Shown here piece after piece: positions 1 through 64,000 of a DNA stretch of 64,000 nt (position 1 is the first letter of the stretch; the number at the start of each line of letters is the position of its first letter). The DNA lies in assembly GCF_001663375.1 (NCBI RefSeq), contig NZ_LCTF01000004.1:1-64000 (forward strand), in the 5' to 3' direction. The notes beneath the pieces were generated by a model. It made no database searches. It saw only the letters and a list, made by a program, of their open reading frames with translations, and was not told where the DNA came from. This DNA is from Caldivirga sp. MU80 (GTDB lineage: Archaea; Thermoproteota; Thermoprotei; Thermoproteales; Thermocladiaceae). The translations under genes were made by a program, and so were the position numbers.

Positions 1-305
1 TAGGGCTTGCTCACCAAGCTCCTCATTCCCCTTTTAACGAATGATTCCGCAACCTCAGAGGCTTGCCTAATCGCCTGGATTACTAAGTGAGCATGCAAGC
101 CCGGATACTCCTGCCTATACTTACGGTAAAAAAGCCTTTGAAGCCGTGTTGCGCTCGTAACATTGTGCTTAACGGCATAAGCAACAACCTCACGAATAAT
201 GTTAAGGTACATGGTTTCAACTGAATAGAGCAACCTATTAAGCTCCTTAGCAACCTCCAACTCAACAGCCACAGACCTACGCAACAACAAAAGAAAGAAA
301 AACAC
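1..305 (-). CDS. TnpB-type (IS200/IS605 OrfB) protein, N-terminal part, cut by window edge
   Basis: Reading the minus strand from a GTG at 303-305 gives about 100 residues with no stop up to the window edge. The stretch RRSVAVELEVAKEL, then a helical segment with YRKYRQEYPGLHAHLVIQAI and a run ending in VKRGMRSLVSKP, is the typical N-terminal region of archaeal TnpB proteins, which precedes the RuvC nuclease core. The core lies outside the window, so nothing can be said about activity. No ATG is present near the start; GTG at 303-305 or TTG at 288-290 are the options. A left-end-like hairpin motif lies just upstream, which supports an insertion-sequence context. Confidence 0.75.
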   Translation of the reverse strand, partial: MFFFLLLLRRSVAVELEVAKELNRLLYSVETMYLNIIREVVAYAVKHNVTSATRLQRLFYRKYRQEYPGLHAHLVIQAIRQASEVAESFVKRGMRSLVSKP

Positions 306-321
306 CCATCTTAAAAACCTT

Positions 322-346
322 CACCCCAGAAGGGCGAGACTTGACA
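322..346 (-). repeat. Left-end motif of the TnpB element
   Basis: On the minus strand this reads CAAGTCTCGCCCTTCTGGGG. The same motif type (CAAGCCTCGCCCTTTAGGG) begins the TnpB element at about 16,934 and, in inverted orientation, the MITE at 41,028-41,288. It sits a short distance upstream of the TnpB start, as the left end of such elements should. Confidence 0.6.
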
Positions 347-419
347 AGCCAAGGGAGGTCAGCGTTCAAATCCCTCACTCACCGAGTCAGGTCTCTGGCA
401 CTCATCACGGTTCATGAAT

Positions 420-854
420 TTAAATGATCATGGTTGCTATTGAGGCCACCTGGGGCCACCTCTGGGCAGCCTCCATGGCCACTGGGCCATGTATTTCAGT
501 GCCCTTAACCTGCCCCTCCTCAGTGACTATGACCACTGCGTTATCCTCAAATGCAATCCACGTACCGTCCGGTCTCCTGAAGGGTCTCCTCTGCCTAACC
601 ACAATTGCCCTAAGTATCTGCTTCCTCATCTCAGGCTTACCCTCCTGAACACTGACAACGACCATATCACCCACGCTGGCCCCTGGTATCCTCCTATGCA
701 CACTCTTGGAGTAGTGCCCAACTATACCAATGACCCTAACCAACTTAGCCCCACTGTTATCTGCAACAGGAACCAGGCTATTCATGAATATGCCAGGCGT
801 TAAGTGAAACCTCCACGGAACACCCACTGTACGTGGTCCACCCCTCTTAGCCAT
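420..854 (-). CDS. rpl14: Large-subunit ribosomal protein uL14
   Basis: This is uL14 of the 50S subunit, which binds 23S rRNA near the interface with the small subunit. The central block [19 protein letters not shown] followed by [15 protein letters not shown] is the family signature, and the 144-residue length matches archaeal homologues. I place the start at the second Met (MAKRGG, base 854) because archaeal uL14 begins this way; an upstream ATG at 863 would add three residues. It stands alone, without its usual L24 or S17 neighbours, and ends just before the remnant of a TnpB element. Confidence 0.95.
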
Positions 855-954
855 AATAGCCACGTGGCAAAGCCCTATTTAACCTTTACCCAACATCGAT
901 ACCCACCCAGGCGCTTAAATTCTAGGCCAACCTAAATGAAATGTGCCAAGCGAT

Positions 955-1660
955 ATGAAGAATGTTGTGGAATTGGCCAGGAGGCTGATGGAAAGGGGCA
1001 TTGACGTAGTGGATGTGCTACTCACCGCCTTAAGCAGGGAAGACCCAGAGGTTTTCATAATCATTTGTAGTGTTTATTTCTGTTAATGGTTAATCCTCAG
1101 ATAAGTTTATAAAACTTAACCTTAGCGCCTTTATTAGTGCCCCTGGGTTTCCGAGATCCGTAGTGGCTGGGAACCCCCGGCGACGGGTGGGGAGCCGCTG
1201 CGGTGAGGGGGCCTGGGGCGACCGTCGAGAAGGAGACGGCGGGTAAACGAATACAACCCGCCGCCTCCAGAGAGACGGTGATTAGGGAGAGGATTAATAT
1301 TTGCTGAAACTTACATGGCGGAGTGCCGTGAATACCTGGATAGGGGTGACCCAGTTCATGCATCGGAAAGGGCATACAAGGCCACTGAGGAGGTTATTAA
1401 GGCGCTGGCGGAGAAATTCAAGACAGTTGAGTACCAGGAGGCATTAAGGGAGGGTAGGTGGTATACTTACTTGCTGAGCAGGGCCACAAAACCTTGGCCT
1501 CTCAATTAGGTGATTGGGTATTGGATGGGTGGAATTCCGCATACGGCCTTCACGTTTGGGCCTTCATGAGGGTGAGTTAACCGTGGATTACGTTAAGGTG
1601 GGTGTTAGGAAAGTGGAAACGATGATTAATGAGGCAAGGGAGATAATCATTAATCAGTGA
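955..1660 (+). pseudogene. PaREP1-family protein gene, broken by an insertion and frameshifts
   Basis: Two halves of one gene are visible. Bases 955-1050 encode an N-terminal helix (MKNVVELARRLMERGIDVVD then LLTALSREDPEV) and bases about 1279-1660 encode the rest (YMAECREYLDRGDP, ASERAYKATEEVIKALAEKF, EALREGRWYTYLLSRA, GWNSAYGLHVWAF, HEGELTVDYVKVGV). This matches the helical PaREP1 family, which is expanded in Thermoproteales and has no settled function. A 228-base element separates the halves. Three further frame changes can be placed: one extra base near 1302, a shift near 1488 (after LLSRATK) and one missing base near 1564 (after HVWAF). The gene cannot make a full product. The intact remainder of 1315-1509 alone would give a 64-residue fragment. 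Confidence 0.75.
1051..1278 (-). mobile_element. Short non-autonomous element, copy 1 of a hairpin-rich family
   Basis: This 228-base piece lies inside the PaREP1 reading frame. Its right end (TTTGTAGTGTTTATTT, about 1063-1078) matches the right end of the TnpB-like element at 12,029-13,290. Its other end (about 1165-1278) matches the left end of that element down to the final GAGAGACGG. The interior TnpB-like gene is missing. Copy 3 at 26,278-26,502 aligns along nearly the whole length. Hairpins are visible: GGCGGGT (about 1238) with ACCCGCC (about 1257), CCGTC (about 1222) with GACGG (about 1235), and GGGTTTCC with GGGAACCC (about 1145-1178). No target duplication is evident, as expected for IS200/IS605-type movement. 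Confidence 0.7.
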
Positions 1661-1669
1661 TTAATTTTG

Positions 1670-3148
1670 TCATTGAGCTAATGATGCAAGTTCACTTAAC
1701 CTACCCATGATGGAGCCTACGGCATCGTTGATGGTAGGCTTACCGGCAACTGCCTCATCAATTAACTTATACACTACCTTGGTTAACCCGCCGCATCCCC
1801 CACACTCACCCTTAACCTTAAGTACAGCGTGCGATACATAGGCCAGTAGCGCCACCAGCATTGATAGGGCTTGGTTAGCCTCATGAAGCTTGATGGCTGA
1901 GTTGGCGCTCATTGAGTTCACGTCCTCCTGCAGCCCGCTCGTGGGTATGTTGTGTACCGTTGATGGTGAGGCCAGTTCCCTCAACCTACCCGCAAGTGAT
2001 GCGGCGGTGTACTGCGTGAGCATTAACCCAACCCTCCATGGCCCATCGGCCAGGTAGTTGCCTACATTGTTTATCTCCCTCCTCATTAACTGCATGATTA
2101 ACCTCTCAATTAGGTTACCCAATACCGATAGGGCCACCCTGGCTAGGTCCACTGGTAGGGCTATGTACTGCCCGTGGAAGAAGCAGGTTGATGATGCACC
2201 ACCCCCTAGGATAATTGGGTTATCACTCACGGAGTTCGCCTCATCGGTAACAGTCTCAACAGCCCAGTTAACTGAGTCAAGTACTGAACCAACCACCTGG
2301 GGTATGCACCTAATGGAGTACGGGTCCTGTAGCCTACCAGACAGGTTGACCAGGGAACTACCCTTAACCATGTTAACCACAGCACCAGCAACCCATCGTT
2401 CACCTGGGTGTAGCCTAGTCCTGTCAGTAACGGCGTTGAAGGGTGCCGTGGATGCCCCAGATGCCTCAAGGGCCAGTGCCATCGAGGCTATTGCCGCCTT
2501 AACCAGGGTTAGGGAATCCCACAACCCAAGTAGGGCCACCGCCGTACTGTAGCTGTTACCGTTTATCAGCGCCAGAGCCTCCTTGTAACTTAACCTTAAT
2601 TCAGGTATTCCAGCCTCCCTCAAAGCCTCATGTGCCTCAACCGCCACACCCCTAAACCTAACCATCCCCCTACCAAGCATTGCCAGCGCTATGTGGGCTA
2701 GCGGCGCAAGGTCACCACTAGCCCCCACTGAACCAAACCTAGGCACAATGGGCACCACCCCCCTGTTCAACAGCTGGATGAGCGTATCCACCACCACTTC
2801 CCTAACACCACTGAACCCCCTTGATAGTTGGTGAGCCCTAACCGCCATGGTGCCCCTAACCCAGTCATCGGGAGCATAGTCCCCAACACCGGCGGCGTGG
2901 TCCATGAGGAGCTCTATTGATTTACTGGCAACTTCATCAGCCCCCACGGTCACGTTGTAAAGCTCCCCAAGCCCAGTGTTAACGCCATACATGCTGATAC
3001 CCTTGGCAACAAGCCCCTCCAACACTGCCCTGGAATCCATCATTAATCCGAGGGCCTCCTCGCTTAGGGCAACCTCCTCGTTAAGCCTAGCCACCCTCAC
3101 AACGTCGCTAATGCTCAGTTTCACCTCCCCACCCAGCCTAACAACCAT
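1670..3148 (-). CDS. hutH: Histidine ammonia-lyase
   Basis: This enzyme removes ammonia from L-histidine to give urocanate, the first step of histidine breakdown. The sequence FGSVGASGDLAPLAH holds the Ala-Ser-Gly triplet that cyclises into the MIO electrophile. Further family motifs are YGVNTGLGELYNV in the N-terminal part and QEDVNSMSANSA near the C-terminus. I choose the Met at 3148 (MVVRLGGEVKLSIS), giving 492 residues, close to the usual 500; the longer frame would run across the divergent hutI start and its TATA box. hutI is transcribed divergently 69 bases away, so the two probably share control. Close relatives act on Tyr or Phe, but the hut context favours His. Confidence 0.9.
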   Translation of the reverse strand: MVVRLGGEVKLSISDVVRVARLNEEVALSEEALGLMMDSRAVLEGLVAKGISMYGVNTGLGELYNVTVGADEVASKSIELLMDHAAGVGDYAPDDWVRGTMAVRAHQLSRGFSGVREVVVDTLIQLLNRGVVPIVPRFGSVGASGDLAPLAHIALAMLGRGMVRFRGVAVEAHEALREAGIPELRLSYKEALALINGNSYSTAVALLGLWDSLTLVKAAIASMALALEASGASTAPFNAVTDRTRLHPGERWVAGAVVNMVKGSSLVNLSGRLQDPYSIRCIPQVVGSVLDSVNWAVETVTDEANSVSDNPIILGGGASSTCFFHGQYIALPVDLARVALSVLGNLIERLIMQLMRREINNVGNYLADGPWRVGLMLTQYTAASLAGRLRELASPSTVHNIPTSGLQEDVNSMSANSAIKLHEANQALSMLVALLAYVSHAVLKVKGECGGCGGLTKVVYKLIDEAVAGKPTINDAVGSIMGRLSELASLAQ

Positions 3149-3191
3149 ACGCCTAGGTACCCTTGGGTTATTAATGCATTGCCACAACACC

Positions 3192-3197
3192 TTTAAA
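3192..3197 (+). promoter_or_regulatory. TATA box in front of hutI
   Basis: The sequence CCTTTAAACACC is centred 24 bases before the hutI GTG start. With archaeal initiation about 25 bases downstream of the TATA box, the hutI message would be leaderless. The motif is self-complementary (TTTAAA) and lies about 45 bases from the hutH start on the other strand, so it may serve both genes. Confidence 0.5.
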
Positions 3198-3217
3198 CAC
3201 CTGCGCATTAACATGAC

Positions 3218-4438
3218 GTGAAGGCGCAGTTGGTAATAGGGCCGATTGGCCAATTGGTTACCGCGAAGTCAATGCCCTGGAGGCCAGGTGATGAGGCACT
3301 GGTTCTTGAGGACGCCGGGCTAGTGATCAACAATGGCGTAATTACTGACCTTGGGCCCTGGGAAGTGGTGAGGAGTAGGTACAATGCCAGCCAGGTGATG
3401 AATGCGGATGGCCTACTAGTCACGGCCGGGTTAATAGACCCGCACACCCACCTCCTATTCGCCGGCTCCCGTGAGGATGAATTTGAGTTGAAGGTTATGG
3501 GCGCAACCTATGAGGATATACTTAAGGGTGGTGGCGGCATATACAGGACCATTAACGACACGATTAGGGCCGGTGACAGTGAATTAATCAGCATTGGCCT
3601 AGGTAGGCTTAACAGGGCGTTGAGCCACGGGACCACTACCATTGAGGTTAAGAGCGGTTACGGCTTAACCATGGAGCAGGAGGTTAGGCTACTTAGGTTG
3701 ATTAATGAATTAGGGAGACTAAGCAAAGTCGACGTCATACCCACGTTCCTAGCCCACGTACCACCGAGAAGTGGGCGGAGGGATGAATACGTTAGAGGTG
3801 TGGCCAACTCAATCAACGGCCTTAGGGGCTTGGCCAAGTTCGTGGATGTATTCTGTGATGAGGGGGCGTTCACCGTGGATGAAACCAGGGTAGTGCTGAA
3901 ATCAGCCGTTGAGACTGGATTTGGGGTTAGGATCCACGCAGATGAGTTAGCCTACATTGGGTGTAGTGACTTAGTCAGGGACTTCAACTTCTCATCAATG
4001 GACCACCTGCTAAACACCCCTGAGAGCAACATTAAGGCTATGGCTAATAAGGGTGTTACGGCAACCCTACTACCCATAACCATACTAACCAATAGGACCA
4101 GTAAAAGGCCGCCCATCAATGCGCTCAGGGGTAACCGGGTGCCAATCGCCATAGGCACTGACTTCAGCCCCAACACCTGGTCGTTAAGCCTGCAATTAGC
4201 CATGGAACTGTCAACGCATATGCTTGGCCTAACACCCATGGAGGCCTTAATGGCGGCGACCGTTAATGCAGCCTATAGCCTAGGCCTAAGGGATAGGGGC
4301 TTGTTAATGCCGGGTTACCTAGCTGACGTGGTTATTTGGAATATACCCAACTACAGGTGGTTAACCTACGAGTTGGGTATGAATAAGGCTAAGGCCGTTA
4401 TTAAAAGAGGTGAGGTCGTTGTACAGTATGGTGACTAG
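3218..4438 (+). CDS. hutI: Imidazolonepropionase
   Basis: This amidohydrolase opens the imidazolone ring of 4-imidazolone-5-propionate to give N-formimino-L-glutamate, the third step of histidine degradation. The metal-binding PHTHLLFAGSREDEF (residues about 71-85) has the HxH pair. Other family blocks are STTIEVKSGYGL (about 135-146), FLAHVPP, FGVRIHADELA and IAIGTDFSPNTW, where the His and Asp supply further ligands. At 406 residues it is full length. The start is the GTG at 3218, set by the TATA spacing. It is divergent from hutH, while hutG and hutU lie about 10 and 18 kb away. Confidence 0.92.
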   Translation: MKAQLVIGPIGQLVTAKSMPWRPGDEALVLEDAGLVINNGVITDLGPWEVVRSRYNASQVMNADGLLVTAGLIDPHTHLLFAGSREDEFELKVMGATYEDILKGGGGIYRTINDTIRAGDSELISIGLGRLNRALSHGTTTIEVKSGYGLTMEQEVRLLRLINELGRLSKVDVIPTFLAHVPPRSGRRDEYVRGVANSINGLRGLAKFVDVFCDEGAFTVDETRVVLKSAVETGFGVRIHADELAYIGCSDLVRDFNFSSMDHLLNTPESNIKAMANKGVTATLLPITILTNRTSKRPPINALRGNRVPIAIGTDFSPNTWSLSLQLAMELSTHMLGLTPMEALMAATVNAAYSLGLRDRGLLMPGYLADVVIWNIPNYRWLTYELGMNKAKAVIKRGEVVVQYGD

Positions 4439-4488
4439 GTAGACGTTAGCCGTGCCTCCACATCATTCAGCTGAGGGGTGGATTTTGA

Positions 4489-4851
4489 TTAGGGTCTCCA
4501 GGTTAACGATAGTATGGAGCCGACCAGGAGCAGTAGGAAACCCACAATGAAACCTCCTAGGATGGCTGTGAAGAAGCTGACTATCGCCAGAATTAGCAAC
4601 AACGCCCCTATTACGTGGGCCTCACCCTCGCTTACCGTTGAACCCAGCCTTATTGATAATGCCACTGATAAGACGCCCACTATGAGGCCAATTATGGATA
4701 ACACAACGAAGGGTATGCCCAATAGGCCGATGAACGGTATTAGGCTGAAGACTGATGTGAATATGAACTCGACTATGGCGCTAATTAGAATAATTATACT
4801 ACCTATTAGCGAAAACACATAAGCCGCCCTGGGTGTTTTAATTTGAGCCAT
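4489..4851 (-). CDS. Small four-helix membrane protein, function unknown
   Basis: The 120-residue product is almost entirely hydrophobic, with four predicted membrane segments (about residues 12-32, 40-65, 80-97 and 98-117) separated by short loops, one of them charged (STVSEGEAH). It starts with MAQIKTPRAAYVFSLIG. Such small proteins are common in Thermoproteales and I do not recognise a family with a known role. It is convergent with hutI and stands alone. Confidence 0.7.
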   Translation of the reverse strand: MAQIKTPRAAYVFSLIGSIIILISAIVEFIFTSVFSLIPFIGLLGIPFVVLSIIGLIVGVLSVALSIRLGSTVSEGEAHVIGALLLILAIVSFFTAILGGFIVGFLLLLVGSILSLTWRP

Positions 4852-4935
4852 GGATACTTACCTAAGTTCCGTTTTAAATATTTTTCAGCCCCACGATCCA
4901 CCAATTAAGGCAATTGATCCATTACAACGTACCTA

Positions 4936-4967
4936 AAGTCTCGCCCTTAAAGGCGGGGAGGGGTCAT
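4936..4967 (+). repeat. Solo end or remnant of the TnpB element
   Basis: AAGTCTCGCCCTTAAAGGCGGG is followed by GAGGGGTCATTTT. The first half resembles the left-end hairpin of the TnpB element at 16.9 kb and the second half matches its right end (GGCGGGAAGGGGTCATT at about 18,450-18,465). No transposase lies nearby. The TGA that ends the neighbouring minus-strand gene lies in this motif. Confidence 0.5.
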
Positions 4968-5296
4968 TTTATGCTTACCGCTGACTGTAGGTATAGGACG
5001 TTGTAGAGGTTCTTCCGCCTAACCACGGCGAATGTAAATATGTGGTCCACCTGGCCATCATTGGCCACAGCCCTGACGTACTTTACATCATCTGGGTTAC
5101 TGGTTTCAACACCATCAAGGTTTAGGAGCCTAACCTCAACCACGTTTAGGCCAAGCCCACTTAACTGACCCCTAACACAGTCACCTATAGCCTCGAAGGT
5201 TAATCCCTCACAGGACCCACTCATGAATGTCTCCATTACCTTACCGTGGAGCTGCTGAACCCTCCTCCTAAAGCCTTCATCAATATCCACGCCCAT
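4964..5296 (-). CDS. Hypothetical 110-residue protein
   Basis: I do not recognise this protein. It looks soluble and mixed alpha/beta, beginning MGVDIDEGFRRRVQQLHGKV and carrying two Cys residues (SGSCEGLTFEAIGDCVRG). The C-terminal half has alternating hydrophobic strands (VKYVRAVAND, VDHIFTFAVV, LYNVLYLQSAV). Its stop codon falls inside an insertion-sequence end motif, so the original C-terminus may have been longer. It is divergent from the membrane protein at 5412. Confidence 0.6.
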   Translation of the reverse strand: MGVDIDEGFRRRVQQLHGKVMETFMSGSCEGLTFEAIGDCVRGQLSGLGLNVVEVRLLNLDGVETSNPDDVKYVRAVANDGQVDHIFTFAVVRRKNLYNVLYLQSAVSIK

Positions 5297-5411
5297 TAAT
5301 AATCCCCAGATTAACAGGCTTAAATAACTTAACTTAATAATATTGGTAGTTTAAGGTTAAGTGAACGTTAAGACTTTAAAAATAAAGATTACGTGGCAAC
5401 GGGGGATGTTT

Positions 5412-7259
5412 ATGGGTAAGCTTGAGGATGCGATTAACTCAGCGTCACCCTGGCTAATCATAGTTACATCACCTATCCTAACCTCAATTCAGTTAAGTAG
5501 GGGGTATTGGCCGGTTGACTTAACCCTCTGGTTAATGATGATTGGGATAACCGTTCAATTCCTAAGGATGCTAAGTAGCAAGTGGGGCATTGGGGCATTA
5601 ACGGCAACCATCGGGTTAGCCTTAACGTGGCTGGGTAGGGTTGGCTTAGTGTTCAACTACTTTATAATAACTAACGGCCTATATCAGCTAATAGGCGCCG
5701 GGAGCTGGGGTCCAGCCCCAGGTTCACTGATCCTCGCTTCCATAATGACTACCGGCTTTGAGCTTTATGGAGTGGGGCTAGTGGCCATGGCTTACATTGA
5801 CCATGGCGGCGTAGCCATAGGGGACGTACTGATGGGCTTTATTGACGCCGCAGGGGCCTTCATGGTTAAGTACAGTTACCTGTTCGCTTTCCTAATACCA
5901 TTCATAGTCCGCATGATTCCAGAGCTGGTTTCGTGGCCGTGGTTCGTTGGCTATGATACACCTGAATACACCGCAACCCTAATGGATTATTTGATTAAGC
6001 CAACCTTCTTCACCTACACTAGGTGGTACGGGGGGCCTAATGCACTTCCACCACTCCTCTTCCTCCTGCTTTACCCAGTAGCCCACCTGGTTAACCCCTG
6101 GCTGATATTCAAGTTCAATAATGCAGTCCTCTTGGGCTTACTGGGGGTTTCCATGAACTTCATGCTTAGGAGGATGAGGGTTAACCAGGGTGATGCCTTA
6201 ATCGCCTCCTTAATCTTCACCCTATACCCAACAATGTTCACCCTATCCTGGGAGTTCGCAATGCTGATGCTTGGCCTCGTGATGCTGCTCTTAACCATGG
6301 CCATCATGCACCTGCACATTGAATCCCACAAGAGGTATTGGCTACCCTTACTAGCCTTAACAGTCCTATCGGCGTTAGCCCACCAGGTCTCGGCAACCTT
6401 AACGGCATTAATCTTCATATCCTACTTCGCAGTTAAGGATAGGGACCCCAGGTGGCTTGGATTAGCACTAATAGGGGTTGCTGCAGATGCCTTCTACACA
6501 AACTTCACCATGCTCACGGTAACCCACACCCAAGTTGGCTTATCGGTATCCAGTAGCCTAGTCTACTCAAGTGGTATCCCACCATACCAGGCCATTGAGG
6601 GTTACCTGATTCAACTTGTGGTCGCCTACTGGCCACTCCTAATACTGGTCAGCCACAATTGGAGGAGGGGTAACTTCATACTGTATACCCTACTCCTCTG
6701 GCTCCTAGTAATACTACTCCCCTCAGGCCTAATGCCATCAAGCAGTTTCATTTCCTGGTGGATCTGGGCCTTAACCTTACCAATAGCCCTAGCCCCATTG
6801 GCAACTAGGCCTAGGGCGCTTTCAGCGGCTTTGTTAGCTGTGTTGGTTCTCCTCGACATAGCCTGGTCATGGTCATCAATAGTGAATTACGTAATACCCT
6901 CAATAGGGCCCGAGGTCATTACGGTCCAGGGCCCATTCTCAAGGGCTTGCGTAACACCACTCGAGGAGGGGTTCGCCTATGAGGCTGGGGTTTACGTTGC
7001 ACACCATTTGAATGGTACGTACGTAACCGATTACTGCCTATACACATTCATACACCTAGCCGATAGGTTCGGTAGAGGCGTGGTGGTTAGCGATAACCCA
7101 TTGGACACGGCTCTAAGCCTAAACGGCACAGTCTACCTAGTCACCACCCAGTACCTAAGCAACTACACCATGGTGGCCAGGTTCGGTGAGGGCGTAGTCA
7201 TACTACCCTACAATAGGGGTGTAGCTTACCCAGTCTACATATTCAAGGTTAAGGGTTAA
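5412..7259 (+). CDS. Large polytopic membrane protein, GT-C glycosyltransferase-like
   Basis: The 615-residue product has about 13 membrane spans and a C-terminal extracytoplasmic domain of about 110 residues. After the fifth span comes PWFVGYDTPEYTATLMDYL, an acidic, aromatic loop of the kind found in the first outer loop of GT-C enzymes, which transfer sugars from polyprenyl carriers. FTYTRWYGGPNALPPLLF follows. The start is taken at 5412 because GGGGGA lies 6-11 bases upstream; a GTG at 5361 would add 17 residues. There is no glycosylation gene next to it. The GT-C call is inferred from topology and the Asp/Glu-containing loop. Confidence 0.55.
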   Translation: MGKLEDAINSASPWLIIVTSPILTSIQLSRGYWPVDLTLWLMMIGITVQFLRMLSSKWGIGALTATIGLALTWLGRVGLVFNYFIITNGLYQLIGAGSWGPAPGSLILASIMTTGFELYGVGLVAMAYIDHGGVAIGDVLMGFIDAAGAFMVKYSYLFAFLIPFIVRMIPELVSWPWFVGYDTPEYTATLMDYLIKPTFFTYTRWYGGPNALPPLLFLLLYPVAHLVNPWLIFKFNNAVLLGLLGVSMNFMLRRMRVNQGDALIASLIFTLYPTMFTLSWEFAMLMLGLVMLLLTMAIMHLHIESHKRYWLPLLALTVLSALAHQVSATLTALIFISYFAVKDRDPRWLGLALIGVAADAFYTNFTMLTVTHTQVGLSVSSSLVYSSGIPPYQAIEGYLIQLVVAYWPLLILVSHNWRRGNFILYTLLLWLLVILLPSGLMPSSSFISWWIWALTLPIALAPLATRPRALSAALLAVLVLLDIAWSWSSIVNYVIPSIGPEVITVQGPFSRACVTPLEEGFAYEAGVYVAHHLNGTYVTDYCLYTFIHLADRFGRGVVVSDNPLDTALSLNGTVYLVTTQYLSNYTMVARFGEGVVILPYNRGVAYPVYIFKVKG

Positions 7260-7260
7260 G

Positions 7261-7376
7261 ACGAAGTAGAATGATGTATTATATGCAATTGAGTATACTT
7301 TCTCTATATATCAATATATAATGTTCCTATTTTACTAACATAACGCACTTATAGGGTAAGGTTGAATGCCTAAGCG
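7261..7376 (+). promoter_or_regulatory. AT-rich promoter region of the pst operon
   Basis: The 116 bases between the stop at 7259 and pstS are strongly AT-rich, with CTATATATCAATATATAATG at about 7303-7322, which can hold one or more TATA boxes. The TATA-to-ATG distance of about 55-70 bases leaves space for a short leader. No inverted repeat that clearly marks a phosphate operator was seen. Confidence 0.4.
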
Positions 7377-8573
7377 ATGGGTAGCCTAACCAGTAAACCG
7401 GTAATACTAGGGGTAGTGATAGTAATAGTGATTGCAGTAGCAGTAGTAGCATCATACTCATTGATGTTTAAGAACTCTGGCCAAAGTAAAGCCACCACTA
7501 CCACTAGTAAAGTCGTCACCACTACTAGTCTTATGGTGAGTGCTACCATTAGGGCTGGTGGCTCTACATGGATATATCCTCAGATGGAGGTATGGATACG
7601 TAACTTCACATCGATTTACCCCAGCATTTCAATTACCTATGATAGTGTTGGTAGTGGGACAGGTGTAACTAGGCTGCTGCAGGGTGTTTACGATATAGGG
7701 GCCTCTGATGTACCTATGCCAACGCAGCTTTATGAAAATGCCACGAAGATTTACGGCAAGGTGGTTACTATACCTGACTCTATAGGTGCCGAGGCATTCA
7801 TATACAATATACCCGGCTTTAAGGGCACTTTAAACCTCACAGCGGATATAATAGCCGGTATTTACACGGGGAAGATACAGTATTGGGATGATCCAAACAT
7901 AACGGCGATAAACCCCGGTTTCCATTTCCCGCACGAGAGGATAATAGCTGTCCACAGGAGTGATGGGAGTGGAACCACCTTCACGTTAACCTTATGGCTC
8001 CAGAAATCCTCAGAGGTTTGGAGGAGTAGTGGTGTGGGTTATGGTTACGTGGTTAACTGGCCAGTGGACCAGTTAGGTACTGGGCTTGGTGGTAAGGGTA
8101 ACGAAGGCGTTACTGCTTATGTTAAGCAGAACCCGTGGTCTATAGGTTACGTGGAGCTTAACTACGCCATAGTTAATAATCTAAGTGTTGCTGCTGTTCG
8201 GAACCCAGCCACGGGGGAGTTCGTGATCCCAAGTCCCAGCAGTACGCTCAACGCGCTCAACGCAGTGAACTTAGCTCAGTTACCCAGTGTGCTCGATAAT
8301 TGGTACCCGTATGCCGGCATATTCATGAATATAAAGGCACAAGGCGCATACCCGATAGTCGGCGGTTCCTACCTGCATGCGCCAGCTAATTACACTGACT
8401 GCAATAAGGCTATTGCCGTATATCTATTCCTTAAATATATACTAACCCAGGGGCAGCATGAGCTGCTTACGGGTTACGTACCATTACCTAGCGCAGTGGC
8501 GCAGAAGCTAGTTGATGAACTTGGCAATGACATGACGTGTAACGGTAAGCCGGTGGCTAACTTAATTGGGTGA
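7377..8573 (+). CDS. pstS: Phosphate ABC transporter, substrate-binding protein
   Basis: This is the extracytoplasmic phosphate receptor of the Pst importer. A hydrophobic N-terminal anchor (about residues 8-29) is followed by a Thr/Ser-rich linker (about 36-55), as in membrane-tethered archaeal solute receptors. The mature domain shows the PstS blocks AGGSTWIYPQMEVW, YDSVGSGTGVTRLL, YDIGASDVPM and VHRSDGSGTTFTLTLWL, which line the phosphate-binding cleft. It has 398 residues and heads a tight four-gene operon; pstC follows at once. Confidence 0.9.
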   Translation: MGSLTSKPVILGVVIVIVIAVAVVASYSLMFKNSGQSKATTTTSKVVTTTSLMVSATIRAGGSTWIYPQMEVWIRNFTSIYPSISITYDSVGSGTGVTRLLQGVYDIGASDVPMPTQLYENATKIYGKVVTIPDSIGAEAFIYNIPGFKGTLNLTADIIAGIYTGKIQYWDDPNITAINPGFHFPHERIIAVHRSDGSGTTFTLTLWLQKSSEVWRSSGVGYGYVVNWPVDQLGTGLGGKGNEGVTAYVKQNPWSIGYVELNYAIVNNLSVAAVRNPATGEFVIPSPSSTLNALNAVNLAQLPSVLDNWYPYAGIFMNIKAQGAYPIVGGSYLHAPANYTDCNKAIAVYLFLKYILTQGQHELLTGYVPLPSAVAQKLVDELGNDMTCNGKPVANLIG

Positions 8574-8577
8574 GAGT

Positions 8578-9483
8578 ATGAAGACAGAGTTTGTGGTTAA
8601 AATCAGGGGCTGGCCTTTTTCATCACTAGGTGTCATTATTGTGGTTGCATTGGTAGGTGCCATGCTAGGGGCCCTAGTGTACTATTCACTACCTGCACTC
8701 ACCAAGGAGGGCTTATTAATCTACACGACGAATAGGTGGGATCCAAATGCAGGCTCCTTCGGCGGCCTAGCGGCCATCTATGGGACATTCGTGGTTTCCC
8801 TAGTTGCCGTGACCATGTCCATGCCACTTGCAGTGGGCTCAGCAATATTCATAAATGAATTTACTCCAGGTAGGTTAAGGGGGCTTTTAATAGCCATTAA
8901 CGATATGATGGCTGGCTTCCCAACAGTAATCTACGGCTTCTGGGGGCTTTATGTGCTTGGACCTACGCTTAACCCAACGTTGTTCACATGGCTTCACAGT
9001 AACCTAGGCTTCATACCACTCTTCTCCACAAGACCCATTGGCGGCTCTTATCTGCTCGCAGCCACAGTCCTAGCCGTGATGATAACCCCCTTCGCCTCAT
9101 CACTGGTTAGGGAGGTTTATGCCCAAGTGCCCAGCGTCATGGTTGAGGGTATTTACGCCCTGGGGCTTACGAAGCTGGATGCTGTCAAGATAAAGCTATC
9201 CTACATAGCTAAGTCCCTACTTGGCGCATTAAGCCTAGCCCTTGGTAGGGGGATTGGTGAAACCGTGGCTGTAGCATTAACCGTGGGTGGAGTTCTTAAA
9301 GTGTCCCAAAGCCTACTGTCACCCGGCATAACAATACCATCCCTGATAGCTAACCAGTTTGGAAGCGCCTATACCCAGATTGAGCAATCCGCCATGCTAT
9401 CCCTGGCGCTGCTGCTCTTCGCAATAGGGCTTACCTTCATCATTGCGTCTAAGTTAGTCTTGCTGAGGGGTGGTGCCAGGTGA
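8578..9483 (+). CDS. pstC: Phosphate ABC transporter permease
   Basis: This inner-membrane permease has about six spans over 301 residues. The cytoplasmic EAA-type loop that contacts PstB is recognisable around VPSVMVEGIYALGLTKLDAV. IGETVAVALTVGG follows, as in PstC/PstA proteins. The start is taken at ATG 8578, preceded by GGGTGAGAG, and lies just after the pstS stop; the frame is also open from a TTG at 8566. It overlaps pstA by four bases. Confidence 0.88.
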   Translation: MKTEFVVKIRGWPFSSLGVIIVVALVGAMLGALVYYSLPALTKEGLLIYTTNRWDPNAGSFGGLAAIYGTFVVSLVAVTMSMPLAVGSAIFINEFTPGRLRGLLIAINDMMAGFPTVIYGFWGLYVLGPTLNPTLFTWLHSNLGFIPLFSTRPIGGSYLLAATVLAVMITPFASSLVREVYAQVPSVMVEGIYALGLTKLDAVKIKLSYIAKSLLGALSLALGRGIGETVAVALTVGGVLKVSQSLLSPGITIPSLIANQFGSAYTQIEQSAMLSLALLLFAIGLTFIIASKLVLLRGGAR

Positions 9484-10319
9484 AGGGCCAAGAAGCATTA
9501 ATCTTATCCTTGACACTGGCAGCAACCGCGCTGGTTTTTGCACCATTCTTCTGGATACTAGGGGCCGTAGCCTATAATGGCGCATTAGTGCTAGCTAAGG
9601 CTGGGTTAGGTTTCCTTCTCAAGAGGCCGCCACTACCGGGCACTAATAGCCTAGGTGGCATAGGCACAGTCATAGAGGGTAGCCTACTAATAGTTGGTAT
9701 GGCAATGGCCATCGCCACACCCCTCTCCCTACTGACAGCCCTCCACATAACTCTGCATGAGGATTCACCTATCGCTAAGTTGGGTAGGGCGCTGATGGAT
9801 ATTATGGTTGAGTTCCCGACGATAGTGATTGGAATATCTGTATTCCTAATCTTTGGGCTGGCACTGGGCCTTGGATTAAGCGCCCTCACGGCCTCAATAG
9901 CCTTAGCCGTGATAATGATACCGTACACCACGATACAGGCTGTGGAGGCTATGAAAATACCCAAGGAGGTGGTCTATGAGGCTGCAGTGGCCCTTGGCTT
10001 AAGGGAGGGCCATGTGGCTAAGATCATACTTACGGAAGGTAAGGGTGGGGTAATTACAGGTGTCTTAATTGGAATGGCTAAGATCTTTGGGGAGACCGCC
10101 CCACTTCTCTTCACCACCGCCACATCCTTCGACATACTCGCCAACAGCCCACTATCCCCAGTCTCCGCCGTGCCGGTGCTCATATTTGTCTACGCCTTCA
10201 GCCCCTATACCAATTGGCAGGAGGTTGCATGGGGAGCATCGCTAGTTCTCTCCTTAATCGTACTCGGCATTTACATTGCCGTTAGGTTATCGTTAAGCAA
10301 GGGTGGTTTACGTGAGTGA
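9480..10319 (+). CDS. pstA: Phosphate ABC transporter permease
   Basis: The second permease subunit has 279 residues and about six membrane spans. The EAA-type loop is IPKEVVYEAAVALGLREGH, and KIFGETAPLLFTTA matches the PstA consensus after it. It starts with a GTG that overlaps the pstC stop by four bases (GTGA), a sign of translational coupling. Together with PstC it forms the channel. Confidence 0.88.
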   Translation: MKGQEALILSLTLAATALVFAPFFWILGAVAYNGALVLAKAGLGFLLKRPPLPGTNSLGGIGTVIEGSLLIVGMAMAIATPLSLLTALHITLHEDSPIAKLGRALMDIMVEFPTIVIGISVFLIFGLALGLGLSALTASIALAVIMIPYTTIQAVEAMKIPKEVVYEAAVALGLREGHVAKIILTEGKGGVITGVLIGMAKIFGETAPLLFTTATSFDILANSPLSPVSAVPVLIFVYAFSPYTNWQEVAWGASLVLSLIVLGIYIAVRLSLSKGGLRE

Positions 10320-11079
10320 CTCCAAGCCCATCGTAATCAGGGTGGAGAGACTTAATGTATGGCTTGGGAGGGTGCATGTACTTAAGGATGTTAGTGGATT
10401 AGCCATACCTAGGAACAGTGTCTTCGCTATAATGGGCCCCTCCGGCTCTGGGAAGACAACACTACTTAAGACGTTTAATAGGATAATAGAGCTGAACAGG
10501 GATGCCAGGGTTGAGGGTAAGGTGACACTTGATGGTGAAGACATATTCTCAATGGACCCTGTGGTGCTTAGGAGGAGGGTTGGTATGGTTTTTCAGCAGC
10601 CTAACCCATTCCCACACATGAGCATTTACGATAACATAGCCTACGCATTGAGGGCAAACGGCATCGTTAAGGATAAGGCAAGGCTAAGGGAGATTGTTAG
10701 GTCTGTGCTTGAGCAGGTGCACCTATGGGATGAGGTGAACAGTAGGTTAAATTCACCAGCCGGTAAACTATCTGGTGGTCAACAGCAGAGGTTAGTCATA
10801 GCCAGGGCATTGGCGTTAAAACCAGAGGTCCTCCTAATGGATGAACCAACATCAATGGTGGACGTCGTTAATGCGAGAAAGATAGAGCAGTTAATTACTG
10901 AGCTACGTAGAAGCATAACAATAGTACTGGTCACTCATAACCCACAGCAGGCCATGAGGATCTCAGACTACGTGGCTTTCCTCTACGACGGCAGGTTAAT
11001 TGAGTGGGGGCCTACTAAGATCGTGTTCTCAACACCGTCCAATAAGCTAACGGAGATGTACGTAATGGGCAGAGTTTAG
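10312..11079 (+). CDS. pstB: Phosphate ABC transporter ATP-binding protein
   Basis: The ATPase of the phosphate importer. Walker A is GPSGSGKTT near residue 45, the Q-loop is VFQQPNPFPHMSIYDNIA, the signature is LSGGQQQRLVIARAL and Walker B is VLLMDEPTS, followed by the H-loop VTHNPQQA. The 255-residue length is normal. The frame is open from a GTG at 10303, but the GTG at 10312 is better spaced from GGGTGG; either way it overlaps the pstA stop. No phoU follows the operon. Confidence 0.93.
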   Translation: MSDSKPIVIRVERLNVWLGRVHVLKDVSGLAIPRNSVFAIMGPSGSGKTTLLKTFNRIIELNRDARVEGKVTLDGEDIFSMDPVVLRRRVGMVFQQPNPFPHMSIYDNIAYALRANGIVKDKARLREIVRSVLEQVHLWDEVNSRLNSPAGKLSGGQQQRLVIARALALKPEVLLMDEPTSMVDVVNARKIEQLITELRRSITIVLVTHNPQQAMRISDYVAFLYDGRLIEWGPTKIVFSTPSNKLTEMYVMGRV

Positions 11080-11260
11080 GATGATTACAAATTAAATGAA
11101 CTAGCTAGAGAATAAGAGCCGATCCTGCTAATTACAGAAGGTTTTTATACCATATGGTGAGAGAACATGCATAAGTAGGATTGTGTAGACTATACGTACT
11201 TAAGGAGCCTGTTAAAGTAAACGGGAGGATTAGTAGGCTATTACCCCTGGGTGGTTAACC

Positions 11261-11755
11261 TTGGCGGTGAGGGTAAGGTTAAGGCTAAAGACGAGGAAGG
11301 GGAAGGAAGAGCTAACGGTGGCGTTAGTAAATAGCGTCTTCGAGAGCGATAGGCTTCTTGAGTTTTTCTTGAGTTTGTCGTTACTTTTCGGTAGTTTTGA
11401 TTACTTCTCGTTATTTGTTAATTATATGGTTTTTCAACTGCAATGGAGGCTTGGTCTCTGGGGAAGCACTCATTGGGATAGTTCTTATTTTTAGTACTCC
11501 AGTACTCCCTAACACACTCTAGGTCTCAGCGACCGAGGATGATGCTGAAGCGGAGCCCTTGTCCTCAAACGCAATAATCTCTGGGCCGAAAGGGAGACTT
11601 TAACCAACGATTACCTGGCTGGCCTACTGGGAATAGCCGTTAAGGGGATTTCAGGGAAGGATTATAGCTGCTACGTTCAGATAGGAACAGTAAGATTAAG
11701 AGAGGAGTTATATGCCACAGTATTGGTGAACATAATTCGCAGTGGTAATGACTAG
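11261..11755 (+). pseudogene. Decayed retropepsin-like gene
   Basis: The first 33 codons (AVRVRLRLKTRKGKEELTVA then LVNSVFESDR) resemble the N-terminus of small retropepsin-fold proteins common in Thermoproteales. An unrelated AT-rich stretch follows. A later stretch in another frame, ending at the TAG at 11,753-11,755, encodes TNDYLAGLLGIAVKGISG, like the C-terminal part of the same family. No single frame connects the two. I read this as a broken gene, but the match is short and the middle (11,360-11,590) is unexplained. Two relatives are at 21,158 and 29,405. Confidence 0.35.
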
Positions 11756-11809
11756 GAAACTATAGATTACGAGTGAAGACTTATTAAGGAACCAAGCATA
11801 CCACAGTTT

Positions 11810-12028
11810 ATGAAGAATTTAATTAAGGTTACCAGAAATTACCGAATTACGATACCTGCCTATGTTAGGGAGAAGCTAGGGATTAAGATTGGCGATTTAG
11901 TTAGTATTGAAGTTAGGGGCGACGAGATCGTTATCAGGAAGGTCGTTCAGGAGATACCAAAGATTAAGTTAGGCAGGGAATTAAACATTGATGATATTAA
12001 TAAACTGATTGAAGAGAGCTGTTTTTGA
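11810..12028 (+). CDS. vapB: AbrB/VapB-type antitoxin, C-terminus altered by an insertion
   Basis: The 72-residue protein is a swapped-hairpin AbrB domain: NLIKVTRNYRITIPAYVREK then LGIKIGDLVSIEV, which binds operator DNA as a dimer, followed by a short toxin-binding tail (LGRELNIDDINKLIEES). The last codons and the stop come from the insertion element that begins at about 12,029. Past the element, at 13,291, the codons ANEQCKSW and a TAA overlap the vapC start, which is what the original tail should look like. Antitoxin and toxin are therefore 1.27 kb apart. The altered tail is only a few residues shorter, so it may still work. Confidence 0.8.
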   Translation: MKNLIKVTRNYRITIPAYVREKLGIKIGDLVSIEVRGDEIVIRKVVQEIPKIKLGRELNIDDINKLIEESCF

Positions 12029-12050
12029 TTTTCGTGGTTATTTGTGGTGT

Positions 12051-13174
12051 TTATTTTTGTTGGTGGGTGAGTCCTTTTAGGGCTATTGAGTAGGCTGATG
12101 CTGTGTGTTTGTCTAGCCTGTACTTTCTCATTAGTTCGTCGTGTTCTGTTGAGTTTGTTGTACCTTTTGGATTCACGTAACCGAGCCTAATTATAGTGGT
12201 GCCTTCATGGTTATTTTCTCGATGATTGTGCTTCTAAATATTGAGACCTTGTGATTGTAATTCTCATGCCTCCTATCGCCACCCCTAACCCACATTAGCC
12301 TCAGCCTACCGAGAACATCCGGGTTTTCTAGGAATAATGTTTTAACGCCGTGGTGGTAGGCGTAATTAAGCATCTCGTGAACCCTCATGCCAATTATGCT
12401 CCAAGCCCTGTGCTTGGGAAAGCCTCGTGCAGTCACCTCACTGAACCAGAATGTTTTGTTATCAATGAGTTCGCTGTCTTCATCAATGATTGCTAGGTTA
12501 ATCCTATCGGTGTTAACATCGACGCCACCAAATAGTTTACCACCATTGCGTTTATGCCTAGCCATGCGCTCATGATAAACATCCATCGGTATTGTTACTT
12601 GAACCTCACCGTGAACCCACAGTTGACTACCCCTAACACCGTAGTCCCTAACCACAACCCTACCCATGTACCCAACACGCTTGGTGGTGATTGCACCTAG
12701 GAGCTTCTCATAATTCTTGGGTATTGTGGGCTTTATAACAACCCTACCAACCGACCCATCAAACCTAACCGTAGTCACGTGAAACTCATAATTGGGCTTT
12801 AGGGTGATGCTTTTGGCAGGGTACTCCAATTCGCTTTGTTGAAACATGAGCCAATCACCCAATTCAACACCCCTAAAGTCAACGCCCAACGTCCTGCAAG
12901 ACTCGTAGATGCCCATTACGAGAGTCACGGCACCGTCAGCATACCTACGATTCGGGATAATTCCATAGGCCACTTCCCTAAACATGTTCTTCCAACCAAT
13001 CTTGCTCCCAGGCAGTAGATTTTGCTGCCTCGCTAAGGATAAGACCCTATGTGTAGCTATTTTGAACAACCAAGCAGTTGATAATAACTCCTTAGCCGTA
13101 TCCCCATTAACATCAAACGGCAACCTAATAGTTATGAAACCCACAAGGGGAATCCCAATTAAGTTTAAACCCAT
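12051..13174 (-). pseudogene. TnpB-like RuvC nuclease of the element, C-terminal frameshift
   Basis: The open frame from 13,174 to 12,191 gives 327 residues. GGVDVNTDRINLAIIDEDSE holds the RuvC-I Asp, and TLFLENPDVLG holds the RuvC-II Glu. The RuvC-III segment (YVNPKGTTNSTEHDELMRK, then DKHTASAYSIALKGL) lies in another frame that ends at 12,051; the shift is at about 12,190, right after KAPL. There is no Cys pair between RuvC-II and RuvC-III, so this lineage lacks the usual TnpB zinc finger. I start it at Met 13,174 because everything upstream belongs to the conserved hairpin block. As written, the product loses the third catalytic Asp. Confidence 0.7.
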
Positions 13175-13192
13175 CCCCAACACCCTAACCGT

Positions 13193-13290
13193 ACCCCTGG
13201 CGACCGTTGGGGAGCCACTGCGGTGAGCGGCCCCAGGGAGACCGTCGAGAAGGAGACGGTGGGAATAACCCACCGCCTCCAGAGAGACGG
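13193..13290. repeat. Conserved hairpin block at the left end of the element
   Basis: This block is shared by all three copies. Three pairings can be drawn: CCCTGG (about 13,195) with CCAGGG (about 13,232); TGG-GGAG-CCA (about 13,208); and GGTGGG-AATAA-CCCACC (about 13,258-13,274). Copy 1 changes the last stem to GGCGGG/CCCGCC and copy 3 changes the first to CCCTAG/CTAGGG, so both arms change together. The block ends CCAGAGAGACGG. It could be a transposition end, an encoded RNA, or both; the strand of any transcript is unknown. Confidence 0.6.
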
Positions 13291-13300
13291 CTAATGAACA

Positions 13301-13708
13301 ATGCAAGAGTTGGTAATTGACACAAATGTATTGATATTTTACGTGATTGAGGACTCAAAGGAGCATGCTAAGGCCGATAAGGTGTTGAATAGCCTCAGTA
13401 AATGGTACGTTCCCACCATTGTTATTTATGAGTTAGCGTGGTTCTTTAGATCAATTAACATACCAGCTGAGAAGGTTGCAGAAATAATTACTAGCATTGT
13501 TAAATATGGGAAGACCACAATTGTTTGCGAAGGTGATGCCATTGAATGGGCGCTACATACTATGTTAAGGATGAATTTAGGGCTTGGGAGCTTTAATGAT
13601 ATGGTTATCCTGGGTATCGCCCATAGGTTAGGTAAACCTCTGCTCACTTTCGATGAGAGACTAAGGAGGAGGGCAGGGAGACTTGGCATTAAGGTGCTTG
13701 ATGTTTAG
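13301..13708 (+). CDS. vapC: PIN-domain toxin VapC
   Basis: The 135-residue PIN-domain ribonuclease has its acidic residues at LVIDTNVLIFYV (first Asp), in the middle TIVIYELAW (Glu) and near the C-terminus GSFNDMVILGIAHRLGKP and LLTFDERLRR (Asp). VapC toxins cut tRNA or rRNA and are held in check by VapB. Its antitoxin gene lies upstream, beyond the insertion element. The ATG overlaps the remains of the old vapB tail, so the operon was once translationally coupled. After the insertion vapC would need readthrough or a new promoter. Confidence 0.88.
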   Translation: MQELVIDTNVLIFYVIEDSKEHAKADKVLNSLSKWYVPTIVIYELAWFFRSINIPAEKVAEIITSIVKYGKTTIVCEGDAIEWALHTMLRMNLGLGSFNDMVILGIAHRLGKPLLTFDERLRRRAGRLGIKVLDV

Positions 13709-13758
13709 TTGTTAAGTAAATTAATAACTTTTTAATAACACAGTGGTAATGCCTAGTC

Positions 13759-14649
13759 ATGCCCTTCGTGAGGGAGTCCATGTATAAGTTCATTAAGGAT
13801 CCTGGGGATGTTAGGGTTGGTGAGGTGATTAGGAGGGGCTGGGTTAGAGGTGATGTGGGTATCCTCGGTGTCCCCTGGGATGGGGCAGTGGGCACTAGGC
13901 CGGGTTCCAGGTTGGCTCCAACCAGGGTTAGGTCATGGCTGTACACCTCACCCATGATACATGATGGGTTGAGTATTGTTGACCTTGGTGATGTTGATGT
14001 GGTTGTCGGTGATCATAGGGAGACTTGGCGTAGGGTTGAGGAGACTGTGGCTGAGGCCCTGGGCCTGGTTAGGGAGCTTCTTGTTATTGGTGGTGACAGT
14101 ACCACCTCATATGCTGCCTTTAGGGGCTTGAGGAGGACTGTTAACGGTGGGTTAGCCTACATACTACTTGACGCGCACCCAGACGTTAGGGTGGTTAGTG
14201 AGGGCTTGACGAGTGGGCAGGTGGTTAGGTGGATTAGGGAGGTTGACCCAGGGGTGTTCATAGCCATCGTGGGTGTTAGGCCGCATTCAAATGCACCATA
14301 CCTACTTGATGAAGCTAAGAAGCTGGGTATTCAAGTATACACAATGGACTACATTGATTTGCATGGAGTGGAGAACGTGATCAATGAGTTGGTGGAGGGT
14401 GCCAGGGATAGGGTCACTCACGTTAGCGTTAACCTGGATGCCGTTGACCCAGCCTTCGCCCCAGGCGTCAACAGCCCATCCCCAGGTGGATTCACGTCCA
14501 GGGAGGTGATTAGGCTAGTCCGTGAAATGACTAAGAGGCTTAGGCCAAGGGTCTTCGATGTGGTTGAGGTAACGCCACCCTTCGACATCAACGACATGAC
14601 AAGCATGCTAGCGTCAACACTACTGCTAAGCGCAATGTGGCATGGTTAA
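13759..14649 (+). CDS. hutG: Formimidoylglutamase-like ureohydrolase
   Basis: Ureohydrolase-fold protein of 296 residues that probably hydrolyses N-formimino-L-glutamate to glutamate and formamide. LLDAHPDVRVVSEGLTSGQ resembles the DAHxDVR...TSG block of formimidoylglutamases, and LDAVDPAFAPGVNSPSPGG is the C-terminal metal block. Two usual manganese ligands differ: the GGDH site reads GGDSTTSYA (His to Ser) and the first Asp of DxDxxDP is Asn (VNLDAVDP). This may mean one metal or altered chemistry. With hutH, hutI and hutU in the window, HutG is the best call; arginase or agmatinase activity is less likely. Confidence 0.7.
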   Translation: MPFVRESMYKFIKDPGDVRVGEVIRRGWVRGDVGILGVPWDGAVGTRPGSRLAPTRVRSWLYTSPMIHDGLSIVDLGDVDVVVGDHRETWRRVEETVAEALGLVRELLVIGGDSTTSYAAFRGLRRTVNGGLAYILLDAHPDVRVVSEGLTSGQVVRWIREVDPGVFIAIVGVRPHSNAPYLLDEAKKLGIQVYTMDYIDLHGVENVINELVEGARDRVTHVSVNLDAVDPAFAPGVNSPSPGGFTSREVIRLVREMTKRLRPRVFDVVEVTPPFDINDMTSMLASTLLLSAMWHG

Positions 14650-15244
14650 ATAACCTACAATCTCATCCTTAATCTTGTCCCTCACCTTCTCCACATCCCA
14701 ACTTAAAACATCATGTACGTGAATGCCCTCTCTCACCAGCATCCTCATACCGACCTTCTCTAAGACTCTTAAAGACCTCACATACCTTTAATGTAGGTTA
14801 CGGTATTAGCATTGATGCGCTATACTCATTGAAGGATATGTTCAAGGATATCCACTCTTAAGCGCGTACAGCCAATTAACGTTGTTGAATGGTATGGTTA
14901 AGGTTGCTGAGCGGCTCATGGCAACATAGGCAAAATGTCATTTGGCGTTAGCGTAAACATCGATGAAAGTACCCATGATTTTATGCTAGTGCTGTTGACT
15001 AAGTAAACCTTAACCAAAAGACCAGGAGTCATACTAGGCAATGGCCAAGATGCATAGTGATTAACCTTACTAGGAAAATCAACATGACTAGTAAACAATA
15101 AACAATATTGCCACAGTTAATTAATTCCCTTACCCTGTAAATGATCATTAAAACTTCATTAACTCAACTAGGTGTTAAAGTGGATATAAACACTGGTTGG
15201 CTGTGGGTGGGTATTTAAGCTGGGTGGTTTAGGATTTAGAGAAG
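14650..15244. other. 595-base gene-poor stretch
   Basis: No gene that I trust lies here. A 40-codon minus-strand frame (14,626-14,748, starting MRMLVREGIHVHDVLSWDV) looks protein-like and may be the end of a lost gene, but it overlaps the end of hutG and has no recognisable family. The rest is AT-rich, with scattered short frames. The last 60 bases lead into the HEPN gene. Confidence 0.4.
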
Positions 15245-15631
15245 ATGACTGAGCGCGATAAGTGGCTCATGCAGGCGGTTAGGGATCTGGAGACGGCTAG
15301 GAATTCCCTGAACTCAGGTGATTATTACGCCAGTGCATTTTGGGCTCAGCAGGCCGTCGAGAAGGCATTGAAAGCATTACTATTATCCTGGGGTAGGTCG
15401 TACAGGGGGCATGATCTGGTGGAGATGGGTTACCTGGTTAGGGATGAACTTGGCCTTGATGTATCGCCAATAATTGATGATTTAAGGGCATTAACAGCGC
15501 ATTACACTACAAGTAGGTATCCTGATGCAGCCAATGCAGTACCGTACGAAATCTACACTAGGGCTGATGCCGAGGAGGCCCTTGAGAGGGCTAGTAGGGT
15601 GATTGAATGGGTAAGGCGAAATCTGCGTTAG
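15245..15631 (+). CDS. HEPN-domain toxin
   Basis: The 128-residue, all-helical protein is the HEPN partner of a minimal nucleotidyltransferase. It has SAFWAQQAVEKALKALLLSW in the first half and LRALTAHYTTSRYPDAAN in the second. RALTAH fits the Rx4H ribonuclease motif found in active HEPN toxins. The following MNT gene overlaps its 3' end by 25 bases. In known pairs the MNT enzyme adenylylates the HEPN protein and silences it. Confidence 0.87.
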   Translation: MTERDKWLMQAVRDLETARNSLNSGDYYASAFWAQQAVEKALKALLLSWGRSYRGHDLVEMGYLVRDELGLDVSPIIDDLRALTAHYTTSRYPDAANAVPYEIYTRADAEEALERASRVIEWVRRNLR

Positions 15632-15963
15632 AGAGCCAGGTGAGGATGCTGAGGAGGGCTTTAGAATTCGTAGGTAAGGTTAAGAGCAGGATTAACTTAA
15701 TTGATGTGTACGTGGTTGGTTCAAGGGCTAGGGGTGATTACAGGGACGATAGCGATATAGACCTCGTAATCATAAGCAATGACGTAGAGGGGCTAAACCA
15801 CCTAAGGAGGAGGGAGCTACTGACAGACCTCCTTGAACCAGGCATCGAGTTCTTCATATACACAGAGAGGGAGTGGAACGAAGCACCAACAACCTGGATC
15901 AAACAGCTAAAGAAAGAGGCGAGGAGGCTAGACGACCTACTTACTGAATACGGCATACATTAA
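15607..15963 (+). CDS. Minimal nucleotidyltransferase antitoxin (MNT)
   Basis: The 118-residue protein has the nucleotidyltransferase core VVGSRARGDYRDDSDIDLVI, with the Gly-Ser and the Asp-x-Asp metal pair, and a third acid in PGIEFFIYTE. It overlaps the HEPN gene by 25 bases, so the two are co-translated. This order, HEPN then MNT, is typical of archaeal toxin-antitoxin pairs. The target is presumably the HEPN protein. Confidence 0.88.
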   Translation: MGKAKSALESQVRMLRRALEFVGKVKSRINLIDVYVVGSRARGDYRDDSDIDLVIISNDVEGLNHLRRRELLTDLLEPGIEFFIYTEREWNEAPTTWIKQLKKEARRLDDLLTEYGIH

Positions 15964-16129
15964 TCTAGGTGTTTTGTGTACTTCTTAACCATTGTTTTAC
16001 TGATCAACCCATGGCAAAATTTTGCCCTGATCAACCCCGAATAAAGTATTGATACTTCATTCATCCACATCAATCACGCTGGATTTTAATTACAGTATTT
16101 AACTGGATGTTCTTTAGGGCGGGGTTGGC

Positions 16130-16930
16130 ATGCTTGGCGTGGGTGAGGTGTTTAGGGTTGGTGTTGCCCAGGTCAGGAGGTTTAGTGGCTATGTTGAGGG
16201 CATTGATTGGTTAAGGGGTTTGGTTAGGGGTTTGTCTGTTGATTTGGTCGTTCTCCCTGAGAATTGGGTGGGTACTAGGGTTTTGAGTCGTGTGGAGTTT
16301 GACGAGTATATCGGCTTACTTAGGGAGGTATCTAGTGAGGTTAGTGCCCTAATTATTGGTGGTAGTGTGTATGTTGATTTTGGTAATAGGGTAGTCAGTG
16401 TGTGCCCGATTGTTGGTGGTGATGGTTTGGTTAATTACTCGGAGAAGATAATGCCATCTAAGGCCACTCACGAAAGGGGGCGAGTAGGTAATGGTAAAAG
16501 ACTTGGGGTTGTCGAACTTGGTGGTTGGAGGGTTGGGTGCGTGATATGCGTTGACGCTATGTACCCGGAGATTACCAGGGTCCTTGCGTTGAATTACGTA
16601 GACATCATAGCGAACCCAGGCAGTATAAGTGTTGATAGGGTACAGCTGTGGAGGAGCCTCGGCCTGGTTAGGGCGTTTGAGAACTCCGCCTATTTCGTAG
16701 CGTCCCTAGGGACTGGGTATAAGTACCCAGACGGTCGCGATGTCCTCGGCGGCAGCTTTATTGCGTCACCTAATGGTGAATACGTACTCACTGTAGACCT
16801 GGGTGTTGAGGGGTTATTCAACGCGGTCTTGAATCGCCAGGATATTGACTATGCAAGGGCCAGGAGGGGTTACCTGGATGATTTAGCGAGTAATTACTTC
16901 AGGAATGTTAGGATCGTAGTGACTAAATGA
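16130..16930 (+). CDS. Nitrilase-superfamily amidohydrolase
   Basis: The 266-residue protein has the carbon-nitrogen hydrolase triad: Glu in VVLPENWVG, Lys in NYSEKIMPSKATHERG and Cys in RVGCVICVDAMYPEIT. The family cleaves amides or nitriles. The fold and length are right, and the sequence does not point to one substrate. Because formimidoylglutamase releases formamide and hutG lies 1.5 kb upstream, a formamidase role is possible, but this is inference. A TnpB element begins directly after its stop. Confidence 0.82.
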   Translation: MLGVGEVFRVGVAQVRRFSGYVEGIDWLRGLVRGLSVDLVVLPENWVGTRVLSRVEFDEYIGLLREVSSEVSALIIGGSVYVDFGNRVVSVCPIVGGDGLVNYSEKIMPSKATHERGRVGNGKRLGVVELGGWRVGCVICVDAMYPEITRVLALNYVDIIANPGSISVDRVQLWRSLGLVRAFENSAYFVASLGTGYKYPDGRDVLGGSFIASPNGEYVLTVDLGVEGLFNAVLNRQDIDYARARRGYLDDLASNYFRNVRIVVTK

Positions 16931-16933
16931 ACT

Positions 16934-18466
16934 ACAAGCCTCGCCCTTTAGGGTGGGTTGCCCTGCTGTGTGGGGCTCAGTATCAGGTTTATAAAACCCT
17001 GCCTTGCTGGGGACCTGGTGCCTGGGTTGGTGCCTTTTTCCTCCTTGGATGAGCCGGTGGGTCGATTACCCACCCTTTTCGCCAACCCAGGCACTCCCTC
17101 TTCTCGTAAGAAGGAGGATGGAGGCAAGAGGACTGTTAGGCTGAGGCTACTGCCTAATGGTGCCCAAGAAAGGAGGTTGCGGAGAATAGCTGATGCCACT
17201 GCTAAGTTATGGAATGAGTTGAACTACGCTAGGTTGGTGCAGTTTAGGGAAACGGGTAGGGTGGACTTCAGGGACACGAAGCACGAGTTCTACCACAGGT
17301 ATAAGGGTGTGTTGGGTGTGAATGCTGGTCAGGTGGTTAACCTAAACAACAATGCTTGGAAATCATACTTCGAGTTGCTTAAGTTATATAGGCAGGGCAG
17401 ACTACCGAAGTTTTACAGAAAGCCATCACCACCAGGCTTCTGAAAGGACAAGGTGCTTGGGAAGAGGGAGCTAAGGATTCTGGTTAGGAACGATAGGTAT
17501 TACATTAAGCCAATCAACAATGGCGAGGGCTATTTGGTGCTTAAGGATTGGGGTTTAAGAGTAAAGTACGCTGGGAGAATCAAGTGGAGTGGTAAACAAG
17601 GCACGTTGGTGATTAAGCTTGAGGATGGTAGGTGGTTCGCCTATGTGCCGATTACCGTTGGCGAGAAGCCAGCGAGGAGTAACCCAAAAGGTTACGTGAT
17701 GGGTGCCTACGAGAAGATACGGATAGAGAATCCTAAGGGCAATAACAAGGCTTTCATAGACATTGGTTTGAATAATTTATTCGCAGTGGCGTTTAACCAC
17801 AGTGACACTGCGATTTTAATCAAAGGCTCAACAATAAAGGCTGAGTACTACTGGTGGAAGAGGGAAATAGGCACCTACCAGGCGATTAGGGATTGGTTGA
17901 GGAACCACGGATTCGAGTCATGGCGTAAATACCACGCATTCTACCTACATGCGGTTTACAAGCAACACGAGAGGCTAAGGCACTACTACAGGACGGCGAT
18001 TAGGTTCCTGGCGAAGACCTTGTGGCAGATGGGCATTGACGAGGTATTCATTGGCTACCCATACATGGTCAGTCAGAACGACGGTAATGAGTATAACACC
18101 AATGTTTGGTGGTATGCGAAAATCATTAAGTGGCTGGGTGAAGTTCTTGAGGAGTACGGCATTAAGCTCAATGTGGTCAATGAGTATGGGACGAGCAAAC
18201 AATGCTCAATATGTAACATGGAGCATGAAAACGGGAGAGTCAAGAGAGGACTCTATGTATGTGAAACCACGGGCATAAAAATCAACGCAGACATAAACGC
18301 AGCAAGAAATATAGCAAAGAAAGCAGGCTATGAAGCACCAATACCAAGGAAAATACTCAGCTACATCGTAACAACGAATGGTGCGAAACCAATAACCCCC
18401 AAGGAGGGGGCAACACCCGAGACCCCCAAGGTTAAACCCGCCCAAAAAGGGCGGGAAGGGGTCATT
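16934..18466 (+). mobile_element. TnpB-only insertion sequence (IS200/IS605 group)
   Basis: The left end is the hairpin CAAGCCTCGCCCTTTAGGG at 16,936-16,954 and the right end is CCCGCCCAAAAAGGGCGGG followed by AAGGGGTCATT at about 18,437-18,465. There is a single gene and no TnpA, so movement would need an enzyme from elsewhere. Other copies or ends are at 322-346, 4,936-4,967, 32,184-32,228 and 41,028-41,288. Confidence 0.75.
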
Positions 18467-18478
18467 AAATATAAATAA
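16958..18478 (+). pseudogene. tnpB: TnpB-like protein with an in-frame TGA
   Basis: One frame runs from 16,958 to 18,478 except for a TGA at 17,441-17,443. At this point TnpB relatives have a Trp (PPGF-W-KDK), so a TGG to TGA change explains it. Downstream, KAFIDIGLNNLFAVAFN carries the RuvC-I Asp and INADINAARNIA the RuvC-III Asp. At the RuvC-II position the sequence is EVFIGYPYMVSQ, without the usual Glu. The zinc finger has CSIC and one further Cys (GLYVCETTG). The first 50 residues are unlike TnpB, so the real start is probably downstream near KRTVRLRLLPNG. The frame from 17,453 could give a 341-residue C-terminal product. Confidence 0.75.
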
Positions 18479-18499
18479 TAATAACTAATAATGTTTTAT

Positions 18500-19687
18500 T
18501 CACTCCTTAACGTGGTTGATTATATCGAGAGCCTCCTCAGGCGTCACATTAATCTTGCCTGATTTAACCATGGCCTTTATCACCCAGTAATATGCCGGGA
18601 TTTGGTAGGCGAAGTACTTGCCGATCCAGGGCTCACTGGGCATCTCGGACAAGGCCTCAAGTCCAGGTAGCCCTAGGTAGATCATGGTGTTCTCCCTAAG
18701 GGGGTTGAAGAACCCCTCCACTGCGTCGGGTTGACCGGTGAATTCGCCGAGACCGTAACTACTGGCCGCGGCTTTTCCCTTCTCGATCAATCTTGCTAGC
18801 ACATCATTGATACCGCTAAGCCCCTGTTCCTCCTGGTATGTCCTAAACGTGTCTATGACCCTTATTATAGCCTGCCTTTCAATCCATCGCCTATAGTCCC
18901 AGCCATACCCTACCAGGGTTTCGAACTCCCTCATATTACCGCCAAGCAGGTTCCATAATAACTCAGAATTCACGTCCTTGGCCCCTGTCAATTCGGCGAC
19001 CTCGTTAATAACCTCCACGAATGCTTGCCTAGGCAGGTTCCAGAGGAGGTAAACCCTCATTCCACCCTTACCACCTAACCTCCTTACCACGTTTACAGCC
19101 GCCTGATCACTGACGGTGAATAAGGCCTTCACTCAAACGTCGTGCTCCCTTATTATGTCTGGAATCTTGTTTGCCACTGCCTCAAGCATTTCGTATCCTC
19201 CGTACTTCCTCAAAAACCTGTCTATATCGTCATAAACAACGATAACCCTCTTATCCCTAAGGCTATGGTTCCTTAACGCCCTAGCAAGTACTGTGACTGG
19301 CTTTATTAATTTGATACCTAGGGTGATGGGGTCCATACTAACATTAACGTTGGCTGCATCCTCCAGTTCACGTAATATATCAATACCTAAACCTGGTACC
19401 CTTACCTGGGTCTCCCTTATGGTTTCCTCCTCAAAGGTGTAACGCACAAACACGAGGTCATTAAAGCCCTCAACCTCCTTCACCTCTTCCTCGAGAACCT
19501 TTGCAAGTGTTGACTTACCTGCACCACGTGGCCCGTAAATAAGCGAGACTCCGCGATACTTTATCACATTGGTGAAAAACCCCTCAATTTCGCGATTTCT
19601 ATCCCTGAAGTGAATCATGAGCCCTATGGCCTCCAGCGGCACCTTGACCTTGTGAATGCTCTCAATGAGTTTATTAATATTATACAT
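18500..19687 (-). pseudogene. Archaeal AAA-type ATPase split by an in-frame TGA
   Basis: Bases 19,687-19,133 encode the N-terminal half with Walker A (IYGPRGAGKST) and Walker B (VIVVYDDIDRFL). After a TGA at 19,133-19,135 the same frame continues to 18,500 with VKALFTVSDQAAVNVV, the sensor region, GGMRVYLLWNLPR, a winged-helix-like part and a C-terminal helical domain. This is the order seen in archaeal ATPases of the STAND/Arch_ATPase type, which often serve as sensors or regulators. A CGA to TGA change would explain the stop, since the flanks show no other damage. A GTG follows the stop directly, so the two halves might be made as separate proteins. Confidence 0.7.
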
Positions 19688-19761
19688 TGTGATGTAATAA
19701 GCTGTGACGAGGCATTTAAGATTTTTCTTAAATGGCTATGGTGGATTTGCGATGGTTGGGG

Positions 19762-20991
19762 TTAAGTAATTGCCTTAGCCGCCTCAGGGTTGACTAAGCC
19801 CTTCTTAGATAGGACCCTTAACAATTGCCTAAAAGCCGTTAGTCTCTGGATGTTGTTTGCACCCTCGTAGATCTCCGTTATCTTAACATCCCTAAGGAAC
19901 CTCTCTATCCCTGTTTCATGGATTACGCCAATTCCCCCGTGTACATCTATGGCCTTTGATACCACCCTCTCCGCAACCTCGGTGGAGTAGAACTTAGCCA
20001 GGCTGGCCACGTACTTAAACTCCTCCCTACCCTGATCAGCCAGGTAAGCAGCTAGGTACGTCAAATACCTGGCTGTGATTAAGTCAGCCATCATTTCAAC
20101 CAGGGTGAATTGAATTGCCTCGAAGTTGGCTATGTACTGCCCGAAGGCAGTCCTTTGGAGTGAGTACTGGAAGGCCCTTTCAAAGGCCGCCTGGGCCATG
20201 CCGAGGGCCTGGGCTGCTATGCCAACCCTAGTCCTGTCGTAGGTCTCCATGGCCACCACGAAGCCCATGTTCAATTCACCCACCCTATTCTCATCAGGGA
20301 CCTCAACGTTGTCTAGAATGACCTCCATTGCGTGGCTGCCCCTAAGCCCCCTCTTCTCAAACCTTGCCCCAATCCTCAACCCGGGTGTATCCCTCTCAAC
20401 TATGAAGGCTGTTAACCCATACCATCGCCTACCCGTAGGTGGCTCAGCCGTCCTGGCGAAGACGATCATGTATTTGGCGATGTCGGCATTGCTTATGAGT
20501 ATCTTCCTACCACTGATGATCCACCTATCACCCCTCTTAACGGCCCTAGTCTGTATACCGGCCACATCAGAGCCGCAACATGGCTCAGTCATGGCATGCG
20601 CCCCAAAGGCCTCACCCTTAGCTATGGGTGGTAGGTACCTCCTCCTCTGCTCATCCGTGCCGAAGAGCATTACCGGTATTGAGAAGGCGTCGTTGGTAGT
20701 CCTAATGACGGCTATGGATGGTGCCACCCTGCCAAGCTCCTCCATGAGTATCACCGTTGAAACCACATCACCACCCTGCCCACCATAAGCCTCCGGGATC
20801 CCAATCCCCCAAAGCCCCTGCTCACCAATCCTCCTCAGTAGGTCCATGGGCACCTCATCCTTATCATCAATCTCAAGGACGTGTGGTGCAACCTCCCTCT
20901 CAAGGAACTCCCTAATCACCCTCCTAAGCATTTCATGCTCAGACTTGAATATCAATTGGTAATCCTGCAGGCTATCCAACGGGAACACCAT
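19762..20991 (-). CDS. Acyl-CoA dehydrogenase
   Basis: FAD-dependent enzyme that oxidises an acyl-CoA to the 2-enoyl-CoA. Family blocks are AYGGQGGDVVSTVILMEELG, AMTEPCCGSDVAGIQT (FAD and substrate contacts), FGQYIANFEAIQF and DVHGGIGVIHET. The probable catalytic Glu lies in ITEIYEGANNIQRL. I start it at Met 20,991 (MVFPLDSLQDYQL), giving 409 residues; the frame stays open another 33 codons upstream without family likeness. No electron-transfer flavoprotein or thiolase lies nearby. The chain length of the substrate cannot be told. Confidence 0.88.
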   Translation of the reverse strand: MVFPLDSLQDYQLIFKSEHEMLRRVIREFLEREVAPHVLEIDDKDEVPMDLLRRIGEQGLWGIGIPEAYGGQGGDVVSTVILMEELGRVAPSIAVIRTTNDAFSIPVMLFGTDEQRRRYLPPIAKGEAFGAHAMTEPCCGSDVAGIQTRAVKRGDRWIISGRKILISNADIAKYMIVFARTAEPPTGRRWYGLTAFIVERDTPGLRIGARFEKRGLRGSHAMEVILDNVEVPDENRVGELNMGFVVAMETYDRTRVGIAAQALGMAQAAFERAFQYSLQRTAFGQYIANFEAIQFTLVEMMADLITARYLTYLAAYLADQGREEFKYVASLAKFYSTEVAERVVSKAIDVHGGIGVIHETGIERFLRDVKITEIYEGANNIQRLTAFRQLLRVLSKKGLVNPEAAKAIT

Positions 20992-21157
20992 GCATAACCC
21001 CACTGCACGTGCAATGAACCCCCTTTTAAATTTTAAACAAGTAGCATAGAAATACTCGTAATTAGTATTGGCGCAATAAGGTAATGACATTAGGTATTTT
21101 TAGGATTATAAAGACTAAACGTATTAAGTCCATTAACTAAAGACCCACTAACTATAC

Positions 21158-21514
21158 TTAAGGTGGATTACAGGAATCCCTAACCAACCTACCCAACTCA
21201 TCCCTCAGGCACCAAAGACCCTCATCAGCACTTATTATCACAACACCCAACGCCGTTAAGGCTTTATTGCTAAGTAGTACGTACTCCATTGCATCGGATA
21301 TTATGGGCATTAACTTCACGGGCACTATACTTCTATCATTAACCATAACCTCCGCTTCAATGTAACCCCTTAACCTATATATTGGTGCCACGCCAGATGC
21401 CGTCCTCACGGCGTATATGTTGGCATTTTTAGGTAGCCATAATTCAAGGCGTTTAGCTAGGTCCATGGGTAGCATTATATCTGCGCCAAGTCCCTCAAAG
21501 CCCATGTTCGCCAT
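21158..21514 (-). CDS. Retropepsin-like protein, N-terminus missing
   Basis: The 118-residue product begins MANMGFEGLGADIMLPMDLA, which resembles the active-site loop and following helix of the small retropepsin-fold proteins of Thermoproteales. In true aspartic proteases the loop reads DTG; here the corresponding residues are NMG, so protease activity is doubtful. The short beta-strand before the loop is missing or lies in a different frame. The C-terminus (GLWCLRDELGRLVRDS) is typical of this group. A 53-residue gene lies 18 bases upstream on the same strand. Confidence 0.5.
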   Translation of the reverse strand: MANMGFEGLGADIMLPMDLAKRLELWLPKNANIYAVRTASGVAPIYRLRGYIEAEVMVNDRSIVPVKLMPIISDAMEYVLLSNKALTALGVVIISADEGLWCLRDELGRLVRDSCNPP

Positions 21515-21532
21515 GGCGCAGGTATCTACTTA

Positions 21533-21694
21533 CTACTTCCGCTCCTTATCCTTATTTTTAACCAAACCGTCATTTTGCAAACCCCTATTTATTTGCCTCA
21601 TGTACTCCTCATAAGTTCCTAGGTATGCTATGTATTTTATGTACCCCACGAAGCCCTTAACCTCCAGTTTCGGTAACTCCCTTTCCCCACTCAT
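21533..21694 (-). CDS. Small 53-residue protein upstream of the retropepsin-like gene
   Basis: An ATG frame of 53 codons starting MSGERELPKLEVKGFVGYIK and ending KNKDKERK. A TATA-like TTTATAAG lies 30-35 bases upstream on the minus strand (about 21,727). The protein is charged and has aromatic residues (YIKYIAYLGTYEEYM), and I do not recognise it. Its stop is 18 bases from the next gene, so the two are probably an operon. Small genes of this kind are often paired with the retropepsin-like genes, but that is a guess. Confidence 0.45.
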   Translation of the reverse strand: MSGERELPKLEVKGFVGYIKYIAYLGTYEEYMRQINRGLQNDGLVKNKDKERK

Positions 21695-21759
21695 TTGCCG
21701 GTTCAAAAATATGTACTGTTACTTAACTTATAAACCTGTTGCCCTCTACCTTCACCCCA

Positions 21760-23619
21760 CTACGTATTGAAGGGGGTTCTGTAGTTCCTCTTCCTCTCCA
21801 CATACTCCTGCAGATCCCTCTTAACCCTGTCGTACGTGAACCTGCTAATCCTACCCTCCTTATACGCCTCCTCAATAACCCTCGCACTCTTCTCCTCAAG
21901 CCTATCAATTATCGGTATCCTAATGCCCTTCTCCCTAGCCACCATTAGGGACTTGGGGTAACCGGCGTGGGCATGCCTAACAACACCACTACCTGGATCC
22001 ACCGTAAACACCCTAAGCGCCTTCTCCTCAGCCAACTCCGTGCCATCGACAACCATGCCGAAGCCGGCGTGTATTGCATACCCAATGCCCACGCCACCAC
22101 CGTGGTGGAAGCAGGTCCAGGTTGCCCCAGCCGCCGTGTTCAGTGCGTAGTTGAGTATTGGCCAGTCGCCCACTGCATCTGAGCCGTCCAGCATGCCCTC
22201 AGTCTCCCTGAATGGTGAGGCCACTGAGCCGCTGTCCAGGTGATCCCTGCCAAACCATATTGGCCCACTTAAGTCACCCCTCCTAACCATTTCACTAACC
22301 ACCTTGCCGAACAAGGCCCTCTCACCATAACCCAGGTAGACAACCCTAGCTGGCAACCCCTGGAATTTGACGTACTGGTGGGCATTCTTAATCCACCTAA
22401 CCAACCTGGCGTTCCTCTCGAACAGCGTCAGCAGGACTTCGTCAAGCTTATATATGTCGTTGGGATCCCCAACTAGGCTGGTCCACCTGAAGGGCCCACG
22501 CCCCTCCTCGAACAGCGGCCTCATGTACTCCATCTGCCCAGGTATCTTGAAGGCATCCTCCACGCCGGCATCATAGGCCTGCTTCCTTAGGTTATTCCCG
22601 TACTCGAAGGTCACTGCACCATGCCTCTGTAGCTCAAGCATTAACTGGACGTGCTTCTTCATACTCTCCCTAGCCATGGCAATGTACTTATTCGGGTCAC
22701 TCCTCCTCAACTGCTCAGCCTGCTCCACCGTTAACCCCTGGGGCACGTAGGACAATGGATCGTGGGCTGGGGTTTGGTCAGTGAGAACGTCCGGCACTAT
22801 GTTATCCCTAACCAGCCTCTCCAGCAGATCCACAGCATTAGCCAGCACGCCAATGCTTGTGGCTTGCCTCCTCTCCTTGGCGTCGAGGGCCATGTCAATG
22901 GCCTTATCAATGCTGTCAGTCCAAGTGTCCAGGTAACCGGTGTCAATCATCCTCTGTATCATCCTCCTATCAACATCCGCAATCAGGGCAACCCCACCAA
23001 GCATCTTAATGGCCAGGGGCTGGGCACCACCCATGTTACCGAGCCCGGCGCTAACAACCAACCTACCCTCCAGGGAACCGCTGAAGTGCCTATCAGCAGC
23101 CGCCCCAATGGTCTCGTAGGTGCCTTGGAGAATGCCCTGGGTCCCAATATAGGCCCAGCAGCCAGCAGTCATCTGGTGGAAGCTTATTAGGCCCTTGGCC
23201 TCAAGCTCCCAGAAAACCTTCCAGTCAGCCCACTTGGGGACGAGCATGGCGTTGCTCATCAGCACCCTCGGTGCATGCCTACCAAGCCTCCAAATGGCCA
23301 CAGGCTCGCCGCTCTGTATAATTAATGTATCCTCACTATCCATTGTTAATAAGGCATCGACAATAGCCTCGAAGTCATCCCAGTTTCGGGCGGCCTTACC
23401 TGTACCACCGTACACTATCAGGTTCTTCGGGTCCTTAGCCACCATGGGGTCCAGGACATGGAAAAGCATCCTAAGGGGCCCCTCCAACTGCCAATCCCTA
23501 CTATGGACATGGAGCTCAGGGCCCTTAATGGCCTTAACAGTCCTCGTCTCAGGGTCATAGTAGCCCGCCGATATTAACTCCTCAATGGGCCTACCCCTAT
23601 ACCTCTGTGGAACAGACAT
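21760..23619 (-). CDS. hutU: Urocanate hydratase
   Basis: Urocanase adds water to urocanate to give imidazolonepropionate, using tightly bound NAD as an electrophile. The family blocks are clear: MTAGCWAYIGTQGILQGTYE (residues about 149-168), GLGNMGGAQPLAIKM (about 192-206), IWFGRDHLDSGSVASPFRET (about 467-486) and the C-terminal WTCFHHGGGVGIGYAIHAG. At 619 residues it is somewhat longer than the usual 550-560. A TATA-like CTTTTTAAACC lies about 26 bases before the ATG on the minus strand, so the message is probably leaderless. It is divergent from an MFS transporter. Confidence 0.95.
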   Translation of the reverse strand: MSVPQRYRGRPIEELISAGYYDPETRTVKAIKGPELHVHSRDWQLEGPLRMLFHVLDPMVAKDPKNLIVYGGTGKAARNWDDFEAIVDALLTMDSEDTLIIQSGEPVAIWRLGRHAPRVLMSNAMLVPKWADWKVFWELEAKGLISFHQMTAGCWAYIGTQGILQGTYETIGAAADRHFSGSLEGRLVVSAGLGNMGGAQPLAIKMLGGVALIADVDRRMIQRMIDTGYLDTWTDSIDKAIDMALDAKERRQATSIGVLANAVDLLERLVRDNIVPDVLTDQTPAHDPLSYVPQGLTVEQAEQLRRSDPNKYIAMARESMKKHVQLMLELQRHGAVTFEYGNNLRKQAYDAGVEDAFKIPGQMEYMRPLFEEGRGPFRWTSLVGDPNDIYKLDEVLLTLFERNARLVRWIKNAHQYVKFQGLPARVVYLGYGERALFGKVVSEMVRRGDLSGPIWFGRDHLDSGSVASPFRETEGMLDGSDAVGDWPILNYALNTAAGATWTCFHHGGGVGIGYAIHAGFGMVVDGTELAEEKALRVFTVDPGSGVVRHAHAGYPKSLMVAREKGIRIPIIDRLEEKSARVIEEAYKEGRISRFTYDRVKRDLQEYVERKRNYRTPFNT

Positions 23620-23639
23620 GCGGCACTAGCTAGCACTTG

Positions 23640-23650
23640 GTTTAAAAAGC
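23640..23650 (-). promoter_or_regulatory. TATA box of hutU
   Basis: On the minus strand this reads GCTTTTTAAACC, centred about 26 bases upstream of the hutU ATG at 23,619. The spacing fits a leaderless archaeal message. Confidence 0.5.
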
Positions 23651-23717
23651 ATTACCATATATCACATTTAATAAATTAAGCAGATGCTTAACGGTGCATA
23701 TTTATAAAACGGTAAAA

Positions 23718-23727
23718 CTTATAAATA
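23718..23727 (+). promoter_or_regulatory. TATA box of the MFS transporter gene
   Basis: CTTATAAATA is centred about 25 bases before the GTG start at 23,747. An A/G-rich stretch precedes it, as for a BRE element. The spacing again suggests a leaderless message. Confidence 0.55.
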
Positions 23728-23746
23728 ATTCATGTGAAACTATATA

Positions 23747-25024
23747 GTGGGTAATGAAACTGAGGTTGTGGGCGTGTTCAACTGGCGCAATGTGATAGGT
23801 TCAATGCTCGGCTGGGGTATGGATGCATATGACTTTGTAGCCTACGACTTCACGGCCCCCATAATTAAGGACATATTCTTCGCTCAACTTGGTTCATTGG
23901 GGTCTATGCTGGCTACGTTAGCGGCCTTCAGCTTATCACTGGTGGTTAGGCCAATTGGCGGCATATACTTCGGTAATTTATCTGATAAAATCGGTAGGCG
24001 TTATGTACTTTACATAACAATGCTTGGGGCTGGCATATCAAGCTTCCTAATGGGTTTCCTACCAACCTACGCACAGGCCGGGTTAGCGGCTATAGTACTA
24101 CTACTCCTGCTGAGGTTTGCAGTGGGCTTCTTCCTGGGTGGTGAGTACTCGTCGAGCGGTGTCATGAGCGTGGAGAGCGTGACAAAGTGGAGAGGGTTAG
24201 CCAGTGGCATTATGCAGGCTGGGTTCGACATAGGGATATTCGGCGTCACCTTCACGTACACGGTGGTTGCCACTTACCTACCTAATGCCATGTACACAAT
24301 TGGCTGGAGGATCGTCTTCTGGAGTGGCATAGTGACCACAATACTTGCCTTCGTGTTCAGGAGGAGATTCCTCACGGAATCCCCTGAGTGGGAGGCTTCA
24401 GAGAAGGTTAAGAGCCCATATAGGGTCTTGTTTGCAAGGTATTGGCTACCGATGTTAACTATACTGTTGGCCACAATGGGATTCCTGTACGAGTACTACG
24501 TAATGCTTGAACTATCCCCATTCGTACTGCAGAATATCCTAGGCTACTCAGCAGCCCTAGCAGGCCTAATATTAACAGTCCTATCAGCCAGTGACGCGAT
24601 TGGTAGTGTGTTTGGTGGTGTTTTGGTGGATTGGTTGAGGAGCTCTAGGAATGCGCTACTCACGGTTTCAATAATACTACTGGCCTTAATATACCCAACC
24701 ATGTACTGGATCCTAATCGGCGGCAATGGTTGGGCAGTCCTGCTATGGGACTTCCTAGCCGTACTGCCAGTTGGAGTTATGCAGGTCTACATAAGGGACC
24801 TACTACCTGCGAGTGTTAGGTCCACGGGGGCTGGGTTAGGTTATAACGGTGGGACTTGGTTAGCAGCCTGGGCCGCCATAATAGCCACCTTAATGGCTGG
24901 GGCGGCTACAAAGCCTCAACCATGGTTACCGTCAATAACCATAAATACGGCAATAGGAGCAATACTGATGATTATAAGCTTTGCATTATCTACAATAGCC
25001 GCTAAGCAATCCAAGGACCAATAA
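23747..25024 (+). CDS. MFS transporter of the metabolite:proton symporter group
   Basis: The 425-residue protein has about 12 membrane spans. The first loop has the MHS-type GWGMDAYDFVAYDFTAPII, and the loop between spans 2 and 3 is GGIYFGNLSDKIGRRYVLYI, the MFS A motif. FFLGGEYSSSGVMSVESV is typical of carboxylate and amino-acid symporters. It is divergent from hutU with a 127-base gap, so histidine, urocanate or a related carboxylate is a likely substrate; this rests only on position. The start is the GTG set by the TATA spacing. Confidence 0.85.
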   Translation: MGNETEVVGVFNWRNVIGSMLGWGMDAYDFVAYDFTAPIIKDIFFAQLGSLGSMLATLAAFSLSLVVRPIGGIYFGNLSDKIGRRYVLYITMLGAGISSFLMGFLPTYAQAGLAAIVLLLLLRFAVGFFLGGEYSSSGVMSVESVTKWRGLASGIMQAGFDIGIFGVTFTYTVVATYLPNAMYTIGWRIVFWSGIVTTILAFVFRRRFLTESPEWEASEKVKSPYRVLFARYWLPMLTILLATMGFLYEYYVMLELSPFVLQNILGYSAALAGLILTVLSASDAIGSVFGGVLVDWLRSSRNALLTVSIILLALIYPTMYWILIGGNGWAVLLWDFLAVLPVGVMQVYIRDLLPASVRSTGAGLGYNGGTWLAAWAAIIATLMAGAATKPQPWLPSITINTAIGAILMIISFALSTIAAKQSKDQ

Positions 25025-25249
25025 CGGCGCATTTTTCAAGGTCACATTAAATTCAAAAACATCGATAGTTTTTCAAGTACGAGGAAGCAGCCCTATTCCC
25101 TGGCACCACTAGGAAAATGAGAATTTCATCATTAACTAGGATACTAATGGGAGGAAATAAAGAGGAAATAAAACGGACATTTCTCAGCACTTAAACACCC
25201 CCGTGAACTGGGTGGTAAAACTTAATTTAACGAAACCTAAGTAAGGTCC

Positions 25250-26236
25250 ATGAGTTGGACTCTCAGTAGTGGCCCTGGTACCCCTGTGGATGCGCTTAAG
25301 TCCCCCAGGTTCTCGCAGCTGATCACGTTTGCGAGGTTACCGTTTATTAGGGATTTAAGGAGCGGTAATGTATTAGGCGCCTTCATTGGTGTACCATTTG
25401 ATGGGGGTGCAACATTCTACACCGGTGCCAGGCTTGGCCCACAATTCATTAGGGCTGAGTCTAGGTTGCTGAGGCCTTATAACATGGACCTGGATGTTTA
25501 TCCATTCAAGGTACTTAGGGCTGTGGATTACGGGGATGTTGATGTTGTGCCAACCAGCATCATTAAAACCCTCGACAGGATTGAGGAAGTGGTTAGAGGT
25601 GTTGTTGAGCAGGGTGCAACCCCATTCATAGCTGGTGGGGACCATAGTATAACCCTTGGCATCTTGAGGGCTATTGGAAAGAGGATTAAGCCACTTGTGC
25701 TTCACTTCGACAGCCACTTTGACTATTGGGATGAGTACTGGGGGGAGAAGTATACCCACGGTACCTGGGTTAGGAGGTCCATTGAGGAAGGTTTGATCAG
25801 CGGTATTGTGCAGGTTGGCATTAGGGGCCCTCAATACGATAAGTCTGACCTTGACTACGCAAAGGAATCCCCAGTGCCAATTAAGGTCATAACCATGAGC
25901 GAGATTAGCGAGAGGGGTATTAGCTGGTTGATTAATGAGTTGAGGGGGTTATTAAGTGGCGAAGTCTACGTAACCTTTGATATAGACTCCGTTGACCCAG
26001 CATACGCGCCTGGAACCGGAACCAGGGAGGCTGGTGGATTCACGAGTAGGGAAGCTTTGACTGTGATTAGATCACTAGTATCAATGAACCTTAGGTTAAT
26101 CGGCTTTGACCTAGTTGAGGTCTCACCACCACTTGACCCAACAGGGGTTACCAGCCTACTAGCGGCTAATATAATATACCAGGCGATGTCTGTGAAGGCC
26201 AAGCAGTTGGTGAATGAGGGCTTAGGTCAACGGTGA
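25250..26236 (+). CDS. Ureohydrolase: agmatinase or guanidinobutyrase
   Basis: This 328-residue enzyme has every usual manganese ligand: GGDHS (about 126-130), DSHFDYWD (about 151-158) and FDIDSVDPAYAPGTGTREAGG (split here as FDIDSVDPAYAP and GTGTREAGG). FDGGATFYTGARLGP is the N-terminal block. The GTGT sequence is common in guanidinobutyrase and guanidinopropionase relatives of agmatinase. It releases urea from a guanidino compound. The convergent neighbour is a GABA-type aminotransferase, which would use the 4-aminobutyrate made by a guanidinobutyrase. It is clearly different from the hutG protein at 13,759. Confidence 0.8.
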   Translation: MSWTLSSGPGTPVDALKSPRFSQLITFARLPFIRDLRSGNVLGAFIGVPFDGGATFYTGARLGPQFIRAESRLLRPYNMDLDVYPFKVLRAVDYGDVDVVPTSIIKTLDRIEEVVRGVVEQGATPFIAGGDHSITLGILRAIGKRIKPLVLHFDSHFDYWDEYWGEKYTHGTWVRRSIEEGLISGIVQVGIRGPQYDKSDLDYAKESPVPIKVITMSEISERGISWLINELRGLLSGEVYVTFDIDSVDPAYAPGTGTREAGGFTSREALTVIRSLVSMNLRLIGFDLVEVSPPLDPTGVTSLLAANIIYQAMSVKAKQLVNEGLGQR

Positions 26237-26277
26237 CCATGATTCAAGAAACAACCCAGGGATGTACACCTATCTTA

Positions 26278-26502
26278 CCGTCTCTCTGGAGGTGGCAGAG
26301 GTTTGTTGTCTCCACTGGCTGCTTCTCGGCGGTCTCCCTAGCCCGCTCACCGCAGTGGCTCCCCACTAGTTGCCTAGGGTTCCCAGCCTCTGCGGATCGG
26401 AAACCTAGGGTCACTGATAAGAGCGTTGAGGTTAAGTTTTTGAATTTAACAGAGGATTTAGGCATTAAATGAAAATAAGTATTACAAGTGATTAAGAAGA
26501 CC
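26278..26502 (+). mobile_element. Short non-autonomous element, copy 3 of the hairpin-rich family
   Basis: On the reverse strand this 225-base piece aligns with copy 1 (1,051-1,278) from end to end, with the shared blocks TGGGAACCC, GTGGGGAGCCACTGCGGTGA and the terminal CCAGAGAGACGG. The stems are kept while the bases differ, for example CCCTAG with CTAGGG. It lies in the gap between the ureohydrolase and the convergent aminotransferase. Its right end runs into the 3' end of the aminotransferase gene and supplies its stop codon. Confidence 0.7.
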
Positions 26503-27894
26503 GAAATAGCCCATAGACCCCTTAATAACCTCCTCAAATATCCTTAAACCATCATCCAAGTGCCTCCTCGTTAAAACGAGTGGTGCCATAAACCTAAGCA
26601 CATTACCGAAGTGCCCGCACGTATGCATTAATACGCCGTTCTCAAATAGCATCCTCCTAACATAACCAGCAAGCTTTGCACCAGGGTCCTTGGTTGACTT
26701 ATCCCTGACAAGCTCAACACCTATCATGAAGCCTAGGCCCCTGACGTTACCAATCACCGGGTACCTGTCTGCCATGTCCTCGAAGGTCCTCCTCGCGTAT
26801 TCACCCAACTGAAGTGTCCTATCCAGTAGGTTCCTCGACTGTATGTACTCGATGGTTGCTGCTCCAGCGGCGAGAGCAAGTGGATTAGCCCTATAGGTGC
26901 CTAGGTGAAACATCTCCGGCAGTTTCTCGTCGTAGTCAGCCCTATAGGCCACCACTGACATGGGTATTCCGCCACCGATTGCCTTTGACATGCACATGAT
27001 GTCTGGTGTAATCCCAAAGTGCTCCACTGCCCACCACTTACCGGTTCTACCAACGCCGGTCTGAACCTCATCCACAATTAACAGTACGCCATGTCTATCG
27101 GCGATATCCCTAAGGCCCTTGAGGAAGCCCCTTGGTGGAACTATGTAACCACCCTCACCCTGCACAGGCTCAACGATTATAGCACCCACCTGGCCAATGC
27201 CTGAGTATGGGTCACTGAGCAGGTGCTCAATGTAATTAAGGATGGCATTACCACAGTCCTCGGCATCCTTAGCTGGTAATGGACACCTGTACGGGTATGG
27301 GTATGGGACCCTGGCAATATTAACCATAGGCACACCGGCGTAGACCTGCAACTCAGTCTTAGCCGTAGCCGTAACAATACCCTGGTGGATTCCATGATAC
27401 GCCCCCTCAAAGGCCATGATCATCGGCTTTCCACTAACCCACCTGGCTAGGGCCACGGCGGTCTCGCAGGCATCAGCCCCAGTAACCCCAAAGATGACCT
27501 TAGCCCTACCCTTAAGCCCCTCAGGCAGTATTGAGTGGAGGTTCCTTAGGAACCTAACCCTAACCTCACTGGGTACCTCACTCATCCAATGCCAATACCG
27601 GCCCAGCTGCTCCAAGACTGATTGCACCACATACGGGTTATTGTGGCCTACGTTTAAAACCGCTATACCAGCAACCCAATCAATGTAGTAATTACCATCA
27701 ACGTCCCTGATCGTTGCACCACGGGCAGAATCGATTGCGAACCTAAAGGCTTTAGGGTAAACAACGCTACTGGTCTCAAATTCCCCCTGGGCATTTAACA
27801 ATTCCAGGGATTTAGGGCCAGGGGGTTTAACAATGATCCTGGGGGCCTCAGGGAAACTCAAACCCTCAAGCTCTTCCTCAACGCTGATAGCCAT
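26482..27894 (-). CDS. Class III aminotransferase, 4-aminobutyrate type
   Basis: PLP-dependent aminotransferase of 470 residues. FGVTGADACETAVALAR binds the cofactor phosphate, IVDEVQTGVGRTGKWWA holds the Asp that pairs with the pyridine nitrogen, and MCMSKAIGGGIPMSVVAY holds the Schiff-base Lys. Overall it is closest to 4-aminobutyrate or ornithine aminotransferases of archaea. The last residues (about GLLNHL) and the stop are encoded by element copy 3, so a short natural tail has been replaced; the catalytic core is complete. The neighbouring ureohydrolase suggests GABA from guanidinobutyrate. Confidence 0.85.
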   Translation of the reverse strand: MAISVEEELEGLSFPEAPRIIVKPPGPKSLELLNAQGEFETSSVVYPKAFRFAIDSARGATIRDVDGNYYIDWVAGIAVLNVGHNNPYVVQSVLEQLGRYWHWMSEVPSEVRVRFLRNLHSILPEGLKGRAKVIFGVTGADACETAVALARWVSGKPMIMAFEGAYHGIHQGIVTATAKTELQVYAGVPMVNIARVPYPYPYRCPLPAKDAEDCGNAILNYIEHLLSDPYSGIGQVGAIIVEPVQGEGGYIVPPRGFLKGLRDIADRHGVLLIVDEVQTGVGRTGKWWAVEHFGITPDIMCMSKAIGGGIPMSVVAYRADYDEKLPEMFHLGTYRANPLALAAGAATIEYIQSRNLLDRTLQLGEYARRTFEDMADRYPVIGNVRGLGFMIGVELVRDKSTKDPGAKLAGYVRRMLFENGVLMHTCGHFGNVLRFMAPLVLTRRHLDDGLRIFEEVIKGSMGYFGLLNHL

Positions 27895-28038
27895 GCTTAA
27901 CTTAATCTACTTAGTGGTTATTAAACATACCTCTATTTATCTCTACAACAATAGGTGGACGCGTTACGCATCTAGTAATTCAATTACCAGGTATCTAGGG
28001 ATATGTTTAAATTTGCCTTAAGCCTAGCATAGTCGACA

Positions 28039-29046
28039 ATGAGCGTAGCTAACTTGGTCATGTACATAGCCACTGGAGTTGCCTTAACCTTCGCCGGCGG
28101 CTTGTTCTTCACCAATGCACTTGAGTACCTTGGGGGGAGGTTAAGATTAGGCGAGTCCTTCGTGGGTGCCGTGGTGTCACCCATATTCACCTCAATGCCC
28201 GAGTTGATAATATTCATCATAGCCCTCTACCTCTATGGTGGTGAGGCTGGGCAGGACATAGGCATTGGCACTGTTATGGGTGAACCATTCATGATATCGA
28301 CAATAGTGTTTCCGGTGATATTCCTCTTCGCCGTTATAGGCAGGTTAACCGGGGCTAGGGATGACCTTGTGCTTGAGGTTAACAGGGAGTTGATTATACC
28401 GTACCTAATCTTCACGGCGCTATTCCCAACGATACTGCTACCTGCCTTAATAGGTAACGTAATGGTTAGGTGGGTTGTGGCGCTACTCCTCATATTAACC
28501 TACCTAGTCTACGTTAAGTTGATGCACTCTTCACAGGGATTAGTAATTGAAGCCTACGAGGAGCCGTACCTAGGTGTCGCCACTGGTTGGCTTAATAGGG
28601 GTATTGAATTATCAGTGGTTCAACTCATCCTAGGCATAGTAATATTAATCTATGGTTCAAGACTCATGGTTCACGGCATAGGTGAGGCATCAAGGGCGTT
28701 CTCAATTGACGCCATAGTGTTATCAATACTAATCATACCCATTGCCACAGTCCTGCCTGAATCAATAACGGCAATAATATGGGTGCTTAAGAACAGGGAT
28801 ACCATGGCCGTGGCGGCGCTGGTTGGGGAGAAGGTACTGTACTCAACGTTGTACCCAGCCATGGGCCTACTGCTAACCCACTGGAGACTAACCGTAGGCG
28901 CCTTAGCCAGCGTAGCCATTGTTGAGGCTATTTCAGTAATCATAATCTACCACGTAGTCAAGAGGAGACTAACCCCTGATGTAGCTATCCTTGGGTTAGC
29001 TGGCTATTTGGCTTATGTGCTTCTGGTTGTGCTTAGTCATACTTAA
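28039..29046 (+). CDS. Cation/calcium exchanger family protein
   Basis: The 335-residue membrane protein has about ten spans in two homologous halves, as in the CaCA superfamily. The alpha repeats are GESFVGAVVSPIFTSMPELI (half 1) and SILIIPIATVLPESITAIIW (half 2), each with the acidic residue that binds the cation. GGLFFTNALEYLG leads into the first. It would exchange sodium or protons for calcium. The gene overlaps the convergent acylphosphatase by 14 bases. Confidence 0.82.
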   Translation: MSVANLVMYIATGVALTFAGGLFFTNALEYLGGRLRLGESFVGAVVSPIFTSMPELIIFIIALYLYGGEAGQDIGIGTVMGEPFMISTIVFPVIFLFAVIGRLTGARDDLVLEVNRELIIPYLIFTALFPTILLPALIGNVMVRWVVALLLILTYLVYVKLMHSSQGLVIEAYEEPYLGVATGWLNRGIELSVVQLILGIVILIYGSRLMVHGIGEASRAFSIDAIVLSILIIPIATVLPESITAIIWVLKNRDTMAVAALVGEKVLYSTLYPAMGLLLTHWRLTVGALASVAIVEAISVIIIYHVVKRRLTPDVAILGLAGYLAYVLLVVLSHT

Positions 29047-29329
29047 TAGTGAAGCCCACGGTGTCCAATTCACCACTGTACTCGCTCACCTCAACATCCT
29101 CAACAACAGCCGCAGGCGGCCCCCTCCTGGCCAGTTCAATGAGTTCATTAACCCTATCCCTAGGCCCCTCCACTACTATCTCAACGCTCTCACCGTCGGG
29201 TAGATTCCTCACGTAGCCCCTTAGGCCAAGCCTGGAGGCATGCCGCCTAATGAAGAATCTGAACCCAACCCCCTGCACAACACCCCTCACTAGAATCCTC
29301 AGCCTCACTGCGTCGGAGGAGTCGTGCAT
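29033..29329 (-). CDS. acyP: Acylphosphatase
   Basis: Acylphosphatase of 98 residues, which hydrolyses acyl phosphates such as carbamoyl or aspartyl phosphate. The phosphate-binding loop VVQGVGFRFFIRRHA carries the catalytic Arg, and GLRGYVRNLPDGESVEIVVE carries the catalytic Asn. The length is usual. It is convergent with and overlaps the exchanger gene. Confidence 0.95.
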   Translation of the reverse strand: MHDSSDAVRLRILVRGVVQGVGFRFFIRRHASRLGLRGYVRNLPDGESVEIVVEGPRDRVNELIELARRGPPAAVVEDVEVSEYSGELDTVGFTIKYD

Positions 29330-29404
29330 TAATTAACCAAGCCGCACATACCCCTTTTAAGCAGTGCGCGAAGGTGTTAAAAGGCTGCCGACGATCTATA
29401 ACCT

Positions 29405-29701
29405 GTGATGGTTGAGGTTGTTAATGAGGTTAATGGGAGGAGGGTTAGGGTTAACGCTGTGGTTAATGGTTCAATGCACACGGTCCTACCCAGGGGTATC
29501 GCTGTTGAGCTTGGGTTAGGCACCGTCGGCGTTGCCGATGTGGGTACCTGCTGCTCCATTGCTAAGGTAAATTACGGTTACGCATCCCTAGCCGTTAACG
29601 GTATGTTAATACACACCAGGGTCCTAATAACCGACGACGTGGATAAAGTGGTTATTGGGATTATTGACCTTGAGAAGCTTTTAAGTGATGTAGGTAATTG
29701 A
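29405..29701 (+). CDS. Retropepsin-like protein with altered catalytic loop
   Basis: This is the best preserved member of the group in the window, at 98 residues. After a short strand (RRVRVNAVVNGSMHTVLPRG) come IAVELGLGTVG and a C-terminal strand (IHTRVLITDDVDKVVIGI), as in small retropepsin folds. The DTG of aspartic proteases reads NGS, so I doubt that it cuts peptides. A binding or regulatory role is possible. It is convergent with the membrane protein at 29,710. The fold call is by eye. Confidence 0.5.
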   Translation: MMVEVVNEVNGRRVRVNAVVNGSMHTVLPRGIAVELGLGTVGVADVGTCCSIAKVNYGYASLAVNGMLIHTRVLITDDVDKVVIGIIDLEKLLSDVGN

Positions 29702-29709
29702 ATGAGCCA

Positions 29710-30000
29710 CTACTGCTGCCCCTCCTTACCGCTCCCCTGACTCTTGGACTCCTCCTCAAGCTTCTGCAACTCCTGCTGTATCTCCTTCTCAATCTCCTCA
29801 ATGGGCTTCGGTGGTGGTGTGGTTGCCAGTGCATACCCAACCCAGGCCAGTATGCCGAACACCGCGGCCACGGCAACAAAGCCGGTTAACTGGAGGACTA
29901 TGCGCCACCATGGGGTTGCGAAGACCAGCCAACCGTACACCACTATAACCACCACTCCAACCACCATTAGAGCAACGCCCACTGCAGTATCCCTACGCAT
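29710..30000 (-). CDS. Small membrane protein with charged C-terminal tail
   Basis: The 96-residue protein has two membrane helices (about residues 8-27 and 33-59) followed by a Pro-rich turn (TTPPPKPIEE) and a charged helix (IEKEIQQELQKLEEESK) that may form a coiled coil. The topology suggests a cytoplasmic tail. I do not recognise a named family. Confidence 0.65.
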   Translation of the reverse strand: MRRDTAVGVALMVVGVVVIVVYGWLVFATPWWRIVLQLTGFVAVAAVFGILAWVGYALATTPPPKPIEEIEKEIQQELQKLEEESKSQGSGKEGQQ

Positions 30001-30085
30001 TAGCCAACTATGCGGCAGTGCTTATTAAGTATTACTGTACCCTTAACGTTAATTAAACCATACCGCCCAGCCACTGCTGATAGGC

Positions 30086-30655
30086 ATGGTCATGTTGAGG
30101 TTCATGACCGGGAATAGGAATAAGGTTAGGGAGGCTGAACTAGCCCTATCCCAATACGGCATAGGCATTGTGATGGAGACTGGCCTAAGGAAGGTTGAGA
30201 TTCAGAGTGATAGCCTTGAGGAGATAGTCACCTACGCCCTTAGGTTAAACTGTGTGGACTGGCTTGTGGTGGAGGATGATGGCTTGTTCATAGATTCCCT
30301 AAACGGCTTCCCAGGCCCATACTCCGAGTACGTCTACAGGACAATTGGGTTGAGGGGTGTGCTTAAGCTGATGCAGGGTGTGGTTAACAGGGGGGCTTAC
30401 TTCAAGTCTGTGGTGGGACTGTGCCTAGGGGGTGGGGTTAAGTTATTTACAGGTGTTGTTAGGGGTGTGTTGAGTGAGGAGCCTAGGGGGAGTGGGGGTT
30501 TCGGCTACGACCCGATATTCATACCCGAGGGTTATGGGGAGACCTTCGCGGAGATGGGTGTTGAACTTAAGGCTAAGCTATCCCACAGGTCCATGGCCTT
30601 TAAAAGGCTTGCATCCTACGTTACCAGTCTCACTGGCCCAGGACAGGGGGCTTAA
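30086..30655 (+). CDS. rdgB: XTP/dITP pyrophosphatase
   Basis: Removes non-canonical purine triphosphates (XTP, dITP, ITP) by releasing pyrophosphate. The N-terminal MTGNRNKVREAELALSQYG, the central VEDDGLFIDSLNGFPGPYSE and the late GFGYDPIFIPEGYG and KAKLSHRSMAFKRL are all signatures of the RdgB/HAM1 family. The length (187-189 residues) is normal; the second Met at 30,092 is also possible. It overlaps the end of tldD by 26 bases in convergent orientation. Confidence 0.93.
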   Translation: MVMLRFMTGNRNKVREAELALSQYGIGIVMETGLRKVEIQSDSLEEIVTYALRLNCVDWLVVEDDGLFIDSLNGFPGPYSEYVYRTIGLRGVLKLMQGVVNRGAYFKSVVGLCLGGGVKLFTGVVRGVLSEEPRGSGGFGYDPIFIPEGYGETFAEMGVELKAKLSHRSMAFKRLASYVTSLTGPGQGA

Positions 30656-32057
30656 CCAGGAGGTTCTTAGCCCTAAAGGTCACTCCACCGAACCAGACGG
30701 GCACACCCTGCATTGGATTACCCTTACCGCAGGTCCCGGCGTTGAAGCTTAGGTCATTTGCAACAGCATCCACGCTGCTCCAAAGGGTCCTTGTGGTTAA
30801 TTCGACGTAGGGCATTAGGACCATTTCACCCAACTCACCGTTAACTATCCTATAGGCCTCCAGGCCACCGTACCTCCCAAACCACCTCCTGTCGTCAATG
30901 TTCCACTCCTGGTATGAGACGAAGTAGAGACCGTTCCTAGTCTCCCTAATCAACTCCTCGGGCTTCCAGTCACCTGGGGCTAGGTACGTGTTAGCCATCC
31001 TCGGTATGGGTTCCCTATTGAATTCACTCGCCCTGGCAGCCGCATTACTGCTCCTACCAATGTAGGAAGCGTACTCCCTATTCATTAGAAACTCGTTAAC
31101 CACACCCTTGTTCACAAGCACCCTCGGCCTAGCCCTAACCCCCTCCTCATCAACCAGGTAGTAGCCGTAGCTGTGCGGTATCGTTGGGTCGTCTATTATC
31201 GTTACGTGTTCGCTTCCAATCCTCAGGTTACCCAGGTCATTAACCTTCATGTAGGATTCCCCAGCCTCAGCCCCCTCCCTACCCATTATCCTATCCAACT
31301 CGCTTGGGTGTCCAACGGACTCGTGGACGAATATGCCTGCCAACTCCGGTGAGAACACTACGTCAAGCCTCTCCTCACTCTTAATGGGCCTGGCTGTGTC
31401 AAGTATCTTAACCAGGGTTTCGGCATTCCTCTTCAAGTCTTCATCAATACGCAGGTTCTTAGTTAACTCCCACCCACCACTGCCGCCGTATTGTTCACTC
31501 CTCTGTTGACTGAGGCCCCTACTTGGGTCGTGGGCCATCATTACTGAGAATAGTTCAAGCCTAGGCACCCTGCTCTCCACCAGCGCACCCTCACTGTTCA
31601 CAATGGTCTTCCTAGTCTCCATCATGTCCATGCTTAGCATTCTAACGCCTATCCTCTTATCAATGTTAATGTCCTTGTCAAGGTCCATTAGGTACTTAAC
31701 AGCCTCCTCAGCCTGTACATCACTGAGCCTAACCCCCTCAACAACCTCATACCTAAGTGAGGTTAATTCACTGGGTGCTAGTGAAACTCTCCTCCCAACC
31801 AACGCCGAAGCCGCCCTGGCAGCCTTAAACGCTGTTTCAGCTAACTCCACGCTTGGCGTAGGCCCTGAGGCGAAGCCCCATGCACCATTGTAAAGGACCC
31901 TTACGGAGAACCCCTCCGTGGAGTCTGTTGAAACCCTCTCCAGTGAACCATTCCTAACCCTGATAACCCTCTCGGAATCAACCTGATACCTAGCCTCTGC
32001 ATATGAGGCGCCTAGGCTTAGGGCCCTGTCAACGAGCCTCCTCAACTCATCCTCCAT
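30630..32057 (-). CDS. tldD: TldD-type metalloprotease
   Basis: The 475-residue protein carries the TldD zinc motif in IFVHESVGHPSELDRIMGRE (HExxxH). Other family marks are the N-terminal AEARYQVDSERVIRVRNGSL and the C-terminal NAGTCGKGNPMQGVPVWF. TldD normally pairs with TldE and cleaves small modified peptides. No TldE (PmbA-like) gene is in the window, although the two are often adjacent. Confidence 0.92.
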   Translation of the reverse strand: MEDELRRLVDRALSLGASYAEARYQVDSERVIRVRNGSLERVSTDSTEGFSVRVLYNGAWGFASGPTPSVELAETAFKAARAASALVGRRVSLAPSELTSLRYEVVEGVRLSDVQAEEAVKYLMDLDKDINIDKRIGVRMLSMDMMETRKTIVNSEGALVESRVPRLELFSVMMAHDPSRGLSQQRSEQYGGSGGWELTKNLRIDEDLKRNAETLVKILDTARPIKSEERLDVVFSPELAGIFVHESVGHPSELDRIMGREGAEAGESYMKVNDLGNLRIGSEHVTIIDDPTIPHSYGYYLVDEEGVRARPRVLVNKGVVNEFLMNREYASYIGRSSNAAARASEFNREPIPRMANTYLAPGDWKPEELIRETRNGLYFVSYQEWNIDDRRWFGRYGGLEAYRIVNGELGEMVLMPYVELTTRTLWSSVDAVANDLSFNAGTCGKGNPMQGVPVWFGGVTFRAKNLLVKPPVLGQ

Positions 32058-32183
32058 AACACTAAACCAGCCACACCCTTTATAAGTATCCCATTCTCGG
32101 CATTTTTGTCAAGGGGTCATACCACTAGGCCTTGTTTACAAATCCCTTACAAAAGCAAGGAGAACATTAACATCAGTGTACCA

Positions 32184-32228
32184 ACCCTACATAGTGGGGT
32201 AACCTGCCCTAAAAGGGTGAGCCCCTTT
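32184..32228 (-). repeat. Left-end remnant of the TnpB element
   Basis: CCCTACATAGTGGGGTAACC followed by TGCCCTAAAAGGGTGAGCCC matches the inverted left end at about 41,243-41,288 (CCCCACATAGTGAGGTGACC and so on), and the reverse of 16,936-16,985. No transposase or right end in matching orientation is adjacent, although AAGGGGTCAT occurs at about 32,111. It lies in the gap between tldD and egsA. Confidence 0.5.
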
Positions 32229-32240
32229 CATTAAGCTGGG

Positions 32241-33356
32241 TTACGCTATGACGCCAGTTTGCTCCAAAGCCGTTTCAGCGGCCTCCCTTGTTAACCCATC
32301 TGAGCCCAGTATCGTGTACCTGTCAGGCCTAATCTTATGCGCATTCATCAGGGCCTCGATTACCAACTCCCTGTCGTAACCAAGTTCCCTGAAGCTTGTG
32401 GGGAGGCCCAGCTTCCTCATTATCTTAATAACCCTCCTCCAATTAGCCCCATACAGGTAGAGCATGACCACTGAGCTTAAGGCAACTTGCATGCCGTGCA
32501 TAGCCTGCTTAATGCCATGCCTCCTGGCTATTAGGTCGAGGGAGTGGCTGAAGAGGTGCTCCGACCCACTGCATGGCCTGGTGCTCCCGGCTATGGCCAT
32601 GGCCACACCGCAGCCTAGCAGGGCCTTAACCACTACCCTAGCCCCCTCCTCACCGTGCCTATTGAGCTTATTAATATTGTTCATTATTATCATGTGGCTT
32701 GAGAGCGCCAGCATGGCAGCTGACTCGCTGTAATCCTCCCCCCTAATCCTATGGGCAAGCTTCCAATCCATGAGAGCAACCCTCTTACCCAGCAGCTCAC
32801 CAATACCCGACATCAGGAAGACCCTAGGCGCCTCGGCCACTATACTGGTGTCCACTATTATGGCTAGGGGGGTTTTCTTAACCTTCCCGAGGCCCATCTT
32901 ATTCAAGTCATCCTGCATGAGGAATGATACGTAGGGTGACGCTATACCATCATGGCTGGCCACGGTGGGTATTGATATTAAGTGCTTGTTAAGCCTATGG
33001 GCAATCACCTTACTCAGGTCAATAACCCTACCACCTCCGACACCTGCTATGAAGTCCACGTCCGTGAAGGCCGCCATACCATTAACTATATCCACCAGGT
33101 CAAGCTCATCATCGCTCATTATCTGGCAGTCTATGCACTGCTCACTTACCTTAGTGGCAATGTGCCTACTGTGGATGTGCCCGGTTATGATGAGCCCCCT
33201 CCTTAACCCAAGCGCGGTTAGCACATCACCAACTCTACCGATGGCCCCCGGTCCAAACACGACCTGCCTAGGCACCTCAAAAAGCTCAAGACCCTTAACC
33301 ACGGTTAAGCACCCAGCGCACCCCTCTATATTATTTTGTTGTCTCGTTTCCTGCAT
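32241..33356 (-). CDS. egsA: Glycerol-1-phosphate dehydrogenase
   Basis: Reduces dihydroxyacetone phosphate to sn-glycerol-1-phosphate, which sets the archaeal stereochemistry of the lipid backbone. VFGPGAIGRVGDVLTALGL is the N-terminal block, FIAGVGGGRVIDLSKVIAHR binds the dinucleotide, and SIPTVASHDGIASPYVSF the substrate. Zinc ligands are His in GSEHLFSHSLD and in QAMHGMQV, with Asp in RGEDYSESAA. It has 371 residues and is full length. Confidence 0.94.
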   Translation of the reverse strand: MQETRQQNNIEGCAGCLTVVKGLELFEVPRQVVFGPGAIGRVGDVLTALGLRRGLIITGHIHSRHIATKVSEQCIDCQIMSDDELDLVDIVNGMAAFTDVDFIAGVGGGRVIDLSKVIAHRLNKHLISIPTVASHDGIASPYVSFLMQDDLNKMGLGKVKKTPLAIIVDTSIVAEAPRVFLMSGIGELLGKRVALMDWKLAHRIRGEDYSESAAMLALSSHMIIMNNINKLNRHGEEGARVVVKALLGCGVAMAIAGSTRPCSGSEHLFSHSLDLIARRHGIKQAMHGMQVALSSVVMLYLYGANWRRVIKIMRKLGLPTSFRELGYDRELVIEALMNAHKIRPDRYTILGSDGLTREAAETALEQTGVIA

Positions 33357-33404
33357 TTGAGTTAAGCTTTAAGATTTACCGCAATTCTTGGTACACAGGT
33401 AACC

Positions 33405-34343
33405 GTGGTTGTGCTGTCCATTATAACCAGGAACGGTGCCCGTAAGGGGCTGGTGTTTAGGAGGATGCTTGAGGCAACACTTCAAGTGCCGTACAGCTCC
33501 ATGGTACTGGTTGATGACAGTGATGACGATTCAACAAGTAGAGTTGTTAAGGAGTTCGCCGATGCGCATGGTAAGGAGCTACTGGCCACTAGGTCTAGGC
33601 TCTACGGTTACGTTAAGGCAACTAGGGCCACGGGTAGGCAAACGGCGATTGACATCTTCCTGGAGAACTTCAGTGACAACGTCCTTATTCAACTGGACGA
33701 CGATGTTATACTTAGGGATGGGTGGTGGAACGAAGCCAACGGCGCCCTCAATGACCCTTCGATTGGTATGTTCTACGGCGCAACATACGACGTTAACGAC
33801 CTGAATGAAGCAGGTAACGTGCAGATGGATGGGGCTAGGCTTAAGGCCCTTTTAATGTCATTCCTGGAGAGGGGTAGGACTAATGACATAGCCCTCAGGA
33901 GGAGCGCCCTAGCTGGCATTAGGGGTAGTTTCGGTATAATACCACCTGAGCTGCACCTATACGAGGACGCATGGCTAATGAGGGCCATGATGTGCCTAGG
34001 TTGGGGGATAATCATAGGCTTTACGGGGGCCATACAGCACGACCCAGTTAAGCTAAGCCAAGCTGAAGCCGGTGTAGTTAACGCGGATGTTGACCTACAC
34101 TACACCAGGGTGGCGTCAAAATACGGTATAATAAGGTCGGTGGATTTGCTCGATGACATTCTTAAGTTACCCGCAACCCTAGCCGCACTACCAATCCTAA
34201 CCTACAGGAGGACTAGGAAACTAGGCCCAGTGAAGGGGTTAAAGGTAGCGCTAGCTGAAACCCATGTTAAACTACTCTACAGGTACGTTAAGGTGAAGGG
34301 AGCCTTAACAGGGTCATGCAACAAACTAAAGTACAAACACTAA
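33405..34343 (+). CDS. GT2-family glycosyltransferase
   Basis: The 312-residue protein has a GT-A fold without membrane spans. It has SSMVLVDDSDDDSTSRVVKE (nucleotide binding) and DNVLIQLDDDVILRDGWW (metal DxD). HLYEDAWLMRAMMCLG lies near the expected catalytic position. It starts with GTG at 33,405. Acceptor and sugar cannot be told from the sequence. It is divergent from egsA with a 48-base gap. Confidence 0.8.
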   Translation: MVVLSIITRNGARKGLVFRRMLEATLQVPYSSMVLVDDSDDDSTSRVVKEFADAHGKELLATRSRLYGYVKATRATGRQTAIDIFLENFSDNVLIQLDDDVILRDGWWNEANGALNDPSIGMFYGATYDVNDLNEAGNVQMDGARLKALLMSFLERGRTNDIALRRSALAGIRGSFGIIPPELHLYEDAWLMRAMMCLGWGIIIGFTGAIQHDPVKLSQAEAGVVNADVDLHYTRVASKYGIIRSVDLLDDILKLPATLAALPILTYRRTRKLGPVKGLKVALAETHVKLLYRYVKVKGALTGSCNKLKYKH

Positions 34344-34550
34344 CCCACTAAGCAACAACAATAATTAACAGTTACACGCCTTAATAACTACCAATGCATC
34401 ATTGATAGCACCCACGGCACCAGATAACTGCGCCCATTGAATTCCGGAGCAATGGAGTAGTAATAATCTTTTTTAAGGTTAACACTATTGAAACCGATAT
34501 TAATGGCATCTCCTTTTATTGGCGGCTTAGAGTACGTGTCCATTAAAAAT

Positions 34551-34716
34551 TGGGTTGGTAGAGTCGTGGTAATATTAATACTGGTAGTACATGTGCTGCA
34601 TGTGGCATGTAATTAACCGGCTTTGTGGTTTGTGGGACTGGGTGTTGAGTTAGATTTTTGGACTGACAGAGTCACGATAATATTAATATTATCACCACTC
34701 TACCACTCCAAAACCC
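34551..34716. repeat. Inverted repeat with a perfect AT palindrome
   Basis: The left arm TGGTAGAGTCGTGGTAATAT (from about 34,556) is nearly the reverse complement of the right arm ending TCACCACTCTACCA (to about 34,705). Within the right arm GATAATATTAATATTATC (34,676-34,693) is a perfect palindrome. Such symmetry fits a regulator binding site or a cruciform. It lies 125-290 bases before the radical SAM gene. Confidence 0.65.
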
Positions 34717-34801
34717 AATGATCCCCTAAGGATAGACACCATTATTCACCTACATCTTTAATTATAACCCTCATGGCTGGGTAATATGGGTGTTGAGTTA
34801 G
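34640..34801 (+). repeat. Direct repeat GGGTGTTGAGTTAG
   Basis: The 14-base sequence GGGTGTTGAGTTAG occurs identically at 34,640-34,653 and 34,788-34,801. The second copy adjoins the presumed TATA box of the next gene. With the inverted repeat between them, the arrangement could be an operator pair or the trace of a small element. Confidence 0.6.
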
Positions 34802-34840
34802 TTTTAAATACTTAAGGCGTCTGAGTTACGGCGGCCATGC

Positions 34841-35998
34841 ATGATACCTGTCAGTGTCATGGTTACTGGGGCTGGTACCGTGTCGATTAAGATTAAGGGC
34901 AGGTTCAGCGTGGATAGGCCTAGCGACTTCTCAAGCCCAATTAGGCCGGTGATTTCCTGGAATATAACAAGGAGGTGCAATTTAAGGTGCCTCCACTGTT
35001 ACATAGACGCCGGTAGCCCTGATAAGGGTGAGTTAACCACGGGGGAGGCCCTTAACCTGATTGACCAGTTCAGCCAGATTGGTGTACCACTTATACTGTT
35101 CACAGGTGGCGAACCCCTAATGAGGGGTGACTTGTTTGAATTAGCCAGTTACGCCAGGGGGAGGGGTATTAAGATTGCACTATCCACCAACGGCACACTG
35201 ATAACTAGGGAAGCGGCATCTAAGCTTGCCGATTCAGGTTTCTCATACATCGGGGTCTCGTTGGATTCAATAAACAGTGAGTTTCACGATGAGTTTAGGG
35301 GTGTTAAGGGCGCCTTCGCCATGGCTATCGCCGGCATTAGGAACGCACTTGATGCTGGGTTGGACGTGGGGTTGAGGTTCACCTTAACCTCCAGGAACAT
35401 TGATGAGGTGCCATCCTACATAGAATTTGCCCTGTCATTGGGGGTTAGGAGGATAACGTTCTACCACCTATCAGCCTCAGGGAGGGCTAGGAACCTTAAC
35501 AGGGATTGGTGGTACAGCCCAGGCCAATACACCAGGTTCATGGACAACCTAATCAAGTATGCCAGGGAGTATGCCGGTAAGCTGGAAATCGAGACTACCC
35601 TAGGCCCATTCGACGGCATTTACATCGCCCTAAGCCTAGCTAAGGGTAGCAGTGAATTGGAGAATTACCTCAAGTTCGTTGAATCCACGGGCGGCTGCGG
35701 TAGGAGGATAATTTCAATATACCCCAATGGCGATGTCTATCCATGCCAATTCATAGACTTCGTGAAGCTGGGTAACGTAAGGGAGAGGAGCCTAATCGAA
35801 ATACTTAGTGAATCAAACCTAGACTTATTCATAAACACTGAGAAGTACCTAAGAGGACCCCAGTGCTCGAACTGCCAATTCAAGAGGTACTGTAAGGGTG
35901 GTGATAGGGCTAGGGCATACTACCTGGGTGGTGATCTATACGGTGATGACCCATTATGTCCAATACCACACATACTCAATGGGTTTAAGCAAGCCTAG
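34841..35998 (+). CDS. Radical SAM/SPASM protein, AhbC/NirJ-like
   Basis: The 385-residue enzyme binds one 4Fe-4S cluster at [20 protein letters not shown] (CxxxCxxC) and uses S-adenosylmethionine ([15 protein letters not shown]). The C-terminal SPASM region has [40 protein letters not shown] and GDDPLCP. This last pattern is characteristic of AhbC and NirJ, which act on didecarboxysiroheme in the alternative haem pathway. No other haem gene lies nearby, so the exact step stays open. The ATG lies about 30 bases after a TATA-like GTTTTAAATA. Confidence 0.75.
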
Positions 35999-36255
35999 GG
36001 TGGTGGCCCATTCACAACGTACTTGCGTTTGAAGGCCTCCTCAACATCAATGTTAAGTAGATTAGCCACTGATAGGAGCCACGCGAATACGTCGGCAAGC
36101 TCCTCCATCCTTGACTTTTCATCACCCTTAAGTATCGAGTCCGCCAATTCCCCAACCTCCTCAACAAGCCAGGTGAAGGTTGGGTAAAGCCCCCTCCTAC
36201 TATCCCTCTCGAAGTAAGCCCTCCTAATCAACTCCTGAGCCTCCCTAATCTCCAT
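35995..36255 (-). CDS. mazG: MazG-type nucleotide pyrophosphohydrolase
   Basis: The 86-residue all-helical protein has the MazG metal-binding pattern: [16 protein letters not shown] then [17 protein letters not shown]. It would hydrolyse a nucleoside triphosphate to the monophosphate and pyrophosphate. It is slightly short; family members often carry a Cys-rich tail after KRKY, which is lacking here. It overlaps the radical SAM stop by four bases in convergent orientation. Confidence 0.85.
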
Positions 36256-36344
36256 GATGGGGATGCGGCATGCACCTATTTAAAGTAAACCTACTTACCC
36301 TCAATTACGGCAATTTAGCCACCCCTTAATATTGGCTAAACCAA

Positions 36345-37433
36345 TCACATACCCTTGTTAACCTTTTCCCAAATCAACTCCTTGTTCCACAGGTTCCTCA
36401 CCATGGCGTACATCAGCAGGAATTGCTGAATCACCCATGCCCTAAAGGGTACCCACACCAGCAGCACCACACCGAGGGCTATTAGGGCGTATGCTAATAG
36501 GCTACCTGACGCAGCCAGGAGGAGTGTACCAATTGGCAATAGCCATGGGTTCACCAGGTGTATGTAAGCCTCCGTGTAGTATATTGACCTATACCTCCTT
36601 GGCTTCGGTAACCTGGCCGACTTCAGGAAGCTCTGCACCAGGTGTTGGGCCCTCCTAACCCTCCATTTACCGTAACCGGCGCTGGGAATGTACTCCACGC
36701 ATACGACGTCGTCGGGTACTATGGCCCTGTAGCCCATTGAAGCCACCCTAACACCTGTGTAGGAATCATCTGCGCCTATGTCTACAGGGAAGCCACCCAT
36801 ACTCCTCAGCAGGCTACCCTTAATGGCCAGTAGCTCCCCGTGGAAGACCACCGTGGAGTACACCTTGCTCTCCCCAATCCTAAGCACGTTGTAGAGGCTC
36901 CTATAGGCGTCCTCAACTGAACCACCACCCTTAGGTACCTTAATGCATGAAACCAACCCAACCTCGCCACTGCTCAGCCACCTGACTGCGTTAGGCAGTG
37001 AATCCCTAAGCCACATTGAATCTGCATCAGTGGTCACTATCACGTCACCGTTAGCCACCTTAAGCGCCTCATTTAACGCACGCCCCTTGCCACTCCTTGG
37101 GCTACTTAGGTAAACCAGGTTAACGCTACTATGGCTCCTCAACCACTCCTTAACCTTAACCGGTGTGTCGTCGGTGCTTGAGTCAGAGATCACTATCTGA
37201 ATCTTGCTGATTGGGTAGTCTTGATCAATAACGTTGTTAAGCTTGTCCACTATAATACCCCCCTCATTGTACGTCGGTATTATCACGGACACGGAGGGTA
37301 ACCCCCCAGCATCAACGGGGCTTATGGGCCACTGACCCTTAGCCTTACTAAGAATGATAACGTAGTACAACACTGGTGTAGTGACGTGAAGCAGGATCAG
37401 CAGGAGCCCAATGTAGAGGAGTTGATTCAGCAT
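36345..37433 (-). CDS. Membrane-bound GT2 glycosyltransferase
   Basis: The 362-residue protein has one N-terminal membrane helix, a GT-A domain and two C-terminal helices. Motifs are SVSVIIPTYNEGGIIVDKLN (split as SVIIPTYNEG), IVISDSSTDDTPVKV, VIVTTDADSMWLRDSLP (DxD) and GADDSYTGVRVASMGY, ending in a QRAQH-type stretch (WRVRRAQHLVQSF). The last is like the QxxRW motif of processive enzymes, with Gln replaced. A polysaccharide or glycan role is likely. It overlaps the next membrane-protein gene by seven bases, so the two form an operon. Confidence 0.82.
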   Translation of the reverse strand: MLNQLLYIGLLLILLHVTTPVLYYVIILSKAKGQWPISPVDAGGLPSVSVIIPTYNEGGIIVDKLNNVIDQDYPISKIQIVISDSSTDDTPVKVKEWLRSHSSVNLVYLSSPRSGKGRALNEALKVANGDVIVTTDADSMWLRDSLPNAVRWLSSGEVGLVSCIKVPKGGGSVEDAYRSLYNVLRIGESKVYSTVVFHGELLAIKGSLLRSMGGFPVDIGADDSYTGVRVASMGYRAIVPDDVVCVEYIPSAGYGKWRVRRAQHLVQSFLKSARLPKPRRYRSIYYTEAYIHLVNPWLLPIGTLLLAASGSLLAYALIALGVVLLVWVPFRAWVIQQFLLMYAMVRNLWNKELIWEKVNKGM

Positions 37434-37759
37434 AAGCCTGATGTAAATGAGTATATGGAATAGGCGGTGATAGTCATCATTATCATGGCTATAAGCATAA
37501 GCAGTAACGACACTGAGTCAACCCTATTCAACTTAATAACCCTATATGCCGAGTACACTAACATACCTGAGGCTATGGCTGATATCGTAACCGAGTAACC
37601 GTAGGTTGGGCCGCACGTGGATCTAACTATGGATACGCTTACACCAGTTGGTGCAATGAGATTCCAAAGCCCATATATAAATATGACAGCAATTGCCGTG
37701 AGGACTATTGCCAACGCCAACCCCTCCTTAATAACATTAAGCTCCGACCCCCGGGACAC
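37427..37759 (-). CDS. Small membrane protein in operon with the GT2 gene
   Basis: The 110-residue product has about three membrane helices (about 13-32, 50-67 and 80-100) and an outer loop with a Cys (STCGPTYGYS). Its end overlaps the glycosyltransferase start, so they are co-transcribed. I do not recognise a family. Confidence 0.65.
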   Translation of the reverse strand: MSRGSELNVIKEGLALAIVLTAIAVIFIYGLWNLIAPTGVSVSIVRSTCGPTYGYSVTISAIASGMLVYSAYRVIKLNRVDSVSLLLMLIAMIMMTITAYSIYSFTSGLC

Positions 37760-37876
37760 AGGATACGTGGATATGCCGGTTTAAAAACATTATCATCCAG
37801 AACCCCGAAACCACCGGCAACCATTATGCAAGGTAAATTTTTAAAATCACAGCACCCACTCACACAAGCCGGTTAA

Positions 37877-37965
37877 GCCGGGGTGGCCGAGCCTGGTCCA
37901 AGGCGCGGGCCTTGAGAGCCCGTCCCCGCAAGGGGGCCCGGGTTCAAATCCCGGCCCCGGCGCCA
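37877..37965 (+). tRNA. tRNA-Ser(UGA)
   Basis: The acceptor stem pairs GCCGGGG (37,877-37,883) with CCCCGGC (37,955-37,961). The anticodon loop is CTTGAGA, giving anticodon TGA. A long variable arm (CCCCGCAAGGGG) marks a type II tRNA, as for Ser. The T-loop is GGTTCAAATCC. The CCA end is encoded (37,963-37,965). There is no intron. A TATA-like AATTTTTAAAA lies about 35-40 bases upstream. Confidence 0.95.
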
Positions 37966-38114
37966 TGTTTATGTGGGTGGTTGCTCCGCTGTTGGGTTGG
38001 GAACCCTTACTAGTAGGCCTGAATCCTCTTCGCAACTTGGTTGGAGGGCTGGTGTAGGTGGGAGAAGGGGAAGAGGGTGTTTGTTTTGATCGTGGTTTTA
38101 TGGTTGGGTTGCCG

Positions 38115-39887
38115 TCACCGGCCTGAACAGCCTATTGGCTCGAGCGTGCTCCATGATGAGACTCCGGTTACGTATTGTGATGCGCTTGGGCTTATGGAGT
38201 ATGTCCATGATGTTGATGATGGGACTAGGCCCGTGCTTGAGCCTGTTGGCTCTGCGGTGAGCTGCCAAATACCATCAACCCAAACATACTCATAGGTGTA
38301 ATTGTAATAGTCACACCCAACAGAATTCTCTCCATAAAACACAACCTGCGAACTAGTCAAAACCTCAGCACTTATGTCGATTGGTAGGTAGGCGGTCTGC
38401 TGGGAACTTGAGAAGTTCGGCATAATCCAAGCTGCTGGCGATATGTCCTCAAAATCATTGTGATAGTCATCATTCGGCGTGCTAGCGTTATTGAGATTAA
38501 ACGTCCAGGTGACGTTACCATCATTAGCATAAAAAGCCCGCGTTGATGGGCCGTAATAAAGGCCTATCCCCTCACTTGAGCCACTGGGTAAGGTAACCTC
38601 AAAACCAACAAATCCCCCTGGCTCTTCCCCTATTTCAACACCTACAAATACGGATATGGAGTAGCTAGTCGTTGAGGATGTTGGTTGGGGTTGTAGACAA
38701 TCCCCGCCCGTACAAGCTGGACTTGCAATGAGTGAGTTTGCTGATAAAAATGATTCGTTGTAGTACTTGTAACTGGTGTAGTAATCGAACGTGCCTGTCT
38801 CAGTCAGAACCTCACCACCATTGTTGGTCATGGTTGATGTTGGGTCATAACCAACATAACCATAGACATAGAGAGGCACGTAGGGATATGGTCCAGGGGG
38901 ACTTCCAACTTGGTTGCTTATCACTAGGCATGTGTCGTAGTAGAATGTGCCATTACCATCACTGTAGCCCGCAAAACCATACCATGGATAGCTTGATGAG
39001 CCCATCATTGGGAGTAGCCATATGAAGTAATAGTTGCCCGACTCATAAATGCCTGAGCTTAACTCTGCGGCTTTGGAGTAGTTTGAGTATATGGAATAGC
39101 ACACGTCGGGGGTATCCTGCGATGGGGAGGATGATTGTAGGTTTGCCTTAATCATGCTGAGGCTTAATTCAGCACCATTCACTTGACCTAGGCTTACCGG
39201 CAAATGCCTCAATGCCATGTACGTAATCACTGCCCTTAGTATGTCCCTCGGCATTGCTGGCCCTATGACTAGGTAGTACGGCCCACCAAATGCCATTGCT
39301 AGGGCTTCCTTGCTGTTGATTGGTATTATTGGGTAGGCTACCAGGTAGTCGCTTGGTTTGCCATTCACGTAGAGTGTGCCGTATTTTTTAGCCCACGTGT
39401 AGGCTAGCAGATACTCCATTGCCATTAAGTCGCTTGAATTGCCGTATAGCATGATTAAGTCACCCTTAGCCACTAGGCCAGTTAACAAGGCAATCACTGG
39501 GCTTGTTAAGTTAAGCTTGACCCTGCCATTGACTACGCCAATGACAACGCTAGGCTTAATCACAGAGTAGCCTATGAGTATCGTTGAGTTACCGGGTAAG
39601 GAAGGCAATTGACTCAGGTTAACCGGCTTAATAAGCGACTGAGGAACACCAACACCAACAAGCCTTTGGGTTAGTGACTGAGGACCAACAACATATATCG
39701 GCATATTCAGGCTAACGTTAACCGGCAAGCCCACCGGCGCTGGAGCATTAAAACCAACCCCCACCGGTGTGCTTGACTTATTGATCACGTGCATTGTGGT
39801 GAGTATTGAAACAGCCACCACGGCTACAACCAAGGAAACCAACAAGGCAACCCAAACAAACCTCCAACCACCCCCAACCATAACCAC
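38115..39887 (-). CDS. Large surface-exposed glycoprotein-like protein
   Basis: The 590-residue protein has one N-terminal membrane helix (about 9-31) and no other span, so it is probably anchored with the bulk outside. It is rich in Ser, Thr, Tyr, Asn and Gly, with many NxS/T sequons (for example NVSL, NLSQ, NGTF, NASTP). Cys residues occur in a few places (PACTGGDCLQ, VGCDYY, IGCSGR), which could form disulphides outside. Residues about 60-270 look like a folded alpha/beta domain (LIGYSVIKPSVVIGVVNG and so on). I do not recognise the family. Confidence 0.6.
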   Translation of the reverse strand: MVMVGGGWRFVWVALLVSLVVAVVAVSILTTMHVINKSSTPVGVGFNAPAPVGLPVNVSLNMPIYVVGPQSLTQRLVGVGVPQSLIKPVNLSQLPSLPGNSTILIGYSVIKPSVVIGVVNGRVKLNLTSPVIALLTGLVAKGDLIMLYGNSSDLMAMEYLLAYTWAKKYGTLYVNGKPSDYLVAYPIIPINSKEALAMAFGGPYYLVIGPAMPRDILRAVITYMALRHLPVSLGQVNGAELSLSMIKANLQSSSPSQDTPDVCYSIYSNYSKAAELSSGIYESGNYYFIWLLPMMGSSSYPWYGFAGYSDGNGTFYYDTCLVISNQVGSPPGPYPYVPLYVYGYVGYDPTSTMTNNGGEVLTETGTFDYYTSYKYYNESFLSANSLIASPACTGGDCLQPQPTSSTTSYSISVFVGVEIGEEPGGFVGFEVTLPSGSSEGIGLYYGPSTRAFYANDGNVTWTFNLNNASTPNDDYHNDFEDISPAAWIMPNFSSSQQTAYLPIDISAEVLTSSQVVFYGENSVGCDYYNYTYEYVWVDGIWQLTAEPTGSSTGLVPSSTSWTYSISPSASQYVTGVSSWSTLEPIGCSGR

Positions 39888-40174
39888 AAAAACAACCCAC
39901 CACCTAATATTTTTTCGCTAAACACACCACCCATAACTGACAATCACTAAGACAACTAACAACCCCCAGCAAACCAACTCCACAGATTCAAACCCCAACC
40001 CCAGCGCCAGCAATGAAAACTAGTCATTGCTCTCTTCCTTTTTTAATCAGTATACATGGTCATTAAAAACACTTAACCACACCCTACCACGTCCATAGGT
40101 ACGCCTAAAAGCATTCTAACATGACCTTCACAATATACCTTCTCCTCATTAAATCCATTTATGGACTTATCTTC

Positions 40175-41372
40175 TTATCTAGCTTTATTTTTGTATAACT
40201 TATAAATAGTAACATCATAACTTAGCTTAATTGCACCGCTCATTACAAGGGGTAAGTAGAGTAATCTAAGCGAGAATATGAAGCCAACTAATACTGGACC
40301 CGGTAAACTACTTATATTTCTAAAGATGTTAGTTACTGCAAATACTTTCACCCTCTCTTCATCATTAAAAATTTGAGAGATGAACGCTTGCCTGGTAGGT
40401 ACATCCATTTGCGAGAAGCTTTGCCTCAAAAATAGGAATACGACCGCCCAGTACAGTGAGTTCATAAATGGTATAAGAATCAGGAATATATTAGATGTTA
40501 TATGTGTGAAAACCATGGTATGCAAATTACCGATCCGTTCAGCTATTAGTGGGGCTATGATTAACGAAATTGCGGTAATGATACTGGATATGCCAAACAC
40601 TATACCTAAACTCGACGCTGATGCATGAAATCTTAGGTAAAACCAAAGCGTCAATAATGACTGCGTAATTAAACTTCCCCCAAATGCATCCAGAGCAAAG
40701 AGCACTGAAAGATTTCTCACATCTTGATGCAGCAAGAGACCTGGCAGATTTTTACTCATCCCATTGTGACCTACCTCAATATTCATTATCTTCCTATAAA
40801 CTAAAATGAGAAGCATCGACATGATTATGTAAAGTATAAATACGAGCTTAGCCATGATAATAGTATCACTCGTAATAAAGTGAGAGAGTAATGGTATAGA
40901 GAAGGAACCTAATGACGAAAAGGAATAACCAAGTAAGTTATATACCCCTAGTACTCTACCTGGATTTCTAGCGAGCTTAGGGATTATCCCAACCTCCACT
41001 GATTGAAATGGGCCAGTTTCCGTCCCGATGACCCCCTTCCCGTCCCAGTGGGACGGGTTTTTCACTGCTGGGGTCTTGGGCGTTACCCCCTCCATGGGGG
41101 TTAATGGCTTCGTCCTCGGGGTGGTGAAAACAGTGGGGTATCGCCCCACCGGCTCATCTGTGAGGGAAGTAAACCCCCTCTCGGGGGCACCACCCCGAGT
41201 ACAAAACACTAACGAAGTCTGGATTAATAAATGTATCGCTAAATCCCCACATAGTGAGGTGACCCCGCCCTAAAGGGCGAGGTTTGCCGTTAACTATCAG
41301 TATGCTAATGAGGCTAAACGTGAAAATCCTCATACTCTTTGCTAAAAGTATAAGATAAAGGGTATTACTCAT
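40175..41372 (-). pseudogene. MFS transporter gene interrupted by a TnpB-derived MITE
   Basis: The 5' piece (41,372 to about 41,289) encodes MSNTLYLILLAKSMRIFTFS and LISILIVNGK, the first membrane helix. The 3' piece (about 41,020 to 40,175) encodes SVEVGIIPKLARNPGRVLG, LLGYSFSSLGSF and about seven further spans including FLFLRQSFSQMDVPTRQAF, as in MFS drug or sugar carriers. The two pieces are in different frames, with a 261-base element between them. Spans 2 to 4 seem to be absent, so material was lost as well. A functional protein is not expected. Confidence 0.75.
41028..41288 (-). mobile_element. MITE derived from the TnpB element
   Basis: This 261-base piece has the left end (TAAAGGGCGAGG at about 41,271-41,282) and the right end hairpin (CCCGTCCCAGTGGGACGGG at about 41,039-41,057, then AGGGGGTCAT) of the TnpB element. 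Translation on the minus strand gives TSLTDEPVGRYPTVFTTP joined to KPLTPMEGVTPKTP, similar to the very start (SSLDEPVGRLPTLFANP) and end (KPITPKEGATPETP) of the tnpB frame at 16,958-18,478. The interior is deleted. Confidence 0.75.
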
Positions 41373-41568
41373 CCAGTAGACTTCGGTATATTTTTCACTT
41401 TTAAAACTTTAGAACTTAAGTGACTTAGAATTCGTTATAAGGCTGCATCAAATCCCATTTTAATTGAGAAGATTATAGCGAGAGAAGGCATTATGGATTT
41501 ATGATTTTGTTTGAAGGCATGGTTTTTAACTAAGTTTAAGCTGGCATGAGAACACGGCTGTTTTAGTT

Positions 41569-41952
41569 TTAGCATGGGTATGGGTCAATTAAGAGCCTAT
41601 GCAACTTAATAACCCCCTTGTTAATCAGTTTCTGCAACTCCTCTGGGTTACTTAGTTGATTGCTGTTTAACTGCGCATTTATGTGTATTAGTATACCCAT
41701 GCTTATCTCATCAACATTTAATGTACTATTGCTGTTAACCTGCACCTCAACACCAAGTATCGCGCTAAGCACCTTCGCGGCATCCTGTCTCTCAACATAA
41801 CTAATTATGTTCTTACCCTGCACCATGCCCTTAGCCTCATCAACACTTATCGGGTTTAGCCTTATTATCCCACCACACGGTAGCATACATGAGCCTAGGT
41901 CACTGAGCAGATACACGGTGCCTTCAGGCATGGTTAGCTCCCGGTAACGCAT
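41569..41952 (-). CDS. AcrIII-1/DUF1874-type ring-nuclease-like protein
   Basis: The 127-residue protein matches the pattern of the DUF1874 family, whose viral members (AcrIII-1) degrade cyclic tetra-adenylate and block type III CRISPR signalling. Matching points are GTVYLLSDLGSCMLP, ISVDEAKGMV, DAAKVLSAILGVEVQVN, a central strand and ELQKLINKGVIKLHRLLID. The catalytic His of the family falls where this protein has Arg (YVERQDAAK), so hydrolysis is doubtful; it may bind cA4 without cutting it, or use another residue. No CRISPR array or cas gene is in the window. The family call is by eye. Confidence 0.6.
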   Translation of the reverse strand: MRYRELTMPEGTVYLLSDLGSCMLPCGGIIRLNPISVDEAKGMVQGKNIISYVERQDAAKVLSAILGVEVQVNSNSTLNVDEISMGILIHINAQLNSNQLSNPEELQKLINKGVIKLHRLLIDPYPC

Positions 41953-42241
41953 TGGTTAAATAACCTATGCACCATCAACTATTACTTTTGTCGAAAATTT
42001 ATTAATTAATGCGTTACAGAATCCATGATGAATCCGTTGTGGTTAACGTACCATAACCTTAGTCCGCTAAGATTTTTATACTAAATTTACCATTAATACG
42101 ACTACACATGTTAAGTAGATTTTTAATCTAAGTAATGTAGCTTTACCCATAGATACAGATATTATATAATATTACGTATATCACATTAATGCTGGGGAAA
42201 TTTTTAAATTTAAGGCTACGTGAGGCCGCTGGACCAACTGT
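41953..42241. promoter_or_regulatory. Intergenic region with the sdh promoter
   Basis: The 289 bases are AT-rich. TTTTTAAATT at 42,201-42,210 is centred about 36 bases before the sdhB ATG, a likely TATA box giving a leader of about 10 bases. No gene is seen. Confidence 0.5.
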
Positions 42242-43006
42242 ATGTCCTCAGTTAAGGCTGGCCTTAAGATTGAGGTTAAGAGGGGGACCTTTACCTTTAG
42301 GGTTAAGCGTTATGACCCAAAAACCGGTGATTACAGGTGGAGCGAGTATAAGGTTGAGGTCACCAATAGGCAGACCGTGCTTGATGCATTACTCAAAATC
42401 AAAAGTACCCAAGATGCCACCTTGGCTGTTAGGTACAGTTGTAGAATGGGTATATGCGGCTCCTGCGCAATGGTCATTAACGGTGTCCCACGTCTGGCCT
42501 GCGAAACAAAGCCGTTTGAACTGGGCACCGATGTGATAACCGTTGAGCCCCTTAGTAACCTTAAGCCGATTAAGGACCTGGTAGTTGATATGGATGAATT
42601 CTTCGAGAAGCATAAGTCGGTTAAGCCGTGGTTGATTAGGAGGGATGAGGGTGAGCAGTTTGAGAAACTGGACTCGTACTATGTTCAGACCGAGGAGCAG
42701 TTGATTAATTACCTTGAATTCGCCTACTGCATAAAGTGTGGCGCCTGCTACTCAGCATGCCCAATGGTCTTCCTAAACAAGAATTACCTGGGCCCACAGG
42801 CATTAGCCGCCGCCTATAGGTGGAGCGCCGATAATAGGGATGAGGGGTATGTCCTTAGGCTTAAGGTTATTGACTCCGATAACGGCGTGTGGTCATGCCA
42901 CTACAGCGGTACCTGTAGCAAAGTGTGCCCGAAGGGGGTTGACCCAGCATTAGCAATTAACCTACTCAAGAAATCGTTATTAACCGGTAAGCCACCGGCA
43001 AGGTGA
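42242..43006 (+). CDS. sdhB: Succinate dehydrogenase or fumarate reductase iron-sulfur subunit
   Basis: The 254-residue protein passes electrons between the flavoprotein and the membrane quinone site. SCRMGICGSCAMVINGVP with a later Cys (RLACE) binds the 2Fe-2S cluster; CIKCGACYSACPM and CHYSGTCSKVCPKGVDP bind the 4Fe-4S and 3Fe-4S clusters. It heads an operon with two cytochrome-like membrane subunits and a small protein. The flavoprotein subunit (sdhA) is not in the window. Confidence 0.92.
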   Translation: MSSVKAGLKIEVKRGTFTFRVKRYDPKTGDYRWSEYKVEVTNRQTVLDALLKIKSTQDATLAVRYSCRMGICGSCAMVINGVPRLACETKPFELGTDVITVEPLSNLKPIKDLVVDMDEFFEKHKSVKPWLIRRDEGEQFEKLDSYYVQTEEQLINYLEFAYCIKCGACYSACPMVFLNKNYLGPQALAAAYRWSADNRDEGYVLRLKVIDSDNGVWSCHYSGTCSKVCPKGVDPALAINLLKKSLLTGKPPAR

Positions 43007-43479
43007 CCAGCATGACTGAGAAACTGGCCACTAAGAGGAACCCACCCAAATGGTCCCTCTGGTTACGTGGACTGGATGAGTGGCTTCTAATATTCCAGAA
43101 GGTCAGTGGGGCCATTTTAGCCATATACCTAATAGGGCACACGTTAGTTATATCAACGGCGTTAGGCTTCGGCCACCCAAGTCAATTAACCTGGGAAAGG
43201 GTAATTGGGCTCATTGAGGGTCCCAAGGTGGTTGGGGTTGCCCACGTCGGTACGATAATAGAATACTTAATAGCCTTACTGGTAGCTATTCATGGGGCTA
43301 ATGGCATTAGGCTAATCCTAATGCAGTACTTCGGTCTTGGCTTACCTAAGCCTGAAAGGCACACGTACCCTATGATACCTTCACCCAGGAAGAGCCCTCA
43401 ATTGGTGTATAAATACCTTGTAATAGCCGTGGTTATAGTCTTCATAATACTTGCCTCGTACGTGGCCTTCGTGGGGTGA
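43003..43479 (+). CDS. sdhC: Succinate dehydrogenase membrane anchor subunit
   Basis: The 158-residue protein has three to four membrane spans. His residues suitable for haem ligation are in AIYLIGHTLVIST and VAIHGANGIRL, typical of the b-type cytochrome anchor. It overlaps sdhB by four bases and sdhD by four bases. The start codon is the ATG within GCATGACTGAG or one slightly upstream. Confidence 0.8.
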   Translation: MTSMTEKLATKRNPPKWSLWLRGLDEWLLIFQKVSGAILAIYLIGHTLVISTALGFGHPSQLTWERVIGLIEGPKVVGVAHVGTIIEYLIALLVAIHGANGIRLILMQYFGLGLPKPERHTYPMIPSPRKSPQLVYKYLVIAVVIVFIILASYVAFVG

Positions 43480-43835
43480 TGGGCATGGTGGCTAAGTCAA
43501 CGCTTATGAAGTGGCACTACATAACGGGGCTAATACTGGTGGTTGTGCTTGGGATACACCTAGCCTTCAGGTGGCCCAGTTACGAGGCATCCATACAGTG
43601 GAGCGGCCCCCATGGGGTCTATGAACAACTGCTTAACATAGGCTACATGGCCGCCATATTCATACTGCTCTACGCCGCCACCTACCATGCAATGAACGGT
43701 CTAAGGACCCTACTCCTGGAGCTCCATCAAGGTAGGTATTGGAACACCGCCGTTGACGTCGTTATTATAGCGCTGGGCATCTTCATAGTCATAGTGGGCA
43801 CGGTTGCCTTAGTGGGGGCCCTGCAGGTAATATGA
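43476..43835 (+). CDS. sdhD: Succinate dehydrogenase membrane anchor subunit
   Basis: The 119-residue protein has three membrane helices and His residues in KWHYITGLILVVVLGIHLAF and ATYHAMNGLRTLL, as in anchor subunits that bind haem b or quinone. It overlaps its neighbours on both sides by four bases, so the operon is translationally coupled. Confidence 0.78.
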   Translation: MMGMVAKSTLMKWHYITGLILVVVLGIHLAFRWPSYEASIQWSGPHGVYEQLLNIGYMAAIFILLYAATYHAMNGLRTLLLELHQGRYWNTAVDVVIIALGIFIVIVGTVALVGALQVI

Positions 43836-44050
43836 TTAAGTCTCCTCCTCATTTCAACAAAATTAATTTACCACCTGGTTTCAGCCGATTCATGGTACCT
43901 ACACTACTTAAGGTACCCATGTTCATTAAGGTGGCGGTGGCATTGATAGTGCTGTTAGCCCCTATAGTAATCATGGATTACAGGGATGCATTGGCTAAGT
44001 GGTGGGTTAGGTTTAGGCAGCGTCGAGGTAACCACAGGTCTAGGGCTTAA
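43832..44050 (+). CDS. Small membrane protein at the end of the sdh operon
   Basis: The 72-residue product has one hydrophobic segment (about residues 29-46) and a strongly basic tail (RFRQRRGNHRSRA). It overlaps sdhD by four bases, so it is made together with the Sdh subunits. A small accessory or fourth subunit is a fair guess. No family is recognised. Confidence 0.6.
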   Translation: MIKSPPHFNKINLPPGFSRFMVPTLLKVPMFIKVAVALIVLLAPIVIMDYRDALAKWWVRFRQRRGNHRSRA

Positions 44051-44062
44051 CCGGTTTTCAGG

Positions 44063-44887
44063 TTACCTATGCCTCAGGTATTCCTTGATTAGGATGTTCC
44101 TCTCAGCCACGGTCCTGCTTGCAAGGGGTAGTGGGTTAATGTGTGGCCACTTGTATATGATGATGCCTAGGATCTCGCTTTCATCATAGTTAATCGTGAA
44201 GTAGCCAACGGGCTTAACATCACCCCTATTTAACATGGCCTTAGCCACCTCCTTATTCACGTCGTCGCTGATGAAGGGGTGCATTAGTATTGATCTGTCG
44301 AAGCCGTATTGAAGGTACCTTGCGGAGGTCGTGAAACCCCTATGTTCAGTCCTCCTAATGTCCAGGAAGTGGTGGGCGATCAGTTCATCGCCAGTCACTA
44401 TCACCAGGTCCACCTGTTCATCAAACCTAACCCCACTAAGCCCCCATAGCCTAAAGATGGCTTCATTGAACACCCCGCTCACGTACTTACCGTAAACCTT
44501 TATCAACTCCACGTAACCGCTCATAACGTCACCATACTCCGCATATGTGAAGGGGGAGAAGCCCAGCAGCCTCATACCCATGGGTTCAGCCTCCTCAGTA
44601 ACCACCTCACCGCAGAGTTCCCTAACCCACGGGGTCCAGTTGAAGAACTCCTGTAGGTAGAGCCCATCACCAAGTCTCAACCCAACCCCACTCTCCTCTA
44701 GCCTACCAACTATTTCATCACCAATGACGAGTACTGAGCCGTCTAGGGTGACGTAAGCTGATTTAACTAAACCACCCTCATCATCCACTATGCCGAGTGT
44801 CAGCCACCTACACAGTATGCTCCTCAACTCCTCGGGTAACCTAGCCATGTATCTATGGTACTGTATTGTGGCATTATTCAGGGCCAT
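44063..44887 (-). CDS. Hypothetical 274-residue protein
   Basis: I do not recognise this protein. It is soluble with no membrane span, and has a central stretch (VDLVIVTGDELIAHHFLDI) and a C-terminal part (YFTINYDESEILGIIIYKW). It overlaps the isoaspartyl peptidase gene by ten bases on the same strand, so the two are an operon and may act together. A Cys pair (LCRW and LCGE) is present but too far apart for a zinc knuckle. Confidence 0.6.
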   Translation of the reverse strand: MALNNATIQYHRYMARLPEELRSILCRWLTLGIVDDEGGLVKSAYVTLDGSVLVIGDEIVGRLEESGVGLRLGDGLYLQEFFNWTPWVRELCGEVVTEEAEPMGMRLLGFSPFTYAEYGDVMSGYVELIKVYGKYVSGVFNEAIFRLWGLSGVRFDEQVDLVIVTGDELIAHHFLDIRRTEHRGFTTSARYLQYGFDRSILMHPFISDDVNKEVAKAMLNRGDVKPVGYFTINYDESEILGIIIYKWPHINPLPLASRTVAERNILIKEYLRHR

Positions 44888-45825
44888 GGGTCATTCCCAT
44901 GAAATGCAACCCTAATTACCCTACCACCCCTTCCCCAGGCCCTTGCCATTGCGTTCGTGTTGAAGCTTGAGGCTACGTTACCCCTGGCGTCTATGCCTAT
45001 CACCCCCACTGTTCCATTGCCGTACCTACCCGTTACCCCATCAACAACTCGCCTTAATGCCTCCGCTACTTCAACGCCATTCTCAACCAGGAAGGCTGCC
45101 CTAATGCAAACCATGCTTCTTATGATGACTTCACCAAGCCCTGATGCTGAAAAGGCTCCAACACCGTTCTGGGCCCAATACCCAGCCCCAGGTATTGGTG
45201 AATCCCCAACCCTCCCATCAAACTTCAGCCATACACCACCCGTTGATGTACCGGCGGCCAAGTTACCATCCCTATCCATGGCCACCGCACCCACAGTATC
45301 TCCAATGCCCAATTCACCCGCCAATTTAATAACCCTGTTGAAGTAGCCCTTACCATTGGCGTAATCCTTAAGGACATCCTCAAACCTCCTCAGCTTAACC
45401 TCATTGTAAAATCTACTTGACCTGGTGAACAACCCCCACATCCTCGCCAACTCGGTTGCTCCCTCCCCGGCAATCATCACGTGGTCGGTCTTCTCCATAA
45501 CCATCCTGGCCAGTTTAATTGGGTTGGCCACATTCCTAACCGCAGCCACAGCACCAATCCTCATCGACGAACCATCCATTAATCCGGCGTCAACCTCAAC
45601 ATTACCACTTATGGTTAAGACCGAACCCCTACCTGCATTAAAGATCCCGGAATCCTCCATACTTGACACCGCTGCCACAACAGCATCCAATGCACCCCCT
45701 GTTGATAACGCCTTAAGGCCATCACTAACCGCATCCTCAAGCTCCCTGGTGTACCTAAGCCTCTCCTCATCGTTACTGAATCTATAGGCGCCGGCCCCAC
45801 CGTGAACCACTATTAGTGGCTCCAC
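44878..45825 (-). CDS. iaaA: Isoaspartyl peptidase / L-asparaginase (Ntn hydrolase)
   Basis: The 315-residue precursor begins with LIVVHGGAGAYRF. Autocleavage occurs before the Thr in ELGIGDTVGAVAMDRDGNL, leaving the N-terminal Thr nucleophile of the beta subunit. TSTGGVWLKFDGRVGDSPIP binds the substrate and GAGYWAQNGVGAFSASGLGE completes the pocket. It cleaves isoaspartyl dipeptides that build up in damaged proteins and may hydrolyse asparagine. Confidence 0.92.
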   Translation of the reverse strand: MEPLIVVHGGAGAYRFSNDEERLRYTRELEDAVSDGLKALSTGGALDAVVAAVSSMEDSGIFNAGRGSVLTISGNVEVDAGLMDGSSMRIGAVAAVRNVANPIKLARMVMEKTDHVMIAGEGATELARMWGLFTRSSRFYNEVKLRRFEDVLKDYANGKGYFNRVIKLAGELGIGDTVGAVAMDRDGNLAAGTSTGGVWLKFDGRVGDSPIPGAGYWAQNGVGAFSASGLGEVIIRSMVCIRAAFLVENGVEVAEALRRVVDGVTGRYGNGTVGVIGIDARGNVASSFNTNAMARAWGRGGRVIRVAFHGNDPWP

Positions 45826-45855
45826 TTACGCCTGGGCATGTTTAACTTTAATAAG

Positions 45856-46884
45856 TTAACTGGCTTGCGGTATTTGATAAACAGGCTCCTTAATTACCCT
45901 AACCAGTAGTATTAACATCAGTGACGTTAACCCAGTGATCAAGTACCCTAGTCTAAAGCCTAGGGCTAAGCCAACGGGTATCTCTAGGATTGAGGATATG
46001 CCGTAGGCCAAGGCTAACGTGGGCATGTAAAGCAACGGGCTCGTCACTAGGCCAAGCAGTTGAAGCATTAAAGTGTAGATCAGCATTGATGACACAGCCA
46101 ACATTAAGATGACGTACTGGTTATTGAATAGGTAGGTTAACACTGATGATGCCGACATGAGTAGAGCGGAGACTATAAATGACCTACGCACACCCCACCT
46201 ATTCACCATGAGGTATGCTGGGACTATGGACAGTGGGACCGATAGTGCATACAGGGGGCCAAGCCAGTATTTGGATAGGAGGATTACCGAGGATATCATG
46301 TAGGGTAGCGAGAATGATAGTAAGGTAACGGCTACCAATACCCCCTGGTTGGTTAGGGCATACCTTAATTTAAGGCTCCTGGGTTTAAAGTAAACAGGGG
46401 TTAACGATATGTAGAAGGATAATCCCAGCATGGTGATCGTCATTGCTACGAATACAGCTACATTGTTTAACACCGATGATAATGCACCAGTCATAACACC
46501 TAGGCCAAATAAACCCGAGTAGATGTACATTATGTACTTAACTAAGCCACTACCGCTTAAAATCACCCCCATTAACCCTATTAAAGCCGTGAAGTAGAGA
46601 CCCATCCCTAAGCCAAGTAGTGAGTTGCCTATGTAGGAGTTGCTCAATGCATGTATGTAACTACCCACGGCGCCTATGGTTAAGGCTATTGAAAGTGTGT
46701 TACTGGCGCCAACCCTTGATATAAGTAGTAGCCCTATTAGTTGTGATATGGAGAACAGCACCATGAACAGTACACCGGCGGCGTCGTTACTTAGCCTTAG
46801 TGAGGCTAGGAAAAGCACGTATCCGAACAGGGCAACACCACCATAAACACCATACCTTAAAGTACCCACCATGTTGTTTAACAC
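45856..46884 (-). CDS. Polytopic membrane transporter of the MFS type
   Basis: The 342-residue protein has about ten or eleven membrane helices and short loops. The loop MVNRWGVRRSFIVSALLM resembles the Arg-rich MFS loop after span 2 or 8. It is shorter than the usual 400 residues, so one or two helices may be missing or merged. The substrate is unknown. Confidence 0.65.
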   Translation of the reverse strand: MLNNMVGTLRYGVYGGVALFGYVLFLASLRLSNDAAGVLFMVLFSISQLIGLLLISRVGASNTLSIALTIGAVGSYIHALSNSYIGNSLLGLGMGLYFTALIGLMGVILSGSGLVKYIMYIYSGLFGLGVMTGALSSVLNNVAVFVAMTITMLGLSFYISLTPVYFKPRSLKLRYALTNQGVLVAVTLLSFSLPYMISSVILLSKYWLGPLYALSVPLSIVPAYLMVNRWGVRRSFIVSALLMSASSVLTYLFNNQYVILMLAVSSMLIYTLMLQLLGLVTSPLLYMPTLALAYGISSILEIPVGLALGFRLGYLITGLTSLMLILLVRVIKEPVYQIPQAS

Positions 46885-47084
46885 AGAGGTTATTAATATA
46901 CTTTATGCGGTGGCGAATTCGCAGAGGCATCTATTAGATTTCGTACCTTAACGTACTTCATAATACATTTACTTAACTAAGTTCAACCAAAAGCAAGCAA
47001 CCACCCTACACCCGCTCATGATGTTTAATGTTAGGGTCAATTTAGATGGTAATGCTTAAATAAGGGTAAGGTTAATGTGTATGC

Positions 47085-47759
47085 ATGAGACCGCTGCTGA
47101 TTGCCGTAATAGTAGTCGTGGTGATTGCCGCTGGAGTTGCAGCATACCTACTCCCTTCAATACTCCCAACGGCTAAGCCACCAAGTCCAATGGTTATGTT
47201 GAGTAGGTGGAGTGAGGCTACATATACGGCTAACTACACTATGATATATGGGGGTAACATAAACGTATTCGGCATAGTAGGTGTCTCATCAACAATTGTT
47301 GGCTCTAGTATCACCTGGTCCCAGGGTACATTAAACAGGGTTCTCATACAACTAAGCCTAAGTAACTCAACGTACCTCCTACTAGCCATAAAGAACTTAG
47401 GCGGTGGCATGTACCACTTATGCACCGCCCTATCCAGTGGGGTAACCTTAAGCTATTGCCAAAACGTGAATCAATCACAGGTACCGTTGCTGGGTGCCCT
47501 GTCGCCATCATCAATGGTCTTTAAATCTAAGGTAACCGTAAATGGTATTTTAAGCTACTGCTACATGTCATTGGTCAGCAGTGGCGTTCAATCATACAAC
47601 GTAACCCTCTGCATTGCACCAAATGGGGTCTTAACCATGGCCAATATAACTAAGCATACCCCAACGGGTTACTACAACATAATGCTGACCCTTAACAACT
47701 TCAGTATTAATCAGTTTTTGAGCAATAGATTTAATGAAATTGCTGGAGCAGCTAGCTGA
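47085..47759 (+). CDS. Secreted or membrane-anchored protein, function unknown
   Basis: The 224-residue protein starts with a strong signal anchor (about residues 4-22) and continues as a Ser/Asn/Thr-rich extracellular domain with many NxS/T sequons (NYTM, NSTYL, NQSQ, NVTLC). Four Cys residues in the middle (HLCTALSS, SYCQN, SYCYM, VTLCIAP) could form disulphides. I do not recognise it. The TATA-like region before 47,085 is weak. Confidence 0.6.
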   Translation: MRPLLIAVIVVVVIAAGVAAYLLPSILPTAKPPSPMVMLSRWSEATYTANYTMIYGGNINVFGIVGVSSTIVGSSITWSQGTLNRVLIQLSLSNSTYLLLAIKNLGGGMYHLCTALSSGVTLSYCQNVNQSQVPLLGALSPSSMVFKSKVTVNGILSYCYMSLVSSGVQSYNVTLCIAPNGVLTMANITKHTPTGYYNIMLTLNNFSINQFLSNRFNEIAGAAS

Positions 47760-47918
47760 CTAGTAGTATTTTTTGAATCCTAGTTGTGGTGCTACTTCTC
47801 TGAAGCATCTTCTGCATAGCATTAGTCCGTATCTCCTTATCACGGCCTCATGAGTACCACACCTAACACACCTCAAACTCCCCCTCCCAAACCTCCTAAC
47901 AACAACACCACGACCCAC
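47760..47918 (-). CDS. rps14: Small-subunit ribosomal protein uS14
   Basis: Only 52 codons long. The product has [20 protein letters not shown] followed by [16 protein letters not shown], the zinc ribbon (CxxC...CxxC) of archaeal uS14, which binds 16S rRNA in the head of the small subunit. The start is a GTG at 47,918; TATTT-rich TGTTTTTATTT lies about 25 bases upstream on the minus strand, so the message is probably leaderless. It is convergent with the secreted protein gene, with no gap. Confidence 0.85.
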
Positions 47919-48046
47919 AAAACCACAAAACAAAACCAAATAAAAACATTACTACTAATCATCCCAGTGTACAGGCCTGGAACGCCCCATGATTGTTAAG
48001 CCCTCTTTAAATCCCGCTTCATAAGGAGTGAGTGGTCATTAGTAAT

Positions 48047-48056
48047 GCTTAAAAAG
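48047..48056 (+). promoter_or_regulatory. TATA box of the 5S rRNA gene
   Basis: GCTTAAAAAGC lies about 22-26 bases before the presumed 5' end of the 5S rRNA, the usual archaeal distance. Confidence 0.5.
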
Positions 48057-48072
48057 CCCTATGCTGTCGATA

Positions 48073-48210
48073 GGTTGCCCCATAACCCGGCCATAGGTGG
48101 GGTGGACCCACCCAGACTCACCAGAACCTGGAAGTGAAACGCCCCACCGCGGTGCCAAGTACTACGGTCCGTGAGGCCGTGGGAAAGGCCCGTGCTGGGG
48201 ATGGGGCACC
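48073..48210 (+). rRNA. rrf: 5S ribosomal RNA
   Basis: GGTTGCCCCATAACCCGGCC opens the gene and its 5' end pairs with GGGGCACC at the 3' end (48,203-48,210). The internal CCAGAACCTGGAAGTGAAAC is the conserved loop B/C sequence of 5S rRNA. The gene stands alone, far from any 16S or 23S gene in the window. Both ends are set by pairing and could be off by a few bases. Confidence 0.93.
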
Positions 48211-48326
48211 TTATTAGCATCATTTAAAAACTGCCTTCACTTAGATCCTGGCTCAAGGCCCAGCCCTTGGTTATTGTACTAAGTAAATATGAATTTTTAT
48301 GTAGGTTATTTGTGACTCCCACGAAA

Positions 48327-48337
48327 AGTTTTAAATA
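48327..48337 (+). promoter_or_regulatory. TATA box of the suf operon
   Basis: AGTTTTAAATA is centred about 39 bases before the sufC ATG, leaving a short leader with GAGGT (48,359-48,363) seven bases before the ATG as a ribosome-binding site. Confidence 0.5.
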
Positions 48338-48370
48338 GGTGTCACGTGGAGGTTTATTGAGGTAGCTAAT

Positions 48371-49120
48371 ATGGCTGAACTTAGAATCGAAGACCTGGCT
48401 GTTTCAGTCGATGGAAAGTTAATAATAAACGGTGTTTCATTTGGCGTTAGGAGTGGGGAGGTTCTAGCCTTAATGGGGCCCAACGGCAGCGGGAAGACAA
48501 CCCTATTCATGACCATTGCAGGTCACCCAAGGTATAACGTTGTTAGGGGTAAGGTTATGCTTGATGGTGAGGATATCGTTAAGCTCCCACCTGAAGAGAG
48601 GTTTCTGAGGGGCCTAATGGTTGCATTCCAAACACCAACCGTAGTACCTGAGGTTAGGTTATCAACGTTAATAACGGCAATGATTAATAAGATCAATGGG
48701 AGGAAGTTAACGGACCCAGCGCCACCCAGCCTGGTTAACAGCTTAATGAAGGGTATTCAGGAGGTTGGGTTAACACCAGCCCACCTAAGCAGGGGCATTA
48801 ACCATGGCTTCAGTGGTGGTGAGATGAAGAGAAGTGAGATACTTCAACTACTGATGGTTAAACCCAAGGTAGCCCTGATTGATGAACCAGACTCGGGGCT
48901 TGACGTGGATGGTGTGTTCGCCGTGGGGAAGGCGCTACTTAGCCTAGCCAACTCGGGGACGGCCATAGTGCTCACGACGCATAGCGCAAAGATACTACAC
49001 GTGGTTAAGCCAACCAGGGTGTTGGTGTTGAATAGAGGTAGAATTGCCGCTGAGGGTGGTATGGAGCTTGTGGAGGAGATTGAAAAGGTTGGGTATGAAA
49101 ACTTCCTTAAGGCTAGGTGA
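48371..49120 (+). CDS. sufC: Fe-S cluster assembly ATPase SufC
   Basis: ABC-type ATPase that drives the SufBCD scaffold. Walker A is MGPNGSGKTT, the signature is HGFSGGEMKRSEILQLLM, Walker B is VALIDEPDSGLDVDG and the H-loop is VLTTHSAKIL. These are SufC hallmarks, as is the GEMKR signature. It overlaps sufB by four bases (ATGA) and heads sufCBD. Confidence 0.95.
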   Translation: MAELRIEDLAVSVDGKLIINGVSFGVRSGEVLALMGPNGSGKTTLFMTIAGHPRYNVVRGKVMLDGEDIVKLPPEERFLRGLMVAFQTPTVVPEVRLSTLITAMINKINGRKLTDPAPPSLVNSLMKGIQEVGLTPAHLSRGINHGFSGGEMKRSEILQLLMVKPKVALIDEPDSGLDVDGVFAVGKALLSLANSGTAIVLTTHSAKILHVVKPTRVLVLNRGRIAAEGGMELVEEIEKVGYENFLKAR

Positions 49121-50553
49121 TGGGCATGAGGCATGACTTATACAACCTAATTGAGGATGGCATAACCCCCGAGGAGGTTCTTAGCAAAAATACTCCAGTT
49201 AGGAGGAGTGTTGAAATTAAGGGTGAGGTGACGAAGGATGTTGTTGAGGAGTTGAGTAAGATTAAGCGTGAACCGGACTGGATGATGAGATTAAGACTAA
49301 GGAGTCTTGAACTATTCAACAAACTCCCAACCCCAAACTGGCTGCCAAACTGGGTCCTGGATAACATTAACCTGGAGGATTACATATCATACGCAAGGCC
49401 TGACGTCAATAGGTCCAGTAACTGGGATGAGATACCACCCGAGGTGAGGCAGTACTACGAGGCATTGAACATACCTGAAATAGAGGCCAGGGCCTTAATG
49501 GGGCTTGGCGCTCAATTAGACTCGGAGATCATATACATCAACATTAGGAAGCAGTTAGCTGAGAAGGGTGTTGTGGTCCTACCCATGGAGGAGGCCGTCC
49601 AAAAGTACCCAGACTTAGTTAAGCAGTACTTCATGAGGGTTTTCCCACCTGAGCACAAATTCGCGGCACTACATGGGGCACTCTGGAGTGGCGGTGTCTT
49701 CGTCTACGTACCACCAGGCGTCAGGATTGAGGCGCCCATTGAGGGCTTCTTCCTAATAAGCAATGCAGGTGAGGGGCAGTTTGAACACACCCTCGTTGTG
49801 GCTGATAAAGGCAGCTACATACATTACATTGAGGGTTGCTCAGCGCCTAGGTTAAGTAAGTACAGCTTCCATGACGGCATGGTTGAGATTTACGCGCATG
49901 AGGGGGCGAAGGTGAAGTTCACCACAGTCCAGAATTGGAGCAGGAACGTCATAAACTTCAACAATAAGAGGGCCATAGCTGAGAGGAATGCTGAGGTTGA
50001 GTGGGTTGAGGCAAGCATAGGCAGTGTGGCAAGCTTCGTATACCCATCAACCATACTGAAGGGTGAGGGTGCGAAGACTGAGATAACAGGCATAACCATA
50101 GCCAATGGTAAGGGGCATGTTAAGGAGAATGGGGCTAAGGTAATCCATGACGCACCGAACACCAGTTCCAAGGTGGTGAACAAGTCAATATCTGCCAATG
50201 GAGGGACAGCCGTGTATAAGGGCGTTGTCTACGTTAGGAGGGGTGCTAGGTTTGCTAGGTCTCATGTTACTTGTGATTCTCTTGTTCTTGATGGTGATTC
50301 CAAGGCCTACACAATACCCCATGACCAGGTCTTTGACGATACGGCAGTGGTAACTCATGAAGCCTACACGGGTAGGATAAGTGAGGATAAGATAAACTAC
50401 CTAAGAACAAGAGGACTAACAGAGGAAGAAGCAAAAAGCCTAATAGTACTGGGCTTTATAAGCGATGTCACGGAGGGCCTACCCTTTGAGTACGCCATGG
50501 TCCTCAACAGGGTTATCATGCTTGAGTTCAGCAAGTACGGTAAGGTGGCTTAA
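49117..50553 (+). CDS. sufB: Fe-S cluster assembly protein SufB
   Basis: The scaffold subunit, 478 residues, is built of a right-handed beta-helix. Characteristic blocks are ALHGALWSGGVFVYVPPGVR, YIHYIEGCSAPRLSKYSFHD with the possible cluster Cys, and SHVTCDSLVLDGDSKAYTIP. The start could also be the Met at 49,126. Operon partners are SufC and SufD. Confidence 0.95.
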   Translation: MMGMRHDLYNLIEDGITPEEVLSKNTPVRRSVEIKGEVTKDVVEELSKIKREPDWMMRLRLRSLELFNKLPTPNWLPNWVLDNINLEDYISYARPDVNRSSNWDEIPPEVRQYYEALNIPEIEARALMGLGAQLDSEIIYINIRKQLAEKGVVVLPMEEAVQKYPDLVKQYFMRVFPPEHKFAALHGALWSGGVFVYVPPGVRIEAPIEGFFLISNAGEGQFEHTLVVADKGSYIHYIEGCSAPRLSKYSFHDGMVEIYAHEGAKVKFTTVQNWSRNVINFNNKRAIAERNAEVEWVEASIGSVASFVYPSTILKGEGAKTEITGITIANGKGHVKENGAKVIHDAPNTSSKVVNKSISANGGTAVYKGVVYVRRGARFARSHVTCDSLVLDGDSKAYTIPHDQVFDDTAVVTHEAYTGRISEDKINYLRTRGLTEEEAKSLIVLGFISDVTEGLPFEYAMVLNRVIMLEFSKYGKVA

Positions 50554-50555
50554 GT

Positions 50556-51689
50556 ATGCTAATACCCAGCGAACTGAGGATTAAGGCTAGGGAACTGGCC
50601 AATAAGATACCCTACCAGTTAATCAAAGACTCACCGACGGTTAAGTATTACACCCAGTGGAACCTCTTCGACAGATGCATTGAGACTGGGGGTAACACCT
50701 TAGGTAAGCTACCCCAGTCTAATGATTACGATGTTGTTATTCACAATGGTGAGTTGATTAAAGGGGTTGAGTTACTCGGGGATCAGGTCAACATTGGCAT
50801 TGATCCCTCGGAGTCTAGGATAATAGCCAGGCACTTGGTTAATCTAAGGGAAGTCTACCCAATTGTAATTAAGGGTGATGTGGAGGATGAGGTTAAGGTG
50901 TTGTTAAGTTATGGTGGTGAGCAGAATGAGCTTAACTCAAACCACGTCATAATAAACGTGAGTGATTATGCCGTGGTTAACCTAGCCCTCAGCATAGTTG
51001 GTAATGGTGGATGTGGGACTAACGTGGTTGAAGTTAACGTTGGTGATGGCGCAACCCTTAACTTACTAACGTATTCAACTAATATTAATCCATCCTTCAG
51101 TCTAATCAGGGTAACTGAGGGAAGTGGGGCCAGTGTTAATGCATATACAATAGTTGTTAACGGTGAGATGACGCACCATAGGGAGGATTACATTCTACAG
51201 GGCCAGGGGGCCTCGATTAATTCCAACTCCCTTGAGTTTGGTTCAGGGAACTCCAGGGTGGACTACATGATCAATATCATGCATGTTGGCGAGCATACCA
51301 TGAGCAACTCCACCACGAGGGCCATAGCCCTAGACTCAGCCACGGTGGTGCACAGGGGGTTTGGTAGGATTACTGATAGGGGGAGGTGGTCGTCGACGAG
51401 CATAGAGGGGAAGGTTTTCATAGGCTCAAGCAACGCTGTTGGTATGTCAGTACCGATAATAATGGTGGACACTGGTGATGTAAATGGGGCAAGGCACTCA
51501 GCAACAGACGCATCAATCGACGAGGATCAGGAATTATACTTAAGGATGAGGGGGTTAAGCAGGGAGGAGGCAATTGGGCTGGTGGTGTACGACATGGTTA
51601 CCGGCTTCTTGGACTCAATAAGCGCTAGCTTTAAGGGCAGTGTCAGCCAAATCCGTGAATCACTGATGAGTCTCATTAGAGGTAGATAA
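50556..51689 (+). CDS. sufD: Fe-S cluster assembly protein SufD
   Basis: This is the SufB paralogue that forms the other half of the complex: 377 residues, beta-helix, ending MRGLSREEAIGLVVYDMVTG, which matches the end of SufB (RTRGLTEEEAKSLIVLGF). VHRGFGRITDRGRWSSTSIE is typical of SufD. It starts three bases after sufB ends. Confidence 0.9.
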   Translation: MLIPSELRIKARELANKIPYQLIKDSPTVKYYTQWNLFDRCIETGGNTLGKLPQSNDYDVVIHNGELIKGVELLGDQVNIGIDPSESRIIARHLVNLREVYPIVIKGDVEDEVKVLLSYGGEQNELNSNHVIINVSDYAVVNLALSIVGNGGCGTNVVEVNVGDGATLNLLTYSTNINPSFSLIRVTEGSGASVNAYTIVVNGEMTHHREDYILQGQGASINSNSLEFGSGNSRVDYMINIMHVGEHTMSNSTTRAIALDSATVVHRGFGRITDRGRWSSTSIEGKVFIGSSNAVGMSVPIIMVDTGDVNGARHSATDASIDEDQELYLRMRGLSREEAIGLVVYDMVTGFLDSISASFKGSVSQIRESLMSLIRGR

Positions 51690-51750
51690 ACTATTTACCA
51701 TTATTTTCAACACTTGGAAATATATAAATAGCCGTGGGTGAGGGTTAACT

Positions 51751-52659
51751 ATGCTACTGGTCCTAGCCCTTGGTGGCAATGCCTTCGCCAAGGCTGGTTC
51801 AAGAGTTGGCTCACCTGGGGATCAGCTGGAGGCCGTTGAGCGGGCAGCCGTGGATGTCGTGGATTTGGTGCAAATGGGCTACAGGGTCGTGGTAACCCAC
51901 GGCAATGGGCCACAGGTTGGGTTAATAGCCGAGAGAATAGGTGACTCACTAAGCCTCGATATGGCTGTTGCAGCCACTGAGGGCTGGATGGGTTACCTAC
52001 TTGCCAATGCCATTGATAATGAGGCTAAGCGAAGGGGATTAGACCTCAGGACCATAGCCCTATTAACCAGGGTTATTGTTAACCAAGGCGATGAATCATT
52101 TAGGAACCCAACTAAGTTCATCGGACCCATGTACAGTGGCGAGGATGCAGCTAGGTTAAGCAAGGTTAAGGGTTGGGTATTTAAGATGGATCCAAGAGGT
52201 GGGTGGAGGAGGGTTGTTCCATCACCAGAGCCTGTTAAGATAATTGAGGGTGATGTGATTAGGAAATTGGTTAACGATGGCTATGTCGTGGTGGCTGTTG
52301 GTGGTGGTGGAGTGCCGGTTATTGATGGTAGGGGTGTTGAGGCTGTTATAGACAAGGACCTCGCCTCCCAGTTATTAGCCAACAGTATTAACGCTGAGGA
52401 ATTACTCATACTGAGCGATGTAGATTACATATACCTGGATTACGGTAAGCCGAACCAAAGGCCATTAATGAGGGTTACTGTAAATGAACTAAGCAGGCAC
52501 TATGAGAATGGGCAATTCCCAGAGGGCAACATGGGGCCGAAGGTTAAGGCGGTGATCAGGTTCATTAATAACGGCGGTAGGAGGGCATATGTGGGTAAGC
52601 TGGGTGACGCAACCAAGATTATCAGTGGGTTAACGGGGACTACGGTATTACCTGGTTAG
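51751..52659 (+). CDS. arcC: Carbamate kinase
   Basis: The 302-residue kinase transfers the phosphate of carbamoyl phosphate to ADP, or the reverse. ALGGNAFAKAGSRVG holds the phosphate-binding Gly and Asn. VVVTHGNGPQVGLIAERI is another carbamate-kinase block, with AVGGGGVPVIDGRGVEAVID and ILSDVDYIYLDYGKP further on. There are no arginine-deiminase partners nearby. It is preceded by a TATA-like AAATATATAAATAG at about 51,718-51,731. Confidence 0.93.
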   Translation: MLLVLALGGNAFAKAGSRVGSPGDQLEAVERAAVDVVDLVQMGYRVVVTHGNGPQVGLIAERIGDSLSLDMAVAATEGWMGYLLANAIDNEAKRRGLDLRTIALLTRVIVNQGDESFRNPTKFIGPMYSGEDAARLSKVKGWVFKMDPRGGWRRVVPSPEPVKIIEGDVIRKLVNDGYVVVAVGGGGVPVIDGRGVEAVIDKDLASQLLANSINAEELLILSDVDYIYLDYGKPNQRPLMRVTVNELSRHYENGQFPEGNMGPKVKAVIRFINNGGRRAYVGKLGDATKIISGLTGTTVLPG

Positions 52660-52714
52660 CATTATATTTAGTAGGTGGCATTAAGCTTATTAAGGCCTAG
52701 GGGCAGCCTACCCA

Positions 52715-53299
52715 ATGGCTAAGGTACCATATGTGTCCAATGTCGTGGAGGTACCTGAGGGGGTTAGCATTAATGTTGAGGGTGGGAATTTGAACTACAG
52801 GGTAACGGTCAAGGGGCCGCTGGGTTCGTTAACCAAGGAGTTTAAGGGGTTACCCATAACAATTAGCGTTAGGGATGGTGAAGTGCTGGTGGAGGGTTAC
52901 ATGCTTAATAGGAAGTGGCGTTCCACTGTTTACACAGTGACTGGGCACATTAGGAACATGATAACTGGTGTGACTAGGGGCTGGAGGTATAAGCTTAAGG
53001 TCGTTTATGCCCATTTCCCAATAAGCGTTAAGGTTCAGGGCGGCAGCATCGTTATTGAGAACTTCCTGGGTAGGAGGTCTAAGATAACGCTTCAAATACC
53101 CCAAGGCGTTAAGGTCCAGGTGGCTAAGGATGACGTGATAGTTGAGGGTATTGATAAGGACCTTGTTAGCCAATTCGCAGCAAGCATAGAACTAGCCACA
53201 ACCCTCAGGGGTAAGCAGAGACCAAGCCCGCATGGCAGGGAGTCGGCGCCAGGCATACTGGACGGCATCTACGTTTACGCCACGGAAAATATTAAGTAA
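52715..53299 (+). CDS. rpl6: Large-subunit ribosomal protein uL6
   Basis: uL6 of the large subunit, 194 residues, with two similar alpha/beta domains. VTGHIRNMITGVTRGWRYKL and KVVYAHFPISV belong to the first, and FLGRRSKITLQIPQGVKV to the second. ending with RGKQRPSPHGRESAPGILDG. Like uL14 it stands outside the usual ribosomal-protein cluster, since none of its typical neighbours lie adjacent. Confidence 0.94.
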   Translation: MAKVPYVSNVVEVPEGVSINVEGGNLNYRVTVKGPLGSLTKEFKGLPITISVRDGEVLVEGYMLNRKWRSTVYTVTGHIRNMITGVTRGWRYKLKVVYAHFPISVKVQGGSIVIENFLGRRSKITLQIPQGVKVQVAKDDVIVEGIDKDLVSQFAASIELATTLRGKQRPSPHGRESAPGILDGIYVYATENIK

Positions 53300-53343
53300 C
53301 CGTTGAGGAAAATATTTAACTACACCTTTAATCAGCAGCAATT

Positions 53344-54357
53344 GTGCAGAGTGGCCAAGGGCAATCACTAGTGTTGGGTAGGCAGGTCTACACGGAGAAC
53401 GGTTGGTTGATAGGCTATGTTTACAGCATTTACACTGCCCAGGATGGGAAGGTTTACGTCCTAGTTAGGTCCAGTGTGATACAGGAGTCGATACCGATGG
53501 ACCTGGTTAAGGCAATTGGGGACATAATAATTGTGAGCAACTCTATCTATCCAAGGGACCCCGTGCCACTGACGCCGGGTGTTACGGTTAGGAAGTATGC
53601 TTACACGATAAGCGGTAAGTCGCTTGGCATGGTTTATGATGAGTATAATTACGAGAACGTCACGTACCTGAGGATAATAGGCCCAACGGGCTACGTGGCT
53701 GTCCCTATGGATAAGGTTTACGCCGTGGGTGACGTCGTCATTATTAACCAGGTTGATGTTCAACCAATACCGTTAAGCCAAGCCTACGCATACCAGGCCC
53801 AACAAAACCCAGCCCCAGTTCCACAGCCCATTCAACCAGTCCAACCCACCCCAGTTAACGTTAGTGAACAGTCGCCACTGGATAAGATAGCTAACTACTA
53901 CCTTTACGGCTTTTTCACCGGTATTGTTGCCCTAATAGCCTTCGTAACGGCGTCGCTAGTCCTCACCGTGCCCACTAAAACCGCAGGCAACATACCGCTC
54001 ATGTACATCCTCAACATAATACCCATAATAATAGTAACGGTAGCCTCAATAGGCTTGGCTGGTTACTCCTACATGATTAAGCAGAGTATTATGCGTAGGG
54101 AGTTTAAGTACGCCCTAAGGGATAGTGTAGTACTTATGGCTGCCCTAGCGGCCGTGACGGCCTTCATGGCTACGTTCTTCATACCTGCGTTAGGCGCCTT
54201 ATGGCTGATGGTTGGTGGAATTAACCTACTCTATGCCTCACCTCCGGTGCTGGTTACGATAATTGTATATGCCGTTATGATCGTTGTGATTTACATAGGT
54301 TACGTAAATCTTAAATCATACGCTGCTAAATTCAAAGCCGGGCTACGACCCTTATAG
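53344..54357 (+). CDS. Membrane protein with PRC-barrel-like N-terminal domains
   Basis: The 337-residue protein starts with two beta-rich repeats (about 10-65 and 85-135: LGRQVYTENGWLIGYVYSIY and SGKSLGMVYDEYNYENVTYL), which resemble PRC-barrel domains. A Pro/Gln-rich linker (about 160-180) joins them to four membrane spans. The start is GTG 53,344. PRC barrels serve as adapter domains in ribosome or RNA-processing and photosynthetic proteins; here the role is unknown. Confidence 0.55.
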   Translation: MQSGQGQSLVLGRQVYTENGWLIGYVYSIYTAQDGKVYVLVRSSVIQESIPMDLVKAIGDIIIVSNSIYPRDPVPLTPGVTVRKYAYTISGKSLGMVYDEYNYENVTYLRIIGPTGYVAVPMDKVYAVGDVVIINQVDVQPIPLSQAYAYQAQQNPAPVPQPIQPVQPTPVNVSEQSPLDKIANYYLYGFFTGIVALIAFVTASLVLTVPTKTAGNIPLMYILNIIPIIIVTVASIGLAGYSYMIKQSIMRREFKYALRDSVVLMAALAAVTAFMATFFIPALGALWLMVGGINLLYASPPVLVTIIVYAVMIVVIYIGYVNLKSYAAKFKAGLRPL

Positions 54358-54383
54358 TATTAAGGAGAGGTGCATAATAGTAC

Positions 54384-55109
54384 TCATATAATCGGCGTAA
54401 TTACTCCGTGAATAAACAACAGGTTTATTATTAGGTTCCCCGCCATTAGGTATACTAGGTAAGATATTGCCAATATGAATACGTATGGATAGTTATACTG
54501 CATCCAAATCCATGAATCCCTTGGTAAACCTGCTACATAGGCTTCAGCATTACTCCCAGCCCTAAGGTATGAGGAGTCTGGGCTTGAGTATGCTAATGGG
54601 TTCCTTAGAACTGACTCCACGCTAACGCACCTGAGCAGCATGATCCGGGTAATACTGGGGTCTGCGCACCTGCTTTGGTTCTTAATGTTAGAGTATATGT
54701 TAATTAGCATGAGCATTATGGTGGGTATTATTGAGTTTATGAGCACTGATATTATGGGTAGGTTTAATAGTATTAGCACTGGGCTTGAGGGAACCATCGC
54801 GGGCGTGCCAAGTGATATGAGAAGTATTGCTATCGAATCCGCATCACCCATGAACTTACCCATGTATATTAACCCAGCCATAGCTGCACCAAAGGCGGCA
54901 TTAACAATGTATGTTAATTCACTAATGGGGCTACTTACACTGAGGTATATTGCTATGGGTATCGATATTATTGCAGGTATCCAGTATGTGTCATTAACCA
55001 ACCTAACCTTATAATCCTTAACACCAGCTAGCATTAGGGATATGAGCATAAGTGAATATGACGTTAAGCGTAGGATTAGGCTAAGGTTAACCATAACGTT
55101 GCCAGTCAC
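54384..55109 (-). CDS. pibD: Prepilin peptidase of the archaeal PibD type
   Basis: The 241-residue protein has about six membrane helices. The two catalytic Asp residues are in MLAGVKDYKVRLVND (first) and GKFMGDADSIAILL (GxGD-like second). Such peptidases remove the signal from type IV pilin-like and archaellin precursors at the cytosolic side. No archaellum or pilus structural gene is nearby. Confidence 0.82.
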   Translation of the reverse strand: MTGNVMVNLSLILRLTSYSLMLISLMLAGVKDYKVRLVNDTYWIPAIISIPIAIYLSVSSPISELTYIVNAAFGAAMAGLIYMGKFMGDADSIAILLISLGTPAMVPSSPVLILLNLPIISVLINSIIPTIMLMLINIYSNIKNQSRCADPSITRIMLLRCVSVESVLRNPLAYSSPDSSYLRAGSNAEAYVAGLPRDSWIWMQYNYPYVFILAISYLVYLMAGNLIINLLFIHGVITPII

Positions 55110-55118
55110 CTCACCAGC

Positions 55119-55493
55119 TCATTGTTGCCTTGGTGCCCTTACCGTGGCTATTGAATTATCGGCTATACCAAGCCTCCTCAACTCATCCGTGTTGCACCAG
55201 ACCTCACCCTTAGGGACTTTATCATTCACAACCGCATCCATGACATACCTCCTCTCCCTTGAACCACCACCAACAAGTACAAGTTCAACCTTACCCATTA
55301 TCCCTAATTCAGAGGCAACCTGTGGGTTAAGCATTGCCTTACCCTCCTCAACCTCATCACTCCTCCTAACCCTAAGCCTCCTCTCCTTAACCTCCTTCTT
55401 CCCCTCCTTAACGTAGGTGTCCGGCCTTAGGAAGGATGGTATGAGGAGCTTAGGCTTCTCCTCAGGCTTCCTCTCACCTTCCCCTTGACTCAT
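55119..55493 (-). CDS. Hypothetical protein with a double-psi-barrel-like C-terminal half
   Basis: The 124-residue protein has a charged N-terminal tail (about 1-45) and a compact second half. AMLNPQVASELGIMGKVELV and GEVWCNTDELRRLGIADNSI follow the double-psi beta-barrel layout found in the N-domain of Cdc48-like proteins. I suggest the fold but have no function. It lies nine bases from pibD on the same strand, so the two may be an operon. Confidence 0.5.
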   Translation of the reverse strand: MSQGEGERKPEEKPKLLIPSFLRPDTYVKEGKKEVKERRLRVRRSDEVEEGKAMLNPQVASELGIMGKVELVLVGGGSRERRYVMDAVVNDKVPKGEVWCNTDELRRLGIADNSIATVRAPRQQ

Positions 55494-55709
55494 ATAATCG
55501 TAACTAAACCCTAAATTTAAATACTTTACAGTGGACGAAGGCCTCGCCTTCAGGGCTGGAGGAAGGCCAAGCAGTGGATGAGCACAGCTCTAACGTTCTG
55601 GTGAAGCGTATAAAGGTGTTTAGGACCATCACGTGGATACCTGGTTATTTTAACGTATTACTATTTAAGTTTTCGATTTTGCTTTAAAAGATGGAGAGGT
55701 GGCTTACCA

Positions 55710-56417
55710 GTGAAGATGACTCTCCAGAGAAGTATACCATTCCCACGCATAGGGGTGGATAAGCTAATAGGTTACTTAACCTATATTAAGGATAATGGCC
55801 CCGTTGAAGTTGGTGAACTGAAGGAGGCTGGCCTTGACTTCGGTAAAGGTAGGGGTGACATTACTAGGTTCTTTGAGAAGCTCGGCCTAGTCGCTGTGCA
55901 GGGTAACTTGGTATCATTAACGGGGGAGGGGGAGAAGCTTGTTGATAGGGTTAGGGAGTATGGGATTAGGGTTCTTCATGAGTACTTGTTCAACGAGCTA
56001 CCTCAATATAGGCTGCTTGTGAGCGTGCTCAGGGAGTTGGGGAGCGCCAGTGAGAATGAGTTACTCAGTAACCTAAATAAGAGACTGGCCGATGAGTTCC
56101 CTGCGGCGTGGGTTAATAGAGTTGCCTTAAGGTCAATGTTGGGCATACTCCAAGACTTGGGAATGGTGGTTAAGGTTAATGGTGCCGTGACTTATATCGA
56201 TGGCGATGCGGCGGATCCCCTGGAGTGCCTGAGGAGACTATCCATACAGGTTAGTGAACAGTACCTGGTTAGTTTAAGGGAGTTATCAAACTGCCTCGGC
56301 AGGGTTCTCAACCCATCCGCGCTATCTGAATGTGGAGTATTGATAACTGCGCCGAACGATACCATGCTTAGGTTCAGTAGCTTTGAATGTCTAGTCAAAT
56401 TATTAAGGGCATATTAG
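55710..56417 (+). CDS. Winged-helix protein of unknown role
   Basis: The 235-residue protein has an N-terminal winged-helix pattern (LIGYLTYIKDNGPVEVGELK through GDITRFFEKLGLVAVQGNLV). A second helical unit in the middle (LLVSVLRELGSASENELLSN) may be another winged helix. The C-terminal part is mostly helical. It may be a DNA-binding regulator or part of an ATPase complex. It overlaps the nmd3 end by 15 bases in convergent orientation. Confidence 0.55.
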   Translation: MKMTLQRSIPFPRIGVDKLIGYLTYIKDNGPVEVGELKEAGLDFGKGRGDITRFFEKLGLVAVQGNLVSLTGEGEKLVDRVREYGIRVLHEYLFNELPQYRLLVSVLRELGSASENELLSNLNKRLADEFPAAWVNRVALRSMLGILQDLGMVVKVNGAVTYIDGDAADPLECLRRLSIQVSEQYLVSLRELSNCLGRVLNPSALSECGVLITAPNDTMLRFSSFECLVKLLRAY

Positions 56418-57332
56418 GTTAACTCCACTTAAAATGTACTGTGAACCACCCACATTAATGGTTACCCTACCGCCACTGCACTGTATTGTGTAGTCCGCGA
56501 CTTGGCTAATCCTCTCCTGCATGAGCCTACCATACTTGACATTTAACTGCAGCCCATCGTTAAGCCTTATGAACTCCACATGGTCCCTGTGGAGTGATTT
56601 AACAAGGTAGTATGCACCATTCACGTTAACCACCTCACCCTTGCTTAAACCAACCACGTGTATGGATATGGACCTCTTCTCAACCCTCCTATCACCCCTG
56701 TAGCCGATTACCTTACTGGTCTCCATCATGAAGCTTGGCAATTCCCTATGTATACTGAGGGCTATGGACCTGGCTAACCTCTGGCTGGTTACCTTTATGT
56801 CGAACCCCCCATCGGCATCCTCCACGCTGATTATCCTACCCTTATCCTCACCCTTGGCCAGCGTCATCCTCACTATGTCCATCACCTTAGATTTAACATC
56901 ACCCAGGTCGCCGCCGATTAACCTAAGTTGGATTATGGCCTCCTCCTTCTCCATCAACTCAGCCCTACAGGATGGGCAGAGGTCGCTTTGAAACATTAAC
57001 TTAACCTCATACTCCTCCTCGTAGGTATTCGGCATAAGTTCACTTGCCTTACCCTTAACCTTAATCTTAGCCCTATCCCTAAAAACCCTAACCTCCATAC
57101 CCTCCACAACGCCCCTAACCTTAACCTTAGATGTTACAAGTCTCTCAAGGCTTCTAATCCCCCTAACCCACCTACCATTGATGAAGTACGCCCCACAGCC
57201 CCTACACCTCAACACGGTTACGCTGTCCGGCGTATCGATTATCCTATGGGTGGCCCTATAGCAGTCTGGACACATACCCTCGATAAGCACGTCAGTCTCC
57301 CTACCGCAAATTGGGCAAACCTTCCTAAGCAT
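56403..57332 (-). CDS. nmd3: NMD3-family ribosome biogenesis protein
   Basis: The 309-residue protein opens with zinc-binding Cys pairs: RKVCPICGRETDV, GMCPDCYRAT and VLRCRGCGAYFINGRW, with a later LCPSCRAEL. This set and the following alpha/beta part match archaeal NMD3, which binds the large ribosomal subunit late in assembly. The gene starts with the ATG at 57,332. Confidence 0.88.
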   Translation of the reverse strand: MLRKVCPICGRETDVLIEGMCPDCYRATHRIIDTPDSVTVLRCRGCGAYFINGRWVRGIRSLERLVTSKVKVRGVVEGMEVRVFRDRAKIKVKGKASELMPNTYEEEYEVKLMFQSDLCPSCRAELMEKEEAIIQLRLIGGDLGDVKSKVMDIVRMTLAKGEDKGRIISVEDADGGFDIKVTSQRLARSIALSIHRELPSFMMETSKVIGYRGDRRVEKRSISIHVVGLSKGEVVNVNGAYYLVKSLHRDHVEFIRLNDGLQLNVKYGRLMQERISQVADYTIQCSGGRVTINVGGSQYILSGVNLICP

Positions 57333-57505
57333 TACTGTGAAGTTCCCTACCTAATGTTTAAATAACTTTACCCAGGGTATCAGCATAGGTCCTGCCCACC
57401 GCTGGTTTATTGGCTTAATCAACAGCCCACATTATGACAAACTTGGACTTCCTTTAAGAAATAATCGCATTTTTAATTAAAGTAACTTGACAGTGTTTTA
57501 AGATA

Positions 57506-58846
57506 TTATGCTGCCTTTAGGTATCTCTCAATTTCCCACGGTGTTATTACATTCCAAGTCTCCTTCCAGTTGTATACAGATGAGTACTCGCTCCACTCCT
57601 GGCTCTTAACCTCAGCGTAGGCCTTAGCCATTTCACCAGGTAAGAACTTGAATGCCTCACTTCTTGTGAACTCCTCCACCGCTTCACCTAATGTTGCAGG
57701 TGTCTCAGGTACACCCTTAAGTTCATAGGCTACGTCTGATACTGGGGCCGGTGGCTCAACCTTATTATCCATGCCGTATACGGCTGCCTTTACCATAACC
57801 GTGAAGGCTAGGTATGGGTTCATGCTTGGGTCTGGGTGCCTATACTCAATCCTATTAACCCTCTTACCGTAGTAAGGAACCCTTACCATAGCCGACCTGT
57901 TTGCATAACCCCAAACTATCCTGGTTGGCGCCTCATGGTGTGGAACCAATCTCTTATAGGAGTTGACTGTTGGCGCAACTACCACGCTTATAGCCTTTGC
58001 AAACTTCAAAATACCCCCAATGGAGTACCTACACTCCTCAGTAACTTCATCTGTCTTAGATTCGAACAGATTAACCCCATCCCTCCATAGGCTGAAGTGA
58101 GTGTGCGCACCACTGCCGTTTATCCCCCAGAATGGCTTAGGCATGAAGGTTGAGACTAAGCCGAACTCATTCGCAACATCCTTCGCCATTAACTTGTAAA
58201 CCACTATCATGTCGGCGACCTTCAATGGGTCATTGGCTGGTATGTTTATTTCGTACTGAGATGGAGCTACCTCATGGTGGGTTTTACTCCAGCCTATGCC
58301 CAGCGCCTCCAGGTTCTCCAGTATCTTGGTTATTGGGTTTACAAGCATTGCAGCGTTCCTACCCTCAAAGTATAAGCCATCATCGGCCAGTTCGGGTTTC
58401 CCACCATTCAGCTTAACTATGAAGAACTCTATCTCCACACCAACCTTGGCGTAGAGGTTCCTAGCCGCTAATTCATCCAGCGTCTGCATCAGTACGTTGC
58501 GTGGGTCAAGCATGTTCGGCTTACCTGAGTCATCAAGAACGCTAAGGAATACGTCAACTATCTTCGAACTGTTCCAGCTCTCAATGAACATGGACCTGAA
58601 GTCAGGTAGTGCCACGAAGTCACTCTTATTGACTGTGGCATAGGATTGTATTGATGAACCGTCAAAGGGCATGCCATCCGTTAGTATGTCCTTGGCGGCG
58701 TCTATTGGCATTAACTCAGCCCTAGGTCTCCCATGTATGTCTATTATTATTGGTTTTACGTACTTCACGCCCGCCGATTTTAGTATCCTCCATACGTCCA
58801 GGGGATCCACCCTACTTAGGGTTTCCTTTATAGACCCTTGTGGCAC
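57506..58846 (-). CDS. glnA: Glutamine synthetase, type I
   Basis: This 446-residue enzyme makes glutamine from glutamate, ammonia and ATP. AKVGVEIEFFIVKL supplies metal-binding Glu residues, FWGINGSGAHTHFSLWRDGV has the His and the NGSG motif, KRLVPHHEAPTRIVWGYANR the ATP and Glu contacts, and RIEYRHPDPSMNPYLAF the end of the site. The start is GTG 58,846, with a TATA-like GGTTTATAAGG about 26 bases upstream on the minus strand, so it is probably leaderless. It would take up ammonia released by HutH and the ureohydrolases. Confidence 0.95.
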   Translation of the reverse strand: MPQGSIKETLSRVDPLDVWRILKSAGVKYVKPIIIDIHGRPRAELMPIDAAKDILTDGMPFDGSSIQSYATVNKSDFVALPDFRSMFIESWNSSKIVDVFLSVLDDSGKPNMLDPRNVLMQTLDELAARNLYAKVGVEIEFFIVKLNGGKPELADDGLYFEGRNAAMLVNPITKILENLEALGIGWSKTHHEVAPSQYEINIPANDPLKVADMIVVYKLMAKDVANEFGLVSTFMPKPFWGINGSGAHTHFSLWRDGVNLFESKTDEVTEECRYSIGGILKFAKAISVVVAPTVNSYKRLVPHHEAPTRIVWGYANRSAMVRVPYYGKRVNRIEYRHPDPSMNPYLAFTVMVKAAVYGMDNKVEPPAPVSDVAYELKGVPETPATLGEAVEEFTRSEAFKFLPGEMAKAYAEVKSQEWSEYSSVYNWKETWNVITPWEIERYLKAA

Positions 58847-58986
58847 GGCGCTAAGCGGAATACCCCTTATAAACCTTTACTGACGATTTAACTAAAACTA
58901 ACATCAAATATATTGCCTATTAGGTTGACCGCATCGTGATTATCTGGTCTAGTTGATGTATACTAACGCAGGTGTTTGGTCAGTAT

Positions 58987-59622
58987 TTAGCGTGTTAATA
59001 TTAAACCATCCCTCATTTTGAAGTTTAAGTCTGAGTACTCCATGAGCACTGGGTCGTGGGTGGCGGCTAGGATTAACCTACCTTGCCTAGACATTGATCT
59101 AAGCACCTCACCGATAATGCGTGCATTCCCCTCATCAAGGCCTATTGTTGGTTCATCAATAAGCATTAACCTAGGCGCCTTAGCTAGTGCAATCGCCAAC
59201 TCAACCCTCCTCCTCTCACCTGTACTTAACTCGAATACCCTCCTATTGCGTAGCCTACTCAAGCCAAGCCACTCCAGAATATCATCCACATGGGCATCGT
59301 TAACGTTGCTGCTCATCGATGCCAGCCGCATTATTTCATCAATCGTTAACTCGTCGATGAGCACCTCACCTACAGGTAGGTATAGGACCAGCTTCCTGAC
59401 TGCATCCATATTATACTTAACCTCAAGGTTCATAACCTTGATTGACCCATCATAATTAACTCTACCGGCAATTGCCTTAAGCAGCGTCGTCTTGCCACTC
59501 CCACTTGGGCCACTCACCGTCACCAAGAGGGGTTCATTAACCCTTAATGACACACCCCTAAGGGCCTCAACAACACCTCCCCCAATCCTATACTTAACCT
59601 TAACATTAGTAACCTCAAGCAT
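58987..59622 (-). CDS. ABC transporter ATP-binding protein
   Basis: The 211-residue ATPase has Walker A (VSGPSGSGKTTLLKA), signature (FELSTGERRRVELAIALAKA), Walker B (LMLIDEPTIGLDEG) and H-loop (LAATHDPVLM). It stands alone, with no permease or substrate-binding gene next to it. The signature STGERRR is unlike typical LSGGQ, as in LolD-type or MacB-like ATPases. The substrate is unknown. Confidence 0.85.
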   Translation of the reverse strand: MLEVTNVKVKYRIGGGVVEALRGVSLRVNEPLLVTVSGPSGSGKTTLLKAIAGRVNYDGSIKVMNLEVKYNMDAVRKLVLYLPVGEVLIDELTIDEIMRLASMSSNVNDAHVDDILEWLGLSRLRNRRVFELSTGERRRVELAIALAKAPRLMLIDEPTIGLDEGNARIIGEVLRSMSRQGRLILAATHDPVLMEYSDLNFKMRDGLILTR

Positions 59623-59770
59623 CGCCTACATCCCCCACACTAAATATACCACCCCTAAATTCCATTAAAGCATATCCTATAAAGACACGAAAAATCCCAC
59701 CCATTTCAGAAGTGTGTTTTTCAGCAACTTTTAATAAAGTTATCAGTATCCCCACGCCACGGTCGATTAA

Positions 59771-60478
59771 ATGATAGACACACTTAGGGAACTATGCCGC
59801 AATGGCCCAGTTGTACTGTTCGGGTCAGCTAATAGGCCAGAGGATTTCTCAAGGTACTTAAGTGACGTTAATGTCCTCACACTGGGGGGTGGGAGGGTTA
59901 GTAGTGTTAATGGGCGTATTTCACTTGTTCAAATGGATCCTGATGCCTTGGTTAATAGGTGTTACTACGGTGACCCATTGTGCATATGGTTAGTTAAGGA
60001 TTCTAAAGTCCTGTGCGGATCATTACCCGAGCTTAAATTCATAGTCACGACGTGGACCATTGACTCCATTAGGCAATTAATACTCAACAACGTGGCATTA
60101 ATGTATGAAAACGTGATACTGGGTAACTCATCGTGGGCGTTGAATAATGCCTACTACGCCGTGAAGCTAACCATAATCCTAAGGGTCATTGACTCACCAA
60201 CGTTGAGGGATCTTGAACTCGCCAAGTTGATTAATGGAGGACTTTCAAAACTACTCCTAAGGCTGCATGATCTTAGGATAGCGGGTGGGGGCATAGATGA
60301 GAGAAATGCAGACGAAGTAGCAGGTGAGGTTGGGGCAGCCATAGGAGTTAGGCTGCCTACGGTAAGTAGGGTTAGGGAGGGGACAGCCGGGAACCCATAT
60401 GCATCGATTCAATGTGATAACTACGGGTGTTTAACCTTTAATTCAAGTGAAGAGCCATGGGATTACTATTACCTGTAG
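59771..60478 (+). CDS. Nucleotidyltransferase-like protein with helical C-terminal domain
   Basis: The 235-residue protein has PVVLFGSANRPEDFSRYLSD followed by VNVLTL, which resembles the nucleotidyltransferase GS...DxD core but with Asn for the second Asp. The rest is helical (SSWALNNAYYAVKLTIILRV, GLSKLLLRLHDLRI), like a HEPN-type domain. It could be an inactive relative of MNT/HEPN fusion proteins. I am not sure of the assignment. It is convergent with the tRNA-Thr gene. Confidence 0.5.
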   Translation: MIDTLRELCRNGPVVLFGSANRPEDFSRYLSDVNVLTLGGGRVSSVNGRISLVQMDPDALVNRCYYGDPLCIWLVKDSKVLCGSLPELKFIVTTWTIDSIRQLILNNVALMYENVILGNSSWALNNAYYAVKLTIILRVIDSPTLRDLELAKLINGGLSKLLLRLHDLRIAGGGIDERNADEVAGEVGAAIGVRLPTVSRVREGTAGNPYASIQCDNYGCLTFNSSEEPWDYYYL

Positions 60479-60535
60479 AGTTAAGCACCTTAATTACTTC
60501 CCTTGAATAATTGAAGTATGGGTTAAAACTCACCC

Positions 60536-60629
60536 TGGAGCCCCGGCCGGGATTCGAACCCGGGACCTTCCGCTCACCCGTGGATTACCACTACGAGGCG
60601 GGCGCTCTACCGGGCTGAGCTACCGGGGC
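60536..60629 (-). tRNA. tRNA-Thr(CGU) with an intron
   Basis: On the minus strand the acceptor stem pairs GCCCCGG with CCGGGGC. The D-arm is TAGCTCAGCCCGGTAGAGC and the T-arm is CCCGGGTTCGAATCCCGG. The anticodon loop begins CTCGTA, giving CGT, so the tRNA reads ACG. About 17 bases (GTGGTAATCCACGGGTG) separate the two halves of the anticodon arm after position 37, the standard archaeal intron site. The 3' CCA (TCCA) is encoded. GCATAAAAATG about 25 bases upstream is the likely TATA box. Confidence 0.85.
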
Positions 60630-60768
60630 CTCCTTGCCTCATCCTCTTCACATTTTTATGCTTTTCTTAATACTCCTTAGGCGAGAATCCACAATCCGCC
60701 CATTCATGTGGGAATATGCATTAATAAAGTTAAAGTTATTATACAGGCACACGGTGGGGTTGATTGTG

Positions 60769-62151
60769 GTGAACCTTAACCTCCTGAACATGAGTGACGA
60801 TGTGTTGAGGAGTGCGTTAAGAAGTGGTAACTTAACCGTGGCCGTCTACGGAATGGGGTACGTGGGCACTGCCATTGCGGCTGTTTGGCTTAGGGCTGGG
60901 GCTAGGGTTATTGGCGTTGATGTTGATGTCGATAAGGTTAGGAGGTTTGAGGCTTGTGAATTCAAGTTGAGCGATAGGCAGGTGGAGGGTGAGTTGAAGA
61001 GGCTTAGGGATAGGATAAGGTACACCACTGATGGTGTGGAGGCTTCAAGGCTAAGTAACGTGAAGATAGTTACAGTGCCCATTTACCTAGGCAAAGATAA
61101 GAGACCGGTTTTCGACGCCTTCAAATCAGCCCTAGAGGGCATTGCCAGGGGGCTTAAGGCAGGTGACCTGGTCATAATAGAGTCCTCAGTTCCCCCCGGA
61201 ACCACCATGGATGTTGCACTACCCATACTCGAGGGGGTTAGTGGACTTAGGGTTGAGAGGGACTTCGCGCTGGCATACTCGCCTGAACGAATATATGTAG
61301 GCAGGGCTATAGCAGATATCGAGGAGCGCTACCCCAAGGTGATTGGTGGTGTTGGGCCGGTTAGCAGTAGGGTGGCGGCTGCCCTATACGGCTCCATAGC
61401 CAAGAAGGGTGTCATGGTATTGTCTAACCCAACAGCCGCTGAGTTTGAGAAGCTCGCTGAGGGGGTTTACAGGGACGTTAACATAGCCCTAGCCAATGAA
61501 CTAGCCCAATTAGCTAGGTTACTTGGGCTAGACTTCGATGAGGTCAGGGAGGCCGCCAATAGTCAACCATACTCAAATATACATAAGCCTGGACCTGGGG
61601 TTGGTGGGTCATGCATACCTGTCTACCCGTACTTCCTAATGTACGCCGCCGAGAGGGTGGGCTTTAACATGAGGCTTACCCAAACTGCCAGGGGGATAAA
61701 TGAGTATGCCCCAGCGTACGTAGTTGAATTAGTTAAAACAGCCGCCAATGAACTTGGCGTGGCGAGGCCTAAGGTGGCTGTCCTGGGCTTAGCCTTCAGA
61801 GGTGATGTGGATGACACGAGGTTAAGCCCATCATACGACATAGTGAATTACATAAGGGGTAGCATGGATGTGGTTGTCCACGACCCATACGTAACCCACG
61901 ATAAGACCCTTGAGGAGTGGGGGATTAGGTTAACCAACAGTATCGAGGAGGCGTTGAGGGAGGCTAGCGTTGTTGTCATAGCCACTGACCACAGTGAATA
62001 CGGTAAGTTAACCTTGGGTAAGATCGCTGAGTTAACGGGCCTGGGCAGGGTTGCTGTTGTTGACGCAAGGCACATGATCAAGGATTGGAAAAGCCCACCC
62101 CCAGGTGTGATCTACCTGGCCGTTGGTAGGCCCCTAACCAGCGTTAAGTAG
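60769..62151 (+). CDS. wecC: UDP-sugar dehydrogenase (UDP-ManNAc/UDP-GlcNAc type)
   Basis: This NAD-dependent enzyme oxidises C6 of a UDP-hexose or UDP-HexNAc to the uronic acid. VAVYGMGYVGTAIAAVWLR is the Rossmann fold, IIESSVPPGTTMDVALPILE the linker, and GPGVGGSCIPVYPYFLMY holds the catalytic Cys. The downstream GT2 and the archaeal context suggest UDP-N-acetylhexosaminuronate for N-glycans or polysaccharide. The start is taken at GTG 60,769, preceded by GGTGGGG; the frame is open further up but that region belongs to the tRNA promoter. It overlaps the convergent GT2 gene by 18 bases. Confidence 0.85.
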   Translation: MNLNLLNMSDDVLRSALRSGNLTVAVYGMGYVGTAIAAVWLRAGARVIGVDVDVDKVRRFEACEFKLSDRQVEGELKRLRDRIRYTTDGVEASRLSNVKIVTVPIYLGKDKRPVFDAFKSALEGIARGLKAGDLVIIESSVPPGTTMDVALPILEGVSGLRVERDFALAYSPERIYVGRAIADIEERYPKVIGGVGPVSSRVAAALYGSIAKKGVMVLSNPTAAEFEKLAEGVYRDVNIALANELAQLARLLGLDFDEVREAANSQPYSNIHKPGPGVGGSCIPVYPYFLMYAAERVGFNMRLTQTARGINEYAPAYVVELVKTAANELGVARPKVAVLGLAFRGDVDDTRLSPSYDIVNYIRGSMDVVVHDPYVTHDKTLEEWGIRLTNSIEEALREASVVVIATDHSEYGKLTLGKIAELTGLGRVAVVDARHMIKDWKSPPPGVIYLAVGRPLTSVK

Positions 62152-63063
62152 GCACTCAGTCTCCCTCCTGGCCATTAACCTAACCACCCTGTATTCCATC
62201 CTCTTAATCATGAGCATGATCATTGATATTAAGATGCCGAGCAACCCTGTGGTGTCAAGTTGAAACGCTATTATGCCCCATACGTAGTGGTTAACGTGGT
62301 TGACTATTAACTGCGATGCAACGTAGACTGTGACCACCGCACCCGGTATTATAAGTAGGCTCACCAGGAGGGCTAATATGAGCAGCGGGTTGTACCTAAC
62401 CATCAGTCTAATTATGTCCACGCCTATATTCACCCCATGCCTCCAGTTCAACTTGGATTTACCTATCCTCCTCTTGTACTCGATGGGAACCTCACCAACC
62501 TTACCCATGGACGCCACTTGAGATGCTACATCAACCTCAACGCTGAAACCCCTGGTGGTTGGTATAATGGCCCTTGCCATGCTAGTCCTGACAAGGTACA
62601 TTCCCGTTAACACGTCGGATAGGTTTGTGCCAAACATTAGGTTGAAGATTGATGTTAAGATCCTGTTGCCGAACCTATTCAACAGGGGTATGTTCTCCCT
62701 ACCCTTAACCCTAGCCCCAAGGACCTCATCAAGATCCTCGTTAAGTGCCTTCTCCAGTAGTTGACCTATGTAAATTGGGTCGTAGGTCCCGTCACCATCC
62801 ATGACCACCGCGTACGGCTTCTTAACGAACCTTAACCCATAGAAGACCGCATCAGCCTTTCCGTCACCAGGCTGCTCAACAACAAAAACCCCATGCCTCC
62901 TCGCAACGTTAACCGTCCCATCAGTCGAGTGCCCATCCACAACTATTATGTCGCTGAACCCCAGGTCCTTTAATGCCTTAAGCGTATAATCAAGTCCAGC
63001 CTCTTCATTCTTAACAGGAATAATCACTGTAACGCAATTGGGCGCATTATCACCCATATTCAC
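62134..63063 (-). CDS. Membrane-associated GT2 glycosyltransferase, DPM1/GtrB-like
   Basis: The 309-residue protein has a GT-A domain and two C-terminal membrane spans. VIIPVKNEEAGLDYTLKALK binds the nucleotide, PYAVVMDGDGTYDPIYIGQL has the DxD, and KVGEVPIEYKRRIGKSKLNW completes the site. This layout is that of dolichyl-phosphate sugar synthases, which load a sugar onto a polyprenyl carrier. It fits with the UDP-sugar dehydrogenase next to it. Confidence 0.82.
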   Translation of the reverse strand: MNMGDNAPNCVTVIIPVKNEEAGLDYTLKALKDLGFSDIIVVDGHSTDGTVNVARRHGVFVVEQPGDGKADAVFYGLRFVKKPYAVVMDGDGTYDPIYIGQLLEKALNEDLDEVLGARVKGRENIPLLNRFGNRILTSIFNLMFGTNLSDVLTGMYLVRTSMARAIIPTTRGFSVEVDVASQVASMGKVGEVPIEYKRRIGKSKLNWRHGVNIGVDIIRLMVRYNPLLILALLVSLLIIPGAVVTVYVASQLIVNHVNHYVWGIIAFQLDTTGLLGILISMIMLMIKRMEYRVVRLMARRETECLLNAG

Positions 63064-63101
63064 CTGTTCAGTAATTGCCCAGAATTTATAAGGATTAATC
63101 C

Positions 63102-63752
63102 TTAATGGGTCTTAACGTCAATGCTGGTTAACCTGGCGGCCCTTTCAATTAAGTAACCTGCAACCTTAAGCTTAACCCTCTTCACTGCGTCATCCCTCTT
63201 AATTGGGACGCTTGGGTTAAACCCCCTAACCACAATGCGCCTTGAACCCATGTAGGCCGCTAGGTAAACTGCCCTATCCCCATCAGTAAAGCCAGGTATT
63301 AATACTGAGCAACCCACTGGCCAAACCTGTACGCTTGGTATTAATCTATTCATTAAACCAGCGTATTTAACGTATGTACCCACGTTGTCGCCGTGCGCAT
63401 GCCCAATCACAATCCCCCTGAACCCAATTAGGCTATCTGGGTCATAATCGAAGTCAGTCACGACCAAGTCAGGCACTACACCATCATTAACCAGCTTACG
63501 TAACGTGAACCCCTCAACGGCTATGACAAGTCCCCTTGGGTCGGGTTCACCGGAGTAGGGGGGCATGTATATCGTCACCGTATCCCAGTCCAATGACCAA
63601 AGTTCACCTGGGTCTGCGTTGCAGTAGTTGCTGGCTACTTTAGCCGCGTAAAAGTCACCGTTGAAGTTCAGCCCCAGGTCACTTAATGCATTAGTGTATA
63701 TTGCCCTAGTCATCATGGCCTCCAGTGGATCAAACACAATAGCCTTCCTCAT
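63102..63752 (-). CDS. mptE: 6-hydroxymethylpterin diphosphokinase MptE-like protein
   Basis: The 216-residue protein has the DUF115 hallmarks: VPDLVVTDFDYDPDSLIGFR, VIGHAHGDNVGTY and IPGFTDGDRAVYLAAYMGSR. The archaeal MptE enzyme transfers pyrophosphate to 6-hydroxymethyl-dihydropterin in tetrahydromethanopterin synthesis. The length is close to that of characterised members. A TTTATAAAA box 25-33 bases upstream is shared with the divergent MFS gene, so the mRNA is leaderless. Confidence 0.85.
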   Translation of the reverse strand: MRKAIVFDPLEAMMTRAIYTNALSDLGLNFNGDFYAAKVASNYCNADPGELWSLDWDTVTIYMPPYSGEPDPRGLVIAVEGFTLRKLVNDGVVPDLVVTDFDYDPDSLIGFRGIVIGHAHGDNVGTYVKYAGLMNRLIPSVQVWPVGCSVLIPGFTDGDRAVYLAAYMGSRRIVVRGFNPSVPIKRDDAVKRVKLKVAGYLIERAARLTSIDVKTH

Positions 63753-63776
63753 TTACCACTGAACCTTGTAGAATGG

Positions 63777-63785
63777 TTTATAAAA
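63777..63785. promoter_or_regulatory. Shared TATA box between mptE and the MFS gene
   Basis: TTTATAAAA is centred 29 bases before the mptE ATG on the minus strand and 27 bases before the GTG at 63,808 on the plus strand. Its near-symmetry lets it serve both directions. Confidence 0.5.
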
Positions 63786-63807
63786 GGTTTGCCGATATCG
63801 CAGCCCT

Positions 63808-64000
63808 GTGTCAATTGCAAGAGCTGAGTATGACCTTAAGTACGCCTACAGGGCCATGGCCATATTAGCCTCGCTGGCGGTTATCGTAATGTACATAGAA
63901 GGCATGTTAATACCATCATTAACGGAGATAGAGAGGGAGTTTGGGGTTACCTCAAGCCAGGTCAGTTGGGTTTTATCATCATACCTACTCTCCGGCACGG
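63808..64000 (+). CDS. MFS transporter, N-terminal part, cut by window edge
   Basis: The frame runs from GTG 63,808 to the window end with 64 codons. The N-terminus is charged (SIARAEYDLKYAYRAM) and the first membrane span is AILASLAVIVMYIEGMLIPS. LTEIEREFGVTSSQVSWVLS is typical of the drug/proton antiporter (DHA2-like) family, in which this stretch follows span 1. Nothing more can be said of the substrate. Confidence 0.75.
   Translation, partial: MSIARAEYDLKYAYRAMAILASLAVIVMYIEGMLIPSLTEIEREFGVTSSQVSWVLSSYLLSGT

Follow-up and report, generated by a model that had tools for sequence, protein, structure and literature searches.

We report that the DNA studied here, a stretch of 64,000 nucleotides from the archaeon Caldivirga sp. 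MU80 that we call the window, most probably carries an IS607-family unit in which the gene of a zinc-finger-less, RuvC-active TnpB-like nuclease is inverted between the left end and a guide-RNA gene; we put the probability of this reading at roughly 0.78. In the IS607 orientation, which is the sense of the RNA, the left end lies at the low coordinate and the right end at the high coordinate, and the unit is composed of left end, inverted TnpB-like gene, RNA promoter, RNA and right end. By analogy, the system would work like an IS607 TnpB whose gene and guide-RNA candidate have been uncoupled on opposite strands. The features are as follows.

12017–13290, no strand: IS607-type element (gene and RNA), delimited by copy alignment, the empty sites of sister copies and the IS607 left-end match of relatives
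12017–12060, plus: IS607-like left end, flanking the gene on its 3' side, homologous to ends of all short copies
12054–13147, minus: zinc-finger-less TnpB-like gene, frameshifted near 12191, with RuvC-I (GGVDVNTDR) and RuvC-II (FLENPD) in the main frame
12054–12191, minus: C-terminal piece VNPKGTTNSTEHDELMRKYRLDKHTASAY with RuvC-III in the other frame, A1 profile match 320–365
13164–13169, plus: TATA-like box (TTTAAA) before the RNA, in register with the short copies
13191–13288, plus: structured RNA, candidate guide-RNA scaffold (R1 match 13163–13288, plus, 62.9 bits)
13289–13290, plus: GG exchange dinucleotide of the right end, from which the presumed guide begins in the flank
1052–1278, plus: RNA-only short copy with left-end remnant, TATA box (1106–1113), RNA (1137–1276) and GG
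26278–26512, minus: RNA-only short copy, RNA at 26280–26414

The structured RNA and its strand

The block upstream of the gene is a true RNA structure, about 140 nt long and strongly covarying; it sits on the strand opposite the gene and reads outward from the element. The earlier note had placed a structured block directly upstream of a start at 13,174. The block is indeed found there, at about 13191–13288, but the homologues put the gene start near 13147 rather than 13174, and the RNA is on the plus strand. Compared with the other copies, the RNA copy in the window has an internal deletion of about 33 nt. In Rfam the window block matched no known family at gathering score.

We assigned the RNA to the strand opposite the gene because the wobble pairs favour that strand: in an alignment of 40 copies of the block, the RNA strand has 246 G-U and 38 A-C pairs versus 70 and 101 on the gene strand, and while part of the G-U argument comes from alignments fitted to a structure (A4), this first alignment was not fitted. 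RNAalifold gave −89.9 kcal/mol for the RNA strand of the 40 copies versus −74.8 kcal/mol for the gene strand. Additionally, a covariance model (R1), built from 35 sequences (A3) and searched over 92 homologue loci, found 33 distinct matches near homologous genes, 31 of them divergent, that is, on the opposite strand, and 32 located 30–275 nt upstream of the gene start. Wherever a match ends exactly, GG are the first bases of the flank. Compensatory changes were seen in 30 of the 32 pairs of the R1 matches, a number reached by none of 500 shuffles and falling to 9–11 in slid controls, and 93.5% of the cells pair; the underlying alignment was fitted to the model and is hence biased towards it. 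In the short copies a TATA-like box begins 28–31 nt before the RNA, which is the spacing of an archaeal promoter.

The earlier note had proposed an IscB-like gene order. In such an IscB- or IsrB-like arrangement the RNA would lie on the gene strand, with the guide at the RNA 5' end and the gene downstream, and the block does lie 5' of the gene, where the element ends. IscB loci have an RNA that is co-directional with the gene and carries the guide at its 5' end. Here the asymmetry of G-U and A-C pairs, the divergence at nearly all matched homologous loci, a TATA box on the other side and a fold that matches Cas12f and TnpB, without IscB among the matches listed, all argue against this order; with the RNA opposite to the gene and its 3' end continuing into the flank, the polarity is that of TnpB and Cas12. 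On strand, polarity and fold we thus reject the IscB-like reading, to which we give next to no probability, and keep the RNA as a unit read divergently from its gene.

The earlier note had also raised the alternative of a conserved RNA at the 3' end of the gene. The downstream regions of 70 homologous loci hold no conserved or excess structure: their mean folding z is −0.35 and −0.04, compared with about −1.7 to −2.3 for the upstream regions. The expectation that the block accompanies the homologues held for 29 of 36 same-clade loci, which have an R1 match, but not for the other seven; five of these seven have strongly folded upstream regions. The RNA strand is the more stable one in 29 of 35 first-clade loci (p ~1e-4). 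When the upstream folding energies of all 70 loci are pooled, no strand difference appears (37/70), because the second protein clade has a small open reading frame (ORF) between RNA and gene, so that the region tested missed its RNA. In this second clade the R1 match is missing at most loci and Sso133 is found at some only. One exception to the divergent arrangement is L245 (2095–2369), where a single gene is preceded by two family RNAs in head-to-head orientation, the nearer of them on the gene strand.

Sso133 (Rfam RF02814, Sulfolobus sRNA 133) resembles the element RNA in its location upstream of genes for the same protein family and in its divergent orientation, as we saw in six genomes (G010, G011, G031, G033, G040, G044). 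Three Metallosphaera yellowstonensis loci, which belong to the clade with the small ORF and encode the same protein family, scored 72.7–93.6 bits (cut-off 44), always on the opposite strand; the paralogue L011 of the window's own genome gave 25.5 bits, below that cut-off. Unlike the element RNA, the Rfam entry is an sRNA listed without a partner protein; it spans only a portion of the RNA and gives weak matches to the window type. Between the two protein clades, the RNAs share their general plan but show only weak sequence similarity. A close relative, G003, contains Sso133 in six copies (e.g. C50:15166–15239) and the gene as remnants only, the pattern that mobile copies reduced to the RNA should give. 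The literature searched yielded no paper devoted to Sso133.

An IS607-type element with RNA-only copies

IS607 elements have GG at their termini and in the target, make no target duplication and lack inverted repeats (PMC6188088). Empty sites and flanks of the present element display the same GG exchange, no target duplication and no terminal inverted repeats. When the flanks were joined and looked up in related genomes, clean empty sites emerged, which place the insertion between CC and CC (CCCC/GGGG; GG|GG on the RNA strand) without duplication. The exact low end of the window copy was set by analogy, comparing AGCTGTTTTTG with the consensus GGCTGTTTCGG. In this genome GGGCTGTTTC precedes the sole IS607 tnpA by 66 nt, and the same sequence is found at the gene-3' end of the zinc-finger-less elements. 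In the relatives G013 and G017, the left ends of zinc-finger-less and canonical tnpA-tnpB IS607 elements match at 53 of 55 nt with a score of 100 (shuffles at most 29), and the right-end tails of both kinds have CAAACGG in common. The 1.3-kb units contain no tnpA of their own; one MerR-type serine recombinase of the genome adjoins a tnpB, and this is the IS607 tnpA. Mobilisation of the IS200/IS605 type (Y1) was considered and rejected; PF01797 has no match in the genome. As a separate observation, a second serine recombinase of 245 aa (L131; G000:C19:7147–7575) lacks the IS607 domain order and has a C-terminal, zinc-ribbon-like end.

The RNA occupies the usual place of an IS607 guide RNA, at the right end with the scaffold 5' and the flank 3'; the nuclease gene is therefore the inverted part. 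On the expected TAM side, ahead of the element's GG, 27 of the 37 insertions have G at −1 and 28 have A or T at −2. The TAM of ISXfa1 is GGG (PMC10711439), and AGGAG or GAGGG serve as TAMs of IS607 TnpBs (PMC11061315). In the window the element is flanked by a gene for a MazE/VapB-like antitoxin (11810–12028) and one for a PIN (VapC-like) toxin (13301–13708); the sequence suggests that the antitoxin formerly ended right at the insertion point, whereas it now ends in element sequence.

The own genome holds 51 copies of the RNA by the covariance model and 42 by blastn, compared with about five open full-length nuclease genes. The earlier proposal of non-autonomous short copies that keep the block and have lost the gene is supported. 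Three of the RNA copies lie in the window, namely the target copy and those of the two short copies in the feature list. Short copies measure about 200–250 bp and comprise the RNA and some 40 nt from the opposite end, while long copies are about 1.3 kb.

These short copies bear on two further explanations. Both ends are always kept in them, and end sequences are needed by the IS607 TnpA (PMC6188088), as would be the case if the block were a transposase-binding DNA end only, with a non-functional RNA and the gene as a passenger. However, IS607 TnpA reads short direct repeats rather than hairpins, the structure is absent from canonical IS607 elements with the same left ends, and a DNA site is not expected to show a strand-specific, G-U-tolerant covarying structure of about 140 nt together with a promoter; we regard this explanation as quite improbable. 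Alternatively, the RNA could be an antisense regulator of gene or element instead of a guide, given that many Sulfolobus RNAs antisense to transposase genes are taken as silencers (PMC3674436). This we consider very improbable: the RNA has no overlap with the gene, stops at the element border to be continued in the flank, is kept by gene-less copies and is conserved in secondary structure. A guide-RNA scaffold at the right end is the reading that we prefer.

Elsewhere in the window, a canonical zinc-finger TnpB gene (about 17132–18478, plus) has a conserved hairpin block just upstream (17048–17088), of which an inverted copy (83%) without a gene is found at 41118–41158. These two blocks may represent a second RNA and short-copy family.

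The zinc-finger-less protein family

The window copy is a decayed, frameshifted member of a zinc-finger-less TnpB-like family. The earlier note had seen RuvC-I, -II and -III in a 327-residue ORF. This ORF (12194–13174, minus) does contain segments resembling RuvC-I and RuvC-II, but it ends before RuvC-III (LDKHTASAY), which lies in the second frame (12054–12191) past a one-base frameshift; we call the gene copy broken because this frameshift puts RuvC-III out of the main frame. The ORF has no Cys pairs, and the assignment to a TnpB-like lineage without zinc finger is supported. In the homologues inspected, the segment between RuvC-II and RuvC-III has no CxxC pair. The RuvC triad (D209, E273, D346) is invariant in all 35 aligned homologues, the window copy being frameshifted ahead of the third residue.

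Window-type proteins gave no match in Pfam or NCBIfam (OrfB/TNB, guided_TnpB), and curated TnpB models matched 7–13 of 35 relatives weakly, below the cut-off where shown. An AlphaFold model of a family protein (pLDDT 90) resembles Cas12f and ISFba1 TnpB over its length. The best PDB matches are Cas12f (E 7e-11 to 3e-9, TM-score to 0.63), ISFba1 TnpB (8iaz) matches at E 1.8e-4, and no IscB, IsrB or Cas9 entries are among the best 50 fold matches listed; a PLMP domain and an arginine-rich helix mark the IscB/Cas9-type fold. On the strength of this model, the family is predicted to have a fold of the TnpB/Cas12 type. We did not file it as canonical TnpB, because the zinc finger, a co-directional 3' RNA and agreement with the curated models were each looked for and not found.

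The zinc-finger-less TnpB-like family is widespread in Thermoproteota. Within the taxonomic family 15 of 25 genomes contain it, within the class 24 of 81, and a scan of genome contigs gave 125 relatives; the named records among these come from Desulfurococcales, Metallosphaera, Thermococcus, Aeropyrum, Vulcanisaeta and Thermocladium as well as several uncultured groups. The window's own genome (G000; 2.26 Mb, 86 contigs) has four near-intact copies of the same type (L002–L005), several fragments and the distant paralogue L011. A tree of zinc-finger-less and canonical TnpBs has long branches; it supports two clades only and yields no conclusion on a single origin. Among canonical IS607 elements of the same archaeal family, four tnpB genes (L254, L256, L257, L265) show a degenerate zinc finger (CPIH ... 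C) without a CxxC pair.

In the second clade, an ORF of 48–54 aa lies between RNA and nuclease gene, 150–200 nt upstream of the gene (L049, L059, L069, L175, L186, L192, L198 and others). These small ORFs are DNA-binding-like: one is an RHH match, and one of AbrB-like appearance had no Pfam match when tested. They may encode a regulator of the nuclease. Such an ORF, together with the loss of the zinc finger, would also fit a system for RNA-programmed DNA binding rather than cutting, be it a TldR-like repressor or a control of replication or transposition. We consider this unlikely, as the RuvC triad is invariant throughout the aligned members; known TldRs, by contrast, have lost the catalytic residues. 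A family protein that cuts remains our preferred reading.

Proposed mechanism and comparison with known systems

In the mechanism that we propose, transcription of the RNA would start at its own promoter and continue across the right end into the flank, giving a transcript with a 5' scaffold and a 3' guide, the polarity of TnpB and Cas12. The nuclease would bind this RNA and cut guide-matching DNA next to a G-rich motif. We infer RNA-guided cleavage by the family protein from the sequence; the target would be the emptied donor site or an allele that lacks the element, and such cutting would favour retention and spread. A separate IS607 TnpA, encoded by its own element with the common left end, would mobilise the units in trans. 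The RNA-only copies would serve the few nuclease genes as additional sources of guides in trans, and they probably do so, because the genome has 51 RNA copies versus about five open full-length genes.

The dozens of RNA-only copies suggest that one nuclease is served by many scattered guides. A more far-reaching version is one we would back at even odds: a dispersed, CRISPR-like repertoire of few zinc-finger-less nucleases and some 50 RNA-only copies as trans guides, with a different flank in each, in which the gene inversion would have freed the guide RNA from the nuclease mRNA, and in which Sso133 and related RNAs of Sulfolobales and further Thermoproteota would likewise be these guides.

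In known TnpB systems, the nuclease gene has the guide RNA linked to its 3' end, and TnpB is able to process the guide out of its own mRNA (PMC10278001). The literature searched, with most subscription journals outside its scope, held no description of an inverted or zinc-finger-less TnpB in archaea; the novelty of the inverted arrangement rests on that literature. With gene and RNA on opposite strands and a promoter for the RNA, the unit recalls Cas12 CRISPR systems, in which effector and guide are separate. The orphan Rfam RNA Sso133 would gain a protein partner, a heat-loving lineage of zinc-finger-less RuvC nucleases, about 360 residues long, would be added, and guide supply in trans by gene-less copies becomes testable.

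The closest relatives are the IS607 TnpBs with a right-end RNA (ISFba1 with its RAGATH-18 RNA, ISXfa1). They are alike in IS607 ends, GG exchange and lack of duplication, in the right-end RNA with scaffold 5' and flank 3', in the RuvC triad and overall fold, and in the G-rich flank on the TAM side. Unlike in these systems, the nuclease gene is here inverted relative to the RNA and lacks the zinc finger, the RNA belongs to a different family, lies on the other strand and has a promoter of its own, the unit has no tnpA, and many RNA-only copies exist. Indeed, the canonical TnpB guide RNA overlaps or follows the gene 3' end on the same strand, while here the RNA is at the 5' side on the opposite strand. 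IscB and IsrB with their omega RNA are alike in having the RNA at the gene 5' side and at the element border, but strand and guide polarity are opposite here, the ends are those of IS607, and neither IscB nor Cas9 appears among the fold matches listed. Finally, Cas12f (type V-F) shares the compact RuvC effector, gives the best PDB fold matches and has a guide RNA encoded apart from the effector gene. It differs from the present system, which is transposon-borne, has neither CRISPR array nor zinc finger and would take its guides from the insertion flanks.

Follow-up and report, generated by a model that had tools for sequence, protein, structure and literature searches.

What does a relative of the ring nucleases do in an archaeal chromosome, beside the genes of succinate dehydrogenase, when its catalytic histidine is gone? 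DUF1874 proteins, known from viruses and from a small number of type III loci, are enzymes that destroy the second messenger of CRISPR. The window analysed here, a stretch of 64,000 nucleotides from the hyperthermophilic archaeon Caldivirga sp. MU80, carries one that fits neither setting.

The open reading frame picked out by a sequence-only reading of the window, at 41569–41952 on the reverse strand (127 aa counted from the first ATG), is a real gene, with its start merely moved 21 nt inward. Translation probably begins at the Met at 41931, giving a protein of 120 aa (41569–41931, stop included), because the N-termini of the orthologs correspond to this Met and a TATA-like box lies at the right distance from it in four species. 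This box, GGTTAAATAA on the forward strand at 41954–41963 and oriented for the reverse strand, is found approximately 23–32 nt upstream of the 41931 ATG, overlaps the first ATG and is kept in all four Caldivirga genomes carrying the gene; it was placed by inspection and its function is putative. The in-frame extension up to the first ATG (41932–41952, reverse strand) shows no conservation in the orthologs, overlaps the TATA-like box and is probably untranslated, judging from the sequence comparison.

Membership in the DUF1874/AcrIII-1/Crn2 family, proposed in the sequence-only reading, is real, even though it is weak by sequence for the MU80 copy, and the fold match of the predicted model is unambiguous. 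Against Pfam PF08960 (DUF1874 / STIV_B116-like, cut-off 26 bits) the MU80 copy scores 23.9 bits and its orthologs 29–33 bits. The MU80 protein matches phrog_5063 (E 1.1e-8) and, by itself, AFV3-109 (E 0.011); NCBIfam holds no model for it, and a broad alignment of DUF1874 diverged too far to serve a pattern scan. A profile built from the four Caldivirga proteins reaches AFV3-109 at E 1.8e-7 and SIRV1 ORF114 at E 0.004. The same profile also matched the repeat protein 8vd6, in four short stretches only, and this was taken as chance. The AlphaFold2 model, a monomer computed with 12 homologs as input, has a pLDDT of 85.5, the canonical DUF1874 members in that input aiding recovery of their fold. 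Foldseek matched it to 6scf at E 1.3e-7 and to AcrIII-1/Crn2 structures at E 1e-7 to 1e-4, and VIA-align superposed it on SIRV1 ORF114 (2x4i) with Z 12.9 and an rmsd of 2.0 over 104 residues. The predicted structure is clearly AcrIII-1-like, with the best six structure entries at Z 11–13 and the next unrelated fold at Z 2.8.

The replacement of the catalytic histidine by arginine is confirmed as well. At the position of gp29 His47 and AFV3-109 His45, the MU80 protein and all its orthologs carry Arg48, lying in VERQD in MU80 where the family has its IGHxxT segment; in four of four Caldivirga orthologs V/I-E-R-Q-D stands in place of G-H, and E-R-Q-D is invariant. Taking the residue roles from PMC1796864, PMC7293037 and PMC7213978, the changes extend to the surrounding cavity. 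In AFV3-109, His45 contacts Arg64 and bonds Glu86 of the other subunit, Arg64 bonds the carbonyl of Gly44 and Arg83 is a dimer contact; Glu86 and Arg83 are described as totally conserved, as are the glycerol-site residues in viral homologues (PMC1796864). The Caldivirga equivalents of Gly44, His45, Arg64 and Arg83 are Glu47, Arg48, Ser67 and Gln87, of which Ser67 and Gln87 are invariant, and the position of Glu86 is variable in the clade. The residues by which a ring nuclease is recognised, the catalytic His and the cavity residues Arg64, Arg83 and Glu86, are thus absent, the His and Arg64 positions being consistent across the alignments made and those of the lid (Arg83, Glu86) less certain at approximately 20% identity. 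The lid is also less conserved, with 6 of its 16 residues invariant against 75 of 120 overall (p 0.049, marginal as one of four uncorrected tests), and the floor and His loop, at 15 of 19, do not lie significantly above average. All other aligned DUF1874 members, from the phylum sample and from viral contigs, keep the His, with the single exception of L025 (G198:C6:605-829). This protein, a single copy in a distant archaeal family, reads VWDKW at the His site and is without RLPEG; it may be decaying, and its loss of the His is apparently independent of that in Caldivirga.

Three cysteines are invariant in the clade, C15 and C19 in the CMLPC of the beta1-beta2 loop and C120 in the C-terminal PYPC, within a floor loop (GSCMLPCGG) and a chain terminus (DPYPC) that are themselves invariant. 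In AFV3-109, a dimer, the beta1-beta2 loops make up the floor of the cavity, and the strands are ordered 3-1-4-5-2 with strand 5 antiparallel (PMC1796864). C19 immediately precedes strand 2 and C120 immediately follows strand 5; since this topology would bring them close together, a disulfide between the two is plausible, and a metal site at the invariant cysteines is possible instead. Such disulfide bonds are frequent among the proteins of hyperthermophilic Thermoproteota. L014 and L024, two distant members of the family, likewise carry a cysteine close to strand 2 and another close to the C-terminus, a resemblance in sequence that is suggestive only.

Orthologs that are 66–73% identical were found in three of the four other Caldivirga genomes: G002, a complete genome of the genus, G003 and G004. 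The solitary position beside sdh that had been described for MU80 recurs in them, the gene being divergent from sdhB in all four genomes that carry it. In the window, sdhB encodes the iron-sulfur subunit of succinate dehydrogenase (42242–43006, forward strand) and is followed by two Sdh_cyt membrane subunits (43003–43835, forward strand), assigned from the ORF list and family models. No ortholog was found in G005, a metagenome-assembled genome that is 67% complete and also without an sdhB ortholog. The reading frame is open in the four species and under purifying selection, with pN/pS of 0.10–0.28 (Nei-Gojobori, dS being near saturation for the MU80 pairs). In the tree, the four proteins share a branch 1.87 changes per site long, their nearest neighbour being a G018 protein with modest support (91/87); the long branch probably reflects fast evolution followed by constraint. 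The shared locus points to vertical inheritance within the genus. Other genera of the archaeal family have sdhB, and a member of the clade was not found in their genomes that were searched; the general genome-contig collection yielded a single copy, at the same locus as in G003. A profile scan of viral contigs and a search of plasmids gave no relative of the clade and phages gave distant matches only, on which grounds a gene carried by a virus was rejected. Ring nucleases are expected in a viral genome or a type III CRISPR locus; this locus is fixed beside sdhB in four genomes, and the gene is chromosomal, is retained across the genus and is no recent remnant of a virus.

The surroundings of the gene had been read as virus-like AT-rich sequence and a broken MFS gene, of which the second part stands and the first does not. 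The AT-rich stretch of approximately 310 bp that separates the gene from sdhB is intergenic promoter DNA, with promoter-like boxes on both sides; its TATA-like boxes are conserved and no other clear operator was seen. On the other flank lies a dispersed repeat of approximately 260 bp (about 41028–41290), with approximately 43 matches in the MU80 genome and 33 in G005 and only short scraps in G002–G004. It is GC-rich and strongly folding (z -4.2), looks modular (29–111, 119–210 and 222–292 of the query) and MITE-like, and, like the rest of the flanks, has no match in Rfam. The MFS ORF (40175–41209, reverse strand) is 5′ truncated, its transporter part beginning midway through the family model; the repeat supplies most of its first 80 codons, which accounts for the broken gene with no need of a virus. 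Elsewhere in the window, at 60536–60629, ARAGORN reported a tRNA with undetermined anticodon, possibly intron-bearing.

The absence of cas neighbours agrees with our reading by eye, non-exhaustive, of the ORFs of 38–46 kb. Within the genus, only G002 and G005 yielded a Cas10 palm (that of G002 carrying the GGDD motif); RAMPs were found in G002, G003 and G005, and the Csx1 CARF in G002 and G003. No Cas10, RAMP or Csx1 was found in MU80 (94% complete, 86 contigs) or G004 (97%, approximately 70 contigs), drafts in which a type III system may have escaped detection; by these markers, two genomes keep the gene without a detectable type III system. The Csm1_B model matched nothing in the genus and is uninformative, as it misses even the Cas10-bearing G002. 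In G003, which yielded no Cas10 palm, one open frame of 691 aa (G003:C41:14598-16622) holds two RAMP matches. Canonical GH proteins of the DUF1874 family were found on the Cas10 contig of G005 (L021, G005:C14) and, in G012, near a Cas10-like ORF with the GGDD motif (L008, G012:C3). Both are likely archaeal Crn2 from the same archaeal family as Caldivirga, and such ordinary proteins within that family sharpen the contrast with the one beside sdhB. Canonical queries against viral contigs returned few loci, and those read were all GH.

These results bear directly on the suggestion of the sequence-only reading that the protein might be a cA4 sponge, taken here as a dimer that would bind cA4 or another cyclic oligoadenylate without cutting it and so dampen type III signalling. 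One part of that suggestion stands: loss of the His alone would not prevent binding, as SIRV1 gp29 H47A retains tight cA4 binding with a KD of approximately 25 nM (PMC7213978; see also PMC7293037), the fold is predicted to be intact, and G002 has both a GGDD Cas10 and Csx1. Yet the equivalents of Arg64, Arg83, Glu86 and Gly44 are lost as well, the Caldivirga proteins are acidic (pI 5.0–5.7), and the gene is distant from cas genes and conserved in genomes, MU80 among them, without detected Cas10, RAMP and Csx1, so that we regard a sponge as unlikely. Binding of the tetra-adenylate ring itself seems unlikely because the lid is less conserved, if marginally, and the basic residues are gone; Arg48 could, however, take over the anion contact of Arg64 and leave some nucleotide binding. 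An equally low probability is given to a regulator that grips nucleic acid in its cradle, for instance at the divergent sdh promoter. AFV3-109 does bind dsDNA in vitro, and its authors discuss a role as transcription factor (PMC1796864); the position opposite sdhB in four genomes would suit such a role, but the net negative charge, the lost basic cavity residues and an intergenic region with no clear operator beyond the TATA-like boxes argue against it.

That the protein still cuts, using Arg48 or a Cys or acting on another cyclic nucleotide, is very improbable. The ERQD loop is strictly conserved, two of the three invariant cysteines lie in the cavity-floor loop, and other ring nuclease families use other active sites (PMC7371418); against this, neither the general-acid His nor its partner Glu is retained, and a signalling synthase was not found in MU80 by the markers searched. 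Least credible is a viral anti-CRISPR gene in decay, which could account for the His loss and the long branch, but which is contradicted by purifying selection, by a frame open in four species with 75 of 120 residues invariant and by the fixed locus.

We therefore favour a non-catalytic binding role directed at another ligand or partner, cA4 ring binding seeming unlikely. The protein is, with better than even confidence, a chromosomal, genus-specific DUF1874 descendant, no longer catalytic and without most of its cA4 pocket, that has been repurposed as a non-catalytic binding dimer. The cradle dimer of the family would presumably still form; C15 and C19 at the dimer floor and C120, where the last strand ends, would brace it, probably by disulfide; and its ligand or protein partner would be something other than cA4, the protein acting as a sensor or regulator. 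A link to succinate dehydrogenase is possible from the position of the gene. We offer more tentatively, at somewhat less than even confidence, that the genus has captured an anti-CRISPR/ring-nuclease fold, rebuilt its cavity (ERQD, CMLPC/PYPC) and made of it a sensor or regulator with a housekeeping role outside CRISPR, perhaps tied to respiration.

Since the key residues are replaced and the gene is kept even where type III CRISPR was not found, this ring-nuclease relative with a lost active site has probably been given a new job in its genus. A fold that stays under selection after losing its active site suggests recruitment of DUF1874 for other roles, and annotation as anti-CRISPR or ring nuclease from the family name alone can mislead. 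Phage cyclic-nucleotide sponges (e.g. Acb4) and Csx15 are a precedent for non-cleaving binding of signal nucleotides, which is proposed or shown for them (PMC12409355; PMC11722364) and hypothetical for Caldivirga. Csx15 is not a DUF1874 protein, and the phage sponges are not known to be. L025 of G198 is also without the His, but belongs to another archaeal family, keeps the SRR arginine and has no CMLPC/PYPC. The Crn2 proteins (e.g. Marinitoga Csx1-Crn2 and those of G005 and G012) have the same fold and a cellular host, yet they keep GH and sit with cas genes, whereas the Caldivirga protein lies by sdhB without the His. With AFV3-109, STIV B116 and SIRV1 gp29 (AcrIII-1) it has in common the fold (Z 11–13), the length, the order of strands and helices and the LG and N positions; it differs in the replacement of His45/47, Arg64/66, Arg83/85 and Glu86/88 (AFV3-109/gp29 numbering), in its three invariant cysteines and in its place on the host chromosome, at a locus fixed in the genus.
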